64,000 nucleotides of DNA, taken from Lentimicrobiaceae bacterium. GTDB taxonomy: Bacteria > Bacteroidota > Bacteroidia > Bacteroidales > JAGNHN01. The notes beneath the pieces are model-generated. The model was not told where the DNA came from, ran no database searches, and saw only the letters and a list, made by a program, of their open reading frames with translations. Positions within the stretch are counted from its first letter, which is position 1, and every line of letters begins with the position of its first letter. This document shows positions 1 through 64,000 of the stretch, piece by piece. The translations under genes and the position numbers were made by a program. Location: NCBI GenBank assembly GCA_018001695.1, contig JAGNHN010000007.1, positions 1 to 64,000 on the forward strand, in the 5' to 3' direction.

Positions 1-47
1 CTTCCAGATTTGTTCAACTTGGTGCGAACGAACATGTCTTATTATTT

Positions 48-106
48 CGGGACACCCAAAAATAATAAATACATGCTGATTTACAATGATTTACATGGGT
101 GTCTCG
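48..106. repeat. Imperfect inverted repeat, 11-bp arms
   Basis: The arm cgggacaccca (48-58) is mirrored by tgggtgtctcg (96-106) with a single mismatch that could pair as G-U in RNA. The loop is 37 nt and AT-rich. The right arm contains the GTG proposed as the start of the small ORF that follows. It could be a hairpin controlling that ORF or the remnant of a recombination site; nothing in the sequence decides between these. Confidence 0.4.
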
Positions 107-284
107 AAAAAGTGCGGAAAACAGGAAGTTATTATTATATCTGGTCATCATCCTGATATACGCCCTGTTGGTAAACCAGGCAGATGCCATTCCATTTATG
201 CTTACATTTCTGGTCATCTACCTGGCCTTCACGGCCTTTGAGGTGTTTCAGATGCTGAAGACTGTCAAAAGCAGGTCCCTATAG
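99..284 (+). CDS. Small two-helix membrane protein (hypothetical)
   Basis: This 61-residue ORF is not recognised as a known family. A basic N-terminus (MSRKSAENRK) is followed by two hydrophobic segments, about residues 11-27 and 31-52, and a basic tail ending KTVKSRSL, as in small integral membrane proteins. The only usable start is a GTG at 99, since a stop codon lies just upstream at 87-89. The end overlaps the convergent epimerase gene by 6 nt. Two other forward frames are also open across its first half, so the assignment rests mainly on the clear membrane pattern. It could be spurious. Confidence 0.4.
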   Translation: MSRKSAENRKLLLYLVIILIYALLVNQADAIPFMLTFLVIYLAFTAFEVFQMLKTVKSRSL

Positions 285-1166
285 GTGAGACAGTGTTTTT
301 TTCTTTTTGATGATCGCTTCCAGCGCTAATTGTAAAGTTGGGTAAAGGAAGCTGAAACCGGCCTGCTGCAAGGTAGCCGGAAAAGCATGCTGGCCTTTCA
401 GAAGGCTGTCGGCACCCTTTCCAAAGATCAGTCTGAGTGCGAAAGAAGGAACGGGAATCAAGGCTGGTCTCTTCAGTACCCTTGCCAGCTGATTTGTAAA
501 AGTGCGGTTATCCGACACCTCAGGTGCGGTAAAATTCACAGGCCCCTTGATTTCAGGGCTTTGCAGAAGGAATTCGACAGCCCGGAGCAGGTCTTGTATA
601 TGGATCCAGGCAAAAGCCTGCCGGCCAGAACCCAGTCGGCCACCTAATCCCATTCTGAACAGCGGCAACAACTTTGCCAGGGCGCCCTGTCCGGAATCCA
701 GTACAATGCCAAACCGCAGAAAAATCACCCGGGTAAGTACATCCAGCGTCGAGGCCTCTTTCTCCCAATCCAGACAAACCTCAGCCAGAAAATCGCTGGC
801 ATAAGATTGGGAAGTTTCATCGTGTTCCCCTTGATCTGCATATATTCCAATCGCCGAGGCATTTAAAAACGCAATAGGAGGTTGTTTCATGGCCCTTACA
901 GCGCCCGCCAGCATACGTGTCGTATCTATGCGGCTGCTGTAGATTTTCCGCTTGTTGGCGGGGGTCCATCTCCGGATAATGGATTCACCTGCGAGGTTTA
1001 TGATAATGTCAGCCCCCTCCATGCGTTCTGCCAGCAGGTCCGTTCCAAGGGTTAACTCCCTGCGGCCAACCGGAATGACCTGATAACCCTTCTCCTCGAA
1101 ATATCTTCGGAGATGGCTTCCGATAAATCCTCCTGCCCCACAAATGACCATACTTTTTCCATTCAT
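279..1166 (-). CDS. TIGR01777-type NAD(P)-dependent epimerase/SDR (YfcH-like)
   Basis: This is a member of the extended short-chain dehydrogenase superfamily, in the group annotated as TIGR01777 or YfcH-like sugar epimerase. The Rossmann motif GAGGFIGSHL lies at the N-terminus, followed by the strand INLAGESI and the family's characteristic RIDTTR segment. The C-terminal part carries the family-typical VNFTAPEV and PSFALRLIFG stretches. The start chosen is the internal ATG of MNGKSMVIC, giving 295 residues; an upstream ATG at 1199 would add 11 residues with no family support. The substrate of this family is not established. It is divergent from mutA. Confidence 0.85.
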   Translation of the reverse strand: MNGKSMVICGAGGFIGSHLRRYFEEKGYQVIPVGRRELTLGTDLLAERMEGADIIINLAGESIIRRWTPANKRKIYSSRIDTTRMLAGAVRAMKQPPIAFLNASAIGIYADQGEHDETSQSYASDFLAEVCLDWEKEASTLDVLTRVIFLRFGIVLDSGQGALAKLLPLFRMGLGGRLGSGRQAFAWIHIQDLLRAVEFLLQSPEIKGPVNFTAPEVSDNRTFTNQLARVLKRPALIPVPSFALRLIFGKGADSLLKGQHAFPATLQQAGFSFLYPTLQLALEAIIKKKKTLSHL

Positions 1167-1280
1167 ACTTATTAGTCTTATGGATATCTGATTTAACAAA
1201 GAACTGCCGAAAGGGTTGCAGACAACTTCCCTGAACCAAGGTCTGCTTCACCAAAGCTAATAAAGCTGTGGAAAAAATGG

Positions 1281-1288
1281 TAAATTTG
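1281..1288 (+). promoter_or_regulatory. Candidate -7 box (TAAATTTG) upstream of mutA
   Basis: TAAATTTG matches the Bacteroidota -7 consensus TAnnTTTG and lies 66 bp before the mutA ATG. No convincing TTTG -33 element is present at the usual ~20 bp spacing. No B12-box-like sequence was recognised in the 1200-1354 spacer. Confidence 0.4.
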
Positions 1289-1354
1289 CCTCCAGTGTTA
1301 GTTTGCTAACAATAGCCTCTAATATACAGACAATGAGGCATAAAGACTAGACTT

Positions 1355-3232
1355 ATGGATTCGTCAGAAAGCAGCAGAAAGCATTTGTTTGAAGCATTTC
1401 CACCCGTTCCAACGGAGGCGTGGGAAGAAAAGATCATGGAAGATCTGAAGGGAGCTGATTACGAAAAGAAACTGGTATGGAAAACCGCTGAAGGGTTGAG
1501 TTTAAGGCCGTACTACCGTCAGGAAGACCTGGCAGCACTTGGGCATCTCGACCATATGCCGGGTCAGTTTCCCTATGTTAGGGGTAAGGGCACAGAGAGC
1601 AACGACTGGCGAGTCCGTCAGGATATTCGCGTGACAGAGGTGAAATCTGCCAACGACAAGGCCCTGGACATTCTCATGAAGGGGATTGATTCACTGGGCT
1701 TTATCCTTGATGACAATCAGCAAGTCGACCATGCTTACCTGGATAACTTGCTGAAAAACATCTATGCACATAGCGTAGAGCTTAACTTCAGTTGCGGGCA
1801 GAAATCCATGGAAGTTGTGCGCATCATCCTTGAGCTGGTGAAAGCATACAACCGTGACCTGGATAAAATCCACGGCTCCGTCGACTTCGATCCGCTCTCC
1901 ACCCTGGTCCTGCATGGGAAATGGGAAGAGGATGAGGCCTCGGCTTTCGGGCATGCTGCGGAACTGATTGAAGCAGCAGGTCATCTCCCACATTTTCGTG
2001 TGGTGGGTGTCCATGCTTCCGTTTTCCATAATGCAGGCGCCGATACCGTGCAGGAACTTGCTTATGCCCTGGCCGCCGGGAATGAATACCTGGCGCGCAT
2101 TACCAGTCTGGGGATGAGCGTGACACGTGTGGCCCCCCGCATAGGTTTCAGTTTTGCAGCCGGTTCCAACTTTTTTGTGGAGATCGCCAAATACCGTGCA
2201 GCAAGGATGCTCTGGGCCAAAATTGTAAAGGCTTACGGGGGGGATGATGCATCTGCCAGGATGTATATCCATGTGACGACTTCTTTATGGAACAAGACGC
2301 TGTATGATCCTTATGTGAACATGCTGCGCACGACGACCGAAGCCATGTCAGCAGTCCTGGCGGGCATCGACAGTCTCAGCGTAGGCGCCTATGATTTACC
2401 GGCGGGTGAAGCAGGCGAATTCGGTGAACGCATTGCCCGAAATCAGCAGCTCCTGCTGAAGGAAGAGAGTTATCTGGATAAGGTGGTTGACCCTTCAGCA
2501 GGTTCTTATTTTATTGAGAAGCTCACCGATGAACTTGCCGCTGCCGCATGGGCACTGTTCCAGAAGACCGAAGCCGAGGGAGGATATTTGAAAGGGTTAT
2601 ACGCCGGAACCATCCAGGACGCGATTGCCGGGAGTGCGCGACAGCGTGATATGGAAATCGCGCAACGCAAGCTTACCTTGCTTGGGGTGAATCAATATCC
2701 CAACCCGCAGGAGAGCCTTGCTTCTTATCCTGTGGATGAGGAAAGTGGTATACAGGGGACGGAAATCAGACCATTAAAGGTTTACAGGGGTGCGGCGGCT
2801 TTTGAAAGACTGCGCTATGCGGTAGACAGGCATGTATCAGCAGGAGGAGCACGCCCTGCTGTATTCCTCCTCACATACGGCAACCTGGCTTTTCGCAAAG
2901 CCAGGGCCGGATTTGCCACCAATTTCTTTGGATGTGCCGGCTTCCGTATTATGGATAATCCCGGTTTTGCAGATATTGAGCAAGGAATAGAAGCAGCCCG
3001 TGCTTCCGGTGCGGCCTTCGTGGTCATTTGCTCCTCTGACGAAGAATATGCTGATAAGGCTCGGGTCATACAACAAAAGCTGGGAGCCCATGCCACGGTC
3101 ATTCTTGCCGGTTATCCCAAGGACCTGGTTACATCCCTGCAGGCCGCCGGGTTGACGGAGTTCATTCATGTGCGTTCCAATGTACTTGAATCCCTGCAGC
3201 ATTATGTCAGACTTGCTGGAATAAACGCATGA
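1355..3232 (+). CDS. mutA: Methylmalonyl-CoA mutase small (beta) subunit
   Basis: This is the non-catalytic subunit of the heterodimeric adenosylcobalamin-dependent mutase that interconverts succinyl-CoA and (R)-methylmalonyl-CoA. The 625-residue length is normal for the family. The TIM-barrel region (about 60-470) contains family-typical stretches such as [20 protein letters not shown] and [16 protein letters not shown]. The C-terminal flavodoxin-like domain (about 500-625) lacks the DxHxxG cobalamin motif, as expected for small subunits. It is followed after 25 bp by mutB, clearly an operon. Neither the MeaB/ArgK chaperone nor methylmalonyl-CoA epimerase is encoded nearby. Confidence 0.95.
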
Positions 3233-3257
3233 TCATTCACCTCAGAAAGAAAGCATT

Positions 3258-5411
3258 ATGAGACCAGATTTTCAACATATCGACTATCGTACTCCCTCGA
3301 ACACCGAATCATCGCAAAAGGGAATCGAAATAGCCGCACCCAGGGAAACATGGCTAAGTCCTGAACGCATCCCCGTTCATAACTACTATACCCCTGAGGT
3401 ACTGCAAGGTATGCCGCATTTGGAATACGCAGCAGGACTTCCGCCCTTTTTGCGCGGACCATATTCCACCATGTATGTGATGCAGCCCTGGACCATCCGT
3501 CAGTATGCCGGTTTTTCAACGGCAGAGGAGTCGAATGCTTTTTACCGCCGGAACCTCGCTGCAGGGCAAAAAGGATTATCTGTGGCTTTTGACCTGGCAA
3601 CTCACAGGGGTTATGACAGCGACCATGAGCGGGTGGTGGGTGATGTGGGTAAAGCCGGTGTCGCCGTTGACTCCATCCTCGACATGAAAATCCTGTTTGA
3701 CCAGATCCCATTGGATAAGATGTCGGTCTCGATGACAATGAATGGCGCTGTCCTTCCCGTCATGGCATTCTACATTGTAGCCGGTCTTGAGCAGGGTGTA
3801 AGGCTGGAACAGCTCAGCGGCACCATCCAGAACGATATTCTGAAGGAGTTCATGGTTCGCAACACCTATATTTATCCGCCACTTCCATCGATGCGCATCA
3901 TTGCAGACATCTTCAGGTATACCTCCCAGCATATGCCCAAGTTCAATTCCATCAGCATCAGTGGGTATCATATGCAGGAAGCAGGTGCCACAGCCGATAT
4001 CGAGCTGGCTTACACCCTGGCCGACGGGCTGGAATACCTACGCACCGGTGTGGCCTCCGGATTGGATATTGATGCGTTTGCTCCCCGCCTGAGTTTCTTC
4101 TGGGGAATCGGGATGAATTACTTCATGGAAATCGCCAAAATGCGGGCAGCCAGGATGTTGTGGGCCAAAATCGTCAAAGGCTTTAATCCCCGCAACCCAA
4201 AATCGATGGCTTTGCGAACCCATTCGCAGACATCAGGCTGGAGTCTGACCGAGCAGGATCCTTTTAATAATGTCGGGCGTACCTGTATCGAAGCCCTTGC
4301 TGCTGCGCTTGGACATACGCAGTCGCTGCACACCAATGCATTGGATGAAGCCATTGCATTGCCGACGGATTTCTCTGCACGCATTGCGCGTAATACGCAG
4401 ATTTACCTGCAGGAGGAAACACAGATCTGCAGGTCTGTAGATCCCTGGGCTGGATCCTATTATGTTGAATATCTGACCGACCAGCTTGCAAGGCGTGCCT
4501 GGGAACTGATTGAAGAGGTGGAAGCACTGGGTGGCATGGCCAAGGCCATTGAAACCGGTGTTCCCAAGATGCGTATCGAAGAAGCGGCAGCCCGGAAGCA
4601 GGCCCGTATTGATGCCAACAAGGACACCATCGTAGGGGTGAACAAATACCGCCTGGAAAAGGAAGACCCGATTGAGACACTGGAAGTTGACAATACAGCG
4701 GTGAGGGAAGCCCAGCTGAACCGTTTGAAAGCCCTGCGCGCTGGCAGGAATGAAGCAGAGGTGCAGGAAGCCCTTGAAGCCATCACCGAAGCATGCCGCA
4801 GCGGAGAAGGCAACTTACTGGAGTTGTCCATTGAAGCAGCCCGCAGGCGCGCTTCCCTGGGAGAGATTTCATTCGCCTGTGAAAAAGTATTCGGGAGGTA
4901 CAAAGCTGTGATACGATCCATCTCTGGTATCTATTCCTCTGAATCCAAGGATGACGATACATTCCGCAAGGCCTGTTCATTGGCCGACAAGTTTGCTGAA
5001 CTCGAAGGCCGGCGTCCCCGTATCATGATTGCCAAGATGGGGCAGGACGGCCATGACCGTGGCGCCAAGGTTGTAGCTACAGGCTATGCCGACATTGGAT
5101 TTGATGTTGATATCGGTCCCCTGTTCCAGACCCCGGCCGAAGCCGCCCGTCAGGCTGTGGAAAACGATGTGCATATTCTGGGGGTATCGAGTCTGGCAGC
5201 AGGACATAAAACCCTGGTTCCCCAGGTGATCGAAGAACTGCGCAAACTGGGCAGGGAAGACATCATGGTTATTGTTGGTGGGGTTATTCCTCCTCAGGAT
5301 TATGCCTTCCTTTACGAGCATGGTGTGGTGGCTGTGTTTGGCCCCGGCACCGTGATCTCCGAAGCGGGAATACGTATCCTGGAGATACTGCTGGATGCAC
5401 ACAAAGAATAA
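3258..5411 (+). CDS. mutB: Methylmalonyl-CoA mutase large (alpha) subunit
   Basis: This is the catalytic, cobalamin-binding subunit of methylmalonyl-CoA mutase (717 residues, full length). The N-terminal substrate-binding TIM barrel includes [17 protein letters not shown] and [16 protein letters not shown]. The C-terminal B12-binding domain carries [10 protein letters not shown] with Asp597, His599 and Gly602, the base-off/His-on lower-ligand motif. With mutA it supports either propionate formation from succinate or propionate assimilation; direction cannot be read from sequence. A strong terminator follows 22 bp after the stop, so mutAB appears to be a two-gene transcript. Confidence 0.97.
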
Positions 5412-5433
5412 AGTTGGATTGAAGCCAAAACAC

Positions 5434-5460
5434 AAGAGGCCGGGAAATTCCCGGCCTCTT
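5434..5460. terminator. Bidirectional intrinsic terminator between mutB and gpmA
   Basis: A perfect 13-bp inverted repeat (aagaggccgggaa / ttcccggcctctt) with a nearly closed loop lies 22 bp after mutB and 25 bp after the convergent gpmA stop. T-rich sequence follows on both strands, so it can end both transcripts. Confidence 0.85.
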
Positions 5461-5485
5461 TGCTTATGCTGTAATGAATTTCGGC

Positions 5486-6232
5486 CTATTTTCCCTTGGC
5501 CTGATTGGCGACCTGGTCCATAAGTTTTTTGATTTCTTCCGGGTCTCCCAGAAAGAAATCCCTGACCAGTTTCATATCCCCGTCAAACTCAAAAACATAG
5601 GGAATCCCTGTTGGGATATTGAAGGCTATGATGGCTTCTTCGCTCATGTTTTTGAGGTATTTGACGATCCCCCTGAGGCTGTTGCCATGCGCGGCGATCA
5701 GGATTTGTCCGTGATGCCTGAGGCTGGGCTCCAGCTCTTCCAGCCAATAGGGCACAATACGGTCGATGGTATGCTTGAGTGCTTCGGTAGCCGGAATTTC
5801 CAATCTGGGCATCTCCTGGTACTTCCTGTCGTTCCGGGAACTGAGCGGATGGTCATCATCCAGGGCAGGGGGTGGAATATCATAACTGCGGCGCCATAGC
5901 AGGACCTGCTCATCACCGTATTTGGCAGCTGTCTCTGCTTTGTTCAGTCCCTGCAGCATGCCGTAGTGCTTTTCATTCAGCCGCCATGTCTTGAATTCCG
6001 GAATCCACAACAGGTCCATTTCCTCCAGCGTAAGGTGAAGGGTCTTTATGGCCCGCTTCAGATAAGAAGTATAGGCTACCCTGGGCTCATACCCTTCTTT
6101 CTTCAGGATACGTCCGGCTTCCTTTGCTTCCTCCATTCCTTTCTCTGAAAGATCCACATCGGTCCAACCTGTGAACCTGTTGGCCTTATTCCATTCACTC
6201 TCTCCATGACGGAGTAAAATCAATTGATACAT
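5486..6232 (-). CDS. gpmA: 2,3-bisphosphoglycerate-dependent phosphoglycerate mutase
   Basis: This glycolytic enzyme interconverts 3- and 2-phosphoglycerate. The histidine-phosphatase motif LLRHGESEWN near the N-terminus carries the phospho-accepting histidine (His9), followed by NRFTGWTDVDLSEKG. The second catalytic histidine lies in AAHGNSLRGIVKYL, and the C-terminal NIPTGIPYVFEFD is family-typical. I chose the ATG giving MYQLILL (248 residues) over one three codons upstream because it fits the usual N-terminus. It lies 48 bp downstream of lgt on the same strand and ends at the shared terminator. Confidence 0.95.
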   Translation of the reverse strand: MYQLILLRHGESEWNKANRFTGWTDVDLSEKGMEEAKEAGRILKKEGYEPRVAYTSYLKRAIKTLHLTLEEMDLLWIPEFKTWRLNEKHYGMLQGLNKAETAAKYGDEQVLLWRRSYDIPPPALDDDHPLSSRNDRKYQEMPRLEIPATEALKHTIDRIVPYWLEELEPSLRHHGQILIAAHGNSLRGIVKYLKNMSEEAIIAFNIPTGIPYVFEFDGDMKLVRDFFLGDPEEIKKLMDQVANQAKGK

Positions 6233-6280
6233 CGCTATCAACGTTTACAGATTTCTATTACTATGTTATCATTCTAAATT

Positions 6281-7087
6281 TTACTTCTTAGGCTTTGCCA
6301 ACTTCAACCTACTGTGGCAGCGGTACAAGATATACACACCGAGGAGGACAAAAGGCAGACTCAGCCATTGGCCCATATTGAGTGACATGGTCGTTTCAAA
6401 CTCAACCTGAGGCTCTTTGATAAATTCAATCGCAAAGCGGAAGGCAAAAACAAGGATAAGGAACCAGCCCAGCAGGCTGCCTTCAGGTGTTGCTGCTTTC
6501 TTTTTCCAATATGCGAAGTACAGGTAGAGGAAAATAAGCAGATAAGCAATCGCTTCATATATTTGTGTAGGATGCTTAGGTACCATTTCTCCATTGCGTT
6601 CGAAGATGAATCCCCAGGGCAGGCTGGTCTGTATGCCGTAAATTTCGGAATTCATGAGGTTACCTAGCCGGATCAGCGCTCCTGCCAGGGCAACAGTGAT
6701 GACGATACGGTCGAGAACCCAGAAATAGCTCATTCCGCTTTTCTTCTGAAACAGCCACAAGGCCAGAAGTATCCCTATTGCAGCGCCATGGCTTGCCAGA
6801 CCACCTTCCCAAATCTGCAGGATTTCCAGTGGGTGCTTCAGGTAGTACTCGGGTTGGTAAAACAGGCAGTGCCCGAGACGGGCACCCAAGATGGTTGCGA
6901 TGATCATGTAAAGTGAAAGCCGGTCGAGCATTGACACGGGGATCCCTTCCGTGCGGAAGATACGCATCATGATCAGATAGCCAAAATAGAAGCCAAGGGC
7001 AAAAAGGAGTCCGTACCACCGCAGGGCAACGCTGCCGATGCGGAAGATCTCAGGATCAATGTTCCAGTGTATGTAGTTTATCAGCAT
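6281..7087 (-). CDS. lgt: Prolipoprotein diacylglyceryl transferase
   Basis: This inner-membrane enzyme transfers diacylglyceryl from phosphatidylglycerol to the lipobox cysteine of prolipoproteins. The 268-residue protein has about seven hydrophobic segments. It contains ALRWYGLLFALGF near the N-terminus, GGLASHGAAIG, and a variant of the Lgt signature, RLGNLMNSEIYG, followed by HPTQIYEA. It serves the lipoproteins encoded nearby (HmuY-like, DUF192, OmpA-like, M3 peptidase). It lies 58 bp downstream of the M28 peptidase gene and may be cotranscribed with it. Confidence 0.96.
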   Translation of the reverse strand: MLINYIHWNIDPEIFRIGSVALRWYGLLFALGFYFGYLIMMRIFRTEGIPVSMLDRLSLYMIIATILGARLGHCLFYQPEYYLKHPLEILQIWEGGLASHGAAIGILLALWLFQKKSGMSYFWVLDRIVITVALAGALIRLGNLMNSEIYGIQTSLPWGFIFERNGEMVPKHPTQIYEAIAYLLIFLYLYFAYWKKKAATPEGSLLGWFLILVFAFRFAIEFIKEPQVEFETTMSLNMGQWLSLPFVLLGVYILYRCHSRLKLAKPKK

Positions 7088-7145
7088 AGTGGGTCTGCTT
7101 AACGCAGGGCGAATGTACGGAAAATAATGCGAACGGGTGCCTGGC

Positions 7146-8933
7146 TCACAGCTGGATAATCAGTACCTGTTTCTTCCCTTCCCGTAAGACATCCACGGTA
7201 ATGGACTGCCCTTGTTCCAGGGCCTTGAGCCTGGCCATATAGTCATAGATGCTGCCAACCTGCTTCCCATCGATGGCCGTGATGAAGTCGCCTTTCTTCA
7301 TCCCACCCATCCCTGCCGGTCCTTCGGGCCGGACGGCATCAACCCGCAATCCGCCGGTACTGGTTCCGGCAAAATCGGGCATGATTCCAAGGGTTACCTT
7401 GTAACCCCTACCGTGGCGGGGTCTGGACTTAGGTCCTGATTCCTGGAAACTTAACTCCTGGTCTTTTTTCGTGACCACTGTGAGAAGATCGGCAGTAAAA
7501 CGCACCACATCTGCCATTCCTTGTATATCAATATGTTCAAGATCATCTTCCGGTGTGTGATAATCCTCATGGGCTCCGGTAGAAATGAAGTATACCGGAA
7601 TATTTCTGGCATAGAAAGAAGCATGGTCAGAAGCCCCAAATCCTTCCGGGCTCAGTGATAGTTCAAAGTGATGCTTTTCCTTAACCCCGGCAAGGATACC
7701 TTCTGATTCTTTGGCTGTTCCAGTTCCTCCGATCAGCAGGCTGCGATCATCCCGCAGGCGTCCTATCATATCGAAATTGATCATCGCCTGCACATGATCG
7801 AGCGCAACAACAGGATGATCCACGTAATAACGCGATCCCAGCAAACCCATTTCTTCAGCTCCAAAGGCCATGAAGAGAACACTTCGTTCCGGACGTTGCT
7901 GCCCGGCCATCAGGTAAGCCAGCTCAATCACACCAGCCACTCCGGATGCATTGTCGTCGGCACCGTTATGGACCGCCACGGTATCCGGTTTACGCGAGCC
8001 TGACCCAGGCCCACCCCAACCGAGGTGATCATAATGTGCACCCACAATGGTATGGGATAGTACAGAAAATGCGGTACTTCCCTGTAGCCATCCTGATACG
8101 TTGTATGTTGGTGTGCGGATCAGAATCACTTCGGTGCTGCCTGAAATCCGGTCTGTCAATTGGAATGATCCTGGCTGTTTTTTCTCCCGTATGCCTGATT
8201 CCAGTGTTTTCAGGTCATAACCCTCATCACTCAGAAGATAAGCGGCACTTTCACGTGTGATATGAAAGACAGGGATACCGGCATCGGCCGGGCTCTTGTC
8301 GAAATACATATCCATCAATCCATCTTTCTCCTGGAAAGCGGGGCCATTGACGAAGAGAACACCTGCGGCGCCTTTGTCTTTTGCGAGCAGGACCTTATCC
8401 CGCTCGCTTGAAAAAGGAGCAAAGGCACCGTTTGGGTTATCCTGTTCATGGCTGCCTCTGAGCAACAATACCCATTTGTCCTTCACGTCCAATTGTGCCC
8501 AGTCATTCCAATCGAGGGTGTCGTTTTTAACTTCAAAGCCATATCCTGCAAAGACCAATCCTCCCTTCACCTCTGATGCTGATCCTGAAAAGGATAGCGT
8601 GACAAAATCCTGACCATAAACCAATGCCCTGTCATTCAGAACAAGGTGGTTCTTATCACCGGGTGCGGCGTCTATCACCACATCGAAAGACCGCAATCCA
8701 AAGGGAGGATCAACATTCAATCCGGCCTTTTTAAACTGCTCCAGAATGTAGTTGACAGTAGCGATATCGCCAGGGGTTCCCGGTTTCCTGCCCTCCAGTT
8801 CATCTGAAGCCAGGAAGCCAAGCATTTGTTTCAGTCTTAGTTCATCAACTCCCTGAGCCAGGGAGGTTACCGCAAAAAGTGTGTAGATAAGCGCCGTCAA
8901 AAGCGCCGTATAGATGCTCTTCTTCATCATCAT
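7146..8933 (-). CDS. Secreted M28 metallopeptidase with PA and PDZ domains
   Basis: This is a predicted exported zinc aminopeptidase of family M28 (595 residues). A signal peptide ends near SLAQG. A PA-like insert lies at about 100-260. The M28 catalytic core follows with metal ligands in HYDHLGWGG, NGADDNASGV, FGAEEMGLLGS, MINFDMIGR and HEDYHTPEDD. The C-terminal ~90 residues form a PDZ domain (GPAGMGGMKKGDFITAIDGK). The start overlaps the stop of the HmuY-like lipoprotein gene by ATGA, so it is translationally coupled to the TonB/HmuY operon. A role in degrading proteins to release the operon's ligand is my inference. Confidence 0.9.
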   Translation of the reverse strand: MMMKKSIYTALLTALIYTLFAVTSLAQGVDELRLKQMLGFLASDELEGRKPGTPGDIATVNYILEQFKKAGLNVDPPFGLRSFDVVIDAAPGDKNHLVLNDRALVYGQDFVTLSFSGSASEVKGGLVFAGYGFEVKNDTLDWNDWAQLDVKDKWVLLLRGSHEQDNPNGAFAPFSSERDKVLLAKDKGAAGVLFVNGPAFQEKDGLMDMYFDKSPADAGIPVFHITRESAAYLLSDEGYDLKTLESGIREKKQPGSFQLTDRISGSTEVILIRTPTYNVSGWLQGSTAFSVLSHTIVGAHYDHLGWGGPGSGSRKPDTVAVHNGADDNASGVAGVIELAYLMAGQQRPERSVLFMAFGAEEMGLLGSRYYVDHPVVALDHVQAMINFDMIGRLRDDRSLLIGGTGTAKESEGILAGVKEKHHFELSLSPEGFGASDHASFYARNIPVYFISTGAHEDYHTPEDDLEHIDIQGMADVVRFTADLLTVVTKKDQELSFQESGPKSRPRHGRGYKVTLGIMPDFAGTSTGGLRVDAVRPEGPAGMGGMKKGDFITAIDGKQVGSIYDYMARLKALEQGQSITVDVLREGKKQVLIIQL

Positions 8934-9928
8934 AATCTTTGATATTCTATAGTTGGATATCCTTTTTCACCCATGTTATTATAAAAACCGATAAACCTCA
9001 GTTTGAAGAGTTCACCGTCGACAGTCCTAACGACATACGTCAATTCAGGATCCACCGAATAACTGGCTGCATTAAAATCGTAGTATTTCCAATCGTACCC
9101 GATGGCATCAGCCTTATCTTCAAAAGAGAAACCTTGTGCGATGTCATAATTGATTTCGGCGAAGGTATGACCCTGAACCCTTACTGCTGCAGCACCCGCA
9201 AAGCGATTTGTCAGCACACCGGTCACGAGGTATGGATAAGGCGTTCCATCAAGGGTATAAAGCAAGGTTGTGTATTGGGTAAACCACAAGTCCCATGCTG
9301 AGGAAGCAGGCCTAACACCTGTTTCAACCTTATGATTTCTAAGCGAATAACAGATAATATCCCGGTCAGATTCCTTTGGAATAGTTGCGGTCATCTCATC
9401 TGAGCCATCTAGCCTTGCATAGCGTATTGTATAGCTTGTCCGGCTCCATCCTGAAATTTGCAGCTTCCTGAATCCAAGCATATTACCCATGGCATCAAAG
9501 CCAAGGTCCAGCACATAGACAAGTTGTTTAGGCACGGTATCCTGACCAATGACGGTATACCATGGTCCAAAGGCAGTAGAATCCGGATTACCACTGGAGG
9601 TGTCGAAATTCCATACAAGTCCGCTTGTATCTTTCACCGATTCAAAGGCTGGGTTCCCGCTCAGGGCTGCTTGCATAAAACGCGTGGTATTGAGATAGAT
9701 ACGCCATCCAGCCGGTCCAGGCTCAAACCCCAGATCCCAGTTGAGCTTGCCAGCGGTCAGCACATCTTTTTCCGGGCCAAGGTCAAAGAACACATGATTG
9801 GCATAGTTCTTCGTCATGGCGATCATGGCTGTCTCAACGTCACCAGGTTCATGCGGCAGTACCGCTTCATCCTCCTCAAAACAGGAAGTCAGCAGCAGTG
9901 GTATGAATAACCAAAAAATCCTTCTCAT
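8930..9928 (-). CDS. HmuY-like heme-binding family lipoprotein
   Basis: This 332-residue outer-membrane lipoprotein candidate has a lipobox (LLLTSC) ending a short signal peptide in MRRIFWLFIPLLLTSC. The HmuY-type signature of repeated WDL/WDxxF strands is visible: KLNWDLGFEPG, SSAWDLWFTQYTT and GYDWKYYDF, ending with TYVVRTVDGELFKLRFIGFY. The start at 9928 is chosen because it places the lipoprotein signal at the N-terminus, one nucleotide after the receptor stop; an upstream ATG at 10027 lacks a signal. HmuY proteins present heme to a TonB receptor. The ligand here is unproven, because heme-coordinating residues cannot be identified confidently. Confidence 0.85.
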   Translation of the reverse strand: MRRIFWLFIPLLLTSCFEEDEAVLPHEPGDVETAMIAMTKNYANHVFFDLGPEKDVLTAGKLNWDLGFEPGPAGWRIYLNTTRFMQAALSGNPAFESVKDTSGLVWNFDTSSGNPDSTAFGPWYTVIGQDTVPKQLVYVLDLGFDAMGNMLGFRKLQISGWSRTSYTIRYARLDGSDEMTATIPKESDRDIICYSLRNHKVETGVRPASSAWDLWFTQYTTLLYTLDGTPYPYLVTGVLTNRFAGAAAVRVQGHTFAEINYDIAQGFSFEDKADAIGYDWKYYDFNAASYSVDPELTYVVRTVDGELFKLRFIGFYNNMGEKGYPTIEYQRL

Positions 9929-9929
9929 G

Positions 9930-12155
9930 TCAATTCTTGTTGATCCGGTTAAGTGTCCAATTGAGCTTAAGGAACCAGGTCCTGCCATACCCGGCCAGAT
10001 GGCTGCCACCACTGCCGCCATGAACACCTCCTGTGCCGCCCATAATGTCGATGGCTGTGTTATTAAGCACGTTCTTCACCCCTGCAGCCAGGCTCAACTG
10101 TCGTTTCAGCAGGGTGCGGGAGAGAGATGCATCCAGGATATGATAGTCATCGATAAACCCTTCCCTTAGTTCTCCTGTATTATCCAGATACAGTTGCGGC
10201 AATTTCCCGACATACTTGTAAAAAGCAGATACTTCCCACGCAGCGCCAAAAGGCTTCAGGCTTAGGCTTGTGTTAAAATCTGTGGCATAGCGTAATTCCT
10301 CAGCATTTTCCGCTGCACTACCAATCGCGCTCGATCTTCCGGTGAAGGATAATCCTGGTTTAATGCTGACCCAGGGATAGAGCGCTGCCTGAAGTTTGAG
10401 TTCGGCACCTCGTGTATTATATTGATCTACATTAATATAGGTATACAGACTTTGTCCTGACTGCGCAAGCGTAATGATATTTCGAATGCGGTTGTCAAAC
10501 AGGTTGAGCTCTGCTGACCAGTCCAGCTTTCCTTTGTGCCCGCTCAGGCTGGCCGAAATATTTGCATTGGCGGAATACTCTGCTTCAAGCTCAGGGTTTC
10601 CCTGAATATTGTGGTTGATGTCGACAAAGTAGAGATACAATTCTTTCAGTGCCGGTGCCCTGAATCCTCTTGAATAACTGGCCCTGAGGGTCAAAGTCTC
10701 AGCAGCCCGCCATTTGCCGTGCATGGACCAAATCAAAGGGTGTTTATAGCGGGAGTTGTATCCATAGCGCAGGCCCGGTTGCAGTTCCAGGGTTTCGACA
10801 GGCTGGTATTTGATACTGGTAAAAGCCGCATAATCACCAATTTGCTGGCGCTGATCCGTAATTCTCTTACCTGTTCCCATTTCCATATTAACATCAACAC
10901 CAAGCTTGTATTCGAGGGCAGCACCCGGGTCGGCGTGGATGGTAACCAGCCTTGCCATAAATGACTGGAAACTTGTGGTATCCTGATCCTCGTCATTACC
11001 ACTCTTTACTTGCTGCAAGGTTGTGAGATCCTTGAACATCGTTTCCTTCTCCCGGTTATAACCAGACCAGGCTGTCATCCCTTCAAGTTTGATCCATTCG
11101 CCCAGGGGATATGTTGCCTCTACCCTTGCGGTGTAGCGCTGCGTGAAGAAATACGCATCAAAAGCCGTTTCGTAGTAAGGCGGCAACAAGGCTCCCTTGT
11201 TGAGCAGGAGTTCATGGAAATAGCGCATCGCCGCCTTCAGTCTGAAATCGCCCATCCGATAGGAATAGGTAACCTCGCCATCATACTGTCGCTTAGGTTT
11301 CCAGAGTTTTGCCCTGGAGGTGTCTTCGGGAGACCAGCCGCTGAAGAAGTTCCTGGCCATGTTCATTGATAAGCCATGACGTTTACTGGAATAGGATGCT
11401 GCCATGGAGGCGTTGTAGGTCCCAACAGATTCGTAATAGGTTTCGAGGGATGAACGCCATTGATCCGGCATGCTTTCGCGGGTGATAATGTTTACCACGC
11501 CAGCCAGCGCATTGCTGCCATAGATCACCGACATAGGACCTTCGATGACCTCCACATGTTCGACATTGTGAAGGTTCAGCTGTCCAAGGTCGATATTTCC
11601 ATTCATACGGCCGATTACCGGTACGCCATCTATCAGGAATTTGATGTGTTCCCCACTGAGTCCGCGCAGGCTGAGGTGGGAGCCGAGCGCACCGTCCTGG
11701 GAAAGGCGCATACTCAACTCATCGGAGAGCAATTCACGGAGGTTGGTAGCAGCTTTGGAATTGATTTTGGCTGTCGATATGACGCGTACGGGGTAGAGGG
11801 ACCGGTCAGCCTGGCGGGGCGTGTATTGTGCTGTCACGACAACGGCATCCATATCCAGCACGGCAGGCCGGATCAGCAGGGTATGCGAATTACCCGGAAC
11901 GATGGTGTCCAGGTAATTCACATAGCCCACACAACTAACTTTGAGGCGGGATGGACGGGTAGCCACATTGGGAGCATATCCGGCGGCATTGGTTACCACC
12001 AGATGCTGATCCCTGCCATCGAGCGATTCGATCAGAATATGGGCATACGGGATCACATCTCCTGTTTGGGCATCCTTCAGCAACAGCCTGGCTTCCTGTG
12101 TCCAGGCCAGGGCTGCATACACCAGCCATACCGCAGCAAGGACGGCTCGTCTCAT
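9930..12155 (-). CDS. TonB-dependent outer-membrane receptor (HmuR-like context)
   Basis: This is a 741-residue active-transport outer-membrane receptor. It has a signal peptide (cleavage near AWTQ-EA, residue 20), a CarboxypepD_reg-like domain at about 22-97, and a TonB-box-like strand MDAVVVTAQ at 102-110. The plug domain spans about 118-228 (LSLRGLSGEHIKFLIDGVPV, VEVIEGPMSVIYGSNALAGV). A 22-strand barrel follows, with the typical ending GYGRTWFLKLNWTLN. Its start overlaps the upstream T9SS HmuY gene by ATGA and its stop is 1 nt from the HmuY lipoprotein start. Flanking by two HmuY-like proteins suggests heme or related tetrapyrrole uptake, by inference. Confidence 0.9.
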   Translation of the reverse strand: MRRAVLAAVWLVYAALAWTQEARLLLKDAQTGDVIPYAHILIESLDGRDQHLVVTNAAGYAPNVATRPSRLKVSCVGYVNYLDTIVPGNSHTLLIRPAVLDMDAVVVTAQYTPRQADRSLYPVRVISTAKINSKAATNLRELLSDELSMRLSQDGALGSHLSLRGLSGEHIKFLIDGVPVIGRMNGNIDLGQLNLHNVEHVEVIEGPMSVIYGSNALAGVVNIITRESMPDQWRSSLETYYESVGTYNASMAASYSSKRHGLSMNMARNFFSGWSPEDTSRAKLWKPKRQYDGEVTYSYRMGDFRLKAAMRYFHELLLNKGALLPPYYETAFDAYFFTQRYTARVEATYPLGEWIKLEGMTAWSGYNREKETMFKDLTTLQQVKSGNDEDQDTTSFQSFMARLVTIHADPGAALEYKLGVDVNMEMGTGKRITDQRQQIGDYAAFTSIKYQPVETLELQPGLRYGYNSRYKHPLIWSMHGKWRAAETLTLRASYSRGFRAPALKELYLYFVDINHNIQGNPELEAEYSANANISASLSGHKGKLDWSAELNLFDNRIRNIITLAQSGQSLYTYINVDQYNTRGAELKLQAALYPWVSIKPGLSFTGRSSAIGSAAENAEELRYATDFNTSLSLKPFGAAWEVSAFYKYVGKLPQLYLDNTGELREGFIDDYHILDASLSRTLLKRQLSLAAGVKNVLNNTAIDIMGGTGGVHGGSGGSHLAGYGRTWFLKLNWTLNRINKN

Positions 12156-13420
12156 CGTGTCTGTGTTACAATCAGCTTCTGAGCAAAAGACTGATGACCG
12201 GCAAGCACGCGCAGCACGTAGATACCGTTACTCAGACCTTCGAGCGGGACAGGCACAACTGATTCTTCACCTTGACCTGGCACAACGGAATGATACAGTT
12301 GTTTACCCTGCAGGTCATGCAGGCTTATCTCAGCGGTTTCAGCATAGGGCAATCCAAGGCGTATCCATGTCTGACCACTGGCCGGGTTAGGATAAACCAT
12401 AGCCTGCAGGCTTGCTTCAGGTGATGCGATACCGGCAGTGCTCATCTTCTCCTTGTAGAGCATAACTTTACCACTTGAGCTTCCGGCAAAGGCCGTAAAA
12501 TAAAGTTTGTACACATCTCCAGCCTGGTCCTGGATAAAGAAGACCGTTGAATCGTCTACGATATAAGAAAATGTGCCCATGTCGAAAGTTTTCCAGTCAT
12601 AACCGATGACGGAGCGACCCGGGTCAAAAGGCTGCTGGGCCCACTCACCAAAGCTCCGGGGCACAGCCGTATACTTATTAGCGCCAATATTATAATTGCT
12701 TAATACACCCGTGACGATATAGGGAGAACCTGTTGGATGGATGGCCATGTATTTGGTGAACTGGATATCCCAGTCAGCGGCCGGGGGTTCGCGGTCAATG
12801 GGTAAGCCGACATTCAGGGAGAAATAGATGAAATTCTTGGTAGTGTAGTTGGTACAATTCAGCGTGATCTCCTGTTGGCCACTTCCATCCAGGTTGGCGT
12901 ACCTGAAGATCCAGACCGGGGCGGCACCGGCATAGGTTTTGACTTTAATCCAGATCTTGTAGATGGTGCCATCGGCTTTCTTAAGAAGATACAGCGAGTC
13001 GCCAACCACATCATGGGTGATGGTATTGTAGACGCCCCATCCATAATCAGGGTGACCTTTGGCATTGCGAATGAAGGCACCATTTTCCCAATCATCGGGG
13101 TCATTGTACAGGGCGGCCCATCCAGCCATTCCGGCAGTATCAATGGTATTCCAGCCGGAGGTATCTCCATTGGCCCAGGTGTATAAGGTGGCGCCCGAGC
13201 CGTCATTAATAAGGATAGAGGCGCTGAACACCTTCGTGGAGAAAGCCAGATCCCAGGTTTCACGAACAACGGTAGCCAGCGTACCGTTTTCCATGCTGTA
13301 ATAAACATCGCTGGCATAACTACTGCCCATGCTGACAGTATCGGGGCCTGCCTGGAGCGGGCGACTCATGGCAGCGACAAAAACAATGCCCAGAACAATA
13401 AGTATCTTGTTGGTTTTCAT
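12152..13420 (-). CDS. HmuY-like protein with T9SS sorting domain
   Basis: This 422-residue exported protein starts at MKTNKILIVLG with a signal peptide ending near LQAG. The central region is homologous to the downstream HmuY-like lipoprotein: ETWDLAFSTKVF, PAADWDIQFTKYMAI, SPYIVTGVLSN and GYDWKTFDMGTFSYIVDD recur at matching positions. The last ~85 residues are a T9SS type A sorting domain (MVYPNPASGQTW, then NGIYVLRVLAG and QKLIVTQ). It is therefore expected to be surface-bound or released through T9SS while its paralogue is a lipoprotein. An upstream ATG at 13468 gives no signal peptide at its N-terminus. It overlaps the receptor gene by ATGA. Confidence 0.85.
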   Translation of the reverse strand: MKTNKILIVLGIVFVAAMSRPLQAGPDTVSMGSSYASDVYYSMENGTLATVVRETWDLAFSTKVFSASILINDGSGATLYTWANGDTSGWNTIDTAGMAGWAALYNDPDDWENGAFIRNAKGHPDYGWGVYNTITHDVVGDSLYLLKKADGTIYKIWIKVKTYAGAAPVWIFRYANLDGSGQQEITLNCTNYTTKNFIYFSLNVGLPIDREPPAADWDIQFTKYMAIHPTGSPYIVTGVLSNYNIGANKYTAVPRSFGEWAQQPFDPGRSVIGYDWKTFDMGTFSYIVDDSTVFFIQDQAGDVYKLYFTAFAGSSSGKVMLYKEKMSTAGIASPEASLQAMVYPNPASGQTWIRLGLPYAETAEISLHDLQGKQLYHSVVPGQGEESVVPVPLEGLSNGIYVLRVLAGHQSFAQKLIVTQTR

Positions 13421-13510
13421 GACTTTATTATTTGTGTAAATGAAATATTGGAATAACCTGGTCAGCATACCTGGGGTATGCTATCTCAGAAAGAAAAGAT
13501 GACCGCAATA

Positions 13511-13852
13511 TCAGACGGAAGGTGGCGCCCGAAGTGCAGGAACACTAAATCGGGCTGCAGTAATTATATGCCCTTCAGATAGAGGCGGATAGAAACTGAA
13601 AGACCGCCCCAGGGTAAGTGAGAAGTTATTGGTGGAGGAAAGGATGGCCGGACAATGGTCATCCAGTCCAAGGCCATGATTCGACAGGCGCTCTTCTTTT
13701 TTGAAACTGAGTGCCCCCTGAAGCTGAAGGGAATACGAATGTCCAAAGACATGATGTTGGTGGAAATTGATCAGGGCGCCTACGGCAAGCCACAGGAATA
13801 CACCTGCCAGCAGGCCGGTATAGAATTCCTTTATCTGATATTTGCCCTTCAC
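13511..13852 (-). CDS. Small His-containing membrane protein heading the HmuY/TonB operon
   Basis: This is a 113-residue protein of no family I can name firmly. An N-terminal hydrophobic segment (residues 12-29, TGLLAGVFLWLAVGAL) is followed directly by NFHQHHVFGH and then by LDDHCPA, a spacing of His, Asp and Cys that resembles metal-binding periplasmic tails such as those of DUF2946-like proteins. It precedes the T9SS HmuY gene by 90 bp on the same strand, and a TAnnTTTG box lies just upstream. A role in metal or heme handling is inference from context. The C-terminal 30 residues look unstructured. Confidence 0.55.
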   Translation of the reverse strand: MKGKYQIKEFYTGLLAGVFLWLAVGALINFHQHHVFGHSYSLQLQGALSFKKEERLSNHGLGLDDHCPAILSSTNNFSLTLGRSFSFYPPLSEGHIITAARFSVPALRAPPSV

Positions 13853-13878
13853 AATAAGCTATGCATCAAAAAGAGATA

Positions 13879-13886
13879 CAAAAATA
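13879..13886 (-). promoter_or_regulatory. Candidate -7 box (TATTTTTG) for the HmuY/TonB operon
   Basis: Read on the minus strand, TATTTTTG matches TAnnTTTG and lies 26 bp before the first ATG of the operon at 13852. No good -33 TTTG was found. Confidence 0.4.
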
Positions 13887-13933
13887 TGACATTATATAAT
13901 GAGAGACGATAATTTTTTCATTCATCCGCAGTC

Positions 13934-14464
13934 TTAATTTATCCGTTTGTACGATACTCTCATCCCTGGCGTCACGCCATGCATATCGGCAAACCCGGCA
14001 TTGACCTCCAGGACATACTGCGCCGGCAGGTCTGAAGGGACAGAGGATTCGGAAAATGGAACCGTATTGGGGTGAATAGATTGAATCACAAAATTCCGGT
14101 CCAGATAGATAATATCCAAAGATATATGCGTGTTTTTCATCCAGAAAGAACGATATCTTTCTTCGGGGAAGATGAAGAGCATGCCAGCATCAGGAGGGAG
14201 GAAGTGTCTGTACATGAGTCCCCGTTCCTGTTCGAATTCGTCCTCGGCAAGTTCAATGCGGACTTGAATCAGGGTATCTCCTTCGGTAGTCAGGATGGCG
14301 AGGTTGGCTTCCGGCTCAAAGGCAGGTGCGGTCGTGACTGCAGATGGCGCGGATGGAGATGAGGGTTTGCGGTCCGGCTGGCAGGCGGCAATGACCGCAA
14401 CAAGTAACATCGCCCATAAGGGTGTCTTTATGAAAGGATCAGAAAGGAGAATTCTCATTGACAA
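13934..14464 (-). CDS. DUF192 family lipoprotein
   Basis: This is a 176-residue predicted lipoprotein. The hydrophobic N-terminal segment ends in a lipobox-like VIAACQ, followed by a Pro/Ser/Ala-rich linker at about 30-55. The remainder is a DUF192 domain: RIELAEDEFEQERGLMYR, then AGMLFIFPEERYRSFWMKNT, SLDIIYLDRNF and QYVLEVNAGFADMHGVTPG. The domain folds as a small beta barrel and its function is unknown. A start at the third residue (14458) is equally possible. It is divergent from the ferredoxin gene, and its own TAnnTTTG box is just upstream. Confidence 0.85.
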   Translation of the reverse strand: MSMRILLSDPFIKTPLWAMLLVAVIAACQPDRKPSSPSAPSAVTTAPAFEPEANLAILTTEGDTLIQVRIELAEDEFEQERGLMYRHFLPPDAGMLFIFPEERYRSFWMKNTHISLDIIYLDRNFVIQSIHPNTVPFSESSVPSDLPAQYVLEVNAGFADMHGVTPGMRVSYKRIN

Positions 14465-14480
14465 TTGCTTTTATTCACCA

Positions 14481-14488
14481 CAAAACTA
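14481..14488 (-). promoter_or_regulatory. Candidate -7 box (TAGTTTTG) for the DUF192 gene
   Basis: Minus-strand TAGTTTTG matches TAnnTTTG and ends 17 bp before the ATG at 14464, implying a very short leader. Confidence 0.4.
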
Positions 14489-14559
14489 TAGCTGAAGCGG
14501 CATTCTCTGCCTGAAAATTATTTAAAACCGGTATAAATTCCACCCTCAGCCGGGTCATA

Positions 14560-14591
14560 CTTGATTATTGTCCGAAAAGCCTTTAAGTTTG
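14560..14591 (+). promoter_or_regulatory. Candidate promoter (-33 cTTG, -7 TAAGTTTG) for ferredoxin
   Basis: CTTG at 14560-14563 is separated by 20 bp from TAAGTTTG at 14584-14591. Both elements and the spacing fit the Bacteroidota primary sigma consensus. The predicted leader to the ferredoxin ATG is about 60 nt. Confidence 0.6.
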
Positions 14592-14659
14592 TGACGGTCA
14601 TTTGAAGGAACGGAACTTCATGATTCATTTACTGTTAAGACACCAAAAAACCCAATGCT

Positions 14660-14827
14660 ATGGCTTACGTAATCACTGATGACTGCACCGCTTGCGGCAC
14701 TTGTATTGATGAGTGTCCGGTTGACGCTATCTCCGAAGGTGATATCTACAAGATTGATCCGGACGTTTGCACCGACTGCGGTTCATGCGCCGATGTTTGC
14801 CCGGTGGAAGCCATCCACCCGGAATAA
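14660..14827 (+). CDS. 2[4Fe-4S] bacterial-type ferredoxin
   Basis: This 55-residue soluble low-potential electron carrier has two classic CxxCxxCxxxCP clusters: Cys9, 12, 15, 19 (CTACGTCIDECP) and Cys37, 40, 43, 47 (CTDCGSCADVCP). The length is the normal clostridial-type size. It begins MAYVITDDC; the other nearby ATG at 14655 is out of frame. It is monocistronic, with a good promoter upstream and a strong hairpin terminator 25 bp after the stop. Such ferredoxins serve pyruvate:ferredoxin oxidoreductase, Rnf or hydrogenase in anaerobes, which points to at least partly anaerobic metabolism, by inference. Confidence 0.97.
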   Translation: MAYVITDDCTACGTCIDECPVDAISEGDIYKIDPDVCTDCGSCADVCPVEAIHPE

Positions 14828-14852
14828 ACGGCTTTGTCAATAAGGAAAGAAA

Positions 14853-14880
14853 GAGGCTGCCTCCAGATCGGGGCAGCCTC
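14853..14880 (+). terminator. Intrinsic terminator after ferredoxin
   Basis: A 9-bp perfect stem (gaggctgcc / ggcagcctc) with a 10-nt loop is followed by atttgttt, 25 bp after the ferredoxin stop codon. Confidence 0.8.
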
Positions 14881-14905
14881 ATTTGTTTATTCCCGTGAAA
14901 GGGCC

Positions 14906-14921
14906 TAACCGGGCCCGGTTA
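14906..14921. promoter_or_regulatory. 16-bp perfect palindrome (operator-like)
   Basis: TAACCGGGCCCGGTTA reads identically on both strands. It lies 30 bp upstream of the TTTG element proposed for the beta-helix gene, a position consistent with a dimeric regulator's operator. It is followed by aaaaac rather than a T tract on the plus strand, but on the minus strand nothing needs terminating here. Confidence 0.4.
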
Positions 14922-14951
14922 AAAACTTTAACACTTTATTCACAAAATCCC

Positions 14952-14984
14952 TTTGCTCACAGGACGAAGGAGTATGTAATTTAG
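14952..14984 (+). promoter_or_regulatory. Candidate promoter (TTTG-N21-TAATTTAG) for the beta-helix gene
   Basis: TTTG at 14952-14955 is followed after 21 bp by TAATTTAG (14977-14984), one mismatch from TAnnTTTG. The start codon is 55 bp further on. Confidence 0.45.
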
Positions 14985-15039
14985 CGTTCATTTTATCCAG
15001 TCTAAATTAGCCCAACATCATCTTTCAAACACAGCAACC

Positions 15040-16032
15040 ATGAAAAAGACAACTATTCTGAGTGCATTGATCTTTTGTGCCTTACTGATCGCTTCTGCCG
15101 TTCAGGCAACCGTATGGCGTGTCAACAACACCGCCGGAAGCTCAGCGCATTACACCTCTATTCAGGCTGCCCATGATGCGGCCACAACCGTCAACGGAGA
15201 CACCCTGTATGTTGAAGCCTCATCAGCCAGCGTAGGTGCTTTGTCTACCAGCAAGCGTCTTACCATCATTGGCACAGGATATTTTCTGGGAGAAAACCCG
15301 CAGACGCAGGCCTCCCCTCTGGCAAGTTATGTAGATTACATCTACTTTCAGGTAGGCAGCCAGGGCAGCAAGGTGATGGGACTCTCGATTGGTTACATCT
15401 ACCTTTATACTTCAGACATTTTCATCAACCGTTGTTATATTTACACTTCCTCCTACCCCATCTATGCGGTGTCGAATGGCGTCAGCAACATCATCATCAG
15501 CCAGAACTATCTGTACAGCTACTATTACTGGAATCCTGCTGTTTACTTCCCTTACAGTGCTTCCAATATTTTGGTCAGCAATAACTTCATTTACGGGAGT
15601 ATCTCCACAATCGCCAATTTTTCCGGTATCATCACCAATAATGTGATTTACGGTGAGCTTGGGGCCCACAACGCCGTTTACAAAAACAATATTCATCGAT
15701 TTGGCGGATTTACGCCAAACAACAGCGTTTATACCCATAATATTTCCTACAGCACAACCTTTGGCACAGCCAATAACAACCAGGCTAACGTGGATATGAA
15801 CAGCGTTTTCCTTGGAGCAACCGGCAACAGTACCGACGGACAGTGGCGGCTCAGTGCGACATCTCCGGCTATCGGTGCTGGTGAAAACGGCGTGGATTGC
15901 GGTATGTTTGGCGGTCCATTCCCTTACGTACTCTCTGGCATGCCCAATATTCCCTCTATCTATTATCTGAATGCTCCGGCTGTTCCTTCGAACACCATTG
16001 ATGTTGCCATCAAGGCCAAATCGCACAACTAA
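15040..16032 (+). CDS. Secreted right-handed beta-helix-like protein
   Basis: This is a 330-residue exported protein with a signal peptide (MKKTTILSALIF, cleaved near SAVQA-T). The opening VWRVNNTAGS, HYTSIQAAHDAA and DTLYVEAS is the N-terminal cap pattern seen in pectate-lyase-like beta-helix proteins. It is followed by short Ile/Val/Tyr/Asn-rich rungs (IFINRCYIYTS, IIISQNYLYS, ILVSNNFIYG, IITNNVIYG). The C-terminus (ATSPAIGAGENGVDCGMFGG) is typical of the end of such helices. No T9SS tail and no clear catalytic residues are seen. It is followed after 44 bp by the 1221-residue T9SS protein and is probably cotranscribed with it. Confidence 0.75.
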   Translation: MKKTTILSALIFCALLIASAVQATVWRVNNTAGSSAHYTSIQAAHDAATTVNGDTLYVEASSASVGALSTSKRLTIIGTGYFLGENPQTQASPLASYVDYIYFQVGSQGSKVMGLSIGYIYLYTSDIFINRCYIYTSSYPIYAVSNGVSNIIISQNYLYSYYYWNPAVYFPYSASNILVSNNFIYGSISTIANFSGIITNNVIYGELGAHNAVYKNNIHRFGGFTPNNSVYTHNISYSTTFGTANNNQANVDMNSVFLGATGNSTDGQWRLSATSPAIGAGENGVDCGMFGGPFPYVLSGMPNIPSIYYLNAPAVPSNTIDVAIKAKSHN

Positions 16033-16076
16033 GCGACCATAGACCGGACGCTTAACGTTCAGTCTGTTAAAGCCTT

Positions 16077-19000
16077 ATGCATATGGACAACAGGACACGC
16101 ATACCATTCAGCATTCTCCGGCCTCGCAAGGGGTTTGGATCGTCGTGGTGGGTTGCGTTGTTATTTGCTTTACTGCCCACCTTTTCCTGGGGGCAGCAGA
16201 TCACCCGACTGGAGTATTTCTTTGATACAGATCCGGGCTTTGGGAATGGTACACCTGTTCAGGTTACACCGGCTCCCGTCCTGGATAATTTCAACTTCAG
16301 TGCAAATATCAGCGCACTATCCGATGGATTCCATACCCTTTATATACGGGCCAGGGATGACAGCAGTCGCTGGGGTCATACCCTGCAGCGGCCTTTCTAC
16401 AAACTGACAGTAAGTCCACCGACCTACGGCATTGATTTACTGGAGTTTTTCTTTAATTCTGATCCGGGTCCGGGCAATGGTACCCCCATCCAGGTAACGC
16501 CAACCAGCGAGCTGGATCCTTTCAGCATCGCACTGGATATCACCAGCCTTCCGGATGGATTCAATACCCTGTATTTCAGGGCACGTAACCAGGGTGGCAG
16601 CTGGAGCATCCCGCTTTCACGCATCTTCTATAAACTCACCATTCAGCCTTCTCCCAGAACGCTGTCTTCCTATGAGTACTTCTTTAATACTGACCCGGGG
16701 CACGGGCAGGGTACGCCTGTTCCCGTAACAGTCAGCGGTGCCGTGGATTCCACTTCTTTTATGGTAGATATCTCCTCCTTCCAGGACGGATTTCATAGCA
16801 TCTATGTCAGAGGTAGAGACAACACGGGTGCATGGAGTCATCTGCAGTCACGCACATTTTTCAAGTTTTCTCTTCCCCCTGCTGCACTCCCTCTGGTTGA
16901 CCTTGAGTATTTCATTGATACGGATCCGGGTCTGAATAATGGTAACAAGATCGCTATTACACCGACCACCGATCTCAACAATTTCAGCGTTGCCATTGAT
17001 GTGAGTCAGTTAACCCAAGGTTTTCATAAGCTGGGATTCAGGTTCAGGAATTCAGCCAGTGTGTGGAGCCATACGAACCTTATTCCCTTTTACAGGGTTG
17101 CGCTTGACAGTCTTACGCCAGATATTGTCCGGATGGAGTATTTCTTCAATCAGGATCCTGGTTACGGACAGGCTACTCCCATCGCATTTACCCCTGACGA
17201 CAACCTGAGCATCAACCTGAACATAGACATCTCAGCATTAAACAACGGGTTCAACTTCCTGTTTATAAGAACATTGGATGGAACCGGTAAATGGAGCCAT
17301 AACCAGATGCGGGCCTTCTACAAGGAAGCCAGACAGGATACCCTTTTGCCTATTGTCTATGCCGAGTATTTCATCGATCAGGACCCTGGGTTTAATAACG
17401 GTATCACCATTCCTGTGGCAAGTGATTCTGCTTATCAGGATCTGGTTTTTTCCATTGACATTGACAGCCTTTCGGAGGGTTTCCACAAGTTATTCCTGCG
17501 AACACGCGATGCTAAGGGGAAATGGAGCATGACCACTTTCCAGCCCTTTTTCAAGCAGATCTTCAGGGATACCCTTGGTAAGATCGTTGCCGTTGAGTAC
17601 TTCTACGACACTGATCCAGGGGCGGGAAATGGTATATCCGTTCCGCTTACCCCCCAGGCCAATGTTCCATTCCTGGCCTGGAGTTTAAACCTGAGCGGAA
17701 TCAATTTCGGCCAACACAACCTGTTTATCCGCGCTAAGGATGAATTTGGAACCTGGAGTCTGACCAACCGCAAGGAGATCTTCTATTACCTGGATTCCTT
17801 GCCAACTGCCAGTTTGAGCGGTCCGACCGGCGTATGCATCCACGATACCGGCTATTTCGAGGTGACGCTCACAGGAACAGGCCCATGGACGATCGCTTTC
17901 AACAATGGTTTTCGGGTGGATACGATCACCAATATCACCGTAACACCACATTTCATTCCTGTCGTTCCTGATTCATCGGGCTTTTTCACGGCCCAGGTCC
18001 TGATGGTTCAGGATGTGTACTACACCGGTTTATATACCGGCATTCCTATTGAATATCAGGTTTTTCCGCTTCCAGTTGCGGCCGGAGAGATCAGCGGACC
18101 CAGGGATATCTGTGAGGGCAGCACCACTGTGGGCTTTTCCGTCTACTATATCGGGAACGCACAGTCCTATGAATGGACTGTTCCCGCAGGTGCAGTGATC
18201 ACCAGCTCAGGATATTATTGGAACTATGCCTACATCTATGTCAACTTCCCTCCGGGCGCCAGCTCCGGGCAGGTAAGTGTGCGCGGGGTGAATCACTGTG
18301 GCTACGGTCCTGCTTCTTATCTGAACATCACCATGCGGCCACATCCTGTTGTGGATGCTGGTCCTGATCAGTACATCCCCTGGGGAGATTCTGCTGTTTT
18401 GATGGCCATTCCATCAGGTGGAAACCCGCCTTACAGCTATTACTGGAGTCCCTGGTGGGTTTTTGACAACTATACCCTGCAGAGTCCAACTGCCTGGCCA
18501 GGCAGTACCCTGGGTGTTAGTGTCACCGTCAGTGATACATTCGGATGCTCTGCCACCGATGGGCTGACCATCTATGTTGGCAACCCCAATGGCACTACTT
18601 TCTCGGGCCATGTTCGCTATGACAATGCGGCCTCAAGCCAATTAGCCAATGCGCTTGTGATGATGAAACAAGGGCAGGATGTGATATTCGATACCCTGAC
18701 TGCTTTGGATGGAAGCTACCAGTTTGCCGAAGTGCCCGCCGGGTATTACGACCTTACCGCCTCCACCATGCAGGCCTGGGAAGCCGTCAATGCTACCGAT
18801 GCCCTTCTGATAGCCAAGCACTTCGTGGATTCTGTCACACTGCAGGGACTGAAGCTGACTGCCGCCGATGTGAATGCGTCCGGCTATATCAACGCTATAG
18901 ATGCCTTACAATGCATGAAGCGTTTTGTCGGTCTGATCGATTCCTTCCCCAGCGGAGACTGGTATTTCCAGAACCTGTGGGTCTATTCGAATCCTTCCGG

Positions 19001-19742
19001 CTTCCAGAGCCATGAGATCCGGGGGATTCTATTCGGTGATGTGGATGCCTCTTACAGCCCGGCAAAAAGTGCGCCAGGTGTCCAGCTGTCACGCCATGGT
19101 AAGCTGGCAGTCCCCACAGAAGGAACCATTGAGCTGCCCCTGTACACTGAAGAATCCCTCACACTGGGGGCCATGTCCCTGGTGTTGCACATTCCGGCCG
19201 GTATAGAAGTTCAATCGGTCCGTCTTCCCGACGGTTGGAAGGGTGATCTGGTTTTCAACCGTGAAGGAGAGCTGCTAAAAGTGGCCTGGTTCTCGTTGGA
19301 ACCTCTACAACTGAGCGCCGGCAGCGCCGTTCTGCTCATCAACGTCAGGTATGATTACCTCTCCAAAGCCAACTGGCGGGTCGGAGATGGCAGCAGCCTG
19401 GCCGATGCCAGCGGGCAGCCACTCACACGCGTAATGCTCTACTTCCCGGAATTGATCCCCGGGGAGCATGGCTTTGCGCTAGGGGAAAACTATCCCAATC
19501 CCTTCCGGGGAGAAACCAGTATTCCTTATGTCCTCCCTGCCGATGCAAAGGTCAGACTCACTGTCCTGAACCTGCTCGGGGAAGAGGTGTTGGAAGTCTT
19601 TAATGGCCAACAGCCTGCCGGTGAGCATGTATCTCATCTCAATGCGGCCCGGCTGTCTCCCGGTATCTATCATTACCGCCTCCTGGCTGAGACAGCGGGC
19701 AAGCGCTTCGAACAAACACGCAAGATGGTTGTCGTGAGGTAA
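16077..19742 (+). CDS. Large T9SS-exported protein with seven EYFxDxDPG repeats, dockerin-like and cohesin-like segments
   Basis: This 1221-residue protein has a signal peptide (hydrophobic 24-38, cleavage near SWGQQ). Residues about 42-578 are seven tandem ~77-residue repeats, each opening EYFxDxDPGxxNG and closing with GxWS...FYK. Ig/PKD-like segments follow, including AGPDQYIPWGDS and GGNPPYSYYWSP (about 755-838). A CarboxypepD_reg-like domain comes next (841-895). A dockerin-like pair of EF-hand-like loops follows (NATDALLIAKHFV, DVNASGYINAIDALQCMKRF; about 901-945), then a cohesin-like beta domain (about 1010-1120). The T9SS type A sorting domain (GENYPNPFRGETSIPYVL) runs from about 1132. 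Surface display is likely; function is unknown. The start could be the third codon (16083). Confidence 0.8.
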   Translation: MHMDNRTRIPFSILRPRKGFGSSWWVALLFALLPTFSWGQQITRLEYFFDTDPGFGNGTPVQVTPAPVLDNFNFSANISALSDGFHTLYIRARDDSSRWGHTLQRPFYKLTVSPPTYGIDLLEFFFNSDPGPGNGTPIQVTPTSELDPFSIALDITSLPDGFNTLYFRARNQGGSWSIPLSRIFYKLTIQPSPRTLSSYEYFFNTDPGHGQGTPVPVTVSGAVDSTSFMVDISSFQDGFHSIYVRGRDNTGAWSHLQSRTFFKFSLPPAALPLVDLEYFIDTDPGLNNGNKIAITPTTDLNNFSVAIDVSQLTQGFHKLGFRFRNSASVWSHTNLIPFYRVALDSLTPDIVRMEYFFNQDPGYGQATPIAFTPDDNLSINLNIDISALNNGFNFLFIRTLDGTGKWSHNQMRAFYKEARQDTLLPIVYAEYFIDQDPGFNNGITIPVASDSAYQDLVFSIDIDSLSEGFHKLFLRTRDAKGKWSMTTFQPFFKQIFRDTLGKIVAVEYFYDTDPGAGNGISVPLTPQANVPFLAWSLNLSGINFGQHNLFIRAKDEFGTWSLTNRKEIFYYLDSLPTASLSGPTGVCIHDTGYFEVTLTGTGPWTIAFNNGFRVDTITNITVTPHFIPVVPDSSGFFTAQVLMVQDVYYTGLYTGIPIEYQVFPLPVAAGEISGPRDICEGSTTVGFSVYYIGNAQSYEWTVPAGAVITSSGYYWNYAYIYVNFPPGASSGQVSVRGVNHCGYGPASYLNITMRPHPVVDAGPDQYIPWGDSAVLMAIPSGGNPPYSYYWSPWWVFDNYTLQSPTAWPGSTLGVSVTVSDTFGCSATDGLTIYVGNPNGTTFSGHVRYDNAASSQLANALVMMKQGQDVIFDTLTALDGSYQFAEVPAGYYDLTASTMQAWEAVNATDALLIAKHFVDSVTLQGLKLTAADVNASGYINAIDALQCMKRFVGLIDSFPSGDWYFQNLWVYSNPSGFQSHEIRGILFGDVDASYSPAKSAPGVQLSRHGKLAVPTEGTIELPLYTEESLTLGAMSLVLHIPAGIEVQSVRLPDGWKGDLVFNREGELLKVAWFSLEPLQLSAGSAVLLINVRYDYLSKANWRVGDGSSLADASGQPLTRVMLYFPELIPGEHGFALGENYPNPFRGETSIPYVLPADAKVRLTVLNLLGEEVLEVFNGQQPAGEHVSHLNAARLSPGIYHYRLLAETAGKRFEQTRKMVVVR
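16200..17813 (+). repeat. Seven tandem ~231-bp coding repeats (EYFxDxDPG module)
   Basis: The repeats start at 16200 and recur about every 230 bp, with the last starting at 17583. Conserved positions are E-[YF]-F-[FIY]-[DN]-x-DPG near the start, a central DISxLxxGFHxLYxR strand and a final GxWSxxxxxxFYK. Nucleotide identity between units is only moderate, so this is an old duplication rather than a recent expansion. The Asp/Asn-rich opening could bind calcium, but this is inference. Confidence 0.85.
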
Positions 19743-19782
19743 ATAAGGGAAGGAATAGCCCGCTTGCGAGGCTATGTATATG

Positions 19783-19840
19783 ACAGGAGTGTTGCTTACC
19801 AGGCTTTTACATGCCGGATGCAGCACTCCTGTTGTTTTAT
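19783..19840 (+). terminator. Hairpin terminator after the T9SS repeat gene
   Basis: The arms acaggagtgttgc (19783-19795) and gcagcactcctgt (19820-19832) form a 13-bp stem with one G-T wobble and a 24-nt loop, followed by tgttttat. It lies 41 bp after the preceding stop codon. It also argues against starting gatE at the in-frame ATG at 19811, which sits inside this hairpin. Confidence 0.65.
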
Positions 19841-19862
19841 CTATACAGTCAGGGGAATTATG

Positions 19863-19870
19863 TAAGTTTG
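19863..19870 (+). promoter_or_regulatory. Candidate -7 box (TAAGTTTG) for gatED
   Basis: TAAGTTTG matches TAnnTTTG and lies 33 bp before the ATG at 19904. It supports that start and an independent transcript for gatE, gatD and the following gene. Confidence 0.5.
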
Positions 19871-19903
19871 GCGTTTCAAATTGCATCAGAACGCAAGACT
19901 GTT

Positions 19904-21946
19904 ATGGGCCGCAACAATTCAACAACTTCCAAGGATACGCCAGCAGCATCCCCCCGTCGACAACACGAAGCCAATGCCATATATGAACAAAGCCGCGAAG
20001 CAATAGGCTATGTCAGTCTGAAAAATGCCACACAGGCTGATTATGACCGGATAGGTTTTATGTCAGGTCTGGAAGTACACCAGCAGCTTTTGACACGGCG
20101 CAAGCTATTCTGCCGCTGCCCGGCCGGACTCTACCACGCCAGTGATGATTATGACGCGGAGATCATCCGGCATATGCGCCCCACCCTCAGTGAGTTGGGC
20201 GAATATGATGGTACGGCTTTGATGGAGTTCAGGACGAAGAAAGAGATCATCTATAGAATCAAGAATGAGACGGCCTGTACGTATGAGGTGGATGATACGC
20301 CTCCGTTTACCGTGGACCATGAAGCCCTTGATATCGCCATCAGAATCTCCCTCCTCTCGAAACTCAATATTGTCGGGGAAGTCCATATTACCCGCAAGCA
20401 ATACCTCGATGGCAGTATTCCAACCGGTTTTCAACGTACTGCCATTATTGGGGTCGAGGGAGAGATATCATTGAAGAATAAAAAGGTCAGGCTGATCCAG
20501 TTAAGTCTGGAAGAGGACAGCTGCCGGGAGATCTCAGACGTTGGTCACACACGGATTTATAAGACCGACAGACTGGGTATGCCGCTGATCGAGACTGTTA
20601 CCTACCCTGATATGGTTAACCCTGAGGAAGTCAAGGAGGCCTGTGATGTGATCCGTTTTCTGAATCGCTCCACCGGTTTGGTACGGACCGGATCGGGGGC
20701 GGGCCGACAGGATGTTAATGTGAGTTGTAAGGGAGGTACACGTGTGGAGATCAAGGGTGTAGCTCATACGAAATGGATACCGGCACTGACCCATATTGAA
20801 GCCTTCCGGCAATGGGCACTCCTGCATCTCCGTTCCCGCTTGCGCGATAAGATTGAAGATATTCCTTCCTGGGGGGTAAGTCATGAATACCTGCCTTACC
20901 ATTTCTTCAATGGTACATCCTATGCTCCGTTGAAAGACGCGAAGAAAAACAAGTTCAAGATAATGGCCATCAACCTGCCTGGTTTTAAGGGCATGATGGC
21001 CCACTTCACGCAGCCCGGGTACTGTTTTGCCGATGAGATTCGTGACCGGCTGAAAGTCATCGCCTGCCTGGAGCGCCCCAATATGGTATGTTCCGAAGAC
21101 CTGCATGAAGGACTGGAGGATGCACATTGGGATCATGTCCGGGAGCTGCTTTGCAGTGGAGCGGATGATGCCCAGATTATCCTTTGGGGTCCTGAAGCCG
21201 ATATGGCTACTGCCCTCGAGACGGTGGAAGAACGTTGTAAAATGGCCTTCGAAGGCGTACCGAATGAGACCAGGAAGTCGTTTGAAGATGGCACAACCAT
21301 TTTTGAGCGCGTACTTCCGGGCGCTGACCGCATGTATCCGGATACGGACAGTCCTCCCATTCCGCTGGAAAACAGTCATATAGATAATCTTGGTCAGGAC
21401 CTGCCGCATGAGGTGTTCCACCGTTACCAACAACTGAAATCCTGGGGCATACCGGAGGATACCTATACTTATATATTCCGTCGAAACCTGTTCCCTGTTG
21501 CACAGCGGATCATCGCAGAACTGGAAATGGATCCTGTTTTCACAGGCACCTTCCTTGGGCATCGGCTCAAATGGGTTGAAGGGCATTACAAAGAACAACC
21601 CGGTTTCAGTTATGACATCCTGATCGCGCTCTTCCGGTTCCTGAAGACACAGGGTTTGGAGCCAGAGCTGGCAAGGCGCATGTTGCCTGTTCTTTATCAA
21701 TACCCGAAGATGGACTTTGCCTCTGTTCTTACAAGCCTGAAATTCAAGCGGATGAGCGAGAGCGACCTGGCATCCAGGATCCCCTTCCTTCGCGAGAAAT
21801 TCAGACAGATCCGGATTTCAGACAATGCTGAAGCGGAGGCCAGGTGGATTATGGGACAGCTCAGCCTGTTGGCCACCGGCAATATGCCCCTCGAAAAGCT
21901 AAGGGTTGCTATTGCAGAGAATGCCGACACGAATCAACACTCATGA
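19904..21946 (+). CDS. gatE: Glu-tRNA(Gln) amidotransferase subunit E (archaeal-type GatDE)
   Basis: This is the kinase/transamidase subunit that phosphorylates Glu on Glu-tRNA(Gln) and amidates it with ammonia from GatD. The GatB/GatE cradle signature is clear: GLEVHQQLLTRRKLFCRC, RPTLSELGEYDGTALMEF, DDTPPF, QYLDGSIPTGFQRT and TRIYKTDRLGMPLIETVT. Residues in GFKGMMAHFTQPGYCFADEIRDR mark the GAD-type insertion that separates GatE from GatB. A helical tail domain ends the protein. The 680 residues include an N-terminal extension of about 55 residues, Ser/Thr/Gln-rich. A start at 19811 is rejected because a terminator and a promoter box lie inside it. gatD follows 20 bp later. GatDE is textbook archaeal, so bacterial occurrence is notable. 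Confidence 0.9.
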   Translation: MGRNNSTTSKDTPAASPRRQHEANAIYEQSREAIGYVSLKNATQADYDRIGFMSGLEVHQQLLTRRKLFCRCPAGLYHASDDYDAEIIRHMRPTLSELGEYDGTALMEFRTKKEIIYRIKNETACTYEVDDTPPFTVDHEALDIAIRISLLSKLNIVGEVHITRKQYLDGSIPTGFQRTAIIGVEGEISLKNKKVRLIQLSLEEDSCREISDVGHTRIYKTDRLGMPLIETVTYPDMVNPEEVKEACDVIRFLNRSTGLVRTGSGAGRQDVNVSCKGGTRVEIKGVAHTKWIPALTHIEAFRQWALLHLRSRLRDKIEDIPSWGVSHEYLPYHFFNGTSYAPLKDAKKNKFKIMAINLPGFKGMMAHFTQPGYCFADEIRDRLKVIACLERPNMVCSEDLHEGLEDAHWDHVRELLCSGADDAQIILWGPEADMATALETVEERCKMAFEGVPNETRKSFEDGTTIFERVLPGADRMYPDTDSPPIPLENSHIDNLGQDLPHEVFHRYQQLKSWGIPEDTYTYIFRRNLFPVAQRIIAELEMDPVFTGTFLGHRLKWVEGHYKEQPGFSYDILIALFRFLKTQGLEPELARRMLPVLYQYPKMDFASVLTSLKFKRMSESDLASRIPFLREKFRQIRISDNAEAEARWIMGQLSLLATGNMPLEKLRVAIAENADTNQHS

Positions 21947-21966
21947 ATGATAAGCGGAAATAAACC

Positions 21967-23352
21967 ATGAACGAAGATCTTTTCCAGGGATATAAGGGCG
22001 AAGCGCTGGAAGTGCTAAAGAAATTCAATGTCAGGGTGTGGGGCCAGACCCGTGTGGAAACAAGCAGGGGTGTCTTCATCGGTACTATCCTGCCCAGGGC
22101 GGAGAATGATGACGACCAGCATATTGTATTGAAGATCCCCACGGGTTACAATATTGGGCTGGACATTAAAACCATCACCCAGATGGTGGAGACAGGCTAT
22201 AAGAAGGCGAATTACAAGATCCCTGAAAAGCAGTTTCCCGTGACAAAGGGTCTTCCCAGCGTCAAGCTGTTCGGAACCGGCGGCACCATTGCTTCCCGGC
22301 TTGACTACCGCACTGGAGCCGTTATCCCTGCTTTCTCTCCGGGGGAGCTGTATGGCGCCGTTCCTGAACTGGCCGACATCTGTAATCTGGAAACAGAAAA
22401 GCTTTTTGCTGTGTTCAGCGAGAACATGGGGCCTGAGCAATACAAGAAACTGGCCATTGCCATTGGCAAGGAGATAGAGAACGGGGTAGATGGCATTGTC
22501 ATCGGACATGGTACCGATACACTGCATCATACAGGGGCAGCCTTGACCTTCATGGTACAGAACTCGCCGGTTCCCATTGTTTTGGTGGGATCTCAGCGTT
22601 CCAGTGACCGTCCCAGCTCGGATGCAGCCCTCAACCTGATGCATGCCATGCATACGGCTGGACATTCAGATATTGCGGAAGTGATGGTTTGCATGTTCGG
22701 CCCTACTTCTGATGAGTATGGCCTGCTTCACAAGGGAACACGGGTCCGAAAGATGCATTCGAGTTACCGAAGCACTTTCCGCACCATCGGCGACATTCCC
22801 CTGGCCATGGTTACACGTAATTCGGTGACACCGCTGCAAAAGCAGTACAACCACAGGCGTAAAGACAGGAAAGTCAACATCCTGCCCTATTTCGACGAAA
22901 GGGTGACCATGCTGTATTATTATCCCCGCATGAATCCCGATATTCTTCATTCCATCATTGATCTGGGTTATAAAGGCATTGTGTTTGTTGGAACCGGCCT
23001 GGGTCATGTGAACAAGGAGCTTTATCCGGCCATTGAACGGGCGCAGAAGGAAGGCGTACATATGTACATGACGCTGCAGACCATCTGGGGCTATGTGCAT
23101 ATGTTTGTGTATGATACGGGTAGGGATATGATGGCGAAAGGAATCATCCCCACCGGAAACATGTTGCCCGAAGTTGCGTTTATTAAGCTGGGATGGGCCC
23201 TGGGTCAAACCCATGACCCCGAAGAAGTAAAGAAACTTATGCTTACACCTGTTAATGATGAAATCACGGAAAGAGAACCCTATAATGGCTACCTCGTCTA
23301 CCAGGGCGGTGTCCCGGAGGTGGAAGCCTTTATACAAAAGGTTCACAAATAG
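21967..23352 (+). CDS. gatD: Glu-tRNA(Gln) amidotransferase subunit D (archaeal-type GatDE)
   Basis: This is the amidase subunit that releases ammonia from Gln or Asn and channels it to GatE. The 461 residues comprise an N-terminal GatD-specific small beta domain (about 1-90: VRVWGQTRVETSRGVFIGTI, HIVLKIPTGYNIGLDI) and an asparaginase-fold domain. Catalytic elements are seen in GTGGTIAS (Thr107), GHGTDT (Thr183, Asp184) and a lysine in RKMHSSYRSTF (Lys262). The N-terminal domain and placement directly after gatE distinguish it from a plain asparaginase, which is encoded separately at 50311. The 3' end overlaps the next gene in another frame. Confidence 0.92.
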   Translation: MNEDLFQGYKGEALEVLKKFNVRVWGQTRVETSRGVFIGTILPRAENDDDQHIVLKIPTGYNIGLDIKTITQMVETGYKKANYKIPEKQFPVTKGLPSVKLFGTGGTIASRLDYRTGAVIPAFSPGELYGAVPELADICNLETEKLFAVFSENMGPEQYKKLAIAIGKEIENGVDGIVIGHGTDTLHHTGAALTFMVQNSPVPIVLVGSQRSSDRPSSDAALNLMHAMHTAGHSDIAEVMVCMFGPTSDEYGLLHKGTRVRKMHSSYRSTFRTIGDIPLAMVTRNSVTPLQKQYNHRRKDRKVNILPYFDERVTMLYYYPRMNPDILHSIIDLGYKGIVFVGTGLGHVNKELYPAIERAQKEGVHMYMTLQTIWGYVHMFVYDTGRDMMAKGIIPTGNMLPEVAFIKLGWALGQTHDPEEVKKLMLTPVNDEITEREPYNGYLVYQGGVPEVEAFIQKVHK

Positions 23353-24625
23353 CCTGAATTCCGGCTACATCATTTCCGTATCCTTCCTGATCCTGATCGC
23401 ATCTGCTGCCAGGCTGAATGCGCAGGACACCTTACGCATATTCCAGTATAATATGCTTTACTACGGTGTGAATTCTTCCTTTTGCACGTCTATCAACAAT
23501 TCCATGGCGGTTAAGAACGCTGCCATGAGTAAGGTCATACAATATGCAAGTCCGGATATCATTGCCGTGAATGAAATGGGTCCCCAGGAATACCATCATG
23601 ACTTTCTGCTTGCGAATTCACTCAATATTGCCTGGCCGGGGAGATACCTCAGGGCTGGATTCAGCAACATCAATGCTTCTGACCTTGTAAATGACCTGTA
23701 TTATGATCACAACAAACTGGTTCTGAAAGAACGGTATGGGATCTACAGTGCTGTAAGGGATGCCGACGCTTACCTGTTTTACCTGAAACCCGTCGCGGAA
23801 GACAGGGATACAATATTTCTGATGCATGTTGTGACCCATCTGAAAGCAGGAAGTACCGCTTCGGATCAGCAGTCGCGCTCAGTGCAGAGCGCCGACATCA
23901 TGGCCTGGCTGAGCAACCATAATTACCGCGGCAACCTGATCCTCTCCGGTGATTTTAACATGAAAAGCTCCTATGAGCAGGCATGGTATAACTTCACCCA
24001 ATATCCTGAAGCCTCCGTCCGTTTGTTTGACCCTCCCGATGCCAGCGGACAGTGGTCCGATAACTGGTCCTACCGCATGTTGCACAGCCAGAGCAGCCGG
24101 ACAAGTACAAGCGGTTGTGGTTCCGGAGGAGGGCTGGATGACCGATTCGATGTAATTCTCCTGAACAGTAACCTGATGCAGGGAACCAGCGGCCTGATGT
24201 ATGTTTCTGACAGCTACCTAACGATCGGACAGGATGGGATCCGCTTGAATGAATCCGTCACCAATCCCGCCAACCTGCAGGTTCCTGACAGCATCGCATT
24301 TGCGCTGGAGGAGGTTTCAGACCATCTTCCGGTGATGCTGAAGCTGGTCACTCAGGATGCCACCGGCATAGATGCAGGTAAGGTTAATTTTCCTCATATT
24401 ACCGCTATCACAGGCGGCAACGGGACACTTGGCCTGCGATCAAATCGACCTACGCCACCCTTTTATGCTTACCTGACCGGCATGGATGGCCGCATCCACT
24501 GGCAGGGATCACTTGACACATCATCACAGGGGGTGGTTTGGATACCGGCCACCTTCTCCACGGGCATCTACGTCATCCGGATCCAGGGCGCAGAACCTTT
24601 GCGCATGAAAGTCGTTGTTTTCTAA
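23309..24625 (+). CDS. T9SS-exported endonuclease/exonuclease/phosphatase family protein
   Basis: This is a predicted secreted metal-dependent phosphoesterase or nuclease, about 438 residues. The EEP fold motifs are QYNMLYYG, AVNEMGPQEY, SGDFNMKSS, DDRFDVILL and VSDHLPVMLKL, all in order. A signal peptide (hydrophobic GYIISVSFLILIASAA, cleavage near LNAQ-D) precedes them. The last ~70 residues resemble a T9SS type A sorting domain, ending FSTGIYVIRIQGAEPLRMKV. The start is a GTG at 23309 or an ATG at 23285 or 23255; all lie inside gatD, so the signal peptide is encoded in a second frame over the gatD 3' end. The substrate is unknown. Confidence 0.75.
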   Translation: MSRRWKPLYKRFTNSLNSGYIISVSFLILIASAARLNAQDTLRIFQYNMLYYGVNSSFCTSINNSMAVKNAAMSKVIQYASPDIIAVNEMGPQEYHHDFLLANSLNIAWPGRYLRAGFSNINASDLVNDLYYDHNKLVLKERYGIYSAVRDADAYLFYLKPVAEDRDTIFLMHVVTHLKAGSTASDQQSRSVQSADIMAWLSNHNYRGNLILSGDFNMKSSYEQAWYNFTQYPEASVRLFDPPDASGQWSDNWSYRMLHSQSSRTSTSGCGSGGGLDDRFDVILLNSNLMQGTSGLMYVSDSYLTIGQDGIRLNESVTNPANLQVPDSIAFALEEVSDHLPVMLKLVTQDATGIDAGKVNFPHITAITGGNGTLGLRSNRPTPPFYAYLTGMDGRIHWQGSLDTSSQGVVWIPATFSTGIYVIRIQGAEPLRMKVVVF

Positions 24626-24727
24626 ACAACATCCTGATCTCTGGGTTTTTCCAGGTGAACCATTCCTCACTCAGGATATCATTGCACGCAATTCAAGGAA
24701 ACGAAGAATTTTTCCAAAGCAAATCAA

Positions 24728-26791
24728 ATGAAGGAAAGATCCAACCGTCTGGCGCTCGAACACAGCCCTTACCTACGTCAACACGCCGGTAATCCGGTCG
24801 ACTGGTATCCCTGGGGCGAACAAGCCCTCATTGAAGCCGGATCTTCTGACAAACCATTGATTATCAGCATCGGATACGCCGCTTGTCACTGGTGCCATGT
24901 CATGGAGAAGGAGAGTTTCTCGGATCCTGATATTGCTGCGCTGATGAATGAGCACTTCGTCTGCATCAAAATAGACAGGGAAGAACGGCCAGACCTTGAT
25001 CATACGTATATGACGGCCGTTCAGTTGATCCATCAGCATGGTGGTTGGCCCTTGAATGTCTTTGCCCTCCCCGATGGCAGGCCGTTTTATGGCGGCACCT
25101 ACTTCAGGCCGGACCAATGGAAATCCCTGCTGATGCAAATCAGCCGCCTCTATCGCCAGGAGCGCAATACAGTTGTAAAACAAGCGAACGAAATCACGCA
25201 GGGTGTGGCCATGAGTGGAAGGATCCGGCTCATGGAAAAAGAAAAGCCTGAAATGGAATTGCGCTCCGTCTTTGCAAAACTTGCGAAGTCGCTGGACTAT
25301 GTTCATGGTGGAAGCCTGGGTGCTCCAAAATTTCCGATGCCGGTCCAACAGGCCTTCCTGTTGCGCTATTTTCTGTACACGGGAGAAGAAGAGGCCCGGA
25401 AAGCCCTGAAGATGACCCTTGACAGGATGGCAGAAGGAGGTATTTATGATCATCTCGGCGGTGGATTTGCGCGCTACAGTGTTGACAAACAGTGGCATAT
25501 CCCACATTTCGAAAAAATGCTTTACGATAACGCCCAGTTGATCAGCCTCTACGCCGAAGCCAGCCGGGTATTGGACAACGACCTGTATCGCACTGTCGTT
25601 GAGGAGAGTATCCAATTCCTGGAGGATCAATTCCAGCAAGCTGAAGGCGGTTTCAGCAGTTCACTGGATGCTGACAGCGAAGGTGATGAAGGGCGCTATT
25701 ATGTATGGACTAAAGGAGAAATCGCTAACATCCTCGGAGACAAGGCTTCGCACTTTATGGATGCTTACCAGATCGATGGCCGGAGTCTGTGGGAAGAAGG
25801 AAAGAATGTACTTTGGCGGCATGAAGACCTGGCAAGTCTCGCCGTGGCTGCCGGGATGGAATTGAGTGCCTTTGAGGAAGAAATCCGGCAGACGCGCATG
25901 ACCCTGCTTAAGACACGCCGCCAACGTATTCCCCCTGCACTGGATGACAAGGTGCTGTTGGGATGGAATGCCATGATGATTGGAGCGTATTGTGATGCCT
26001 GGCTTGCCCTGGACGAGGATCAATACCTTGAAAAGGCTGTCCGCCTTGCACATTTTCTCCTCAATAATATGCAGCATCCCAAAGGTGGGCTGTTCCGGGT
26101 TTGGAAAGACGGACAGGCTTACACACCTGCATGTCTTGAAGACTATGCCTGGCTGATCAAAGCGCTGATACGGCTTTATCAGGGCAGTCTGGATGAACAA
26201 TGGCTTATGGAAGCGGACCGTCTTACCCATTATGTACTGCAGCATTTCCTGGATGATGGTACAGGCTATTTCTGGCTCAGCGATGCATCTGTATCCCTGC
26301 CTGCCGGGCCCATGATTGAAACCTACGACAATGTTATTCCCTCCTCCAACGCCGTGATGATGGGCAACCTGCACCACCTGGGCAGGCTGCTCGAGAATGA
26401 CCATTATCTGAACCTGGCCCTGAAGGGGATCCGGAACATGGAAAACCATGTAGATCGCCACCCCTCCGCTTATCTGTATTGGGCTATGCTGATGCTGGAA
26501 AAGGAAGCAGGTTTGCTCACGGCTGTAGCCACAGGCCCTGATGCCGCTCAGATCAGCAGGGGCCTGCTCCGCCGTTTCGATCCCTGGTTTATTTTGGCTG
26601 GAGCTATAAAGGAAAGTGCATTCCCGCATATATCCCAGCGCATCGATAAGCAGCAGACCAACATTTACATTTGCACTGATACAGTCTGTCTGGAACCCGT
26701 CAATGACCTGAGAAAAGCAGAAAGTCTGATACTGCAGTTAAGGACTGGCCTGGAGAAGGATTCATCAGAGGTCGGCACAGCCTACTCATAG
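24728..26791 (+). CDS. DUF255 thioredoxin-fold / AGE-like protein (YyaL family)
   Basis: This is a 687-residue member of the YyaL / SPATA20 family. The N-terminal thioredoxin-like DUF255 domain shows NRLALEHSPYLRQHAGNPVDW, then YAACHWCHVMEKESF with a CxxC pair, and GGWPLNVFALPDGRPFYGG. The long C-terminal part is an alpha/alpha barrel-like region related to N-acylglucosamine epimerase folds (GGIYDHLGGGFARYSVD, PHFEKMLYDNAQL, DSEGDEGRYYVW). The function of the family is not established. It ends 10 nt inside the convergent chloride-channel gene. Confidence 0.9.
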   Translation: MKERSNRLALEHSPYLRQHAGNPVDWYPWGEQALIEAGSSDKPLIISIGYAACHWCHVMEKESFSDPDIAALMNEHFVCIKIDREERPDLDHTYMTAVQLIHQHGGWPLNVFALPDGRPFYGGTYFRPDQWKSLLMQISRLYRQERNTVVKQANEITQGVAMSGRIRLMEKEKPEMELRSVFAKLAKSLDYVHGGSLGAPKFPMPVQQAFLLRYFLYTGEEEARKALKMTLDRMAEGGIYDHLGGGFARYSVDKQWHIPHFEKMLYDNAQLISLYAEASRVLDNDLYRTVVEESIQFLEDQFQQAEGGFSSSLDADSEGDEGRYYVWTKGEIANILGDKASHFMDAYQIDGRSLWEEGKNVLWRHEDLASLAVAAGMELSAFEEEIRQTRMTLLKTRRQRIPPALDDKVLLGWNAMMIGAYCDAWLALDEDQYLEKAVRLAHFLLNNMQHPKGGLFRVWKDGQAYTPACLEDYAWLIKALIRLYQGSLDEQWLMEADRLTHYVLQHFLDDGTGYFWLSDASVSLPAGPMIETYDNVIPSSNAVMMGNLHHLGRLLENDHYLNLALKGIRNMENHVDRHPSAYLYWAMLMLEKEAGLLTAVATGPDAAQISRGLLRRFDPWFILAGAIKESAFPHISQRIDKQQTNIYICTDTVCLEPVNDLRKAESLILQLRTGLEKDSSEVGTAYS

Positions 26792-28560
26792 GAGATATCC
26801 CGGAGAATGGACCGGTAGCTGGAGAATACGCGCGCTCTGGATACAAAGCCGACATATTTGCCATCTTTAAGAACGGGGATGTTGTAATGCGGAGTACGGC
26901 TGAACAAAGCGGCTACATCTTCCATGCTGTCCTCCGGACTCACGATCACATCCGGCATATACATCAGATCCCTGACAAAAGTGGTATCGTACATCTCATG
27001 GTTAAACATAATCTCACGTATGTCGTTGATAAAGACCACGCCTTCAAACAATCCCTCTTGATTGATCACCGGAAAAACATTGCGTTCTGATTGAGCGATG
27101 ACCTTCACCAGCTCTCCCAGACTGGCCTCCAGATGGATCGTTTTGAAATTGCTTTCGATCAGGCTGGATATCCGCATCATCCCCAATACCGTCTTGTCTT
27201 TGTCATGGGTTCTCAGCTCCCCTTTTTCTGCCAATCGCTTTGTATAGATGGAATGGGGTTCAAAGTAGTTGATGGTCAGAAAAGAAATTGTTGCTGTCAT
27301 GATCAGGGGAAGGAACAGCTCATAACCTCCGCTCAACTCAGCGATGAGAAAAATGGCCGTTAGAGGGGCATGCATCACCCCAGCCATCATGCCAGCCATG
27401 CCTACCAGGGCAAAATTCTTTTCGGGAATGGCAACATAGGGAGAAGCGTTGACCAGCCGGGCAAAGAGGTAACCTGACAATCCCCCCATGAACAAGGTTG
27501 GAGCAAAAACCCCTCCGACGCCACCGGCCCCGGTCGTGGAGGCCATGGCGACGACTTTGAAAATCAGGATGGCGATCAGGATGAAGTTAATCGTCCAGAA
27601 CTGATCCTGTAATGAATAGAATGGGCTGTTGTATACAAGCTCTTCCCCATGCCCGCTGAGGATAGACTTCAGGGCTGCATATCCTTCTCCATAAAGTGGG
27701 GGAAAGAGGAAGATCAGCACCCCCAGAATAATGCCACCGGCCAGCCATTTTTTCCAGGTAGACTGAACGCGCCCGAAGCGCTCCTCAATATGCATGGCCG
27801 TGCGGGTAAAATAAAGGGAGATCAGTCCACAAAACACCCCCAACCCCAGGTAGAAAGGGATCTGTCCGATGATAAACGGGTCATCTACGCTGAAATGAAA
27901 GATCACGCCCTCGCCAAGGAAAATGGTAGCGATGATGGCCCCTGTCACGGCAGATATGAGCAAAGGAATGATTGATAGCATGGTCATGTCCAGCATCAGC
28001 ACTTCGAGCGTGAATACCAATCCAGCAATGGGCGCTTTAAAAATGCCGGCGATGGCTCCGGCCGCCCCACACCCGATCAGCAGGTTCAGTGTCTTGAAAT
28101 CCATGCGGAACAACCGGCCCAGATAGGAGCCCAGCGATGCACCCGTCGTAACGATGGGCGCCTCAAGCCCAAGACTCCCGCCAAACCCGATCGTCAGGGT
28201 GCTGCCCACCATCGATGAGTAGTTATTGTGCGAATGCATCATGCCGTTACGCTTCGAAATGGCATGCAGGACCTTACTCACCCCATGTCGGATATCTTCT
28301 TTAATAAAGCGCTTGATAAACAAGATGGTAAGCAAGAGGCCAGCCAGCGGCAGACCCAGAAAGAGCAGGTTCTCCCCGCTTTCGTCAAACAGACCGGTTA
28401 CGGCATGATGCGTGAAATGCACCAGGTTTTTGAGCAGCACAGCCGCCAGCCCACTGACCAGGCCGGTTATGAAGGCCAGTATCAGGACGAACTGACTATT
28501 GCTGATATGCCTGATCCGCCAGTCAGCAAACCGTTGAAGCCAGAGCATGATACGTCTCAT
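26782..28560 (-). CDS. CLC-family chloride channel/transporter with CBS domains
   Basis: This is a 592-residue integral membrane CLC protein. The first ~430 residues contain the helices and selectivity stretches GFGGSLGLEAPIVTTGASLG (the GxEGP-type motif, gating Glu retained, Gly replaced by Ala), GIFKAPIAGLVF and GGVFAPTLFMGG. A pair of CBS domains follows (about 455-590: SLIESNFKTIHLEASLGELV, VFPVINQEGLFEGVV, PHYNIPVLKDGKYVGFV). They suggest gating or regulation by adenine nucleotides. The start could also be the ATG four codons in. It overlaps the 3' end of the DUF255 gene by 10 nt. Confidence 0.93.
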   Translation of the reverse strand: MRRIMLWLQRFADWRIRHISNSQFVLILAFITGLVSGLAAVLLKNLVHFTHHAVTGLFDESGENLLFLGLPLAGLLLTILFIKRFIKEDIRHGVSKVLHAISKRNGMMHSHNNYSSMVGSTLTIGFGGSLGLEAPIVTTGASLGSYLGRLFRMDFKTLNLLIGCGAAGAIAGIFKAPIAGLVFTLEVLMLDMTMLSIIPLLISAVTGAIIATIFLGEGVIFHFSVDDPFIIGQIPFYLGLGVFCGLISLYFTRTAMHIEERFGRVQSTWKKWLAGGIILGVLIFLFPPLYGEGYAALKSILSGHGEELVYNSPFYSLQDQFWTINFILIAILIFKVVAMASTTGAGGVGGVFAPTLFMGGLSGYLFARLVNASPYVAIPEKNFALVGMAGMMAGVMHAPLTAIFLIAELSGGYELFLPLIMTATISFLTINYFEPHSIYTKRLAEKGELRTHDKDKTVLGMMRISSLIESNFKTIHLEASLGELVKVIAQSERNVFPVINQEGLFEGVVFINDIREIMFNHEMYDTTFVRDLMYMPDVIVSPEDSMEDVAALFSRTPHYNIPVLKDGKYVGFVSRARVFSSYRSILRDISYE

Positions 28561-28595
28561 AGGCAGATAAGCGGAATAAACAACCCGATATTTAA

Positions 28596-28603
28596 TACTT
28601 TTG
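28596..28603 (+). promoter_or_regulatory. Candidate -7 box (TACTTTTG) upstream of exonuclease III
   Basis: TACTTTTG fits TAnnTTTG and lies in the divergent spacer between the CLC gene and the exonuclease gene, 103 bp before the latter's ATG. No -33 match is obvious. Confidence 0.3.
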
Positions 28604-28706
28604 AATGATAAAGAAACGAATTTCCGCAGACCTGTCTATCGCATTTCGCATTTTGGACAGATTCTGCGAAACCATTAAATAAACCGAATTCTTCAGACGA
28701 AATAAG

Positions 28707-29474
28707 ATGGCACGTATCATATCCTACAATGTCAACGGCATACGCTCGGCGATTGAGAAGGGCCTTGTGGACTGGATCAGGGCTGCCCAGCCAGATGTCC
28801 TATGTGTTCAGGAGACCAAGGCACAGCCGGAACAGATACCGCAACAACTATTTGAAGACCTGGGCTACCATTGCTATTGGTTTTCGGCGGAAAAGAAAGG
28901 CTACAGTGGGGTAGGGATACTCACCAGGCTCAAACCGGATCATATACAATACGGTATGGGCATACAACAATACGATGCCGAAGGCCGTTGGATCAGCATG
29001 GATTATGGTAGCACAACCCTGGTCAGCGTTTACCATCCTTCCGGCAGCAGCGGCGACGACCGCCAGGCGTTTAAGATGGTCTGGCTGGAGGATTTTCTGG
29101 ATTATGTCCATGACTTGCGTCAAACCCGTCCAAACCTGATCCTGTCCGGTGACTTCAATATCTGCCATAAGCCCATCGATATCCATGACCCGGTTCGTAA
29201 TGCCACCTCTTCCGGTTTTCTCCCTGAGGAACGGGAATGGATGGACCGCTTCCTGAACGGCGGATTCGTGGATTCATTCCGGGCCTTTAACCAGGAGCCC
29301 CATCAATATTCCTGGTGGAGCTTCCGGGCTGGCGCACGCAACCGGAACCTGGGCTGGCGCATCGATTATCACATGGTCAGTCAGGCGCTTGCATCCGATA
29401 TGACCGGAGCGAAAATCCTGCCCCAGGCCAAACACTCCGACCATTGCCCTGTTGTATTAGATATTAACCTCTAA
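28707..29474 (+). CDS. xth: Exodeoxyribonuclease III / AP endonuclease
   Basis: This DNA-repair enzyme cleaves abasic sites and digests duplex DNA 3' to 5'. The 255 residues carry every ExoIII motif: SYNVNGIRSAIEKG, CVQETKAQ (metal-binding Glu), GYSGVGILTR, LILSGDFNICH, NAT, WRIDYHMVSQ and KHSDHCPV near the C-terminus. The length is normal. The downstream OmpA-family gene begins 11 bp after the stop, suggesting cotranscription without a clear functional link. Confidence 0.96.
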   Translation: MARIISYNVNGIRSAIEKGLVDWIRAAQPDVLCVQETKAQPEQIPQQLFEDLGYHCYWFSAEKKGYSGVGILTRLKPDHIQYGMGIQQYDAEGRWISMDYGSTTLVSVYHPSGSSGDDRQAFKMVWLEDFLDYVHDLRQTRPNLILSGDFNICHKPIDIHDPVRNATSSGFLPEEREWMDRFLNGGFVDSFRAFNQEPHQYSWWSFRAGARNRNLGWRIDYHMVSQALASDMTGAKILPQAKHSDHCPVVLDINL

Positions 29475-29485
29475 ATACCCACGTT

Positions 29486-30475
29486 ATGAAAGCGTTCCGA
29501 CTGTTTTCAATTCTGATGATCAGCAGCTTGATCCTGACATCATGCCTGGTACCCAAGAAAAAATATGATGCCCTGGTCAAAGATTACGACCAGTGCCTGC
29601 AGGACAGGGATAAACTCCGGTCTGATCACAGTCAGTTGCAGCAACGTACCCTGGGATTGGAGGCGGCCGTCGAGCAGCTAAAGAATGATACAGCCATGCT
29701 GGGTCCCCAGCTTCGGTTGACAGCTCAGGAGTTAGACCAGCTTCAGAAAAGATATTCAGAGCTTCAGCGCAGCACAGAAGCATTGAAACAGGGGAAAGAG
29801 CAAGAGATCCGCGACATCCTGACCGAGTTGCAGCTGGCGCAGGAGAGCCTGCAGCAACGGGAAGACCAGCTCAATCTGCTGGCACGGGAACTCGAGCAAA
29901 AGAAAACCAATCTGGACAAGCTGACGGCCGATATGAAGGAAAAGGAAAGCCGGCTGAATGAGCTGCAATCTATCCTGGACCGGAAAGATGCAGCCGTGAA
30001 TGCGCTCAGACGTACCGTGGCTGATGCACTGCTGGGTTTTGAAGGCAAAGGACTGACTATCAATATTAAAAATGGAAAAGTCTATGTTTCCATGGATGAG
30101 ACCTTGTTGTTTGAGACCGGGAAATACGATGTCAGTGCTTCGGGGAAACAGGCGCTGGGCAACCTGGCCAAGGTTTTGGCTGAGAACCGCGACATCAATG
30201 TATTGATTGAAGGCCATACCGATAATGTACCCTTACGGGGGGTTGGACAGATCAAGGACAACTGGGACCTGAGTGTGATGCGGGCTACTTCGGTGGTGAA
30301 AATATTGACATCCAACGCCAAGGTCGATCCACGGAGGCTTACGGCTGCCGGACGCAGTGAGTACGTTCCAGTTGACAAAGCCAACACCACGCAGGCCAGG
30401 AGTAAAAACCGCCGTACGGAGATTATTCTTACACCCAAGCTTGATGAGCTGTTCCAAATCCTGGAAACACAATAA
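29486..30475 (+). CDS. OmpA-family lipoprotein with long coiled coil
   Basis: This is a 329-residue outer-membrane lipoprotein. The signal peptide ends in the lipobox LILTSC. Residues about 30-185 are predicted coiled coil, rich in Glu, Gln, Leu and Lys (LQLAQESLQQREDQLNLL). The C-terminal OmpA domain (about 195-329) contains LLFETGKYDVSASGK, IEGHTDNVPLRG and RSKNRRTEIIL, the residues that bind peptidoglycan diaminopimelate. It should tether the outer membrane to the cell wall, similar to proteins annotated as OmpA/MotB. Confidence 0.92.
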   Translation: MKAFRLFSILMISSLILTSCLVPKKKYDALVKDYDQCLQDRDKLRSDHSQLQQRTLGLEAAVEQLKNDTAMLGPQLRLTAQELDQLQKRYSELQRSTEALKQGKEQEIRDILTELQLAQESLQQREDQLNLLARELEQKKTNLDKLTADMKEKESRLNELQSILDRKDAAVNALRRTVADALLGFEGKGLTINIKNGKVYVSMDETLLFETGKYDVSASGKQALGNLAKVLAENRDINVLIEGHTDNVPLRGVGQIKDNWDLSVMRATSVVKILTSNAKVDPRRLTAAGRSEYVPVDKANTTQARSKNRRTEIILTPKLDELFQILETQ

Positions 30476-30575
30476 GGCCTCATTGTACTAGCATTCTTTG
30501 GTTTATTATTGCTCTCAAAGACAATTCATTATGAGTTGAGCACAAACAAGTGCAACCTTGGATTGTTAGTTTACT

Positions 30576-31997
30576 ATGAAGATTCTGCTGACGGGTATCA
30601 CAGGCTATATTGGAAAAAGACTCCTTCCGCTATTGTTGAAGGACGGCCATGAAGTATTTGGATGCCTGAGGGATGCCAGCAGGTTTGACATGACGCCATA
30701 TAAGGATAAGAAGCTGTATCTCATTGAATCAGACTTCCTTGACCCTACTTCATTGGATCAGATCCCACAAGGCCTGGATGCAGCCTACTACCTGATTCAC
30801 AGCATGTCTTCTTCCATCCACAATTTTGATGAGCTGGAGGTGATGTCCGCCCGCCATTTCAGGGATAGAATGGATCAGGTTCAGGTTAAACAGGTGATAT
30901 ACCTGAGTGGCATCATTAACGAAGCACAACTTTCGCGACATCTGGCATCACGCAAAGCCGTCGAAGAAACATTATCAGCAGGTTCATACGCCCTCACCAC
31001 ACTCAGAGCCGGCATCATCCTGGGATCGGGAAGTGCTTCTTTTGAAATCATGCGGGATTTGGTTGAGAAGTTGCCGGTGATGATTGCTCCCAGGTGGCTG
31101 AATACACGTTCCCAACCCATTGCCATCAGGAATGTGTTGCAGTACCTGCAGGGAGTATTGCTGGATGAACGTGTTTACAACAAGGATTTTGATATTGGAG
31201 GTCCTGAGGTTCTGACCTATAAGGAAATGTTGTTGAAATTTGCCCGGATCAGAAAACTCAGGCGGACAATCTGGGTTGTTCCGGTGATGACACCGAAGCT
31301 TTCTTCCTATTGGTTGTATTTTATTACCTCCACCTCTTATAAACTGGCTGTCAATCTCGTCGACAGCATGAAGGTTGAGATAATATGCCGGGATAAGCGG
31401 ATTCAGGATATTATAGATATTGAGCTGGTTCCCTTTGACGATGCCGTCAGACTTGCCTTTAATATTATTGAACAGGAGGGCGTCATATCTTCATGGACCG
31501 ATGCTTTATCCAGTAAAGCACTTCTGGGGGGAATTTCAGATCTGATCCGTGTTCCTACGCATGGATGCTTCATCGATCACAGGACACGCACCATTCAGAA
31601 CCGGGATAACCTGATCAGGAAACTCTGGTCTATAGGGGGGAACAATGGCTGGTATTATGCCAATGGACTTTGGGAAGTGAGGGGTTTCCTGGACAAACTG
31701 GCCGGAGGGGTCGGATTAAGAAGAGGAAGAAAAAATCCGCATGAACTTCATGCCGGAGATACACTTGATTTTTGGCGGGTGCTGTATGCGAACAAAGAAG
31801 AAGGACGTCTGCTGCTGTATGCGGAAATGAAGCTGCCCGGCGAAGCCTGGCTGGAGTTTCGCCTTCAGGGTGAGACACTGTCCCTGACAGCAACCTTTCG
31901 TCCATCCGGATTAAGGGGAAGAATATATTGGTATGCGGTTCTGCCTTTTCACAACATCATCTTCAATGGCCTGCTAAAAAGCCTGATGCAACAATAA
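30576..31997 (+). CDS. SDR-type NAD(P)H-binding protein with DUF2867 domain
   Basis: This 473-residue protein has two parts. The N-terminal atypical SDR domain (about 1-300) carries the cofactor loop TGITGYIGKR, YYLIHSMSSSIHNF and IYLSGIINE. The C-terminal DUF2867 domain contains the typical HELHAGDTLDFWRVL and FHNIIFNGLLKSL. Homologues with this architecture are of unknown substrate. It is 100 bp after the OmpA gene and 77 bp before the phospholipase-D gene, in the same direction. Confidence 0.88.
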   Translation: MKILLTGITGYIGKRLLPLLLKDGHEVFGCLRDASRFDMTPYKDKKLYLIESDFLDPTSLDQIPQGLDAAYYLIHSMSSSIHNFDELEVMSARHFRDRMDQVQVKQVIYLSGIINEAQLSRHLASRKAVEETLSAGSYALTTLRAGIILGSGSASFEIMRDLVEKLPVMIAPRWLNTRSQPIAIRNVLQYLQGVLLDERVYNKDFDIGGPEVLTYKEMLLKFARIRKLRRTIWVVPVMTPKLSSYWLYFITSTSYKLAVNLVDSMKVEIICRDKRIQDIIDIELVPFDDAVRLAFNIIEQEGVISSWTDALSSKALLGGISDLIRVPTHGCFIDHRTRTIQNRDNLIRKLWSIGGNNGWYYANGLWEVRGFLDKLAGGVGLRRGRKNPHELHAGDTLDFWRVLYANKEEGRLLLYAEMKLPGEAWLEFRLQGETLSLTATFRPSGLRGRIYWYAVLPFHNIIFNGLLKSLMQQ

Positions 31998-32045
31998 AAA
32001 CCTACCAAAGAAGACTAATTGAACCCAAGTTATGCCAGGGTTTCA

Positions 32046-32053
32046 TAAATTTG
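32046..32053 (+). promoter_or_regulatory. Candidate -7 box (TAAATTTG) for the PLD-family gene
   Basis: TAAATTTG matches TAnnTTTG and lies 21 bp before the ATG at 32075. A TTG occurs 24 bp upstream (32019-32021), somewhat too far for an ideal -33 element. Confidence 0.45.
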
Positions 32054-32074
32054 ACCTGATATCCCTGCAAGGAA

Positions 32075-33148
32075 ATGGAAGCAGTTCAGGACAGCTATCA
32101 GCTCTATGATGATCCGTTCCGCTTTTACACGGTGATGCTTCAGGATATTGCTGCTGCGAAACAACAGATCCTGCTTGAGACCTACCGTTTTGGCTATGAT
32201 GCCATCGGACAGCGGTTCAGGGATGCTTTACTTCGCAAAGCGGAGCAGGGTATCCGCATCAGGATTCTGGTAGATTCCTGGGGTACAGGCGCCCTGGATC
32301 AGTTTTTTGCTCCTTTGCGGGAGGCCGGAGCGGAGATACGTCACTTCAAAAAGCTCAAATTTTACTTCGATTTCTTTACCAAGAATCACCGTCGCAATCA
32401 CCGGAAGTTGCTGGTGATAGACAACCATATAGCCTGGACAGGTTCCGCTAATTACACGGCTTACTCACTCAACTGGCGGGAGATGATGCTGCGGTCAGAG
32501 GGCCGCCTGGCCCCCTATCTTGCCAGGACCTTCCACGAAAGCTATGACATATATAAAAAGTATATATTTAAAAAATATTCCTTTAAAAAGACCCTGCGTT
32601 TCCAGGATTTCGAGATTGTCCGGGACATTCCCTCGATCTACCGGCAGCAGATTAAAAAGCGCTTCGAGGTACTGATTCGTCAGGCGCAGCAACAGGTTGT
32701 GATCGAAACGCCGTATTTCCTTCCAGGCTTTAAGCTCAGAAAGGAAATGATGGAGGCCGCACAGCGCGGGGTTGACGTGAAAGTGATCATTCCCCAGCAC
32801 TCAGATGTGCGTCTGGTAGATATCCTGCGAAGCCGGTACCTGGGGATACTTCACAAAGCCGGTGTAAAGATCCTGATGTACCAGGGGACCAACCTGCACG
32901 CCAAGGCCATGATGGTGGATGAAAATACCTTTGCCATTGGTTCTGCCAATTTCGACTATCGTAGTTTCCGCTATATGTATGAAATGGTCCTGGTTGGGAG
33001 CCATCCTGAGATCATCAGGCAACTCAAAGAGCATATTCTGTTTACATTGAAGGAATGCACCCCCTTCAGTATCGAAAAATGGCTGAGACGCCCCAGAATT
33101 GAGCGCTTTTTCGAATGGATCCTTATCCCCATGCGGCATTTACTTTAG
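32075..33148 (+). CDS. Phospholipase D / cardiolipin synthase-like protein
   Basis: This is a 357-residue PLD-superfamily enzyme with two HKD motifs: HRKLLVIDNHIAWTGSANY near residue 110 and LHAKAMMVDENTFAIGSANF near 275. The arrangement matches ClsB/ClsC-like cardiolipin synthases, which join phosphatidylglycerol or phosphatidylethanolamine with PG. No N-terminal transmembrane helices are present, unlike ClsA, so it would be peripheral at the inner membrane. A transphosphatidylase role is likely but not proven. Confidence 0.88.
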   Translation: MEAVQDSYQLYDDPFRFYTVMLQDIAAAKQQILLETYRFGYDAIGQRFRDALLRKAEQGIRIRILVDSWGTGALDQFFAPLREAGAEIRHFKKLKFYFDFFTKNHRRNHRKLLVIDNHIAWTGSANYTAYSLNWREMMLRSEGRLAPYLARTFHESYDIYKKYIFKKYSFKKTLRFQDFEIVRDIPSIYRQQIKKRFEVLIRQAQQQVVIETPYFLPGFKLRKEMMEAAQRGVDVKVIIPQHSDVRLVDILRSRYLGILHKAGVKILMYQGTNLHAKAMMVDENTFAIGSANFDYRSFRYMYEMVLVGSHPEIIRQLKEHILFTLKECTPFSIEKWLRRPRIERFFEWILIPMRHLL

Positions 33149-33182
33149 TCCATGGTGACAATACCGTGATGTGTGTAATTAA

Positions 33183-34154
33183 CTACTTCTTGTTCGAGGC
33201 TCCGTCGAGCCCGGTAATCACCCGGAGCGAAGCCGGGAAAATGGTAAAATGACAGGGGGTATGGCCCATGGATTCGCCATCTGTCTCAAGCAGCAGGGAG
33301 TGATCAGAAATGACTTCAATGTTCGTACCCTGTCCTGTAAATACCATGGGCAAACGCGTGAAACTTCCATCAAAAAGCCTGGCTACATTTTTGATAACCA
33401 TATACTTACTCAACTTCTTAATTACTGTTAGATCCAGCAATCCATCCTGTGGATTGGCAAAGGGCGCCTGCATCATACCACCACCATTATACCGGCAAAT
33501 GCCCACATTCATGCTGAACACCTCGGCATCTGTTGCTTTATCATCCAGCCTGATCCGGGCCTTAATATGCTGGTATCTGAACAGAGAGAAAAAGATATTC
33601 AGGAGGTACGACAATGGACCACCCTTACCCTGGTCCTTTTGCCGGTTGGTTTTCTCAGCAACGAGGGCGTCATACCCCATTCCTGCCATATTGAGAAAAT
33701 AGCGCTCCCTGATGTTCCCTTCTGTCATGTACCTTACGTGGCCGGCATCCTGGAGCAGGGTATTCCCTTGTAGTATCGTCTTCACAGCCCCTTCATAATC
33801 AAAAGGAATCTGATGGTACCGGCCCCAGTCATTCCCGGTTCCTACCGGTATCAATGCCAGCAACACTTCTTCACTCGGGCAGATATCCTGATCCATCACC
33901 CCATTAACAGCTTCGTTCAGGGTTCCATCTCCACCTACAATGATGAATTTCCGGAAACCTTTGCGGATGAAATCAGAGATGAGCCTGATGGCATGATGCC
34001 TGTGATGGGTAAATATGGCCCTGAAAGTCAATCCATATTCATTCAGCAATGATGAAATCTTCGTCCAGTCCCGCTCACCCTTTCGTCTTCCGGCGTTCGG
34101 ATTCACGATCACCAGCCACTCCCCTTCAGGGACAGGAAATGTTTTCTCTGTCAT
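33183..34154 (-). CDS. Diacylglycerol kinase-family lipid kinase (YegS/BmrU-like)
   Basis: This 323-residue protein has the DAGK catalytic fold: IVNPNAGRRKGERDW at the N-terminus, the nucleotide loop VGGDGTLNEAVNGVMD, LIPVGTGNDWGRY and ETDGESM near the C-terminus. It phosphorylates a lipid hydroxyl such as diacylglycerol or a sphingoid base. It is the last gene of a three-gene minus-strand operon, starting by an ATGA overlap with the glycosyltransferase gene upstream. The presence of sphingolipids in many Bacteroidota makes a sphingoid-base kinase possible. Confidence 0.9.
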   Translation of the reverse strand: MTEKTFPVPEGEWLVIVNPNAGRRKGERDWTKISSLLNEYGLTFRAIFTHHRHHAIRLISDFIRKGFRKFIIVGGDGTLNEAVNGVMDQDICPSEEVLLALIPVGTGNDWGRYHQIPFDYEGAVKTILQGNTLLQDAGHVRYMTEGNIRERYFLNMAGMGYDALVAEKTNRQKDQGKGGPLSYLLNIFFSLFRYQHIKARIRLDDKATDAEVFSMNVGICRYNGGGMMQAPFANPQDGLLDLTVIKKLSKYMVIKNVARLFDGSFTRLPMVFTGQGTNIEVISDHSLLLETDGESMGHTPCHFTIFPASLRVITGLDGASNKK

Positions 34155-35173
34155 GATGCTATGGGTAAATGTTTACAGATCAGGGCATACACCTCTTCAG
34201 GCCGGACCGCCTGCATGCAGGCACATGAAGATGCCGTACGGCAGTCTGAACATGCTTTATCAACGACAAGGTAATGGCTATTTTCCCCCAATGGACGCCA
34301 GCGGCCGGGATGCATCGGCCGAATGGGCGGGTATATCCCTATGGCCAGTTTACCCAGTGCTGCTGCCATATGCAAGGGGCCGGTGCTGGCGGCCACCAGT
34401 GCATCTGCAGCAGCGATGAAACCAAAGAGCTCTTCGAGGGTGAGTTTTCCGGACAGATCGTTTATCCAGGGTTGCGTATGACACAGCCAGGGGCGGAAAA
34501 ACGCACCTTCGGTCTCGGTTCCGGTAAGGTACACATGGTAGCCTTGCTGATGGAGCATCAGGCTGAGGTTATGAAAATGGGCCATATCCCATTCTCTGGC
34601 ACTCCCTTTTGAGCCTGGGTGGAGGATAACAGCAGGATGATGCAGTCTGACACGGTTTATCCCGGCAAGGGTCTGCGCGTTCAGTCCGTAATACGCTGGT
34701 AAACCTTCGGGCTGGGGTACGTTTTTGATGCCCAGTCCCTTTAGCAATATGGCATTCAGACTGGCCTCATGCAGGAGGGAGCGTTTGCGGCTCAAGGGGA
34801 TCAGCCGGTTACAATACAGGTAATGATAGAGACGGCCTGTACTGCCAAACCGGTAAGGTATTTGTGCCTTCCAGGCCAGGCGGGCGATGGGCTTCCGAGG
34901 AAATACATGCAGGATGGCGTCTGCCTTAAAACTCCGCAGTTGTTCCACGGCTTTGAGTTCACCTTGTTCCATCAACTGGTCCAGGGATATGGCCTGGTCG
35001 ACAAATGTGGCGTGCTGTAAGATGGGCATGGTGTAATCTTTCCCCAGAAACAGGATTTCCGCTTCCGGCCAATGCGCCTTGATCAGTCCGGTGAGGGGAA
35101 GCGTCAGGATCACATCCCCGATGCTGTCGGTCCGGCTGATGATAATCCGCTGAATATGTCGGCCCGGTTTCAT
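34151..35173 (-). CDS. Glycosyltransferase family 9 (heptosyltransferase-like)
   Basis: This is a 340-residue GT-B fold enzyme of family GT9, likely acting in lipopolysaccharide core assembly. The N-terminal SRTDSIGDVILTLPL is the acceptor-side signature; HPGSKGSAREWD and AAADALVAASTGPLHMAAALG are the ADP-heptose-side motifs. The C-terminal Cys-containing stretch CSDCRTASSCACMQA is also common in this family. It is coupled by ATGA overlaps to the GT2 gene before and the lipid kinase after. The actual sugar donor is not known. Confidence 0.9.
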   Translation of the reverse strand: MKPGRHIQRIIISRTDSIGDVILTLPLTGLIKAHWPEAEILFLGKDYTMPILQHATFVDQAISLDQLMEQGELKAVEQLRSFKADAILHVFPRKPIARLAWKAQIPYRFGSTGRLYHYLYCNRLIPLSRKRSLLHEASLNAILLKGLGIKNVPQPEGLPAYYGLNAQTLAGINRVRLHHPAVILHPGSKGSAREWDMAHFHNLSLMLHQQGYHVYLTGTETEGAFFRPWLCHTQPWINDLSGKLTLEELFGFIAAADALVAASTGPLHMAAALGKLAIGIYPPIRPMHPGRWRPLGENSHYLVVDKACSDCRTASSCACMQAVRPEEVYALICKHLPIAS

Positions 35174-35949
35174 ATCCCACCTTTGCTATGCCGGTGAAGG
35201 TCCCTCAATTTGGCGTATTTGATAAACGTAGCCAGCGCAGAAATCCTGCAGATGGCGTATCCATGGAAGCCATCGAGGAAGCCAAGTTTGAAGATATAAT
35301 CACGAACAAACTTGACAACCGGACTCAGGACCAGCCTGAGTAAACCCGCATGCCTGCCTTTCTCGAAGAGTGAGCGGGCTCCGATGGTGGTAAAATGATC
35401 CACCTGCCGCAAATGATCTGAATAGGAATAATAACTGTAGTGGTAGAGGTCTCCGTTCAGATGTTGTGTGCGGGATCCTGGTTCGAGCAGGAATATATCA
35501 TGAGGGTTTAGTCCTCCCCATTTACCTTTCCGGCGGTCGAACAAACGGAGTTTACGATCGGGGTACCAGCCGCAATGCCGTATCCAGGAGCCACAATAAT
35601 TGGTAAGGCGATTCATGGTATAACCCTGTCCCTGCCAGCTTTCTTTTGCTTCTTGAATCGAGGCCCGCAGCTCATCCGAAAGGGCCTCGTCGGCATCCAG
35701 TGACAGGACATGGTCAAACCGGGCCTGGGTCAGGGCCCAGTTTTTTTGTTCGATATATCCTTCGAATTTATGTTGGATAAACCGCACTCCCTTTCCCTCA
35801 CATATCTCCCTGGTACGGTCGGTGGAAAAGGAATCCACCACCACGACATCCTCCGCTACACCGGCCAGGGAGTCGATGCAACGTCCAATGTTTCTTTCTT
35901 CGTTAAGGGTGAGAATCACCGCAGAAATAGAAACCATAGGAACATGCAT
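35170..35949 (-). CDS. Glycosyltransferase family 2 (WaaE/KdtX-like)
   Basis: This 259-residue GT-A fold enzyme has ISAVILTLNEERNIGRC at the N-terminus, then EDVVVVDSFSTDRTREI and the metal-binding SLDADEALSDEL. The segments GSWIRHCGWYPDRKLRLFDR and DPxxFxxxHG-like features match the WaaE/KdtX group that glucosylates LPS inner core. It is the first gene of the GT2-GT9-lipid kinase operon; a TATATTTG box lies 13 bp upstream of its ATG. The start is the first ATG, though one two residues later is possible. Confidence 0.9.
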   Translation of the reverse strand: MHVPMVSISAVILTLNEERNIGRCIDSLAGVAEDVVVVDSFSTDRTREICEGKGVRFIQHKFEGYIEQKNWALTQARFDHVLSLDADEALSDELRASIQEAKESWQGQGYTMNRLTNYCGSWIRHCGWYPDRKLRLFDRRKGKWGGLNPHDIFLLEPGSRTQHLNGDLYHYSYYSYSDHLRQVDHFTTIGARSLFEKGRHAGLLRLVLSPVVKFVRDYIFKLGFLDGFHGYAICRISALATFIKYAKLRDLHRHSKGGI

Positions 35950-35962
35950 AAATTAAGGGATG

Positions 35963-35970
35963 CAAATATA
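35963..35970 (-). promoter_or_regulatory. Candidate -7 box (TATATTTG) for the glycosyltransferase operon
   Basis: Minus-strand TATATTTG matches TAnnTTTG, 13 bp before the ATG at 35949. The leader would be only a few nucleotides. No TTTG element is found at the -33 spacing. Confidence 0.4.
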
Positions 35971-36022
35971 ACGAAATGACAGCCGATGCTGTTCGTTCAT
36001 CATAAGAAGCCTGAGAAGTGCA

Positions 36023-37360
36023 TTAAATAGCGAAGCTTTTCCACTTTCCGCTTTTCAGATACCGCCAGGAGAGGCTTCCCATGATCAGGAAATAGACATA
36101 CTCACAATACCATACCTGGGCAACCGGAACCTTCAGGATAATTCCCAATACGAAGGCGACTCCGAGGTAAAAAGTGAGCGTGATAATCTCAATCCACATG
36201 CTGACGCGGGTATTTGCTGTTCCGGCAACGCCGTGGAAGAAGATATTCGCGGCTCCGAAAAAGGTAATCGCGCCGAGGATCACATAAAGAACAGGCAGCG
36301 CCTCGGCAATCAGCCCGGCATCCTGGGTGTAGATCTTCAACAGGGTCACGGGTGCGATGGCACCCAGGATGGCGATCACTCCGATAGACGCCATGGTTAA
36401 CCATAATACGCGGTAAACCAAAGGCAGAACCTTGTCCTTATGCCCCTCACCAATGATATTGCTCACCAATGTACTGGTGGTTGATCCGAAAGCCCATACC
36501 GGAATGATAAGCAGCATATAAATGCTCCGAATGATGTTGGAGATGGCCAATTCCCTTTCTCCTAATTTTTCAATGATCAGGAAGAACGTAAACCATGCCG
36601 CCATCGACAAGGCAAACTGGATCATTATGAACACACTGACATTCAGTATTTTTCCTACAGTTACCATATCCGGTTTACTGAACCGGAAAATGCCATACTT
36701 GCGGATGTCGACGACCCGGTATGTGTAGATGAAAAAGAAAAGCGTGGATGTGGCTTCGGCCAGGACTGAGGCCAGGGCTGCCCCTTTCAATCCCATTTCG
36801 GGCATGCCGAGTTTGCCAAAGATCAGTGCATAATCAAACAACACATTGATGCCGGCCATGAAGAAGGCGTTCCAGATGAGGACTTTCGTTTTGGCGATTC
36901 CGACAAAGAAGGCACGAAAGGCGATGTTCAGGCAGGCGAAGAATAAGCCCCATATGCGCACATCCAGGTAGGCCTCGCTGGCTTTGGCCACCTCATCTGA
37001 GGCAAGCAGCATCCGCATAACCGGACCTGTGCTGGTGATGATGGCCAGGAAGACGAGCAATGCCACCACCATGAGGAAGTACAGGCTCTGGTCCATCACC
37101 TTTCCTATGGCCTTGTAATCTTTTTCTCCATTACGCCGGCCGATTATAATCTGGGTTCCCGTACCAAAACCAAAGGCCAGGATAAAGAGCAGGAAATAGA
37201 ACAATCCACCGATGGCAGAGGCCCCCAGCTCAATCTCTCCCACCCTCCCCAGAAAAGCGGTATCCACGACCTGAATCAGGTCCTGGGCAAGGACCGAGAC
37301 CATGATGGGAAGAGAGACGTTCCAGATGCGACGGTATGTGGGTAATCCGTTCAAAATCAA
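36023..37360 (-). CDS. MATE-family multidrug/Na+ efflux transporter
   Basis: This 445-residue inner-membrane protein has about twelve transmembrane helices in two similar halves. Family-typical stretches are SLPIMVSVLAQDLIQVVDTAFLG near the N-terminus, GFGTGTQIIIGRRNGEKD, and WAFGSTTSTLVSNIIGEG opening the second half. MATE proteins export cationic drugs or metabolites using Na+ or H+ gradients; the substrate here is unknown. The gene begins 15 bp after trkH on the same strand and is probably cotranscribed with it. Confidence 0.93.
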   Translation of the reverse strand: MILNGLPTYRRIWNVSLPIMVSVLAQDLIQVVDTAFLGRVGEIELGASAIGGLFYFLLFILAFGFGTGTQIIIGRRNGEKDYKAIGKVMDQSLYFLMVVALLVFLAIITSTGPVMRMLLASDEVAKASEAYLDVRIWGLFFACLNIAFRAFFVGIAKTKVLIWNAFFMAGINVLFDYALIFGKLGMPEMGLKGAALASVLAEATSTLFFFIYTYRVVDIRKYGIFRFSKPDMVTVGKILNVSVFIMIQFALSMAAWFTFFLIIEKLGERELAISNIIRSIYMLLIIPVWAFGSTTSTLVSNIIGEGHKDKVLPLVYRVLWLTMASIGVIAILGAIAPVTLLKIYTQDAGLIAEALPVLYVILGAITFFGAANIFFHGVAGTANTRVSMWIEIITLTFYLGVAFVLGIILKVPVAQVWYCEYVYFLIMGSLSWRYLKSGKWKSFAI

Positions 37361-37375
37361 TCAAAAAAATAAAAA

Positions 37376-38833
37376 TCAATTTCTCCAGAAGGCCCTGGAG
37401 AAAAGGATAAGTACGGTAAACAGCTCCAACCTGCCGAGAATCATCAGGAAGGAAAGGAACCATTTTCCGAAGTCCGGGATAAAGGCAAAATTACCAACTG
37501 GACCAACTTTCCCGATGCCCGGACCGATATTTCCAAGACAGGCGGCCGTAGCTCCGATTGCTGTGTCGAAATCAAGGCCGAGGAGGGCCATGACCATCGA
37601 ACCGGAGGCAAAGATGAGCAGGTAAATCAGGAAAAAGGCCAGCACATTAAAGATGATTCCCTGGGAGACCGGACGGCCGTTGATGCGCACCGGGATCACC
37701 CCCTGAGGGTGGATCAGGCGCTTCATTTCCAGGAATGAGTTCTTCACCAGCAGGAAATGCCGGATCATTTTGATACCGCCACCGGTAGAACCTGCAGAGC
37801 CACCGGTAAACATGGCCAGGAAGATCAGGAACCAGGCGAAATCGGGCCAGATCAGGTAGTCTGAAGTAATGAACCCGGTTGTGGTCACGATGGAGACCGT
37901 CTGGAAAAGCGCGTGCCGGAAGGAGGCTTCCGGACCAAACATCCCGTCCAGGAAAAGGGAAACGCTGACTACCAGGGTGATGATACCGATGATGGCCATA
38001 TAATAACGGAACTCATCATTGCGAGTAACGGAAGCAAAGGCACCACTGACAGCCATGTAATGGAGGGTGAAATTCGTCCCTGCCAAAATCATGAAAACAA
38101 TAATAACATATTGAATATAAGGTGAAAAGCTTGCTATACTATCATTACGTGTGGAAAATCCACCCGTCGCCATGGTGCCAAATGCATGGCAAAGGCCATC
38201 GAACAGATCCATGCCTCCGAACATCAGGAGGGAAGTCTGGATCAATGTTAATATGAAATAGATACCCCATAAGCGCTTGGCCGTTTCAGCAATTCTGGGA
38301 TGTAGCTTATCCTTGGTAGGGCCGGGCACCTCAGCAATAAACAACTGCATTCCACCAATTCCGAGAAATGGCAGGATGGCCAGCGAGAGAACGATAATCC
38401 CCATCCCTCCGATCCAATGCGTCATGCTTCTCCAGAACAGCAAAGCCTTTGGAAGTGCCTCAATATCTGTAAGAATGGTAGCTCCCGTTGTACTGAAACC
38501 GGATGCTGTCTCGAAAATAGCATCTGTAAAGGAAGGGATATAGCCACTGATATAGAATGGAAAGCTTCCAAAAAGTGAGATGACCATCCAGGCGAAGCTT
38601 ACAACAATATATCCTTCCCGTTTTCCAATATTCCGAGGGTCATAGCCTCGTGTAGAGATCATCAGGAGGCCACCTGACACCAGTGCTGTCAATGCGCTCA
38701 CAACCAGATATATCCAGCGCTCCTGATAATACAAGGCAAAGGGTAGAGGTGTGAGCATAAAAAGCCCTTCGATCACCAGCAGGATGCCCAGTAATCGTAG
38801 TATTACTTTCCAGCTAATCGTGGATGTTCGCAT
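37376..38833 (-). CDS. trkH: Trk-type potassium uptake channel subunit
   Basis: This 485-residue membrane protein has four pore-loop repeats of the TrkH/KtrB superfamily. Loops with TxG-type filter residues are seen in ETASGFSTTGATILTD, AFGTMATGGFSTRND, QTVSIVTTTGFITSDY and TAACLGNIGPGIG. It works with the TrkA regulator encoded immediately upstream on the same strand (134 bp gap) to take up K+. A TACCTTTG box in the gap suggests it can also be transcribed on its own. Confidence 0.95.
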   Translation of the reverse strand: MRTSTISWKVILRLLGILLVIEGLFMLTPLPFALYYQERWIYLVVSALTALVSGGLLMISTRGYDPRNIGKREGYIVVSFAWMVISLFGSFPFYISGYIPSFTDAIFETASGFSTTGATILTDIEALPKALLFWRSMTHWIGGMGIIVLSLAILPFLGIGGMQLFIAEVPGPTKDKLHPRIAETAKRLWGIYFILTLIQTSLLMFGGMDLFDGLCHAFGTMATGGFSTRNDSIASFSPYIQYVIIVFMILAGTNFTLHYMAVSGAFASVTRNDEFRYYMAIIGIITLVVSVSLFLDGMFGPEASFRHALFQTVSIVTTTGFITSDYLIWPDFAWFLIFLAMFTGGSAGSTGGGIKMIRHFLLVKNSFLEMKRLIHPQGVIPVRINGRPVSQGIIFNVLAFFLIYLLIFASGSMVMALLGLDFDTAIGATAACLGNIGPGIGKVGPVGNFAFIPDFGKWFLSFLMILGRLELFTVLILFSRAFWRN

Positions 38834-38848
38834 ATCTTACCCTTGCTG

Positions 38849-38876
38849 GCAAGGAATCCTTGCGCGACCAAAGGTA
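38849..38876 (-). promoter_or_regulatory. Candidate trkH promoter with inverted repeat
   Basis: Minus-strand TACCTTTG (38876-38869) matches TAnnTTTG. Just downstream, at the expected transcription start, lies the inverted repeat GCAAGGAATCCTTGC (38849-38863, 6-bp arms, 3-nt spacer), an operator-like position. The trkH ATG is 15 bp further on. Confidence 0.45.
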
Positions 38877-38967
38877 TGAAATCACGATGATCAGGTGCAA
38901 GAAGGATCAACAGAAAGAATAGCAATCCACATCGCTGCCATGCTATGCTGATCGCATCTTCTGTGTA

Positions 38968-40308
38968 TCAGTTGAAGAGTCGTTCAATTTTTTGAATGGC
39001 CTCTGGCAGGGCAAATACCACAACGCGGTCGCCGGCCTGGATTTGCGACTTTCCAACGGCGATAAAGCTTTGAGTCCCCCTGATGATCCCTCCGATGATG
39101 GCACCCCTGGGAACACCGATACGATGAATAGGTTTACGGGTAACCTTGGAATCAGGTTGAGCAATAAACTCAAGTACTTCAGCATCAATACCATGCAGGC
39201 ATTTTACGGATGCTACTTCCGCCTCCATTGTAAAACGGTAGATATGACTGGCCGTGATCAGTTTTTTATTTATAATCGTTTCTATTCCAATGTTTTGAGA
39301 AATGTCGATATAGTCTATATTCTCAACCAGCGGAATTATCTTTTTGACACCGAATTTCTTGGCCAACAGGCAGGTGAAAATATTGGTTTCTGAATCATCG
39401 GTGACAGCGACGAAGGCATCCATATTCTGAAGGCCTTCATCCTGAAGAAGCTGAAAGTCCCTTGCATCTCCATGAATGACCAGGGTATTTTCGAGGATAT
39501 CGGCCAGATGCATACAACGTTCCTTGTCAAACTCGATGAGTTTGATGTTCATCTTGTTTTCCAATCCCAGCGCCGTTTTCCTGCCAATTCTTCCACCACC
39601 GATGATCATTACATTGCGGATCTCCACCTGCTCTTTACCTCCAAGCCTCAGCAGCTCATCGATGCCGGTGGGGGTAGTGATGACATAAGCCAGGTCGCCC
39701 ACCTGAAATGCGTCATCGCCCTTGGGGATGATCGTCTTCGAATTCCGGTGTATCGCAACAGCCCTAAATTCAAGGTTCTTATTCTCCTCGGCAATATCAT
39801 CCAACGTCTTTCCGATCACCAAAGCTTTCTCATCCAGCTTAATCAGAAAAAGGTGAAGATTGCCATCGCTGAAGTCGAAAATCTCCGTTGCAGCACTCTG
39901 CTGCAATAGCCTTATAATTTCACTGGCAGCAACACGTTCAGGGCATACAAGCTCATCGATCCCTACCTCCTTCAGGAAGGCAAGATTTGCCGGTTCCAGG
40001 TATTCGGTATTGTTGATGCGGGCAATGGTTCTCTTCGCTCCAAGTTTCTTTCCGATCATACAGGTAACCAGGTTGGTTTCCTCGTTATGAACAACGGACA
40101 AAAGCAGATCAGTACGATGGATACTGGCCCTTTCAAGTACAGAAAATGAGGTTGAATCACCGGTAATGGTCATGAGATCTGACTGGGATTCAATCATATG
40201 CAAGAGATCCTTATGCGGATCTACGATGGTGATATTGTGATTCTCGCCGGACAACAGCTTTGCCAGGTGAAACCCGACTTCTCCATCTCCGGCTATAACG
40301 ATATTCAT
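38968..40308 (-). CDS. trkA: Trk potassium uptake regulatory subunit
   Basis: This 446-residue cytoplasmic protein has two tandem RCK modules, each with a Rossmann domain (GDGEVGFHLAKLL at the N-terminus, GGGRIGRKTALGL near 235) and a C-terminal TrkA_C subdomain (GKTLDDIAEENKNLEFRAV; RKPIHRIGVPRGAIIGGI). It binds NAD(H)/nucleotides and gates TrkH. The length equals the standard TrkA. An AT-rich inverted repeat (40338-40352) precedes the gene. Confidence 0.96.
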   Translation of the reverse strand: MNIVIAGDGEVGFHLAKLLSGENHNITIVDPHKDLLHMIESQSDLMTITGDSTSFSVLERASIHRTDLLLSVVHNEETNLVTCMIGKKLGAKRTIARINNTEYLEPANLAFLKEVGIDELVCPERVAASEIIRLLQQSAATEIFDFSDGNLHLFLIKLDEKALVIGKTLDDIAEENKNLEFRAVAIHRNSKTIIPKGDDAFQVGDLAYVITTPTGIDELLRLGGKEQVEIRNVMIIGGGRIGRKTALGLENKMNIKLIEFDKERCMHLADILENTLVIHGDARDFQLLQDEGLQNMDAFVAVTDDSETNIFTCLLAKKFGVKKIIPLVENIDYIDISQNIGIETIINKKLITASHIYRFTMEAEVASVKCLHGIDAEVLEFIAQPDSKVTRKPIHRIGVPRGAIIGGIIRGTQSFIAVGKSQIQAGDRVVVFALPEAIQKIERLFN

Positions 40309-40426
40309 AATGCCATGATTTAACTGGGTGCGAAATAACTAAATATTTTAGTATTAGGATAATGCTGCGGATGATAATATATTGTGCCAAGGGTCGGCAA
40401 CGGCTATTCAGTATCAGCTTGAGATG

Positions 40427-41245
40427 CTAAAACTGTGTGTCCATCCCAAGGTTGGTGCCAGGTATACTGTACTCATCCCAGTCAAGCCCGACCTGGAACT
40501 TCTCTCTGAATTCCTGGAGCGAATCCAAATCCAGCGCAGCTTGTAACACATGAGCCTGATTTTCTGATGCTTCCGCCAGGATCTGACCTTTGGGTGAGAT
40601 GATCATGGAATCTCCGCTATAATCAATACCATGGCCATCCTGCCCAATACGGTTCAGGCCTGCGACGTAGACCTGGTTTTCGATGGCCCGGGCTACCAAC
40701 AGGGACCTCCAGGGATGGCGACGGGCGGCAGGCCAGTTGGCGAGATAAAGGATAAGGTCATACTCATACTTGCCCTGAATCAGGCGGTTATGTGCCCAGA
40801 CCGGAAAGCGCAGGTCATAACAGACAAGGGGCAGAATATGCCATCCTTTATAATGTATGACCACCCGCCGGTTTCCCATGCTGAAGCGCTCGTGTTCGCC
40901 GCCCATTCTGAACAGGTGGCGTTTGTCATAGTTCATCATGGCCCCGGAAGGATGAACCCAAATAAGCCGGTTGTAAAACTGATCGCCCTCGCGGATGACC
41001 AGCGTACCAACGACAGCCGCACCGGTGTGCGCAGCCATGTCTTTCATCCAGCTAACGGTGCGACCATCCATAGGTTCTGCTACATGATCAGGGCGTACAG
41101 TAAAACCAGAATTGAACATCTCAGGCAGCATGATCACATCGGTCCTGTCAATCCTGCTGATCACCTCTGCGAAGTGATGCAGATTGGCCTCCCGGTCTTC
41201 CCAGACCAGGTGATCCTGTAACATAGTCAGGCGGAGATCCGGCAT
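40427..41245 (-). CDS. Nitrilase-family amidase (omega-amidase, YafV-like)
   Basis: This 272-residue C-N hydrolase carries the Glu-Lys-Cys triad: MLPEMFNSGF, NYDKRHLFRMGGE and PLVCYDLRFPVWAHN. The overall sequence fits the YafV/NIT2 group that hydrolyses 2-oxoglutaramate and related omega-amides. Its 5' end overlaps the 3' end of the aminotransferase gene by 19 nt. This supports a joint pathway: glutamine-dependent transamination yields 2-oxoglutaramate, which the amidase converts to 2-oxoglutarate and ammonia. Confidence 0.9.
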   Translation of the reverse strand: MPDLRLTMLQDHLVWEDREANLHHFAEVISRIDRTDVIMLPEMFNSGFTVRPDHVAEPMDGRTVSWMKDMAAHTGAAVVGTLVIREGDQFYNRLIWVHPSGAMMNYDKRHLFRMGGEHERFSMGNRRVVIHYKGWHILPLVCYDLRFPVWAHNRLIQGKYEYDLILYLANWPAARRHPWRSLLVARAIENQVYVAGLNRIGQDGHGIDYSGDSMIISPKGQILAEASENQAHVLQAALDLDSLQEFREKFQVGLDWDEYSIPGTNLGMDTQF

Positions 41246-42390
41246 AGGATAGCAGCAGCTTTATCTAAGGTTTTCTCTTCCTTGGCGAAGCAAAAGCGAA
41301 GGACGTGGTTGTCGACAGGGCGCTGATAGAAAACGGAAACCGGAATTGAAGCTATGCCATGATTGCGAATGAGATGCACGGCATAATCCTCATCGTTCTT
41401 ATCAGACAGAGCGCTGTAATCCAGTAACTGAAAATAGGTCCCCTGGCAAGGGATGGGCTTGAAGGCTGATTTCGAGATAGCCTCCAGGAAATAGTCTCTT
41501 TTCTGCTGGTAGAATGCGGGCAGGCCAAGATAATGCTCCTCATTATCAAGGTATTCCGCAATGGCATGCTGTACGGGTGTATTCACAGCAAAGACTACGA
41601 ACTGGTGTACCATCCGGAAGCGTCGCATCATTTCAGCAGGTGCCAGGCAATAGCCTGTTTTCCATCCTGTGGCATGGAATGTCTTTCCAAAAGAACCCAT
41701 GATAAAGGACCGTTGCGCCAGTTCGGGGTATTTGCATGCACTTTGATGGATTTGTCCGTCGAAGATAAGATGCTCATAAACTTCATCACTCAGCACCAGC
41801 AGATCCGTGCCTTTCACGATCTGAGACAGACGCTCCATATCCGTCTCCTTGATTGTGGCACCGGTAGGATTGTGCGGGCTATTGATGATGATCATGCGTG
41901 TATCGCGCGTAATGGTTCGCTGCACCTCATCCCAGGGAATGGTGTAGGAAGGAAAATCCATATGAACCGGTCTCACCGTTCCTTTGCAAAGTTTAACGGC
42001 CGGCACATAGCTGTCATAAGCGGGCTCAATAACGATCACCTCATCTCCATCGCGAATGGTAGCAATGATGGCCGTAAAGATAGCCTGCGTGGCTCCGGCC
42101 GTGATGGTTATCTCTTCCTCAGGATCGTACTCTACTCCGTATGTGCGCGCTATTTTTTTCGAAATGGCCTGCCTGAGTGCCGGTAGGCCCGGCATAGGGG
42201 CATATTGGTTCGCCCCTTCCATCATATGCTTCTCCACAAGGTGTATGAGCTCTCTGGAAACAGGAAAATCCGGAAAACCTTGTGAGAGGTTCACGGCCTG
42301 ATACTGTCTGGCCAGTTGTGACATGGTAGCAAACACCGAAGGCCCTATTCCTGGAAGCTTGTCCGGCAAATGTCCGTTGAATTGTGGCAT
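41227..42390 (-). CDS. Methionine/aromatic aminotransferase (YbdL-like, class I PLP)
   Basis: This 387-residue fold-type I aminotransferase starts MPQFNGHLPDKLPGIG. Motifs include VNLSQGFPDFPV, ITAGATQAIFTAI, INSPHNPTGAT, LSDEVYEHLIFDG and SFGKTFHATGWKTGYC, where the lysine binds PLP. It resembles E. coli YbdL, which regenerates methionine from its keto acid. The start at 42390 is chosen over one at 42453 because a TAnnTTTG box sits between them and the family N-terminus begins here. It is coupled to the omega-amidase gene by a 19-nt overlap. Confidence 0.92.
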   Translation of the reverse strand: MPQFNGHLPDKLPGIGPSVFATMSQLARQYQAVNLSQGFPDFPVSRELIHLVEKHMMEGANQYAPMPGLPALRQAISKKIARTYGVEYDPEEEITITAGATQAIFTAIIATIRDGDEVIVIEPAYDSYVPAVKLCKGTVRPVHMDFPSYTIPWDEVQRTITRDTRMIIINSPHNPTGATIKETDMERLSQIVKGTDLLVLSDEVYEHLIFDGQIHQSACKYPELAQRSFIMGSFGKTFHATGWKTGYCLAPAEMMRRFRMVHQFVVFAVNTPVQHAIAEYLDNEEHYLGLPAFYQQKRDYFLEAISKSAFKPIPCQGTYFQLLDYSALSDKNDEDYAVHLIRNHGIASIPVSVFYQRPVDNHVLRFCFAKEEKTLDKAAAILCRISA

Positions 42391-42408
42391 GCTTGTGTTT
42401 TGACAAGC

Positions 42409-42416
42409 CAAAGGTA
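42409..42416 (-). promoter_or_regulatory. Candidate -7 box (TACCTTTG) for the aminotransferase-amidase pair
   Basis: Minus-strand TACCTTTG fits TAnnTTTG and ends 18 bp before the ATG at 42390. It decides the start, because the in-frame ATG at 42453 would be upstream of the promoter. Confidence 0.5.
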
Positions 42417-42475
42417 AGCATATAAGCCTGAATGGCCATCCATCATCCTTCAAGCCTTTTCACAAACCGGCCGGC

Positions 42476-42769
42476 TTAGGCCTCTTTTTCCTGGTCTTTT
42501 CCCTCTTCAGGGTGTATGGAACGGGCGATGGCATGAGCTGCCAGCGGGGCCGTCAGGTAAATAAAGACAATGATAAGCAGAGCCTTGACATATACCAGCC
42601 AATGGTCAAAAGACAGGCAGACACCGATGATAATGAGGAGAATACCAAAGGAGGATGCTTTGGTCGTCGCATGCATGCGACTCAATGGATCGCCGAAGCG
42701 AAGCACACCAATGGCAGAGATGAGGATAAAAGCGGCCCCGGAGAATATCAGTATTTCATCCAGTATCAT
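42476..42769 (-). CDS. mnhG: Mrp Na+/H+ antiporter subunit G
   Basis: This is a 97-residue membrane subunit with three hydrophobic helices. The segment AIGVLRFGDPLSRMHATTKASSFG is the MnhG/PhaG signature. The last gene of the seven-gene operon, it begins by an ATGA overlap with mnhF. The C-terminal tail is charged (HPEEGKDQEKEA). The Mrp complex needs all subunits for secondary Na+/H+ exchange. Confidence 0.93.
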   Translation of the reverse strand: MILDEILIFSGAAFILISAIGVLRFGDPLSRMHATTKASSFGILLIIIGVCLSFDHWLVYVKALLIIVFIYLTAPLAAHAIARSIHPEEGKDQEKEA

Positions 42770-43041
42770 GATTGTCTTTGTTTTAAATAAGTTGACACGG
42801 CCACTGTGCCGATAAAAGCGATCAGGGATATGACGATGGCGACATCAAAGTACAGGCTTCTTTTGACAAGAACGCCATACACCATGATAAAGCCCATGGT
42901 AATGGTGGAGATCAGGTCCATGGCAACGATGCGGTCGTTGATATTCCTGCTTCGTGCCAGGTGGATCAGCGCCAGTGTCAGGGCCAGTAAAAGGAAGGCA
43001 AAAGCGGCAGGGATGAAAAAAGAAACAGAATCTGTCAGCAT
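42766..43041 (-). CDS. mnhF: Mrp Na+/H+ antiporter subunit F
   Basis: This 91-residue subunit has three helices. The stretch NDRIVAMDLISTITMGFIMVY is the characteristic MnhF motif with its buried aspartate. It lies 4 bp downstream of mnhE and overlaps mnhG by ATGA. Confidence 0.92.
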   Translation of the reverse strand: MLTDSVSFFIPAAFAFLLLALTLALIHLARSRNINDRIVAMDLISTITMGFIMVYGVLVKRSLYFDVAIVISLIAFIGTVAVSTYLKQRQS

Positions 43042-43045
43042 AGCA

Positions 43046-43378
43046 TTAATGGGTTAAACGAAAGATGCGCCTTTGTATCGCATTTATCTCTTTCAGGATG
43101 TTCTCAGACTTGCTGCGCGAGATCACGTGCACCACCAGGGTTTTCCTGTCAGGGGACATATCAATGACGAGGCTGCCTGGGGTCATGCACAGCAAATTTG
43201 TGAAAAGGAGAAGCCCCAGGTTGGTGTCCAGGTACAATGGAACCCGTAACACGGTTGGCTGCAGGTGCATGGCCGGTGTCAGAATATCCCATGTAATCTG
43301 AAGGTTAGCCAGAATCAGCTTATATATATAGAAAATGGTAAACTCAAAGAAATAATATGTCTTGATAATCAGCTTCAT
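43046..43378 (-). CDS. mnhE: Mrp Na+/H+ antiporter subunit E
   Basis: This 110-residue subunit begins MKLIIKTYYFFEF. Two hydrophobic segments are followed by a cytosolic domain containing LLFTNLLCMTPGSLVIDMS, the MnhE signature (TPGTLxVD-type), and a terminal helix EILKEINAIQRRIF. The ATG at 43378 is preferred to one at 43474, which would lie deep within mnhD; with this choice the intergenic gap is 4 bp, matching the other junctions. Confidence 0.9.
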   Translation of the reverse strand: MKLIIKTYYFFEFTIFYIYKLILANLQITWDILTPAMHLQPTVLRVPLYLDTNLGLLLFTNLLCMTPGSLVIDMSPDRKTLVVHVISRSKSENILKEINAIQRRIFRLTH

Positions 43379-43382
43379 AACA

Positions 43383-44864
43383 TCAGGGTAGTTGCAAAAC
43401 AGCATCAATATAGGGCGTGGGCTGCAGCAGAAGCGTTGCAGCTTTGTAACAAACGTCGAAAACGGGGCCGGCAAAAAGACCGAGCAATATGCTTACCAGG
43501 GCCAGGACAACCGATGGCCAGAGATCCAGGAAAGTCATGCGGGTGATCGGGGCTGATGAAGCTGGCGCGGGCTTCAAAAAAGCTTCAAACCATATTTTGA
43601 TCATGGAATATAAAGTCAGCATGGCAGTAAGTATGGCAACCGCCGTCACCAGGTAGTGCCCGGCATCAATACCAGCCTTGATGAGGATGAGTTTCCCGAA
43701 AAATCCGGATAAGGGGGGAATCCCTGCCAATGCGAAAGCTGGAATGATAAACAGTACGGCCAGCAAAGGACTTTCTTTGAACAGTCCACCTACCTCCTTC
43801 AGGTGGAAAGATCCTTTAAGCCTGCTGACCAACCCCATCACAAAGAAAGCATTCGTCTTAGCTACCATGTTGTGTATGGCAAAAAAGATGGCCCCGGCCA
43901 CTCCCAAAGGTGTAAAAAACGCCAGCCCCATGATCATGTAACCAATCTGACTGATAATATGATAGGACAAAATGCGCCGGGTTTCGTACTGTGTTGTGGC
44001 AGCCATACCTCCGCTTACCATGGTCAGGGCAGCAGCTACAAAGAGCAGGTTTTGCCAGAAAGCCACATCCTGTAAATAGAACATGCTGAAAAACCGGATC
44101 ATGGCGTACACCCCTACTTTTGTCAACAGCCCTGCGAACAGGGATGTAATAGTAATATTGGGCGTATGATAAGAGGCCGGAAGCCAGAAATGCAAAGGAA
44201 ACAGGGCTGATTTGATGCCAAATGCAACGAAAAACAACATGGCAGCGGCATTGAAAAGGAGGTTGTTCTCGCCTTCCCTGAAAATCAGCGCGAGCTGGGC
44301 CATGTTCAGGGTTCCGGTGCGGCTATACAGGAGTCCAATACCAGCCAGGAAAAAGAAAGACCCTATCAAATTGAGTGACAGATATTTGATACCTCCACCC
44401 AATTGCTCCCGCCGGCTTCCGTAGGTGATCAGCACAAAAGAGGAGAGCAGCATCACTTCAAACCAAACAAAGAGGTTGAAAATATCCCCGGTAAGGAAGG
44501 CGCCATTTATCCCCAGCGCAAGCGAAAAAAGGAATACATAGAAACGGTTTGAAGCACAATCTTCCTGCATAAAACGATGGGAATACCCCGTAACAGTAAA
44601 TACGATCAGGCTGGAAACCAACAGCATCAAGCCACCCAGGTAGTCGAGTACCAGGGTAATCCCGAACGGGGCCACCCAGGAACCGGCATGCAGCACCAGA
44701 ATCCCGTTATTATTCAATTCTACGAAGAGCAAGGTGCTGAAGACAAGCTGCAGCGCACTACCTGCCAGTGCAAGCATTCTTGTCCACCGGTCATGACGTA
44801 TGAAGATGAGTATGATCATCATGAACACAGGCAGAAGCAAGGGTAGTGCCAGCAGGTTGCTCAT
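43383..44864 (-). CDS. mnhD: Mrp Na+/H+ antiporter subunit D
   Basis: This 493-residue subunit has about fourteen transmembrane helices and is homologous to complex I NuoN/NuoM. Key stretches are FVWFEVMLLSSFVLITYG (conserved Glu in helix 5), FGIKSALFPLHFWLPASYHTPN (conserved Lys) and KTNAFFVMGLVSRLKG. It provides one of the two proton-translocating units. It starts by an ATGA overlap with mnhC. Confidence 0.95.
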   Translation of the reverse strand: MSNLLALPLLLPVFMMIILIFIRHDRWTRMLALAGSALQLVFSTLLFVELNNNGILVLHAGSWVAPFGITLVLDYLGGLMLLVSSLIVFTVTGYSHRFMQEDCASNRFYVFLFSLALGINGAFLTGDIFNLFVWFEVMLLSSFVLITYGSRREQLGGGIKYLSLNLIGSFFFLAGIGLLYSRTGTLNMAQLALIFREGENNLLFNAAAMLFFVAFGIKSALFPLHFWLPASYHTPNITITSLFAGLLTKVGVYAMIRFFSMFYLQDVAFWQNLLFVAAALTMVSGGMAATTQYETRRILSYHIISQIGYMIMGLAFFTPLGVAGAIFFAIHNMVAKTNAFFVMGLVSRLKGSFHLKEVGGLFKESPLLAVLFIIPAFALAGIPPLSGFFGKLILIKAGIDAGHYLVTAVAILTAMLTLYSMIKIWFEAFLKPAPASSAPITRMTFLDLWPSVVLALVSILLGLFAGPVFDVCYKAATLLLQPTPYIDAVLQLP

Positions 44865-45208
44865 TGCGGGTCGGTTTGTTTTAACTGATCAAGATCTTCT
44901 GTACCTGTCACCTTGAAGAATTTGTATTTCAGTGCAATGCTGAATACCACGATGCCCAGCCCGATAACAATGGAAGTCAATACCAGGGCCTGCGGCAGGG
45001 GATCGGCCACGGTTGTGAGAGTCGCCTGGTCCGGATCAATGAAAGCAGGAGCGCCCGCAACGAGGCCGGCCGACAGGAAGACCAGCAGGTTGGTGGCATT
45101 GCTGACAAAGATGATACCAATGACAAATTTCAGTATACTGCGCCTTAGCATCAGGTAAACACCTGCTGTATAGAGTATTCCTACCAATAGGGCCAGAGGT
45201 ATCTCCAT
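44861..45208 (-). CDS. mnhC: Mrp Na+/H+ antiporter subunit C
   Basis: This 115-residue, three-helix subunit is homologous to NuoK. The stretch IIFVSNATNLLVFLSAGL and the typical DPLPQALVLTSIVIGLGIV identify it. It lies 4 bp after mnhB and overlaps mnhD by ATGA. Confidence 0.94.
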   Translation of the reverse strand: MEIPLALLVGILYTAGVYLMLRRSILKFVIGIIFVSNATNLLVFLSAGLVAGAPAFIDPDQATLTTVADPLPQALVLTSIVIGLGIVVFSIALKYKFFKVTGTEDLDQLKQTDPQ

Positions 45209-45212
45209 CTGA

Positions 45213-45623
45213 TTATTTCTTTAAGGTTAATAAAAACATCAGTGTTACACCAATGACGCCAACAAAAACACCCAGGTCGAAGAGCAAGGGAGTACCCAGC
45301 TTCAGCGTTCCGATCCAAACCAGCTCTGTTTTTACCCATAGACCTGTCAGAATGGCTTTACCAAGGAGCATTGGCCACAGCATGCTCAGAAGGATCAGCA
45401 GCAGACCGATGCCCATAATGCGATGCGGCCTGATGGTCAGTTTTTCGATAACCACCTCAGGGTCATAAGCATAACCCTTAAAGACCAGGGAGAGACCTGC
45501 CAGTAAACCGGCAATAAAACCGCCACCCGGATAATCATGCCCACGCAATAAGGCGATCAGGGCGAACAAGAGCAACAGCCAACGCACATATCTGTCTGCT
45601 ATCTGCAGTATCGTTGAATTCAT
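45213..45623 (-). CDS. mnhB: Mrp Na+/H+ antiporter subunit B
   Basis: This 136-residue, four-helix subunit has the MnhB signature GHDYPGGGFIAGLLAGLSL near residue 28 and a final LGVFVGVIGVTLMFLLTL. It lies 1 bp after the mnhA stop codon. Confidence 0.94.
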   Translation of the reverse strand: MNSTILQIADRYVRWLLLLFALIALLRGHDYPGGGFIAGLLAGLSLVFKGYAYDPEVVIEKLTIRPHRIMGIGLLLILLSMLWPMLLGKAILTGLWVKTELVWIGTLKLGTPLLFDLGVFVGVIGVTLMFLLTLKK

Positions 45624-45624
45624 C

Positions 45625-47925
45625 CTACTGCCTCCTTCCTTTTATCAGTACAAAAACACCCAGGGCTGCGACCACCAGTACAACGACTTCCCCAAACGTA
45701 TCCAGGGCCCGGAAATCCACCAGAATGACATTGACAACATTCTTGCCGTAAGCATTGATGAGGCTGTTATCCAGGTAAAATGCCGAAACCGGCTTGTCAG
45801 ATCCGGAAACAGAAGCCTGGAGTGCCACGAAAGTCATGACCGTGCCGAACACCAGAGCAATACCCAGATCCCGGACTTTGGTCCATCTCCTCGAAAGATT
45901 AGCAAACCGGGGCAGGCGTGGTAGCACCAGAACAAACATAACCACTGTCAGTGTTTCCACGAGGACCTGGGTAATTGCAAGATCCACAGCGCTGTAATAC
46001 AAGTATATAAGAGAGATGCCATAGCCAGTGATCCCCATACCGATGATGGTTGCGATGCGCGACATTGAAAGGGTGCTATAGATGGTAGCCAGCACCACGA
46101 CCAGGATCAGCCCCGAGATATAGAATGGCTGAAGCTGAAGTCTGGGGAATGCTTCAATCCGTGACGAAAAGTAAATCTGCGCCCACATCAGAGCGGCCGT
46201 TAATATTATGATTGTCAAAATATAATACCGATGATAGCCATGCTGGATGGTCGTTTCCTTGCGTTTTGAAAAATTTATGAAATGATCCACCCCATCGGAA
46301 AAAACATCTGTAAAGCGGAAAAAGAATAAGCGTTGATTCAAGCGGCGCCATGCATCCAGCAAGGAATCTTTTTTGATAATCCAGTATGAAAGGCTTAATC
46401 CCGCCAGAACAGTCAGGACACTGAGAAAGAACACCGTGTTAAACCCATGCCAGATTTCCCATTTAATGGGTTCCATGGAAGGGTGTATCGTTCTCAGCGT
46501 GCTGTCTATAAGTGATTTACCCAATATCTCAGGAAGCACACCCAGGATCAGGCTTACGAGAACAAGGATGGCCGGACCCAGCAACAACAGTCGTTTCTTT
46601 TCATGCGGGGGCTGAGCATACTGCGCAGCTTTTCCAAGGAATATCTTATACAGAAAGCTCAATGAAACCGTAACCATCAGGATATTCGAAAGGACTCCCA
46701 TCACCAGCACCGGAGCACCGAGGGTCGTCAGCTGTACTTTGGCTTCGTAGATCAGTTCTTTTCCCAGAAAACCGAGCATGGGAGGCAATCCGGCCATCGA
46801 AAAGGCAGCCAGGATTGAGATCCAGAAGGTTATGGGCATGAATTTCCTTAATCCCCCCAAGGCATGCAGGTCCCTGGTGCCTGTTTTCTTTTCCAGCAGC
46901 CCTGCTATCATGAACAAGGTGGCTTTATACATCGCATGTACAAAAAGGAATATCATGGCCGCCTTAAGCGACAGCTTGGTATCTATTCCGGTTAACAGGA
47001 CCAGGGTTCCCAGGGCGTTGATGGTCGTGTAGGCCAGGATGGCTTTGATATCGGTCTGTGTTATAGAGAGGTACGCGCCGATGAGCATGGTTGCGGCTCC
47101 TGCCGTGGTCAGCATCACATTCCATTCTCCGGTGCCCGCAAGGGCCGGGCTCAGGCGCAGCAGCAGAAAGAACCCGGCTTTGACCATGGTGGCAGAATGC
47201 AGGAAGGCACTTACCGGCGATGGCGCCTGCATAGCGCCGGGCAGCCAGAAATGGAAGGGGAACTGGGCTGATTTTGTAAAAACCCCGATCAGGATCAGGA
47301 CGAGGCCTGGCGTATACAGCGTATGTTGGCGAATCTGGTCTCCGGAGAGTATCCAGTCGCTAACCTCATAGCTACCTGGAATGCTCCCGAGCAGCAATAT
47401 ACCCGCCAGAAGGCTCAGTCCACCAAAGCCGGTGATGTATAGTGATTGGAAAGCTGCCTTACGGGCTTCAGGCTTCTCATGAAAGAAGCTGATCAGCAGG
47501 AAAGAAAGGACACTGGTGAGTTCCCAGAAAACAAAGAGCTGGATGAGGTTTTCAGAGAGTACCAATCCCAGCATAGCACTGCTGAACAGGCTCAGGTAGA
47601 AGTAGAAGCGCAACAGCCCTGTATACCCCTTCATATAGGCGTGGGCATAGAAGAATATCAGGGATCCGATACCCGTGATCAGCAGGGCAAAGGAGAGCCC
47701 CAGCCCATCCAGCAGGAAGCCGGCATGGAGGCCCAGGGCAGGAATCCATTCATAGGAGGCACCCAGAATTCCCATCTCTCTGATGACCGGAACCTGCATG
47801 AGGAAAAAGGCAAACACGGCCAACTGAAACGAACCCAGGATCACGGCAGTGTGCCTGAGCATCCTGGCAGGCAAAGCCAGCAGCGCAAAGGGTATCAGCA
47901 GGTAGGTCAGTAAAACCTGTATCAT
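45625..47925 (-). CDS. mnhA: Mrp Na+/H+ antiporter subunit A
   Basis: This 766-residue large subunit combines a NuoL-like proton-pumping domain (about 1-490) with a C-terminal MbhE/DUF4040-type domain. Evidence includes LFVFWELTSVLSFLLISFF, KSAQFPFHFWLPGAMQAPSP with the conserved lysine, LFVHAMYKATLFMIAGLLEK, and in the C-terminal part AVDLAITQVLVETLTVVMFVL and VILVDFRALDTFGE. The last is the hallmark of MrpA and its MbhE-like end. First gene of the canonical ABCDEFG order. It starts by an ATGA overlap with a 72-residue ORF. Confidence 0.95.
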   Translation of the reverse strand: MIQVLLTYLLIPFALLALPARMLRHTAVILGSFQLAVFAFFLMQVPVIREMGILGASYEWIPALGLHAGFLLDGLGLSFALLITGIGSLIFFYAHAYMKGYTGLLRFYFYLSLFSSAMLGLVLSENLIQLFVFWELTSVLSFLLISFFHEKPEARKAAFQSLYITGFGGLSLLAGILLLGSIPGSYEVSDWILSGDQIRQHTLYTPGLVLILIGVFTKSAQFPFHFWLPGAMQAPSPVSAFLHSATMVKAGFFLLLRLSPALAGTGEWNVMLTTAGAATMLIGAYLSITQTDIKAILAYTTINALGTLVLLTGIDTKLSLKAAMIFLFVHAMYKATLFMIAGLLEKKTGTRDLHALGGLRKFMPITFWISILAAFSMAGLPPMLGFLGKELIYEAKVQLTTLGAPVLVMGVLSNILMVTVSLSFLYKIFLGKAAQYAQPPHEKKRLLLLGPAILVLVSLILGVLPEILGKSLIDSTLRTIHPSMEPIKWEIWHGFNTVFFLSVLTVLAGLSLSYWIIKKDSLLDAWRRLNQRLFFFRFTDVFSDGVDHFINFSKRKETTIQHGYHRYYILTIIILTAALMWAQIYFSSRIEAFPRLQLQPFYISGLILVVVLATIYSTLSMSRIATIIGMGITGYGISLIYLYYSAVDLAITQVLVETLTVVMFVLVLPRLPRFANLSRRWTKVRDLGIALVFGTVMTFVALQASVSGSDKPVSAFYLDNSLINAYGKNVVNVILVDFRALDTFGEVVVLVVAALGVFVLIKGRRQ

Positions 47926-48140
47926 GGATTGCCATTCATGTCAAAGTCAAGGCTGGCAATGATGCGCCAATTTCTTTTACGGGAAATTACGAATGTAATG
48001 AAAACCTGGTTTGCTTTATCCCTGAATTCATCGATAGCCGGGGTGAGGGAATATATGCCCCCTGCTCCATCCGGATCTTTCAGCAAGGTCTTGTTATAAA
48101 AATCCTTACGGGCAGATGAGAGGTAAATGGATGGGTGCAT
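47922..48140 (-). CDS. Small hypothetical protein coupled to mnhA
   Basis: This 72-residue ORF is not recognised. It lacks hydrophobic segments, is mixed in charge and contains SLTPAIDEFRDKANQVFITFVISRKRNWRIIASLDFD, here quoted only as LTPAIDEFRDKANQ and RNWRIIASLDFD. Its stop overlaps the mnhA start as ATGA, which argues for a real, translationally coupled gene. It could equally be a short leader ORF or the remnant of a longer gene. Confidence 0.45.
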   Translation of the reverse strand: MHPSIYLSSARKDFYNKTLLKDPDGAGGIYSLTPAIDEFRDKANQVFITFVISRKRNWRIIASLDFDMNGNP

Positions 48141-48260
48141 ATTTTCGTTTATTCTACTAACACGGACATGCCATCAATGGTTTATCCGGCCCCTGATAAA
48201 CGTTGCAGGAACAATCGGAAAGGTGTCAGCCAGTTATCCGTAGCAAGCACGACAAAGTAG

Positions 48261-48268
48261 TATCTTTG
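48261..48268 (+). promoter_or_regulatory. Candidate -7 box (TATCTTTG) for pgk
   Basis: TATCTTTG matches TAnnTTTG and lies 25 bp before the pgk ATG. It forms half of a short inverted repeat (caaag/ctttg, 48252-48268). The leader would be about 20 nt. Confidence 0.5.
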
Positions 48269-48293
48269 CAGAAAATCAGATAAATCAGACGCT

Positions 48294-49487
48294 ATGCATA
48301 CCATCGACACTTATCCTTTCAACGGAAAAAAGATCCTGATCCGTGTGGATTTCAACGTTCCCCTGAACGCCTCCTTTGAGATCACCGACACCACCCGTAT
48401 TGATGCCGCCTTACCGACATTACGCAAGGTAATCGCAGAAGGGGGATGTCCTGTGATTATGTCGCACCTGGGCCGCCCCAAACAGGGTCCCGAAGACCGT
48501 TACTCGCTGCGTCACCTGGTCCCGTACCTTGAAGCGTCTCTGGGAAAGAACGTTGCTTTTGCGCCGGACTGTATTGGGGAGGAAGCCCGCAATCTGGCAG
48601 CAGGATTGAAACCAGGTGAGGTATTGTTGCTTGAAAACCTCCGTTTTTACAAAGAAGAAGAAAAGGGTGATGCGGAATTTGCCTCCAAACTGGCTTCCCT
48701 GGGGGATGCCTATATGAACGATGCATTTGGAACCGCCCACCGTGCGCATGCTTCCACCGCCATCATTGCAGATTATTTCCCGAACGACAAGATGTTTGGC
48801 TATCTGATGGGGCAGGAGCTCGAGAGCATCGACAAGGTGCTGCACGGCAATCTGCGTCCGTTTACCGCCGTACTGGGCGGCGCCAAGGTGAGTGGCAAGA
48901 TCGAGATCATCCGCAATCTGATGGATAAGGCTGATCAGATCCTCATCGGAGGTGGTATGATGTTTACCTTCCTTAAGGCACAGGGTCATGATACTGGCAA
49001 AAGCCTGGTTGAAGATGACCTGCTGGAAGTGGCCCTGGAAGCCCTGCGACTGGCTGAAGAAAAAGGCGTTCAGCTGGTTCTGCCCGTCGATGCAGTAGCT
49101 GCAGATACCTTCGACAATGCTGCCAATACCCAGCTTGTATCCGCAGGAAATATCCCACAGGATTGGATGGGCCTCGATATCGGCCCTGAAAGTATCGCAT
49201 TATTCCGGGATATCCTGCTTGGGTCCAAAACGATTCTTTGGAATGGTCCGATGGGCGTGTTCGAGATGCCTTCCTTTGCGCAGGGGACCATCAAAGTGGC
49301 TCAGGCGGTTGCCGAAGCTACAAAGGGTGGCGCTTTTAGCCTCATTGGAGGCGGTGACAGTGTTGCAGCCGTCAACCAGTTTGGCCTGGCCGATCAGGTT
49401 TCCTATATCTCCACCGGAGGTGGGGCCATGCTGGAATACATTGAAGGAAAGGAACTTCCAGGTGTCAGCGCAATTAAGCGTTCGTAG
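48294..49487 (+). CDS. pgk: Phosphoglycerate kinase
   Basis: This glycolytic enzyme transfers phosphate from 1,3-bisphosphoglycerate to ADP. The 397-residue protein has the N-domain signature [41 protein letters not shown] and AHRAHAST. The C-domain carries [20 protein letters not shown] and the nucleotide-binding [13 protein letters not shown]. Full length and normal order. It has its own promoter box and stands upstream of tatD, 38 bp away. Confidence 0.97.
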
Positions 49488-49525
49488 TGCTTTTAAGGAT
49501 ACAAGTAACGTCCTCACTGCTCTGA

Positions 49526-50314
49526 ATGATACTGGTTGATACCCATACCCATCTGTACCTGGATGCCTTTGATGCCGACCGGGAAACAGTTGTAAATCGT
49601 GCCCTGGAAGCCGGTGTTAAGTATATTCTCCTTCCCAATATTGATGCCGCATCGGTGGATTCCCTGCACCGGATGGCAGAAGGTTTTCCAGGGATCTGCC
49701 TGCCGATGATGGGATTGCACCCAACGTCTGTCGGAGAGAACTGGGAGGCTGAGCTTCAGATCATTAGCGACTTGCTGGAGGAAGAAAGGTATGCCGGACT
49801 GGGAGAGATCGGCATCGACCTGTATTGGGATACCACCTACCGGGAAGCCCAGATTGCAGCTTTTCGCCATCAGATACGCCTGGCGCACCGCCATGGACTG
49901 GCAGTTTCAGTGCACTCCAGGGATGCCATGGATCTTATCCTGGATGAACTGGAAGAGATGGCCTTACCCGGATTGCGCGGAATCCTGCATTGCTTTACCG
50001 GTGATAGCCGGCAGGCAAATCGCGCAATTAACCTGGGATTCAAACTGGGCATAGGAGGTGTACTGACGTTCAGGAAATCAGGTTTGGCGGAGGTCGTCCA
50101 GGACGTCGGATTGGATCACCTTGTCCTGGAAACGGATGCTCCCTTCCTGGCACCTGTTCCATACAGAGGGAAACGTAATGAGAGTGCCTATATCCTGCTC
50201 ATCGCACAGGCACTGGCCGAAGTCCTGCACACCAGCCTGGATGAGGTGGCCGAAGTTACCACCCGCAATGCCATCCATACATTTAACATCGACACTTACC
50301 TGAACCGCATATGA
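49526..50314 (+). CDS. tatD: TatD-family metal-dependent deoxyribonuclease
   Basis: This is a 262-residue amidohydrolase-fold nuclease. Metal ligands are visible in VDTHTHLYLDAF, GEIGIDLYWD, VSVHSRDAMD, LHCFTGDSRQA and LVLETDAPFLAPVPYRGKRNE. The family (TatD/YcfH/MBL-like) acts in DNA repair or in tRNA/RNA processing. It ends by an ATGA overlap with the type I asparaginase gene, an adjacency that recurs in Bacteroidota but has no known functional meaning. Confidence 0.93.
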   Translation: MILVDTHTHLYLDAFDADRETVVNRALEAGVKYILLPNIDAASVDSLHRMAEGFPGICLPMMGLHPTSVGENWEAELQIISDLLEEERYAGLGEIGIDLYWDTTYREAQIAAFRHQIRLAHRHGLAVSVHSRDAMDLILDELEEMALPGLRGILHCFTGDSRQANRAINLGFKLGIGGVLTFRKSGLAEVVQDVGLDHLVLETDAPFLAPVPYRGKRNESAYILLIAQALAEVLHTSLDEVAEVTTRNAIHTFNIDTYLNRI

Positions 50315-51366
50315 AACCGGAATTATCCAGCCTTGAAGCCAAACAGGAAACGGCCTTGCTGGTCATCTACACAGGTGGGACCATTGGCATGATGCAGGAT
50401 CCGGTCACCGGATCCCTGTCCCCTTTCAATTTCGATCATATCTTCCAGCATATGCCGGTGCTCAGCCGGGTCAGGTACCGCATCGGACATCATTGTTTTG
50501 ATCCTTTGATCGACTCTTCTGAAGTGAAACCTTCTTTCTGGCAGGAGCTGGCCACGGTGATCGCCAATGCCTATGCCGACTACGATGGCTTCGTTGTGCT
50601 GCATGGCACGGATACCATGGCCTACACCGCTTCGATGCTCAGCTTCATGCTTGAAAACCTGAATAAGCCTGTGATCCTCACCGGATCGCAGCTGCCTTTG
50701 GGGATGGTGAGATCAGACGGAAGGGAGAACTTCATCACCGCGCTGGAGATTGCGGCTGCACGGCAGGATGATACCCCGCTGGTACCAGAGGTGGCCATCT
50801 ATTTTGAGAATAAACTTTTCAGGGGAAATCGGACAACCAAGTTCAATGCCGAGGATTTCAATGCCTTTGTATCCGAGAACTACCCTATTCTGGCGGAAGC
50901 CGGTGTTCATATACGCTATAACCTGCCCCATCTCCGCAAACCGAATTTTAAAAACCTGCGCCTGCACACCCAGGTTGACCCCAATGTCGCCATCCTGAAG
51001 CTGTTTCCCGGGATTACACCGAACGTGGTATCAGCACTGCTTTCAGCGCCCGGTCTGCAGGGTATCATCCTTGAGACCTTCGGATCAGGGAATGCCCCTA
51101 CCGACGCCTGGTTCATTGATTTGCTCAAGGAAGCCATCGGGCGTGGCATTACCATCATGAATGTGACCCAGTGCAAAGGAGGCGCCGTGGAAATGGGTAG
51201 GTATGCCAGCAGCCTGAAACTGGAGGAAATCGGCGTGGTTAGTGGACGTGATATCACAACCGAGTCGGCCACGGCCAAAATGATGTTCCTGCTGGGCCAG
51301 GGATTCAAAGGAACAAGCCTGAAAAAATGGCTGGAGACATCGCTGATCGGGGAGATGTCGGTATAA
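50311..51366 (+). CDS. ansA: Type I (cytoplasmic) L-asparaginase
   Basis: This 351-residue enzyme hydrolyses asparagine to aspartate and ammonia. The two catalytic loops are IYTGGTIGMMQDPVTG and LHGTDTMAYTASML, with the conserved downstream GSQLPLGMVRSDGREN. No signal peptide is present. Unlike GatD at 21967, it lacks the N-terminal amidotransferase domain and is not next to gatE. It is translationally coupled to tatD. Confidence 0.94.
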   Translation: MKPELSSLEAKQETALLVIYTGGTIGMMQDPVTGSLSPFNFDHIFQHMPVLSRVRYRIGHHCFDPLIDSSEVKPSFWQELATVIANAYADYDGFVVLHGTDTMAYTASMLSFMLENLNKPVILTGSQLPLGMVRSDGRENFITALEIAAARQDDTPLVPEVAIYFENKLFRGNRTTKFNAEDFNAFVSENYPILAEAGVHIRYNLPHLRKPNFKNLRLHTQVDPNVAILKLFPGITPNVVSALLSAPGLQGIILETFGSGNAPTDAWFIDLLKEAIGRGITIMNVTQCKGGAVEMGRYASSLKLEEIGVVSGRDITTESATAKMMFLLGQGFKGTSLKKWLETSLIGEMSV

Positions 51367-51406
51367 ATAGGCATACCGCATGTGAATAACATGCCTTACC
51401 TTCGTT

Positions 51407-52408
51407 GTGGTGAAGAAAATCCTGGTCATACGCTTCAGTTCCATCGGTGATATCATTCTGACATCACCGGTGTTGCGTTGCCTGAAAAAGCAGGATCCCG
51501 GACGGGAAATCCATGTGCTCACCAAATCTGCCTATCAGGACCTGTTCCTGCACAACCCGAATGTCGACAAGGTCTTTGCGCTGGGGCAAGAAACGATGCC
51601 TGGCCTTATCAAAGCTCTGAAGCAGGAGCGTTATGACTATGTTGTTGATCTTCATCGTAATATGCGCAGCCTGCGTGTGAAGATGGGCCTCCGGGTCGCT
51701 TCCTCTTCCTTCCCAAAGCTGAATATCCGGAAGTACCTGCTGGTGCGTTTTGGCATCAACATGCTCCCTGAGGTTCACATTGTCGACAGGTATTTTCAGG
51801 CTGTCAGAAGATTGGGCGTTATCACTGACGGTCAGGGGCTTGATTTCTATTTAGATCCCCAAACACCGGATCAGGCTGCCTTATTACCGAAAGACTTCCC
51901 CAAGGAGTACTTTGCCTTCGTCAATGGTGGCCGGCACCAGACAAAGATCATCCCCATTCGCAAGGCTGTTGAGATTTGCAAAGCCCTGAATAAGCCTGTG
52001 GTTTTATTGGGGGGACCGGAAGACAGTGACAGTGGAGAAGCCATTGTCAGAGATTGCAATACATTGGTATACAATGGCTGTGGCAAATACAGCCTGATGG
52101 AATCTGCCGGTATTCTGGCTGGCGCCAAGGGGGTGATCAGCGGAGATACGGGATTAATGCACCTGACCGCTGCTTTACGTAAACCCATGGTTACTGTATG
52201 GGGTAATACCATACCGGAATTTGGAATGTACCCCTATATGCCGGATGCACCTGGCAAACATCAGGCATTCGAAATCAAACCTTTATCCTGCCGCCCCTGC
52301 AGTAAGCTGGGGCATCCGTCCTGTCCTGAGCATCATTTTCGTTGCATGATGGACCAGAACGGGCAGGCCATCGCATCGGCCCTGTTCAGGCTAGCCGGCC
52401 TGCCCTGA
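51407..52408 (+). CDS. Glycosyltransferase family 9 (heptosyltransferase-like), second copy
   Basis: This is a 333-residue GT9 enzyme with a N-terminal VIRFSSIGDIILTSPVLR, then VVDLHRNMRSLRVK and the donor-side NGGRHQTKIIPIRK and GAKGVISGDTGLMHLTAAL. A Cys-rich patch near the C-terminus (SCRPCSKLGHPSCPEHHF) is typical of this group. Two consecutive GTG codons at 51407 and 51410 are the possible starts. It is convergent with the M3 peptidase gene, 12 bp apart. With the GT9 at 34151 the window holds two core-assembly candidates. Confidence 0.9.
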   Translation: MVKKILVIRFSSIGDIILTSPVLRCLKKQDPGREIHVLTKSAYQDLFLHNPNVDKVFALGQETMPGLIKALKQERYDYVVDLHRNMRSLRVKMGLRVASSSFPKLNIRKYLLVRFGINMLPEVHIVDRYFQAVRRLGVITDGQGLDFYLDPQTPDQAALLPKDFPKEYFAFVNGGRHQTKIIPIRKAVEICKALNKPVVLLGGPEDSDSGEAIVRDCNTLVYNGCGKYSLMESAGILAGAKGVISGDTGLMHLTAALRKPMVTVWGNTIPEFGMYPYMPDAPGKHQAFEIKPLSCRPCSKLGHPSCPEHHFRCMMDQNGQAIASALFRLAGLP

Positions 52409-52420
52409 TCCTCTTTGATC

Positions 52421-54532
52421 TTATTCCAGTCCGCGCTTACGGAGCAGCGGCTTATCGGAGGGATCCTGACCGCGGAATTTCCGGTACTGGTCCATGCCCT
52501 CGCCTTCACCTCCTCCGGCCAGCACATAGCGACGGAAGCGGGAAGCCAGATCCTGGTTGTAAAGATCTCCGGAATCAACAAAAGCCTGGAAAGCATCGGC
52601 ATCCAATACGGCAGCCCAGAGGTAGACATAGTATCCTGCAGCATATCCACCCATGACATGGCTGAAGTAGGTGGTACGGTAGCGGGGAAGGATCTCCTTC
52701 ATCAGCTGTATCTTGTCCATGCTGGCCTTCTCAAAGCTGTTTACATCCATCTCCGTCGGGGCTGTCATGCTGTGCCAGTCCATATCCAGAACAGAAGCAG
52801 CAATGTATTCGGTTGTGACAAATCCCTGGTTGAAGGTCATGCTATTCATCAGCCTGTCCACCAACTCCTGGGGCATAGGCTCGTTGGTCTGATAATGACG
52901 TGCATACTCAGCCATGACCTCCGGTTGGGCAGCCCAATGTTCCATGATCTGGGAAGGAAGTTCCACCATATCCCGCTGCAGGTGACCGGCCAGGCGCTGA
53001 TAGGGGCCATCTGTAAAGAAACCGTGTAGGGCATGGCCAAATTCATGCCAGAGGGTTGTGACTTCGTCCCAGCTCAGCAAGGAAGGGGTGTCGCCATAAG
53101 GACGGGTAAAATTGCAGGTTATGGTAACGATGGGAGCGATGCGTTTACCATCGACATAGGATTGCTGCCGGAGGCGGCCACACCATGCGCCCACATTCTT
53201 TCCCGGGCGTGGATGATAATCCAGTGTAAGGACAGCCAGATGACTGCCATCTGCTTCCTTAACTTCAAACACTTCTACTTCAGGGTGATATACGGGAGCT
53301 TCCGGGATGCGTGTGAAGGTGATGCCATAAAGCTTTGTGGCAACGGCAAACATGCCATCGCGGGCATTTTCCAGCTTGAGATAGGGCTTAAGCTCTGATT
53401 CTTCGAGGTTGTACTTTTCCTTTCTCAGTTTCTCGGCGTAGTACCACCAATCCCATGATTCAAGGCTGAAGTTACCACCTTCGCGCTGGATGATGGACTG
53501 CATCTCTGTCAGATCTCTCTTAGCCGCTGCCTGTGCCGGTTTCATAAGGCGATCGAGGAAGGCATACACATTCTCCGGCTTTTCAGCCATATTATTGGAA
53601 ATCACATACTCAGCAAATGTATTATGGCCAAGCAGTCTGGCTCTCTCAACACGCAGGTTCATGATTTCGCGGATAATCTCTTTATTATCAAATTCATTGT
53701 CGTTATCGCCGCGCATGAAATAACCACGGTAGATCTTTTCGCGCAGTTCACGTTTATCGGCATACTGCAGAAAAGGGATGAGGCTGGGCTTCTGAAGCGT
53801 GAACAGCCATTTACCCTCCATACCGGCCTCTTTGGCTGCTTCAGCTGCAGCCACCACACTTCCTTCAGGCAGGCCGGCCAGGTCCTCTTCATTGTCCAGG
53901 ACCAGCTGAAAATTGGTATTGGTCTCGGCCAGCAGGTTATCCCGGAATTTGAGTTGCAATTCGGTCACCCTTTGGTTGATTTCCCTGAGCCTGGTTTTCC
54001 CACTCTCATCAAGGGCTGCACCATTGCGGATGAAGTCTTTGTAATATTTTTCTACCAATCTGACCTGCAATGAATCCAGTCCAAGGTTTTGCCGCTCCTG
54101 ATGGACCTTCTCAACACGTTGAAAAAGAGGAACATTCATCCAGATATCATCATCATGCTGCGTAACCATGGGGCCAATGATCCTTGCCAGCGCCTGCATG
54201 GCCGGATTGGTGTTGGCTGAGTTGATTGTCTGAAACACCCTGCTTACTTTGCGCAGCAGTTCCCCTGAACGGTCAAAAGCCAGGATGGTATTTTCAAATC
54301 CGGCAGGCTCTGTCTGATTAACGATGGCATCTATCTCTGCCTTCTGTTCTGCGATTCCTTTTTCATAGGCAGGAAGATAATGGCTGGTGTCAATCAGATC
54401 AAAGGGGGGGATCTGAAAGGGCGTTGTATACTCGCTGAAGAAAGGATTCACGGGTTCTTTCACTTTTTGCTTACAGGATAAGGTGATTACCAATGGAATA
54501 CATGCTAATGCAAGGAACAAGGTCTTTTTCAT
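52421..54532 (-). CDS. dcp: M3-family peptidyl-dipeptidase lipoprotein (Dcp-like)
   Basis: This zinc peptidase of about 703 residues cleaves dipeptides from the C-terminus of oligopeptides. The metal site TTLWHEFGHALHGFF (HExxH) is near residue 485, with the third ligand Glu in the following helix, and the family-typical VGAWCGRLRQQSYVDG. A signal peptide ending in the lipobox VITLSC makes it an envelope lipoprotein, unlike cytosolic Dcp of E. coli. The ATG at 54532 is chosen because it places the signal at the N-terminus; one at 54583 would not. Confidence 0.93.
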   Translation of the reverse strand: MKKTLFLALACIPLVITLSCKQKVKEPVNPFFSEYTTPFQIPPFDLIDTSHYLPAYEKGIAEQKAEIDAIVNQTEPAGFENTILAFDRSGELLRKVSRVFQTINSANTNPAMQALARIIGPMVTQHDDDIWMNVPLFQRVEKVHQERQNLGLDSLQVRLVEKYYKDFIRNGAALDESGKTRLREINQRVTELQLKFRDNLLAETNTNFQLVLDNEEDLAGLPEGSVVAAAEAAKEAGMEGKWLFTLQKPSLIPFLQYADKRELREKIYRGYFMRGDNDNEFDNKEIIREIMNLRVERARLLGHNTFAEYVISNNMAEKPENVYAFLDRLMKPAQAAAKRDLTEMQSIIQREGGNFSLESWDWWYYAEKLRKEKYNLEESELKPYLKLENARDGMFAVATKLYGITFTRIPEAPVYHPEVEVFEVKEADGSHLAVLTLDYHPRPGKNVGAWCGRLRQQSYVDGKRIAPIVTITCNFTRPYGDTPSLLSWDEVTTLWHEFGHALHGFFTDGPYQRLAGHLQRDMVELPSQIMEHWAAQPEVMAEYARHYQTNEPMPQELVDRLMNSMTFNQGFVTTEYIAASVLDMDWHSMTAPTEMDVNSFEKASMDKIQLMKEILPRYRTTYFSHVMGGYAAGYYVYLWAAVLDADAFQAFVDSGDLYNQDLASRFRRYVLAGGGEGEGMDQYRKFRGQDPSDKPLLRKRGLE

Positions 54533-54613
54533 GGCGTTTTGGTTTTGGCAATACAAAGAAAAGAATACTGTTTTAATCAGCATGATAGCAGCGGCAAAAT
54601 ACCACAGCCGTAG

Positions 54614-55504
54614 TTATGGGTTGGTTTTTCGCCGGTAGTCTTCATAAAGCATGAGAACAAGGCCATCAGCCAGACCGACTTTTGGTGCGACGACTTCATC
54701 TACGCCGGCCCATTTCATGATCTTCCTAAAGATGCGTGCCGCAGGGAGAATGACATCGGCGCGGTCAGGGCGGAGGCCCATCTGGATGATGCGCTCATCA
54801 ATGCTGAGATGAGCCAGCTTCTTTTCAGCTTCGGCGAGCTGAACCAGGCCCAGCGAATTGTGCTCATATGAGCCAAATATCTTTGTGAGTTTGTTGATAT
54901 TGCCACCGGAACCGATGCAACGCAAATTTCCAAGGTTGCGGGTATGTTTCCGCAACCAATTTTTCATGCGATCCCACTCGGCCTCTTCAACCCGTACCTG
55001 CAGCAGCCGGATCGTTCCTATCCGGAAGGACTCAGAGGCCACGAAGCGTTCACCGGCCATCAGGGAAATCTCGGTCGATCCACCCCCCACATCCACATAC
55101 ATGGTATTGAAGCCATCCCCAATCCCGGCCATGCGGTTAAAGGATGAAATAATACCAGCTTCTTCCATTCCATCTATAACTTTGATTTCCAACCCAGTGG
55201 CATCTTGTATCTGTTGAATAATCTCATCATGATTGCTGGCTTCACGCATGGCCGAAGTGGCACAGGCAACATAATCAATGGGTCCGTAGACTTCGATGAG
55301 CAACTTGAAGGCTTTCATGGTATCCACGAGCCTGGTAACCCTGGATTCACTGACCCGTCCGGATTCGAACACATCCAGTCCGAGGCGTATCGGGATACGT
55401 ATCAAAGTGGCTTTGTCGGTGCGAATACGTCCCTGGCCTTCAAAGACATTGGCAAACAACAACCTGACCGCATTCGATCCGATATCTATCGATGCAAATA
55501 ACAT
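54614..55504 (-). CDS. ppx: Exopolyphosphatase / pppGpp phosphatase (Ppx/GppA)
   Basis: This is a 296-residue member of the ASKHA-fold Ppx/GppA family. It has FASIDIGSNAVRLLFA at the N-terminus, DYVACATSAMREASN, and the phosphate-binding loop MYVDVGGGSTEISLM, followed by CIGSGGNINKL. The length corresponds to the catalytic core only, without the C-terminal HD-like domain of E. coli Ppx. It is 18 bp downstream of ppk, so synthesis and breakdown of polyphosphate are encoded together. Confidence 0.94.
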   Translation of the reverse strand: MLFASIDIGSNAVRLLFANVFEGQGRIRTDKATLIRIPIRLGLDVFESGRVSESRVTRLVDTMKAFKLLIEVYGPIDYVACATSAMREASNHDEIIQQIQDATGLEIKVIDGMEEAGIISSFNRMAGIGDGFNTMYVDVGGGSTEISLMAGERFVASESFRIGTIRLLQVRVEEAEWDRMKNWLRKHTRNLGNLRCIGSGGNINKLTKIFGSYEHNSLGLVQLAEAEKKLAHLSIDERIIQMGLRPDRADVILPAARIFRKIMKWAGVDEVVAPKVGLADGLVLMLYEDYRRKTNP

Positions 55505-55522
55505 ACATTAATACTTTTAAAC

Positions 55523-57583
55523 TTATTGTTCAAGAAGGTTTCTGAACATGGCATAGGTTTCGAGCTGTGACCGCACATCCGGAGGCGGCCCCAGGCGGTA
55601 TGTGTTCATGGGGTTGACAGTCAGCAGCCTGGCCTTGGTATTGTCCTTCCATTGGATTTCAAGCATCTGCCGGATCTCATTGCGAAGTTCAGGGTCCAGT
55701 ATAGGGCAGGCCACCTCAATCCGGTGGTCAAAGTTACGCAACATCCAGTCTGCTGAAGAAATGTACATTTCTTCCTTGCCCTTATTACAGAAGACGAACA
55801 CCCTGGAATGCTCCAGGAATTTGTCGACTATGCTGATGGCCTCTATGTTGTCACTGACGCCCGGGATGCCAGGAATCAGTTTGCACACGCCCCTGACGAT
55901 CAGGCGAATTCTTACACCGGCCTTGCTCGCCTTGTACAATTCATCAATAATAATATTGTCAACCAGATTGTTAAGTTTGATAATAGCCCAGGCTTCCAAT
56001 CCCTTCCGTGCATTGCGTGCTTCAGCCCTGATCAGTTTAACAAAATGGTCACGCATATCGAAAGGCGCTACGATCAGCCTGCTGAAATCTGGCCGGTTGA
56101 ACTTCTCCTCCAGAAGATGAAATACCTTATTCACATCGGAGGTGATCAAAGGGTCAGCCGTCATCAGGCTGTCGTCGGCGTATACCCTGGCTGTGCCCTC
56201 ATGAAAATTTCCGGTTGAGATATTGGCATAATAAACGTTCTTGTTGCTTTCCTTCCTGCGGATGAGGAGGAGCTTGGCATGCACCTTATAGCCCGGAATG
56301 GTCTGTATGATCTTCACCCCTTCTTCCTGCATCTTTCCGGCCCAGAAAATATTAGCTTCCTCATCGAAGCGTGCCTGCAGTTCAAGGAAGACGATCACTT
56401 CCTTGCCGTTCCGGGCCGCATTGATCAGGGCCTTGATAATATTGGAATCCTTCGCAACTCTGTAGAGGGTCATTTTGATGGCCCTTACCTTCGGGTCAAT
56501 AGAAGCTTCCCGTAATAATTCGATCACATAATGAAAACTCTGGTAAGGGTAATGCAGCATCACATCCCGCTCCCGGATAATATTGAGAATGCTCTGGTGT
56601 GGCGGCAGCAAGGGATGAGGCAATGGAGGTGTGGGCTCATATTCCAGTTCTTTGGATCCCACATTCGGAAAGGACATGAAGTCTTTAAAGTTGTGGTACC
56701 GGCCTCTGCGGGCTATGGTGTCCTCTCCACTGATCTGGAATTTTTTTGCTATAACCTTGAAGAAATCCTCTGGCATGTCCCTGTCGATGATAAAGCGCAC
56801 CGGTTGTCCCTTCTTCCTTTGCTTTAGACTCAGGCTGATTGATTCCAGAAAGCTTCGTGAAACATCATTGTCGATATCCAGCTCAGCATCCCGCGTAAAC
56901 TTGATGGTATAGGCATCATAGGTATCATAACCATAAATGGAGAAGATGTCATCCAGGCAAAACCGGATCACATCATCCAGCATAATGATATACTTCTTAT
57001 CTCCAATTGGCGGGAGAATCAGAAACCGGCTGAGGGCGTCAGTCGGAACCTGGATCAGGGCATATTGTTGTTTATTCCTGAGGGCACGGCTTCGGATATC
57101 GACCGCGAGATAAACGCTTTTGTCCTTGAGGTTGGCAGTGGTTTTGAAATTGGTGAGCATGATGGGGAAGAGATGTGGCCTGACATGCTTTTCGAAATAG
57201 GCTTTGACAAAAGAGGCATGCTGCTCATCCATATGCTGCTCATCGACCATATATATCTGATGCTGCTGCAATTCCTGCTTCAACTGCTGGTAAATCTCAA
57301 CAAATCTTGCCTGCAGAACAGTGTCGAGCCTGGCAATTTCCTTCAATACTGCCTTGGGGTCAAAGAATAGGTCACGTCTACTTCTTTTGGGAACATTGGA
57401 CATCCGCTTCAGGGTTGCCACACGGACACGGTAAAACTCATCCAGGTTGTTGGAATAAATCCCGAGAAACCGGATCCGTTCGATGATGGGCACCTGTGGA
57501 TCCATGGCTTCCTGCAGCACCCGCTCGTTGAAATAAAGCCAGCTAACTTCACGGCTTATCAGGTTTTTACTCTCATTGATCAT
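55523..57583 (-). CDS. ppk1: Polyphosphate kinase 1
   Basis: This enzyme makes polyphosphate from ATP. The 686 residues comprise an N domain (LISREVSWLYFNERVLQEA), a head domain and two PLD-like C domains. The autophosphorylated histidine sits in GYKVHAKLLLIRRKE and the second His site near FLEHSRVFVFCNKG, with YISSADWMLRNFDHRIEV afterwards. The start is the ATG at 57583 (MINESKNLIS), not the one at 57691, which would overlap sixA by 67 nt. The gene is 41 bp downstream of sixA and 18 bp upstream of ppx. Confidence 0.96.
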   Translation of the reverse strand: MINESKNLISREVSWLYFNERVLQEAMDPQVPIIERIRFLGIYSNNLDEFYRVRVATLKRMSNVPKRSRRDLFFDPKAVLKEIARLDTVLQARFVEIYQQLKQELQQHQIYMVDEQHMDEQHASFVKAYFEKHVRPHLFPIMLTNFKTTANLKDKSVYLAVDIRSRALRNKQQYALIQVPTDALSRFLILPPIGDKKYIIMLDDVIRFCLDDIFSIYGYDTYDAYTIKFTRDAELDIDNDVSRSFLESISLSLKQRKKGQPVRFIIDRDMPEDFFKVIAKKFQISGEDTIARRGRYHNFKDFMSFPNVGSKELEYEPTPPLPHPLLPPHQSILNIIRERDVMLHYPYQSFHYVIELLREASIDPKVRAIKMTLYRVAKDSNIIKALINAARNGKEVIVFLELQARFDEEANIFWAGKMQEEGVKIIQTIPGYKVHAKLLLIRRKESNKNVYYANISTGNFHEGTARVYADDSLMTADPLITSDVNKVFHLLEEKFNRPDFSRLIVAPFDMRDHFVKLIRAEARNARKGLEAWAIIKLNNLVDNIIIDELYKASKAGVRIRLIVRGVCKLIPGIPGVSDNIEAISIVDKFLEHSRVFVFCNKGKEEMYISSADWMLRNFDHRIEVACPILDPELRNEIRQMLEIQWKDNTKARLLTVNPMNTYRLGPPPDVRSQLETYAMFRNLLEQ

Positions 57584-57624
57584 GGTGCGCACAGGATTAA
57601 CATGATGAAGCCGGCTAAAGAATA

Positions 57625-58119
57625 CTACAATATTTGTTTGGGGAAGATGCCATGCTCCAGCCGGCATGGTGCGACAGGCACTTCTTCCCATTTTTCCGTT
57701 TCCAATGAAAATATGAATAAACCTGAGGTGGGGAGTAAGGCTATCTTCTCATTCAGGAAATAGTTGACCATATGTGTTAAGGTTGGGTTGTGGCCCACCA
57801 GCAAGGCGGAACCAATATGGTCCGGTATCCCAAAAATAACCTCCCATACCTGCTCTTCGGAACCGAAATAGATCTGAGATTCAATTTGTATTTCTGTTAA
57901 GGGATAACCCATACCCCGGGCCAGCAGGCGGGCTGTTTCCAGGGCCCTGACAGCCGGGCTGGAGATGATCCGCTCAGGCTTTTCACCCCTTTCGTTCAGG
58001 TAGGTGACAACCTTTGCGCTGCGTTCCATTCCTTTTTCCAGCAGGGGACGCTGCATATCGTGACAGTTGGGGTCATCCCATGAACTTTTGGCATGACGGG
58101 CAAACCATAATTTCTTCAA
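57625..58119 (-). CDS. sixA: SixA-like histidine phosphatase
   Basis: This 164-residue histidine-phosphatase superfamily protein has the N-terminal LWFARHAKSSWDD motif and the second histidine in LLVGHNPTLTHMVNYFL. The family dephosphorylates phosphohistidine, for example in ArcB and PtsN. It is the first of the three minus-strand genes sixA-ppk1-ppx. Action on the phosphohistidine intermediate of Ppk1 is a possibility raised only by the adjacency. Confidence 0.9.
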   Translation of the reverse strand: MKKLWFARHAKSSWDDPNCHDMQRPLLEKGMERSAKVVTYLNERGEKPERIISSPAVRALETARLLARGMGYPLTEIQIESQIYFGSEEQVWEVIFGIPDHIGSALLVGHNPTLTHMVNYFLNEKIALLPTSGLFIFSLETEKWEEVPVAPCRLEHGIFPKQIL

Positions 58120-58173
58120 AGCCGGTTGTTTTGATTCCTTCAGGCTAAGATAGCAATATTCAACGACGCTGTC

Positions 58174-59796
58174 TCATTGTTTCACAGCTGTAGCAGAAAC
58201 ATAATATTGGCCATCGATGATAAATGTAAACTGCAGAACCTGAGGGGATATTGATCCATTCAGTTGGATTGAAAAGCTTCGCTCACCACCTTCTATCTTC
58301 TCAACCCTCCCTTGTTGCAGGATTTGTCCGGTGACTGAACTGATAATATAATCGGCCTCTTTCCAGCTATCCATGTTGAGGCTGACAGCTACTTCTTTCT
58401 GCACCGGATTCGGGAAAAGCATGACCTCCCATGGATTACGGCCGTCGTATTCCAGGAGGGATGCTGATGATTGACGTATAAGGCGGACAGCAAATACGGT
58501 GGAGTCTGCCCGTGTTGTATTTGTTTGATTCTGACTAAAGGGATTCAGGCTATAACTCAAAATACCACCAAAAATATGTCCCAATAGGATGGTATCCGCA
58601 GAGATTTGTGATAGATGAACTACCTCATCGTGCAGGAGAGGATTTTCTTTGTTCAGGATAAACTCAGAAGCAGAGCCCTGATATCCAGGCATTTCAACGG
58701 GTAAGGCATACTCATGCAGACTGCCATTGGCCTGACGTGTTAACAAACTGACCGTCCTAACAAAAGGTACCTGAATGTCCTCCAGGAGGTTGTCATTCAT
58801 ATAGTAATACTGGCTCATCCCTCCAAAAAACAGGGAATGCATGGCATGTTGAGCGCTATCAAACAGCCCAATGGTCGCGCAATGATAATGATGCAGATAC
58901 TGATTAAACGAGGTCATGGGGATATGGGCTGTGGGGGTAATGTCCACCGGATACAAGAAGGGAAGATCGGCTGTAAGTTGAAACACTCCTGAAGAGATCG
59001 TATAACCAAAGCTGGCGTTCGGGAAGATCTGGGGGAGAAGGTTGTAATCACGTCTACGAAGATGAATAGGATCAACGACTTCCGAGAAATCTGTCATTAC
59101 AGGTAAGGCACCGCTGTTGCTGATGCTGAATTTCCGGATTGCATTGGTATAGGCTTGCACATAGGTCGCGTGTCCCATGGGGTTGTATCTCCCGTCGAAG
59201 CGGTGCCCGCCTACCAGATAATAGGTGTCATCTATCTTTCCCAGACGACCTCCGGTAACAGCGAAAGCCGGATCAGAAATCTGCTTGAACCAGGGAAGAA
59301 TGGATTGACCCGTCTTTATGGCCTGTATGAGCTGTGAGACCATAATGGTGGTAAGGTTGGGAAAGGTAATATGATCGTTGGCAGTGGGAGAGTAGGCATA
59401 TCCCCCGATTATGACCAGGGTATCCCCATCCTGATGAAAGTTCATGTTGGTGGATTGCATTTGCTCCCTTATCCCGCTGGGCAGAACATTCACTGAGGCA
59501 CTCCACACCTGGGGTATTCCCGGGTCCACAACGTAAATCATGGTATTATTCTGTGCGGAAGGGAAGGAGCTGTTGGGCTGCCGGGCATGCAGACCGTCTT
59601 TACGCCCACCCACGATGAGCCATTGCCCCTGATGCTGTGCAAATGCATAGGAGTGCAATCCAGGCAACCCGTTGATATGGAAAGGTTCAAGAACGACCTG
59701 GTAATCAAAAACACCTTGTGCCGGAGCCAGGGTTGACAAGCTCAGCAGTAGCGTAAGTAAGAATGACGGGAGGCTGCGGGTTGCGAATGCTTTCAT
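58174..59796 (-). CDS. T9SS-exported propeller-like (Kelch-type) protein
   Basis: This 540-residue secreted protein has a signal peptide (MKAFATRSLPSFLL, cleaved near APAQG). The body shows Kelch-like blade motifs: GQWLIVGGRKDG, DTLVIIGGYAYSP, DTYYLVGGHRFDGRYN and HSLFFGGMSQYYY, each with a Gly-Gly turn as in galactose-oxidase-type propellers. The C-terminal ~90 residues are a T9SS type A sorting domain (VMLFPNPVQKEVAVSL). No catalytic residues are apparent, and the function is unknown. It has a 345-bp gene-free stretch upstream. Confidence 0.75.
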   Translation of the reverse strand: MKAFATRSLPSFLLTLLLSLSTLAPAQGVFDYQVVLEPFHINGLPGLHSYAFAQHQGQWLIVGGRKDGLHARQPNSSFPSAQNNTMIYVVDPGIPQVWSASVNVLPSGIREQMQSTNMNFHQDGDTLVIIGGYAYSPTANDHITFPNLTTIMVSQLIQAIKTGQSILPWFKQISDPAFAVTGGRLGKIDDTYYLVGGHRFDGRYNPMGHATYVQAYTNAIRKFSISNSGALPVMTDFSEVVDPIHLRRRDYNLLPQIFPNASFGYTISSGVFQLTADLPFLYPVDITPTAHIPMTSFNQYLHHYHCATIGLFDSAQHAMHSLFFGGMSQYYYMNDNLLEDIQVPFVRTVSLLTRQANGSLHEYALPVEMPGYQGSASEFILNKENPLLHDEVVHLSQISADTILLGHIFGGILSYSLNPFSQNQTNTTRADSTVFAVRLIRQSSASLLEYDGRNPWEVMLFPNPVQKEVAVSLNMDSWKEADYIISSVTGQILQQGRVEKIEGGERSFSIQLNGSISPQVLQFTFIIDGQYYVSATAVKQ

Positions 59797-60141
59797 GTGG
59801 ATGCGTTGTTTATAATCATCTGTGAGTATTCAATATTAATCATTCATTCAGGAAACAGTTTCAATAAATTAAATATAAAGATTTTTGTTCAGGCGGACCC
59901 GTTATTTATTGAATTACTATCTGTGTTAAGGCGAATTTCCAGAACAAAGTGTCATTGCACTTGTTGTGTGCGGTGGCAAAGGGAAAGTGTAAAGAGGCTC
60001 CTACAAAAAATTCCTGTTCACAATGGCGCCATCATTCCCTCTGACCTATGGAAGAAGAATGTCTCCGGACCTGGTCAGCGTTAAGGGCAATTATCTCCCT
60101 TCCAGCCTAAGAAATGATAATTTATTAAAAAAAGACTAGAA
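59797..60141. other. 345-bp gene-free divergent intergenic region
   Basis: This AT-rich spacer separates the Kelch-like gene (minus) from the aldehyde dehydrogenase gene (plus). I see a small imperfect hairpin (acaaagtg/cacttgt, about 59944-59965) and a short palindrome atggcgccat (60022-60031), but no TAnnTTTG box in either direction. Short open frames here have no protein-like features and are not called. Confidence 0.5.
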
Positions 60142-61692
60142 ATGAATAACGTGGATCATCAGATTACCCTTAGCAAACTCGGGATAACCACCTATAATAA
60201 AGGCGCTTGTACCGGTACGAAATGGATTGATACAAACGGAGACAGAACATCCTCATATTCTCCGATAGACGGAAAGGAAATCGCCGGTGTTATCAATGCC
60301 TCCATTGAAGATTACGAACATATGGTTCGGAAAGCGCAGGTTGCCTTCCTGGAATGGCGGACCTGGCCCGCTCCTAAGAGAGGGGAAGTAGTGCGGCAAA
60401 TCGGGGAAGCACTGCGCGAAAAGAAGGAAGAGCTTGCCTACCTGGTCACACTTGAAATGGGGAAGATTTACCAGGAGGGGCTGGGGGAAGTCCAGGAAAT
60501 GATAGATATCTGCGATTTTGCCGTTGGCCAGTCCAGGCTGCTGAATGGCTTTACGATGCATTCTGAGCGTAAGGAGCACAGAATGTATGACCAATATCAC
60601 CCTCTGGGAATTGTCGGACTGATCACCTCCTTCAATTTTCCGGTAGCTGTCTGGGCATGGAACAGCATGATCGCCGCGATAGCCGGAGATGTAGTCATCT
60701 GGAAACCAAGCTCTAAGACGCCGCTCACGGCCATCGCCGTGCAAAACATCATCGCAGAAACCCTGGAAAAGAACCAGGTGCCCGAAGGTGTTTTCAATAT
60801 GATCATTGCCAAATCTTCCGTTCTTGGCGACAACTTTGCAGCCGACAGGCGGATTCCCTTATTCTCAGTGACTGGCTCCACTGCGGTTGGACAACGGGTC
60901 AACAGCATCGTTGGGAAAAGGCTGGGTAAGACCATCATGGAACTTGGGGGCAACAATGCCGTGATCATCTCAGAACATGCCAACCTCGAGATGGCAATCA
61001 AGTCGGTGGTGTTCGGGGCTGTTGGTACCGCCGGCCAAAGATGCACAACCACCCGGAGGCTGATCGTTCAGGAGTCCATCTATGACCAGGTAAAGGACAA
61101 ACTTCTTGGGGCCTATCAAAGTGTGGCAGAGAAGATTGGAAATCCTTTTGATGAGAATGTGCTCATTGGTCCCATGATTGACAAAGTGGCTGTTACTGCC
61201 TTTCAGGATGCCCTGCAAAAAGCAGCGCAGAAAGGCGGGAATGTCATTTTTGGGGGCGAGGTATTACAGGGCAAAACCTATGGCAGTGGTAACTATGTCG
61301 TACCAGCCCTGGTAGAAGCTGAAAACCACTACCATATTGTTCAGGAAGAAACATTTGCACCCATATTGTACCTCATTCGATATAAGACCATTGATGAGGC
61401 CATTCATCTGAACAACGATGTTCCCCAGGGCTTGTCATCGGCCATTTTCACCCAGAACCTCATTGAAGCAGAGAAATTCCTTTCCGAGACCGGCTCCGAT
61501 TGTGGCATTGCCAATGTCAATATTGGTACATCGGGCGCGGAGATTGGTGGTGCTTTCGGGGGTGAGAAAGATACCGGCGGTGGGCGCGAATCAGGATCGG
61601 ATTCCTGGAAAAGCTATATGCGGCGGCAGACCAATACCATTAATTACAGCAGTGACCTGCCCCTGGCCCAGGGCATCAGATTCGGATTCTGA
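60142..61692 (+). CDS. Aldehyde dehydrogenase, ALDH7-like
   Basis: This 516-residue NAD(P)-dependent aldehyde dehydrogenase has the catalytic Cys in GTAGQRCTTTRRLIVQ, the general base Glu in IMELGGNNAVI, the cofactor loop SVTGSTAVGQRV and a C-terminal GAEIGGAFGGEKDTGGGRES. The closest match in memory is the ALDH7/AmaB group, which oxidises 2-aminoadipate semialdehyde (piperideine-6-carboxylate) in lysine degradation. The assignment to that substrate is probable but not proven. Convergent with glyA, 10 bp apart. Confidence 0.9.
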   Translation: MNNVDHQITLSKLGITTYNKGACTGTKWIDTNGDRTSSYSPIDGKEIAGVINASIEDYEHMVRKAQVAFLEWRTWPAPKRGEVVRQIGEALREKKEELAYLVTLEMGKIYQEGLGEVQEMIDICDFAVGQSRLLNGFTMHSERKEHRMYDQYHPLGIVGLITSFNFPVAVWAWNSMIAAIAGDVVIWKPSSKTPLTAIAVQNIIAETLEKNQVPEGVFNMIIAKSSVLGDNFAADRRIPLFSVTGSTAVGQRVNSIVGKRLGKTIMELGGNNAVIISEHANLEMAIKSVVFGAVGTAGQRCTTTRRLIVQESIYDQVKDKLLGAYQSVAEKIGNPFDENVLIGPMIDKVAVTAFQDALQKAAQKGGNVIFGGEVLQGKTYGSGNYVVPALVEAENHYHIVQEETFAPILYLIRYKTIDEAIHLNNDVPQGLSSAIFTQNLIEAEKFLSETGSDCGIANVNIGTSGAEIGGAFGGEKDTGGGRESGSDSWKSYMRRQTNTINYSSDLPLAQGIRFGF

Positions 61693-61702
61693 GGCAGGGG
61701 TA

Positions 61703-62980
61703 TCAGGCGAACAAAGGGAATTGTTCCATCATCTCATTCACTTCCTTTCTGACCTTGATCAGCAGGCTTTCATTTTCAATGTCGCTGATAACTCTGTCGA
61801 TCAGATCAACGATCACTGGCATATGCGCTTCTTTGAGTCCGCGTGTTGTGACGGCCGGGGTACCCACGCGCAGTCCCGATGTGGTAAAGGGTGTGCGACT
61901 GTCGAAGGGGACCATGTTCTTATTGACCGTGATATCGGCCCTGACCAGGGTGTTTTCAACCTGCTTTCCGGAGATATCGGGGAATTTGGATCTCAGGTCG
62001 ATGAGCATCAGATGGTTATCTGTTCCACCTGAAATGACATGATAACCTTTGTCGACAAAAGCCTGCGCCATGACCTGTGCATTCTTTTTGACCTGCTGCA
62101 TATAAGCCTTAAACTCCGGGCTCAGAGCTTCGCCAAAGGCCACTGCTTTGGAAGCGATCACATGTTCGAGCGGACCACCCTGGATGCCTGGGAATACGGC
62201 TGAATTCAGGATGGTGCTCATCATTTTCACCTGACCTTTCGGGGTTTTCTCTCCCCATGGATTTTCGAAATCCTTGCCCATCATGATGATACCGCCCCTG
62301 GGGCCACGCAGGGTCTTATGGGTTGTACTCGTGACAATGTGGCAATGTGGCAGGGGATTATTCAGTAATCCTTTGGCAATAAGGCCGGCGGGATGAGCAA
62401 TATCCGCCATCAGGATAGCGCCGACTTTATCAGCAATCTGACGCATGCGGGCATAATCCCAGTCGCGTGAATAGGCTGAAGCACCGGCAATGATGAGTTT
62501 GGGTTGTTCCCTGATCGCCGTTTCTTCCATGGTGTCATAGTTCAACGTGCCCGTAGCTTCATCTACCTGATAAGCCACCGGCCGGTACAGGATCCCTGAA
62601 GAGTTTACGGCCGAACCATGGGAAAGGTGCCCGCCGTGAGAGAGGTCCAGGCCCATGAAGGTGTCTCCTGGTTTAAGAACCGACAGCAAGACGGCCATAT
62701 TGGCCTGTGCGCCTGAGTGGGGCTGCACATTGGCATATTCGGCGCCAAACAACTCCTGCAGGCGATCGATGGCCAACTGCTCCGTCTGGTCCACAATCTC
62801 GCAACCTCCATAATAACGTTTGCCAGGGTAACCCTCGGCATACTTGTTGGTCATCACAGAACCCATGGCTTCCAGTACCTGGGGACTGACAAAATTCTCC
62901 GAGGCGATCAGCTCGATGCCATGGGTTTGGCGCTGACGTTCCTGCTCAATCAAATCAAACACTACCTGGTCCCTTTTCAT
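61703..62980 (-). CDS. glyA: Serine hydroxymethyltransferase
   Basis: This PLP enzyme interconverts serine and glycine while charging tetrahydrofolate with a one-carbon unit. The 425 residues include [60 protein letters not shown] and the PLP-binding lysine in [14 protein letters not shown]. Full length. A TACTTTTG promoter box lies 42 bp upstream. Confidence 0.97.
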
Positions 62981-63022
62981 AACAACTTTTTATTTAAGGT
63001 TTTAACTTCCTGTTCAGGCATG

Positions 63023-63030
63023 CAAAAGTA
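63023..63030 (-). promoter_or_regulatory. Candidate -7 box (TACTTTTG) for glyA
   Basis: Minus-strand TACTTTTG matches TAnnTTTG; a CTTG lies 22 bp upstream of it on the same strand as a plausible -33 element. The glyA ATG is 42 bp downstream. Confidence 0.5.
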
Positions 63031-63120
63031 GACAATATTTCCGGATGCCAGGCAAGTAAGAGTCAGTGCAAACGTCAGGCCTGTTGGCGTAGTTGACATT
63101 AAGTCAATAGCAATCAGTTT

Positions 63121-63555
63121 TTAAAGAAAACGATGCCTGATTGCCGGATCCGGGAGGGGGCAGGCAGTGGGTTGCTTTTGCAAACGGTAACGGTTCCGGG
63201 CCACACAGTTGTAAAGACCATTCATCCAGGATATTGGAAAAATCGTGAAGAAAAGGCCTGCTTTGTAACCGCCTCCCAGCAAGCGAAGTACCTGAAAGAT
63301 GGCCGCTGCACGTGTCCAGGCTTGCTTACCATCTGCCAGAATGAGGGTGTCTTCCTCCAGCAGTTGATGTTGCCAGGGAAGGGCATGGATACTGCCAAGA
63401 GCTGCAAAATAGATCTGCGCTTTTTTGTCCACCCTGAGCAACCACCTTACCAGGAAGTTGCAGAGTGCACATGAACCATCGTAGAACAGGGTCCACATAG
63501 GCTGAGCCGCACCATTTCCGGCCTTGTCAGCTCCATCATGCGGTATTTTGCCCAT
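63121..63555 (-). CDS. DCC-family thiol-disulfide oxidoreductase-like protein (DUF393)
   Basis: This protein of about 144 residues has the namesake motif LFYDGSCALCNFLVRWLL with its CxxC pair near the N-terminus, followed by IYFAALGS, then GKQAWTRAAAIFQVLRLLGG and RNRYRLQK typical of DCC proteins. The reaction is unknown, though a thioredoxin-like role is presumed. The start is uncertain. I prefer MGKIPHD at 63555 since a promoter-like TATGTTTA (63574-63581) precedes it; starts at 63591 and 63639 exist. It is divergent from icd. Confidence 0.85.
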   Translation of the reverse strand: MGKIPHDGADKAGNGAAQPMWTLFYDGSCALCNFLVRWLLRVDKKAQIYFAALGSIHALPWQHQLLEEDTLILADGKQAWTRAAAIFQVLRLLGGGYKAGLFFTIFPISWMNGLYNCVARNRYRLQKQPTACPLPDPAIRHRFL

Positions 63556-63573
63556 CGAAAGCATCATATCATC

Positions 63574-63581
63574 TAAACATA
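63574..63581 (-). promoter_or_regulatory. Candidate -7 box (TATGTTTA) for the DCC gene
   Basis: Minus-strand TATGTTTA differs from TAnnTTTG only at the last base and lies 18 bp before the ATG chosen at 63555. Confidence 0.3.
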
Positions 63582-63627
63582 ATACTGACATAATTTGTTT
63601 TTTTACTATAATTGCCTGGATAATATT

Positions 63628-63635
63628 TACATTTG
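63628..63635 (+). promoter_or_regulatory. Candidate -7 box (TACATTTG) for icd
   Basis: TACATTTG matches TAnnTTTG and lies 46 bp upstream of the icd ATG, in the divergent spacer shared with the DCC gene. A -33 element at normal spacing is not evident. Confidence 0.45.
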
Positions 63636-63681
63636 TCAATATATTTATTGAGTTGAACTATTGACCCACAAACGACTGACA

Positions 63682-64000
63682 ATGAGCGCTGAAAAGATTA
63701 GAATGATATCTGGAAAGCTGGTTGTTCCTGACCAGCCGGTGATACCCTTCATTGAAGGAGACGGAACGGGGCCGGATATTTGGGCCGCTTCCGTAAGGGT
63801 GATGGATGCTGCAGTAGAAAAAGCCTACCATGGCAAACGGAAAATTGCCTGGATGGAAGTGCTGGCCGGCGAAAAAGCCTTCCATGAGACCGGTAACTGG
63901 CTGCCGGAAGCGACGCTTGACGCATTTCGTGAGCATATTGTCGGGATTAAGGGACCGCTAACAACCCCGGTCGGTGGTGGATTCAGGTCCCTGAATGTCG
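63682..64000 (+). CDS. icd: Isocitrate dehydrogenase (5' part, cut by window end)
   Basis: This partial gene covers the first 106 codons and runs off the window. The encoded N-terminus shows [18 protein letters not shown], the Gly-rich start of the isocitrate/isopropylmalate dehydrogenase fold, and [19 protein letters not shown], whose serine and arginine contact isocitrate. It oxidatively decarboxylates isocitrate to 2-oxoglutarate in the TCA cycle. The phosphorylation/substrate loop [10 protein letters not shown] favours the NADP-dependent bacterial type, but the cofactor-determining region is not in view. Confidence 0.9.

Follow-up and report, generated by a model that had tools for sequence, protein, structure and literature searches.

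A widespread gatE-gatD pair in Bacteroidota and its possible role alongside GlnRS

The locus comprises two open, adjacent reading frames on the + strand, gatE (19904..21946), for a GatE-type subunit (kinase/transamidase), and gatD (21967..23352), for a glutaminase/asparaginase-type subunit, with 20 nt separating the gatE stop codon from the gatD start codon. Both lie in the window, i.e., the whole 64-kb stretch of DNA analyzed, which is part of contig C75 of the host MAG. The longest gatE ORF (711 amino acids) opens at an ATG at 19811; we regard the ATG at 19904 (MGRNNS) as the likelier start because a TAnnTTTG box (TAAGTTTG, 19863..19870, + strand) lies between the two ATGs and because relatives start near the later one, in agreement with the start chosen in the first-pass annotation. 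The box, located ~34 nt upstream from the likely start, is a weak candidate for a Bacteroidetes −7 box; it has no clear −33 element, and the 17 TAnnTTTG boxes on the + strand of the window are close to the number expected by chance.

Based on family models, both genes are predicted to encode full-length subunits with intact catalytic motifs. GatE matches Pfam GatB_N (E=1.2e-44) and NCBIfam TIGR00134 (383.3 bits; cut-off 319.55) and scores slightly under the cut-off of the stricter NF003107 (443.3 bits; cut-off 456), while GatD matches Pfam GatD_N, Asparaginase, and Asparaginase_C as well as TIGR02153 (485.8; cut-off 324) and NF003217 (489.6; cut-off 310). Among solved structures, sequence comparison places the two proteins nearest to GatE and GatD of archaea (chains of 2d6f and 1zq1). 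Active-site motifs are conserved in GatE (GLEVHQQL, LEEDSCRE, DRLGMPLIE, and GRQDVNVS), including the Mg/ATP motifs of the GatB_N kinase domain, and in GatD (GTGGTIAS, HGTDT, and RKMHS), in which a GatD_N domain (22051..22176, + strand; Pfam) precedes an asparaginase fold with catalytic Thr/Thr-Asp/Lys motifs (22261..23241, + strand; Pfam, structures, and alignment), as had been read from the sequence alone. The two proteins would almost surely carry out GatDE-type chemistry. The curated models TIGR00134 and TIGR02153 are already part of annotation pipelines and would name such genes.

GatE is divided into a GatB_N-type catalytic domain, of which part 1 (20054..20830, + strand; Pfam and regional alignment) and part 2 (PNETRKSFEDGTTIFERVLPGADRMYPDTD, 21251..21370, + strand) flank a divergent GAD (AspRS-like) insertion (20831..21250, + strand), followed by a helical domain (21371..21610, + strand; AF2 model and regional alignment) and a C-terminal YqeY-like tail (21611..21925, + strand; Pfam, model, and alignment). 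In an AlphaFold2 model built on 52 relatives (pLDDT 81.8), the best match is archaeal GatE (E=1.9e-38; TM-score by target 0.75-0.78), with GatB next. The GAD-type insertion proposed earlier is borne out by this fold match, by regional alignment, and by Pfam GAD detected in 22 of the 52 members, the window protein itself having no match. Similarly, 31 of the 52 members match GatB_Yqey (best 1.6e-8), the window protein not being one of them, and the model gives the tail pLDDT values of mostly about 90 or higher. Given that many members have a recognisable YqeY-like tail and GAD domain and that the tail is predicted with confidence, GatE has probably retained tRNA binding; outright replacement of the tail is ruled out by the per-member Pfam scans and the model, which reveal a divergent YqeY-like tail. 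The N-terminal extension of about 55 residues, described as extra to archaeal forms, consists of two segments: about 25 residues (NYExTxxxIGYVxRKxATQ) are conserved throughout the Bacteroidales GatE clade and form a confident helix in the model ahead of the catalytic domain (residues 49-65 of the 711-residue ORF; 19955..20005, + strand), whereas the preceding 20-25 residues show little conservation and have low confidence in the model.

GatDE is widespread in the host's bacterial order and is not a local oddity. The GatE cut-off was passed by 121 of the 295 species genomes of the order (41%) and by 30 of 395 genomes of the phylum, i.e., 29 from other classes, with a related form of GatDE, plus the window's own; no further carriers of the same order appear among the 395 because the few order members sampled there are lineages without GatE. 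When 84,980 species genomes were scanned, mostly MAGs as in the other surveys, at least 561 GatE relatives were confirmed, the best 80 of which are mostly from Bacteroidales MAGs and include those of the isolates Perlabentimonas gracilis, Labilibaculum euxinus, Labilibaculum sp. K2S, and Marinifilum flexuosum DSM 21950. These frequencies, together with carriage by several cultured genera, contradict the suggestion that the host had kept an uncommon lineage of GatDE. Of 129 loci, 116 have gatD downstream from gatE in the same orientation; 9 of the 13 others break off too early to show it. Besides gatD, no neighbour of gatE is widely conserved among the loci compared, which argues against an operon partner that would name a substrate. 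Reviews restrict GatDE to archaea (PMC8007984), in one case with the words "now only" (PMC9499178), and we found no description of a bacterial GatDE in the open-licence literature; the family cut-offs, motifs, and structures identify a true adjacent GatDE pair in a bacterial genome, in line with the first-pass annotation and contrary to these reviews.

When the tree is rooted on GatB, all but one of 40 Bacteroidota GatE proteins (39) fall into one clade (97/87) apart from the two archaeal GatE sequences, which were taken from structure alignments and test the root only weakly. Within it, the stem of the Bacteroidales-type clade (100/100) is 1.67 changes per site long vs 0.33 for the clade of other classes. 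Catalytic part 1 is on average 66% identical between Bacteroidales and other-class bacterial forms and 42% identical to archaeal GatE in both bacterial groups. The tail, in contrast, is only 13% identical between the two bacterial groups and 40% within Bacteroidales, its identity to the archaeal tail is 14% in Bacteroidales vs 21% in other classes, and a basic RGK-type motif near the tail end of archaeal and other-class GatE is xGN in Bacteroidales. According to these alignments, the tRNA-choosing helical and tail domains of Bacteroidales GatE are strongly remodelled, more so than the catalytic domain. GatD is ~68% identical across Bacteroidota classes. Purifying selection acts strongly on both genes: where dS could be estimated, dN/dS is about 0.04-0.09 (GatE) and 0.01-0.04 (GatD). 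Distances between GatE proteins correlate modestly with those between GlnRS proteins (Mantel r=0.38, p=0.003, 28 genomes), as would be expected of largely resident genes that are inherited mostly vertically, some noise or transfer aside.

Three explanations would make the pair a foreign or functionless element. That the host genome is a MAG of 99 contigs (3.24 Mb; 97.8% complete) would allow for an assembly or binning artefact; however, its contamination estimate is only 0.74%, the gene for a T9SS-sorted protein (Por_Secre_tail) ends 161 nt upstream from gatE, GC contents are alike (gatE, 51.2%; gatD, 50.5%; window, 50.0%) and GC3 values likewise agree, and the at least 561 relatives are, among those listed, overwhelmingly from bacterial genomes, isolates included. 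Moreover, in an independent sister MAG, RA.bin61 (locus L137, apparently the same contig as G508/L081), the two genes that come after gatE-gatD are the ones found there in the window. Because the contig is bacterial and this gene order recurs independently, archaeal contamination is very unlikely to be the source of the pair, and we reject a contaminated or chimeric origin based on synteny in the sister MAG, local GC, and carriage by isolates. Recent transfer from archaea into the host lineage would agree with a family otherwise described only from archaea, but is improbable given its wide presence in the order, the separate Bacteroidota clade, the local GC and GC3 of both genes, and a C-terminal extension of GatD (PYNGYLVYQGGVPEVEAFIQKVHK, 23278..23349, + strand) that is common to the Bacteroidota GatD proteins compared and whose end (from about VYQGG) is missing in archaeal GatD structures. 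Nothing thus points to the recent acquisition that had been considered, and GatD has no match in PLSDB at E 1e-60 that would indicate carriage by plasmids; an ancient transfer into the phylum, tested against two archaeal sequences, is possible. A decaying remnant could explain the patchy presence in the order, which suggests repeated loss; it is highly improbable because dN/dS stays far under 0.1 and the active sites do not vary.

The host has what it would need to charge tRNA-Gln directly. GlnRS is encoded on contig C27 (G000:C27; TIGR00440, 739 bits; cut-off 425.8), with a bacterial-type GluRS a short distance away, and AspRS, AsnRS, and LysRS are all present (three class IIb matches, named by ORF length and rank). 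GatA has no match in the host genome, nor is there a GatB/GatE match beyond GatE itself; by these searches, GatCAB is missing. The first-pass annotation had proposed a genome search for gatA/B/C, glnS, and a non-discriminating GltX and implied that GatDE replaces GlnRS as the route to Gln-tRNA; we reject this replacement because GlnRS is present in the host and almost every GatDE-bearing genome of the order. At least two class Ic synthetases were found in 60 of 64 such genomes, and the other four (two without a GlnRS-type and two without a GluRS-type match) are as expected of gaps in MAGs. An Asn-tRNA route for GatDE is unlikely, with AsnRS present. The residue aligned to Arg358 of Tth GluRS, a position tied to discrimination between tRNA-Glu and tRNA-Gln, is Arg in the host, which suggests a discriminating GluRS. 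Both host tRNA-Gln genes (CUG and UUG) have U1-A72, and the same pair is present in the further tRNA-Gln genes examined in the order's GatDE-bearing genomes. Archaeal GatDE is reported to recognise the D-loop and A1:U72 of tRNA-Gln (PMC9499178); according to another review, the tail selects tRNA-Gln by its fit to the small D-loop and the T-stem side is anchored by the helical domain (PMC4810234); the A1:U72 determinant is missing from the host tRNA-Gln genes. A long-form tRNA-Gln with an 8-nt D-loop is found in 94 of 126 GatDE-bearing vs 46 of 169 other genomes of the order (295-genome table 94/32/46/123; naive odds ratio about 8), and also in two GatDE-bearing genomes of other classes. However, exceptions are numerous and the five families that are informative disagree; shared ancestry may explain this association, which we treat as a lead only.

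What, then, could GatDE do in a cell with GlnRS? The fold, the active-site motifs, the pairing of the two genes, the purifying selection, and the presence of GlnRS are read from sequences and predicted structure. The overall fold and the YqeY-like tail are retained, and we therefore lean, with moderate confidence, toward a resident Bacteroidota GatDE that acts on misacylated Glu-tRNA-Gln alongside GlnRS. GatD would release ammonia from Gln or Asn, and GatE with ATP would activate the γ-carboxylate of tRNA-bound Glu and then amidate it. The substrate would be Glu-tRNA-Gln with the bacterial U1-A72, formed in small amounts through misacylation by GluRS, and the enzyme would provide a corrective or second route next to GlnRS. 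Adaptation to a host tRNA-Gln of the bacterial and not the archaeal type would account for the reshaped helical and tail domains. However, a discriminating GluRS, as suggested by the Arg358 equivalent, would yield little Glu-tRNA-Gln; the tail, only 13-14% identical to other GatE tails and without the basic motif, could serve a different substrate; and the Mantel correlation is modest.

Because GlnRS makes a Glu-tRNA-Gln route dispensable on paper and the tRNA-choosing half has changed, a new substrate must be taken seriously as a rival reading. GlnRS already supplies Gln-tRNA, and the catalytic pair might have been kept for another aminoacyl-tRNA or a non-tRNA carboxylate, a reading to which we give substantial but lesser credence. 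Retention of GlnRS beside GatDE in the order, the long GatE stem, the greater change in the tRNA-choosing domains than in the catalytic domain, and the lack of the archaeal A1:U72 determinant all favour it, whereas the tail recognisable in 31 members, the overall GatE fold, and the lack of a linked, conserved gene suggesting another substrate argue against it, as does AsnRS, with which Asp-tRNA-Asn is no obvious alternative. More specifically, and tentatively, the half of the enzyme that reads tRNA would have been rebuilt to accept another aminoacyl-tRNA, a special tRNA-Gln isoacceptor, or a non-tRNA carboxylate, with the ammonia-making and kinase parts conserved. That GatDE and a non-discriminating GluRS make the cell's Gln-tRNA, as in archaea, is unlikely: GatDE is intact, and two genomes of other classes (G314 and G287) show a single class Ic synthetase of GluRS size beside GatDE and GatA, but the host has a full GlnRS well above its cut-off, a GluRS with the Arg358 equivalent, and U1-A72 in its tRNA-Gln.

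In reviews, restriction of GatDE to archaea is a pillar of the account of the entry of Gln into the genetic code (PMC9499178, PMC8007984). With a GatDE that is widespread in bacteria and lives with GlnRS, this rule is broken. Such an enzyme offers tree-builders a second domain with GatDE. It also raises the question of why a Glu-tRNA-Gln amidotransferase is retained where GlnRS is present, which the cultured carriers make testable. If the substrate has changed, the bacterial use of GatDE would be unrelated to the archaeal route.

Compared with archaeal GatDE (Methanothermobacter thermautotrophicus 2d6f and Pyrococcus abyssi 1zq1), the host pair has the same two subunits, domain order, and active-site motifs, and its best fold match, with identities of about 42% for the GatE catalytic domain and 44% for GatD. 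The host differs from the archaeal system in having GlnRS and tRNA-Gln with U1-A72; its GatE is set apart by the N-terminal helix and by remodelling of the helical domain and tail, and its GatD extends further at the C terminus. Other Bacteroidota classes (e.g., G132, G314, and G393) share the adjacent gatE-gatD genes, a GatD ~68% identical, and the GatD extension; however, their GatE tail is nearer to the archaeal one, and most of those checked also have GatA. Bacterial GatCAB is similar in that GatB has a GatB_N kinase domain and a YqeY-like tail; GatB has no GAD insertion, and the host genome has neither GatA nor GatB. To our knowledge, GatDE is known only for Glu-tRNA-Gln. Deinococcus, Thermus, and Bdellovibrio resemble the host in retaining an amidotransferase despite having GlnRS and AsnRS, but their enzyme is GatCAB, which is discussed for Asn-tRNA formation (PMC4206432).

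Contig JAGNHN010000007.1, which carries gatE (19904-21946) and gatD (21967-23352), both on the forward strand, also bears the two tRNA-Gln genes of its genome. These genes (C75:71853 and C75:86379 in our numbering of the contig) lie outside the window, ~50 and ~65 kb from gatDE, and their placing on the same contig as gatDE is probably due to chance. In another GatDE-bearing genome (G421), an odd tRNA-Gln-like gene (L311:1501-1576) has an unusual anticodon arm together with the long-form D-loop. The gene directly 5' of gatE (16077-19742) encodes a T9SS-sorted protein of 1221 aa, in which PKD-like, CarboxypepD_reg and dockerin type I domains were recognized. The contig also has a second, stand-alone asparaginase-family gene (50356-50925; 359-aa open frame), which is distinct from gatD.

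The arrangement of the pair varies among relatives. A single gene is inserted between gatE and gatD at two loci, encoding a GH16 hydrolase in one (L082:11348-13273) and a T9SS-tagged M28 peptidase in the other (L084:7279-8511). At five further loci (L177, L189, L202, L213 and L093), gatE is present with no gatD within at least 4 kb downstream; in these cases, gatD may be located elsewhere in the genome or may have been lost.

Bacteroidales-type GatE was also found at four loci (L030, L170, L184 and L207) in genomes whose labels assign them to a different class of the phylum, to Candidatus Aminicenantes and to Archangium, reflecting either transfer or misbinned contigs. Two genomes of another class, G314 and G287 (loci L004 and L005), have GatDE and GatA, and only one class Ic synthetase, which is GluRS-sized, was found in each; based on this gene content, Gln-tRNA in both would have to be made by GatDE or GatCAB. 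Finally, the pair at L028 (genome G357) is divergent, with 35% (GatE) and 57% (GatD) identity to the window proteins, and the tree places its GatE outside the main Bacteroidota GatE clade.
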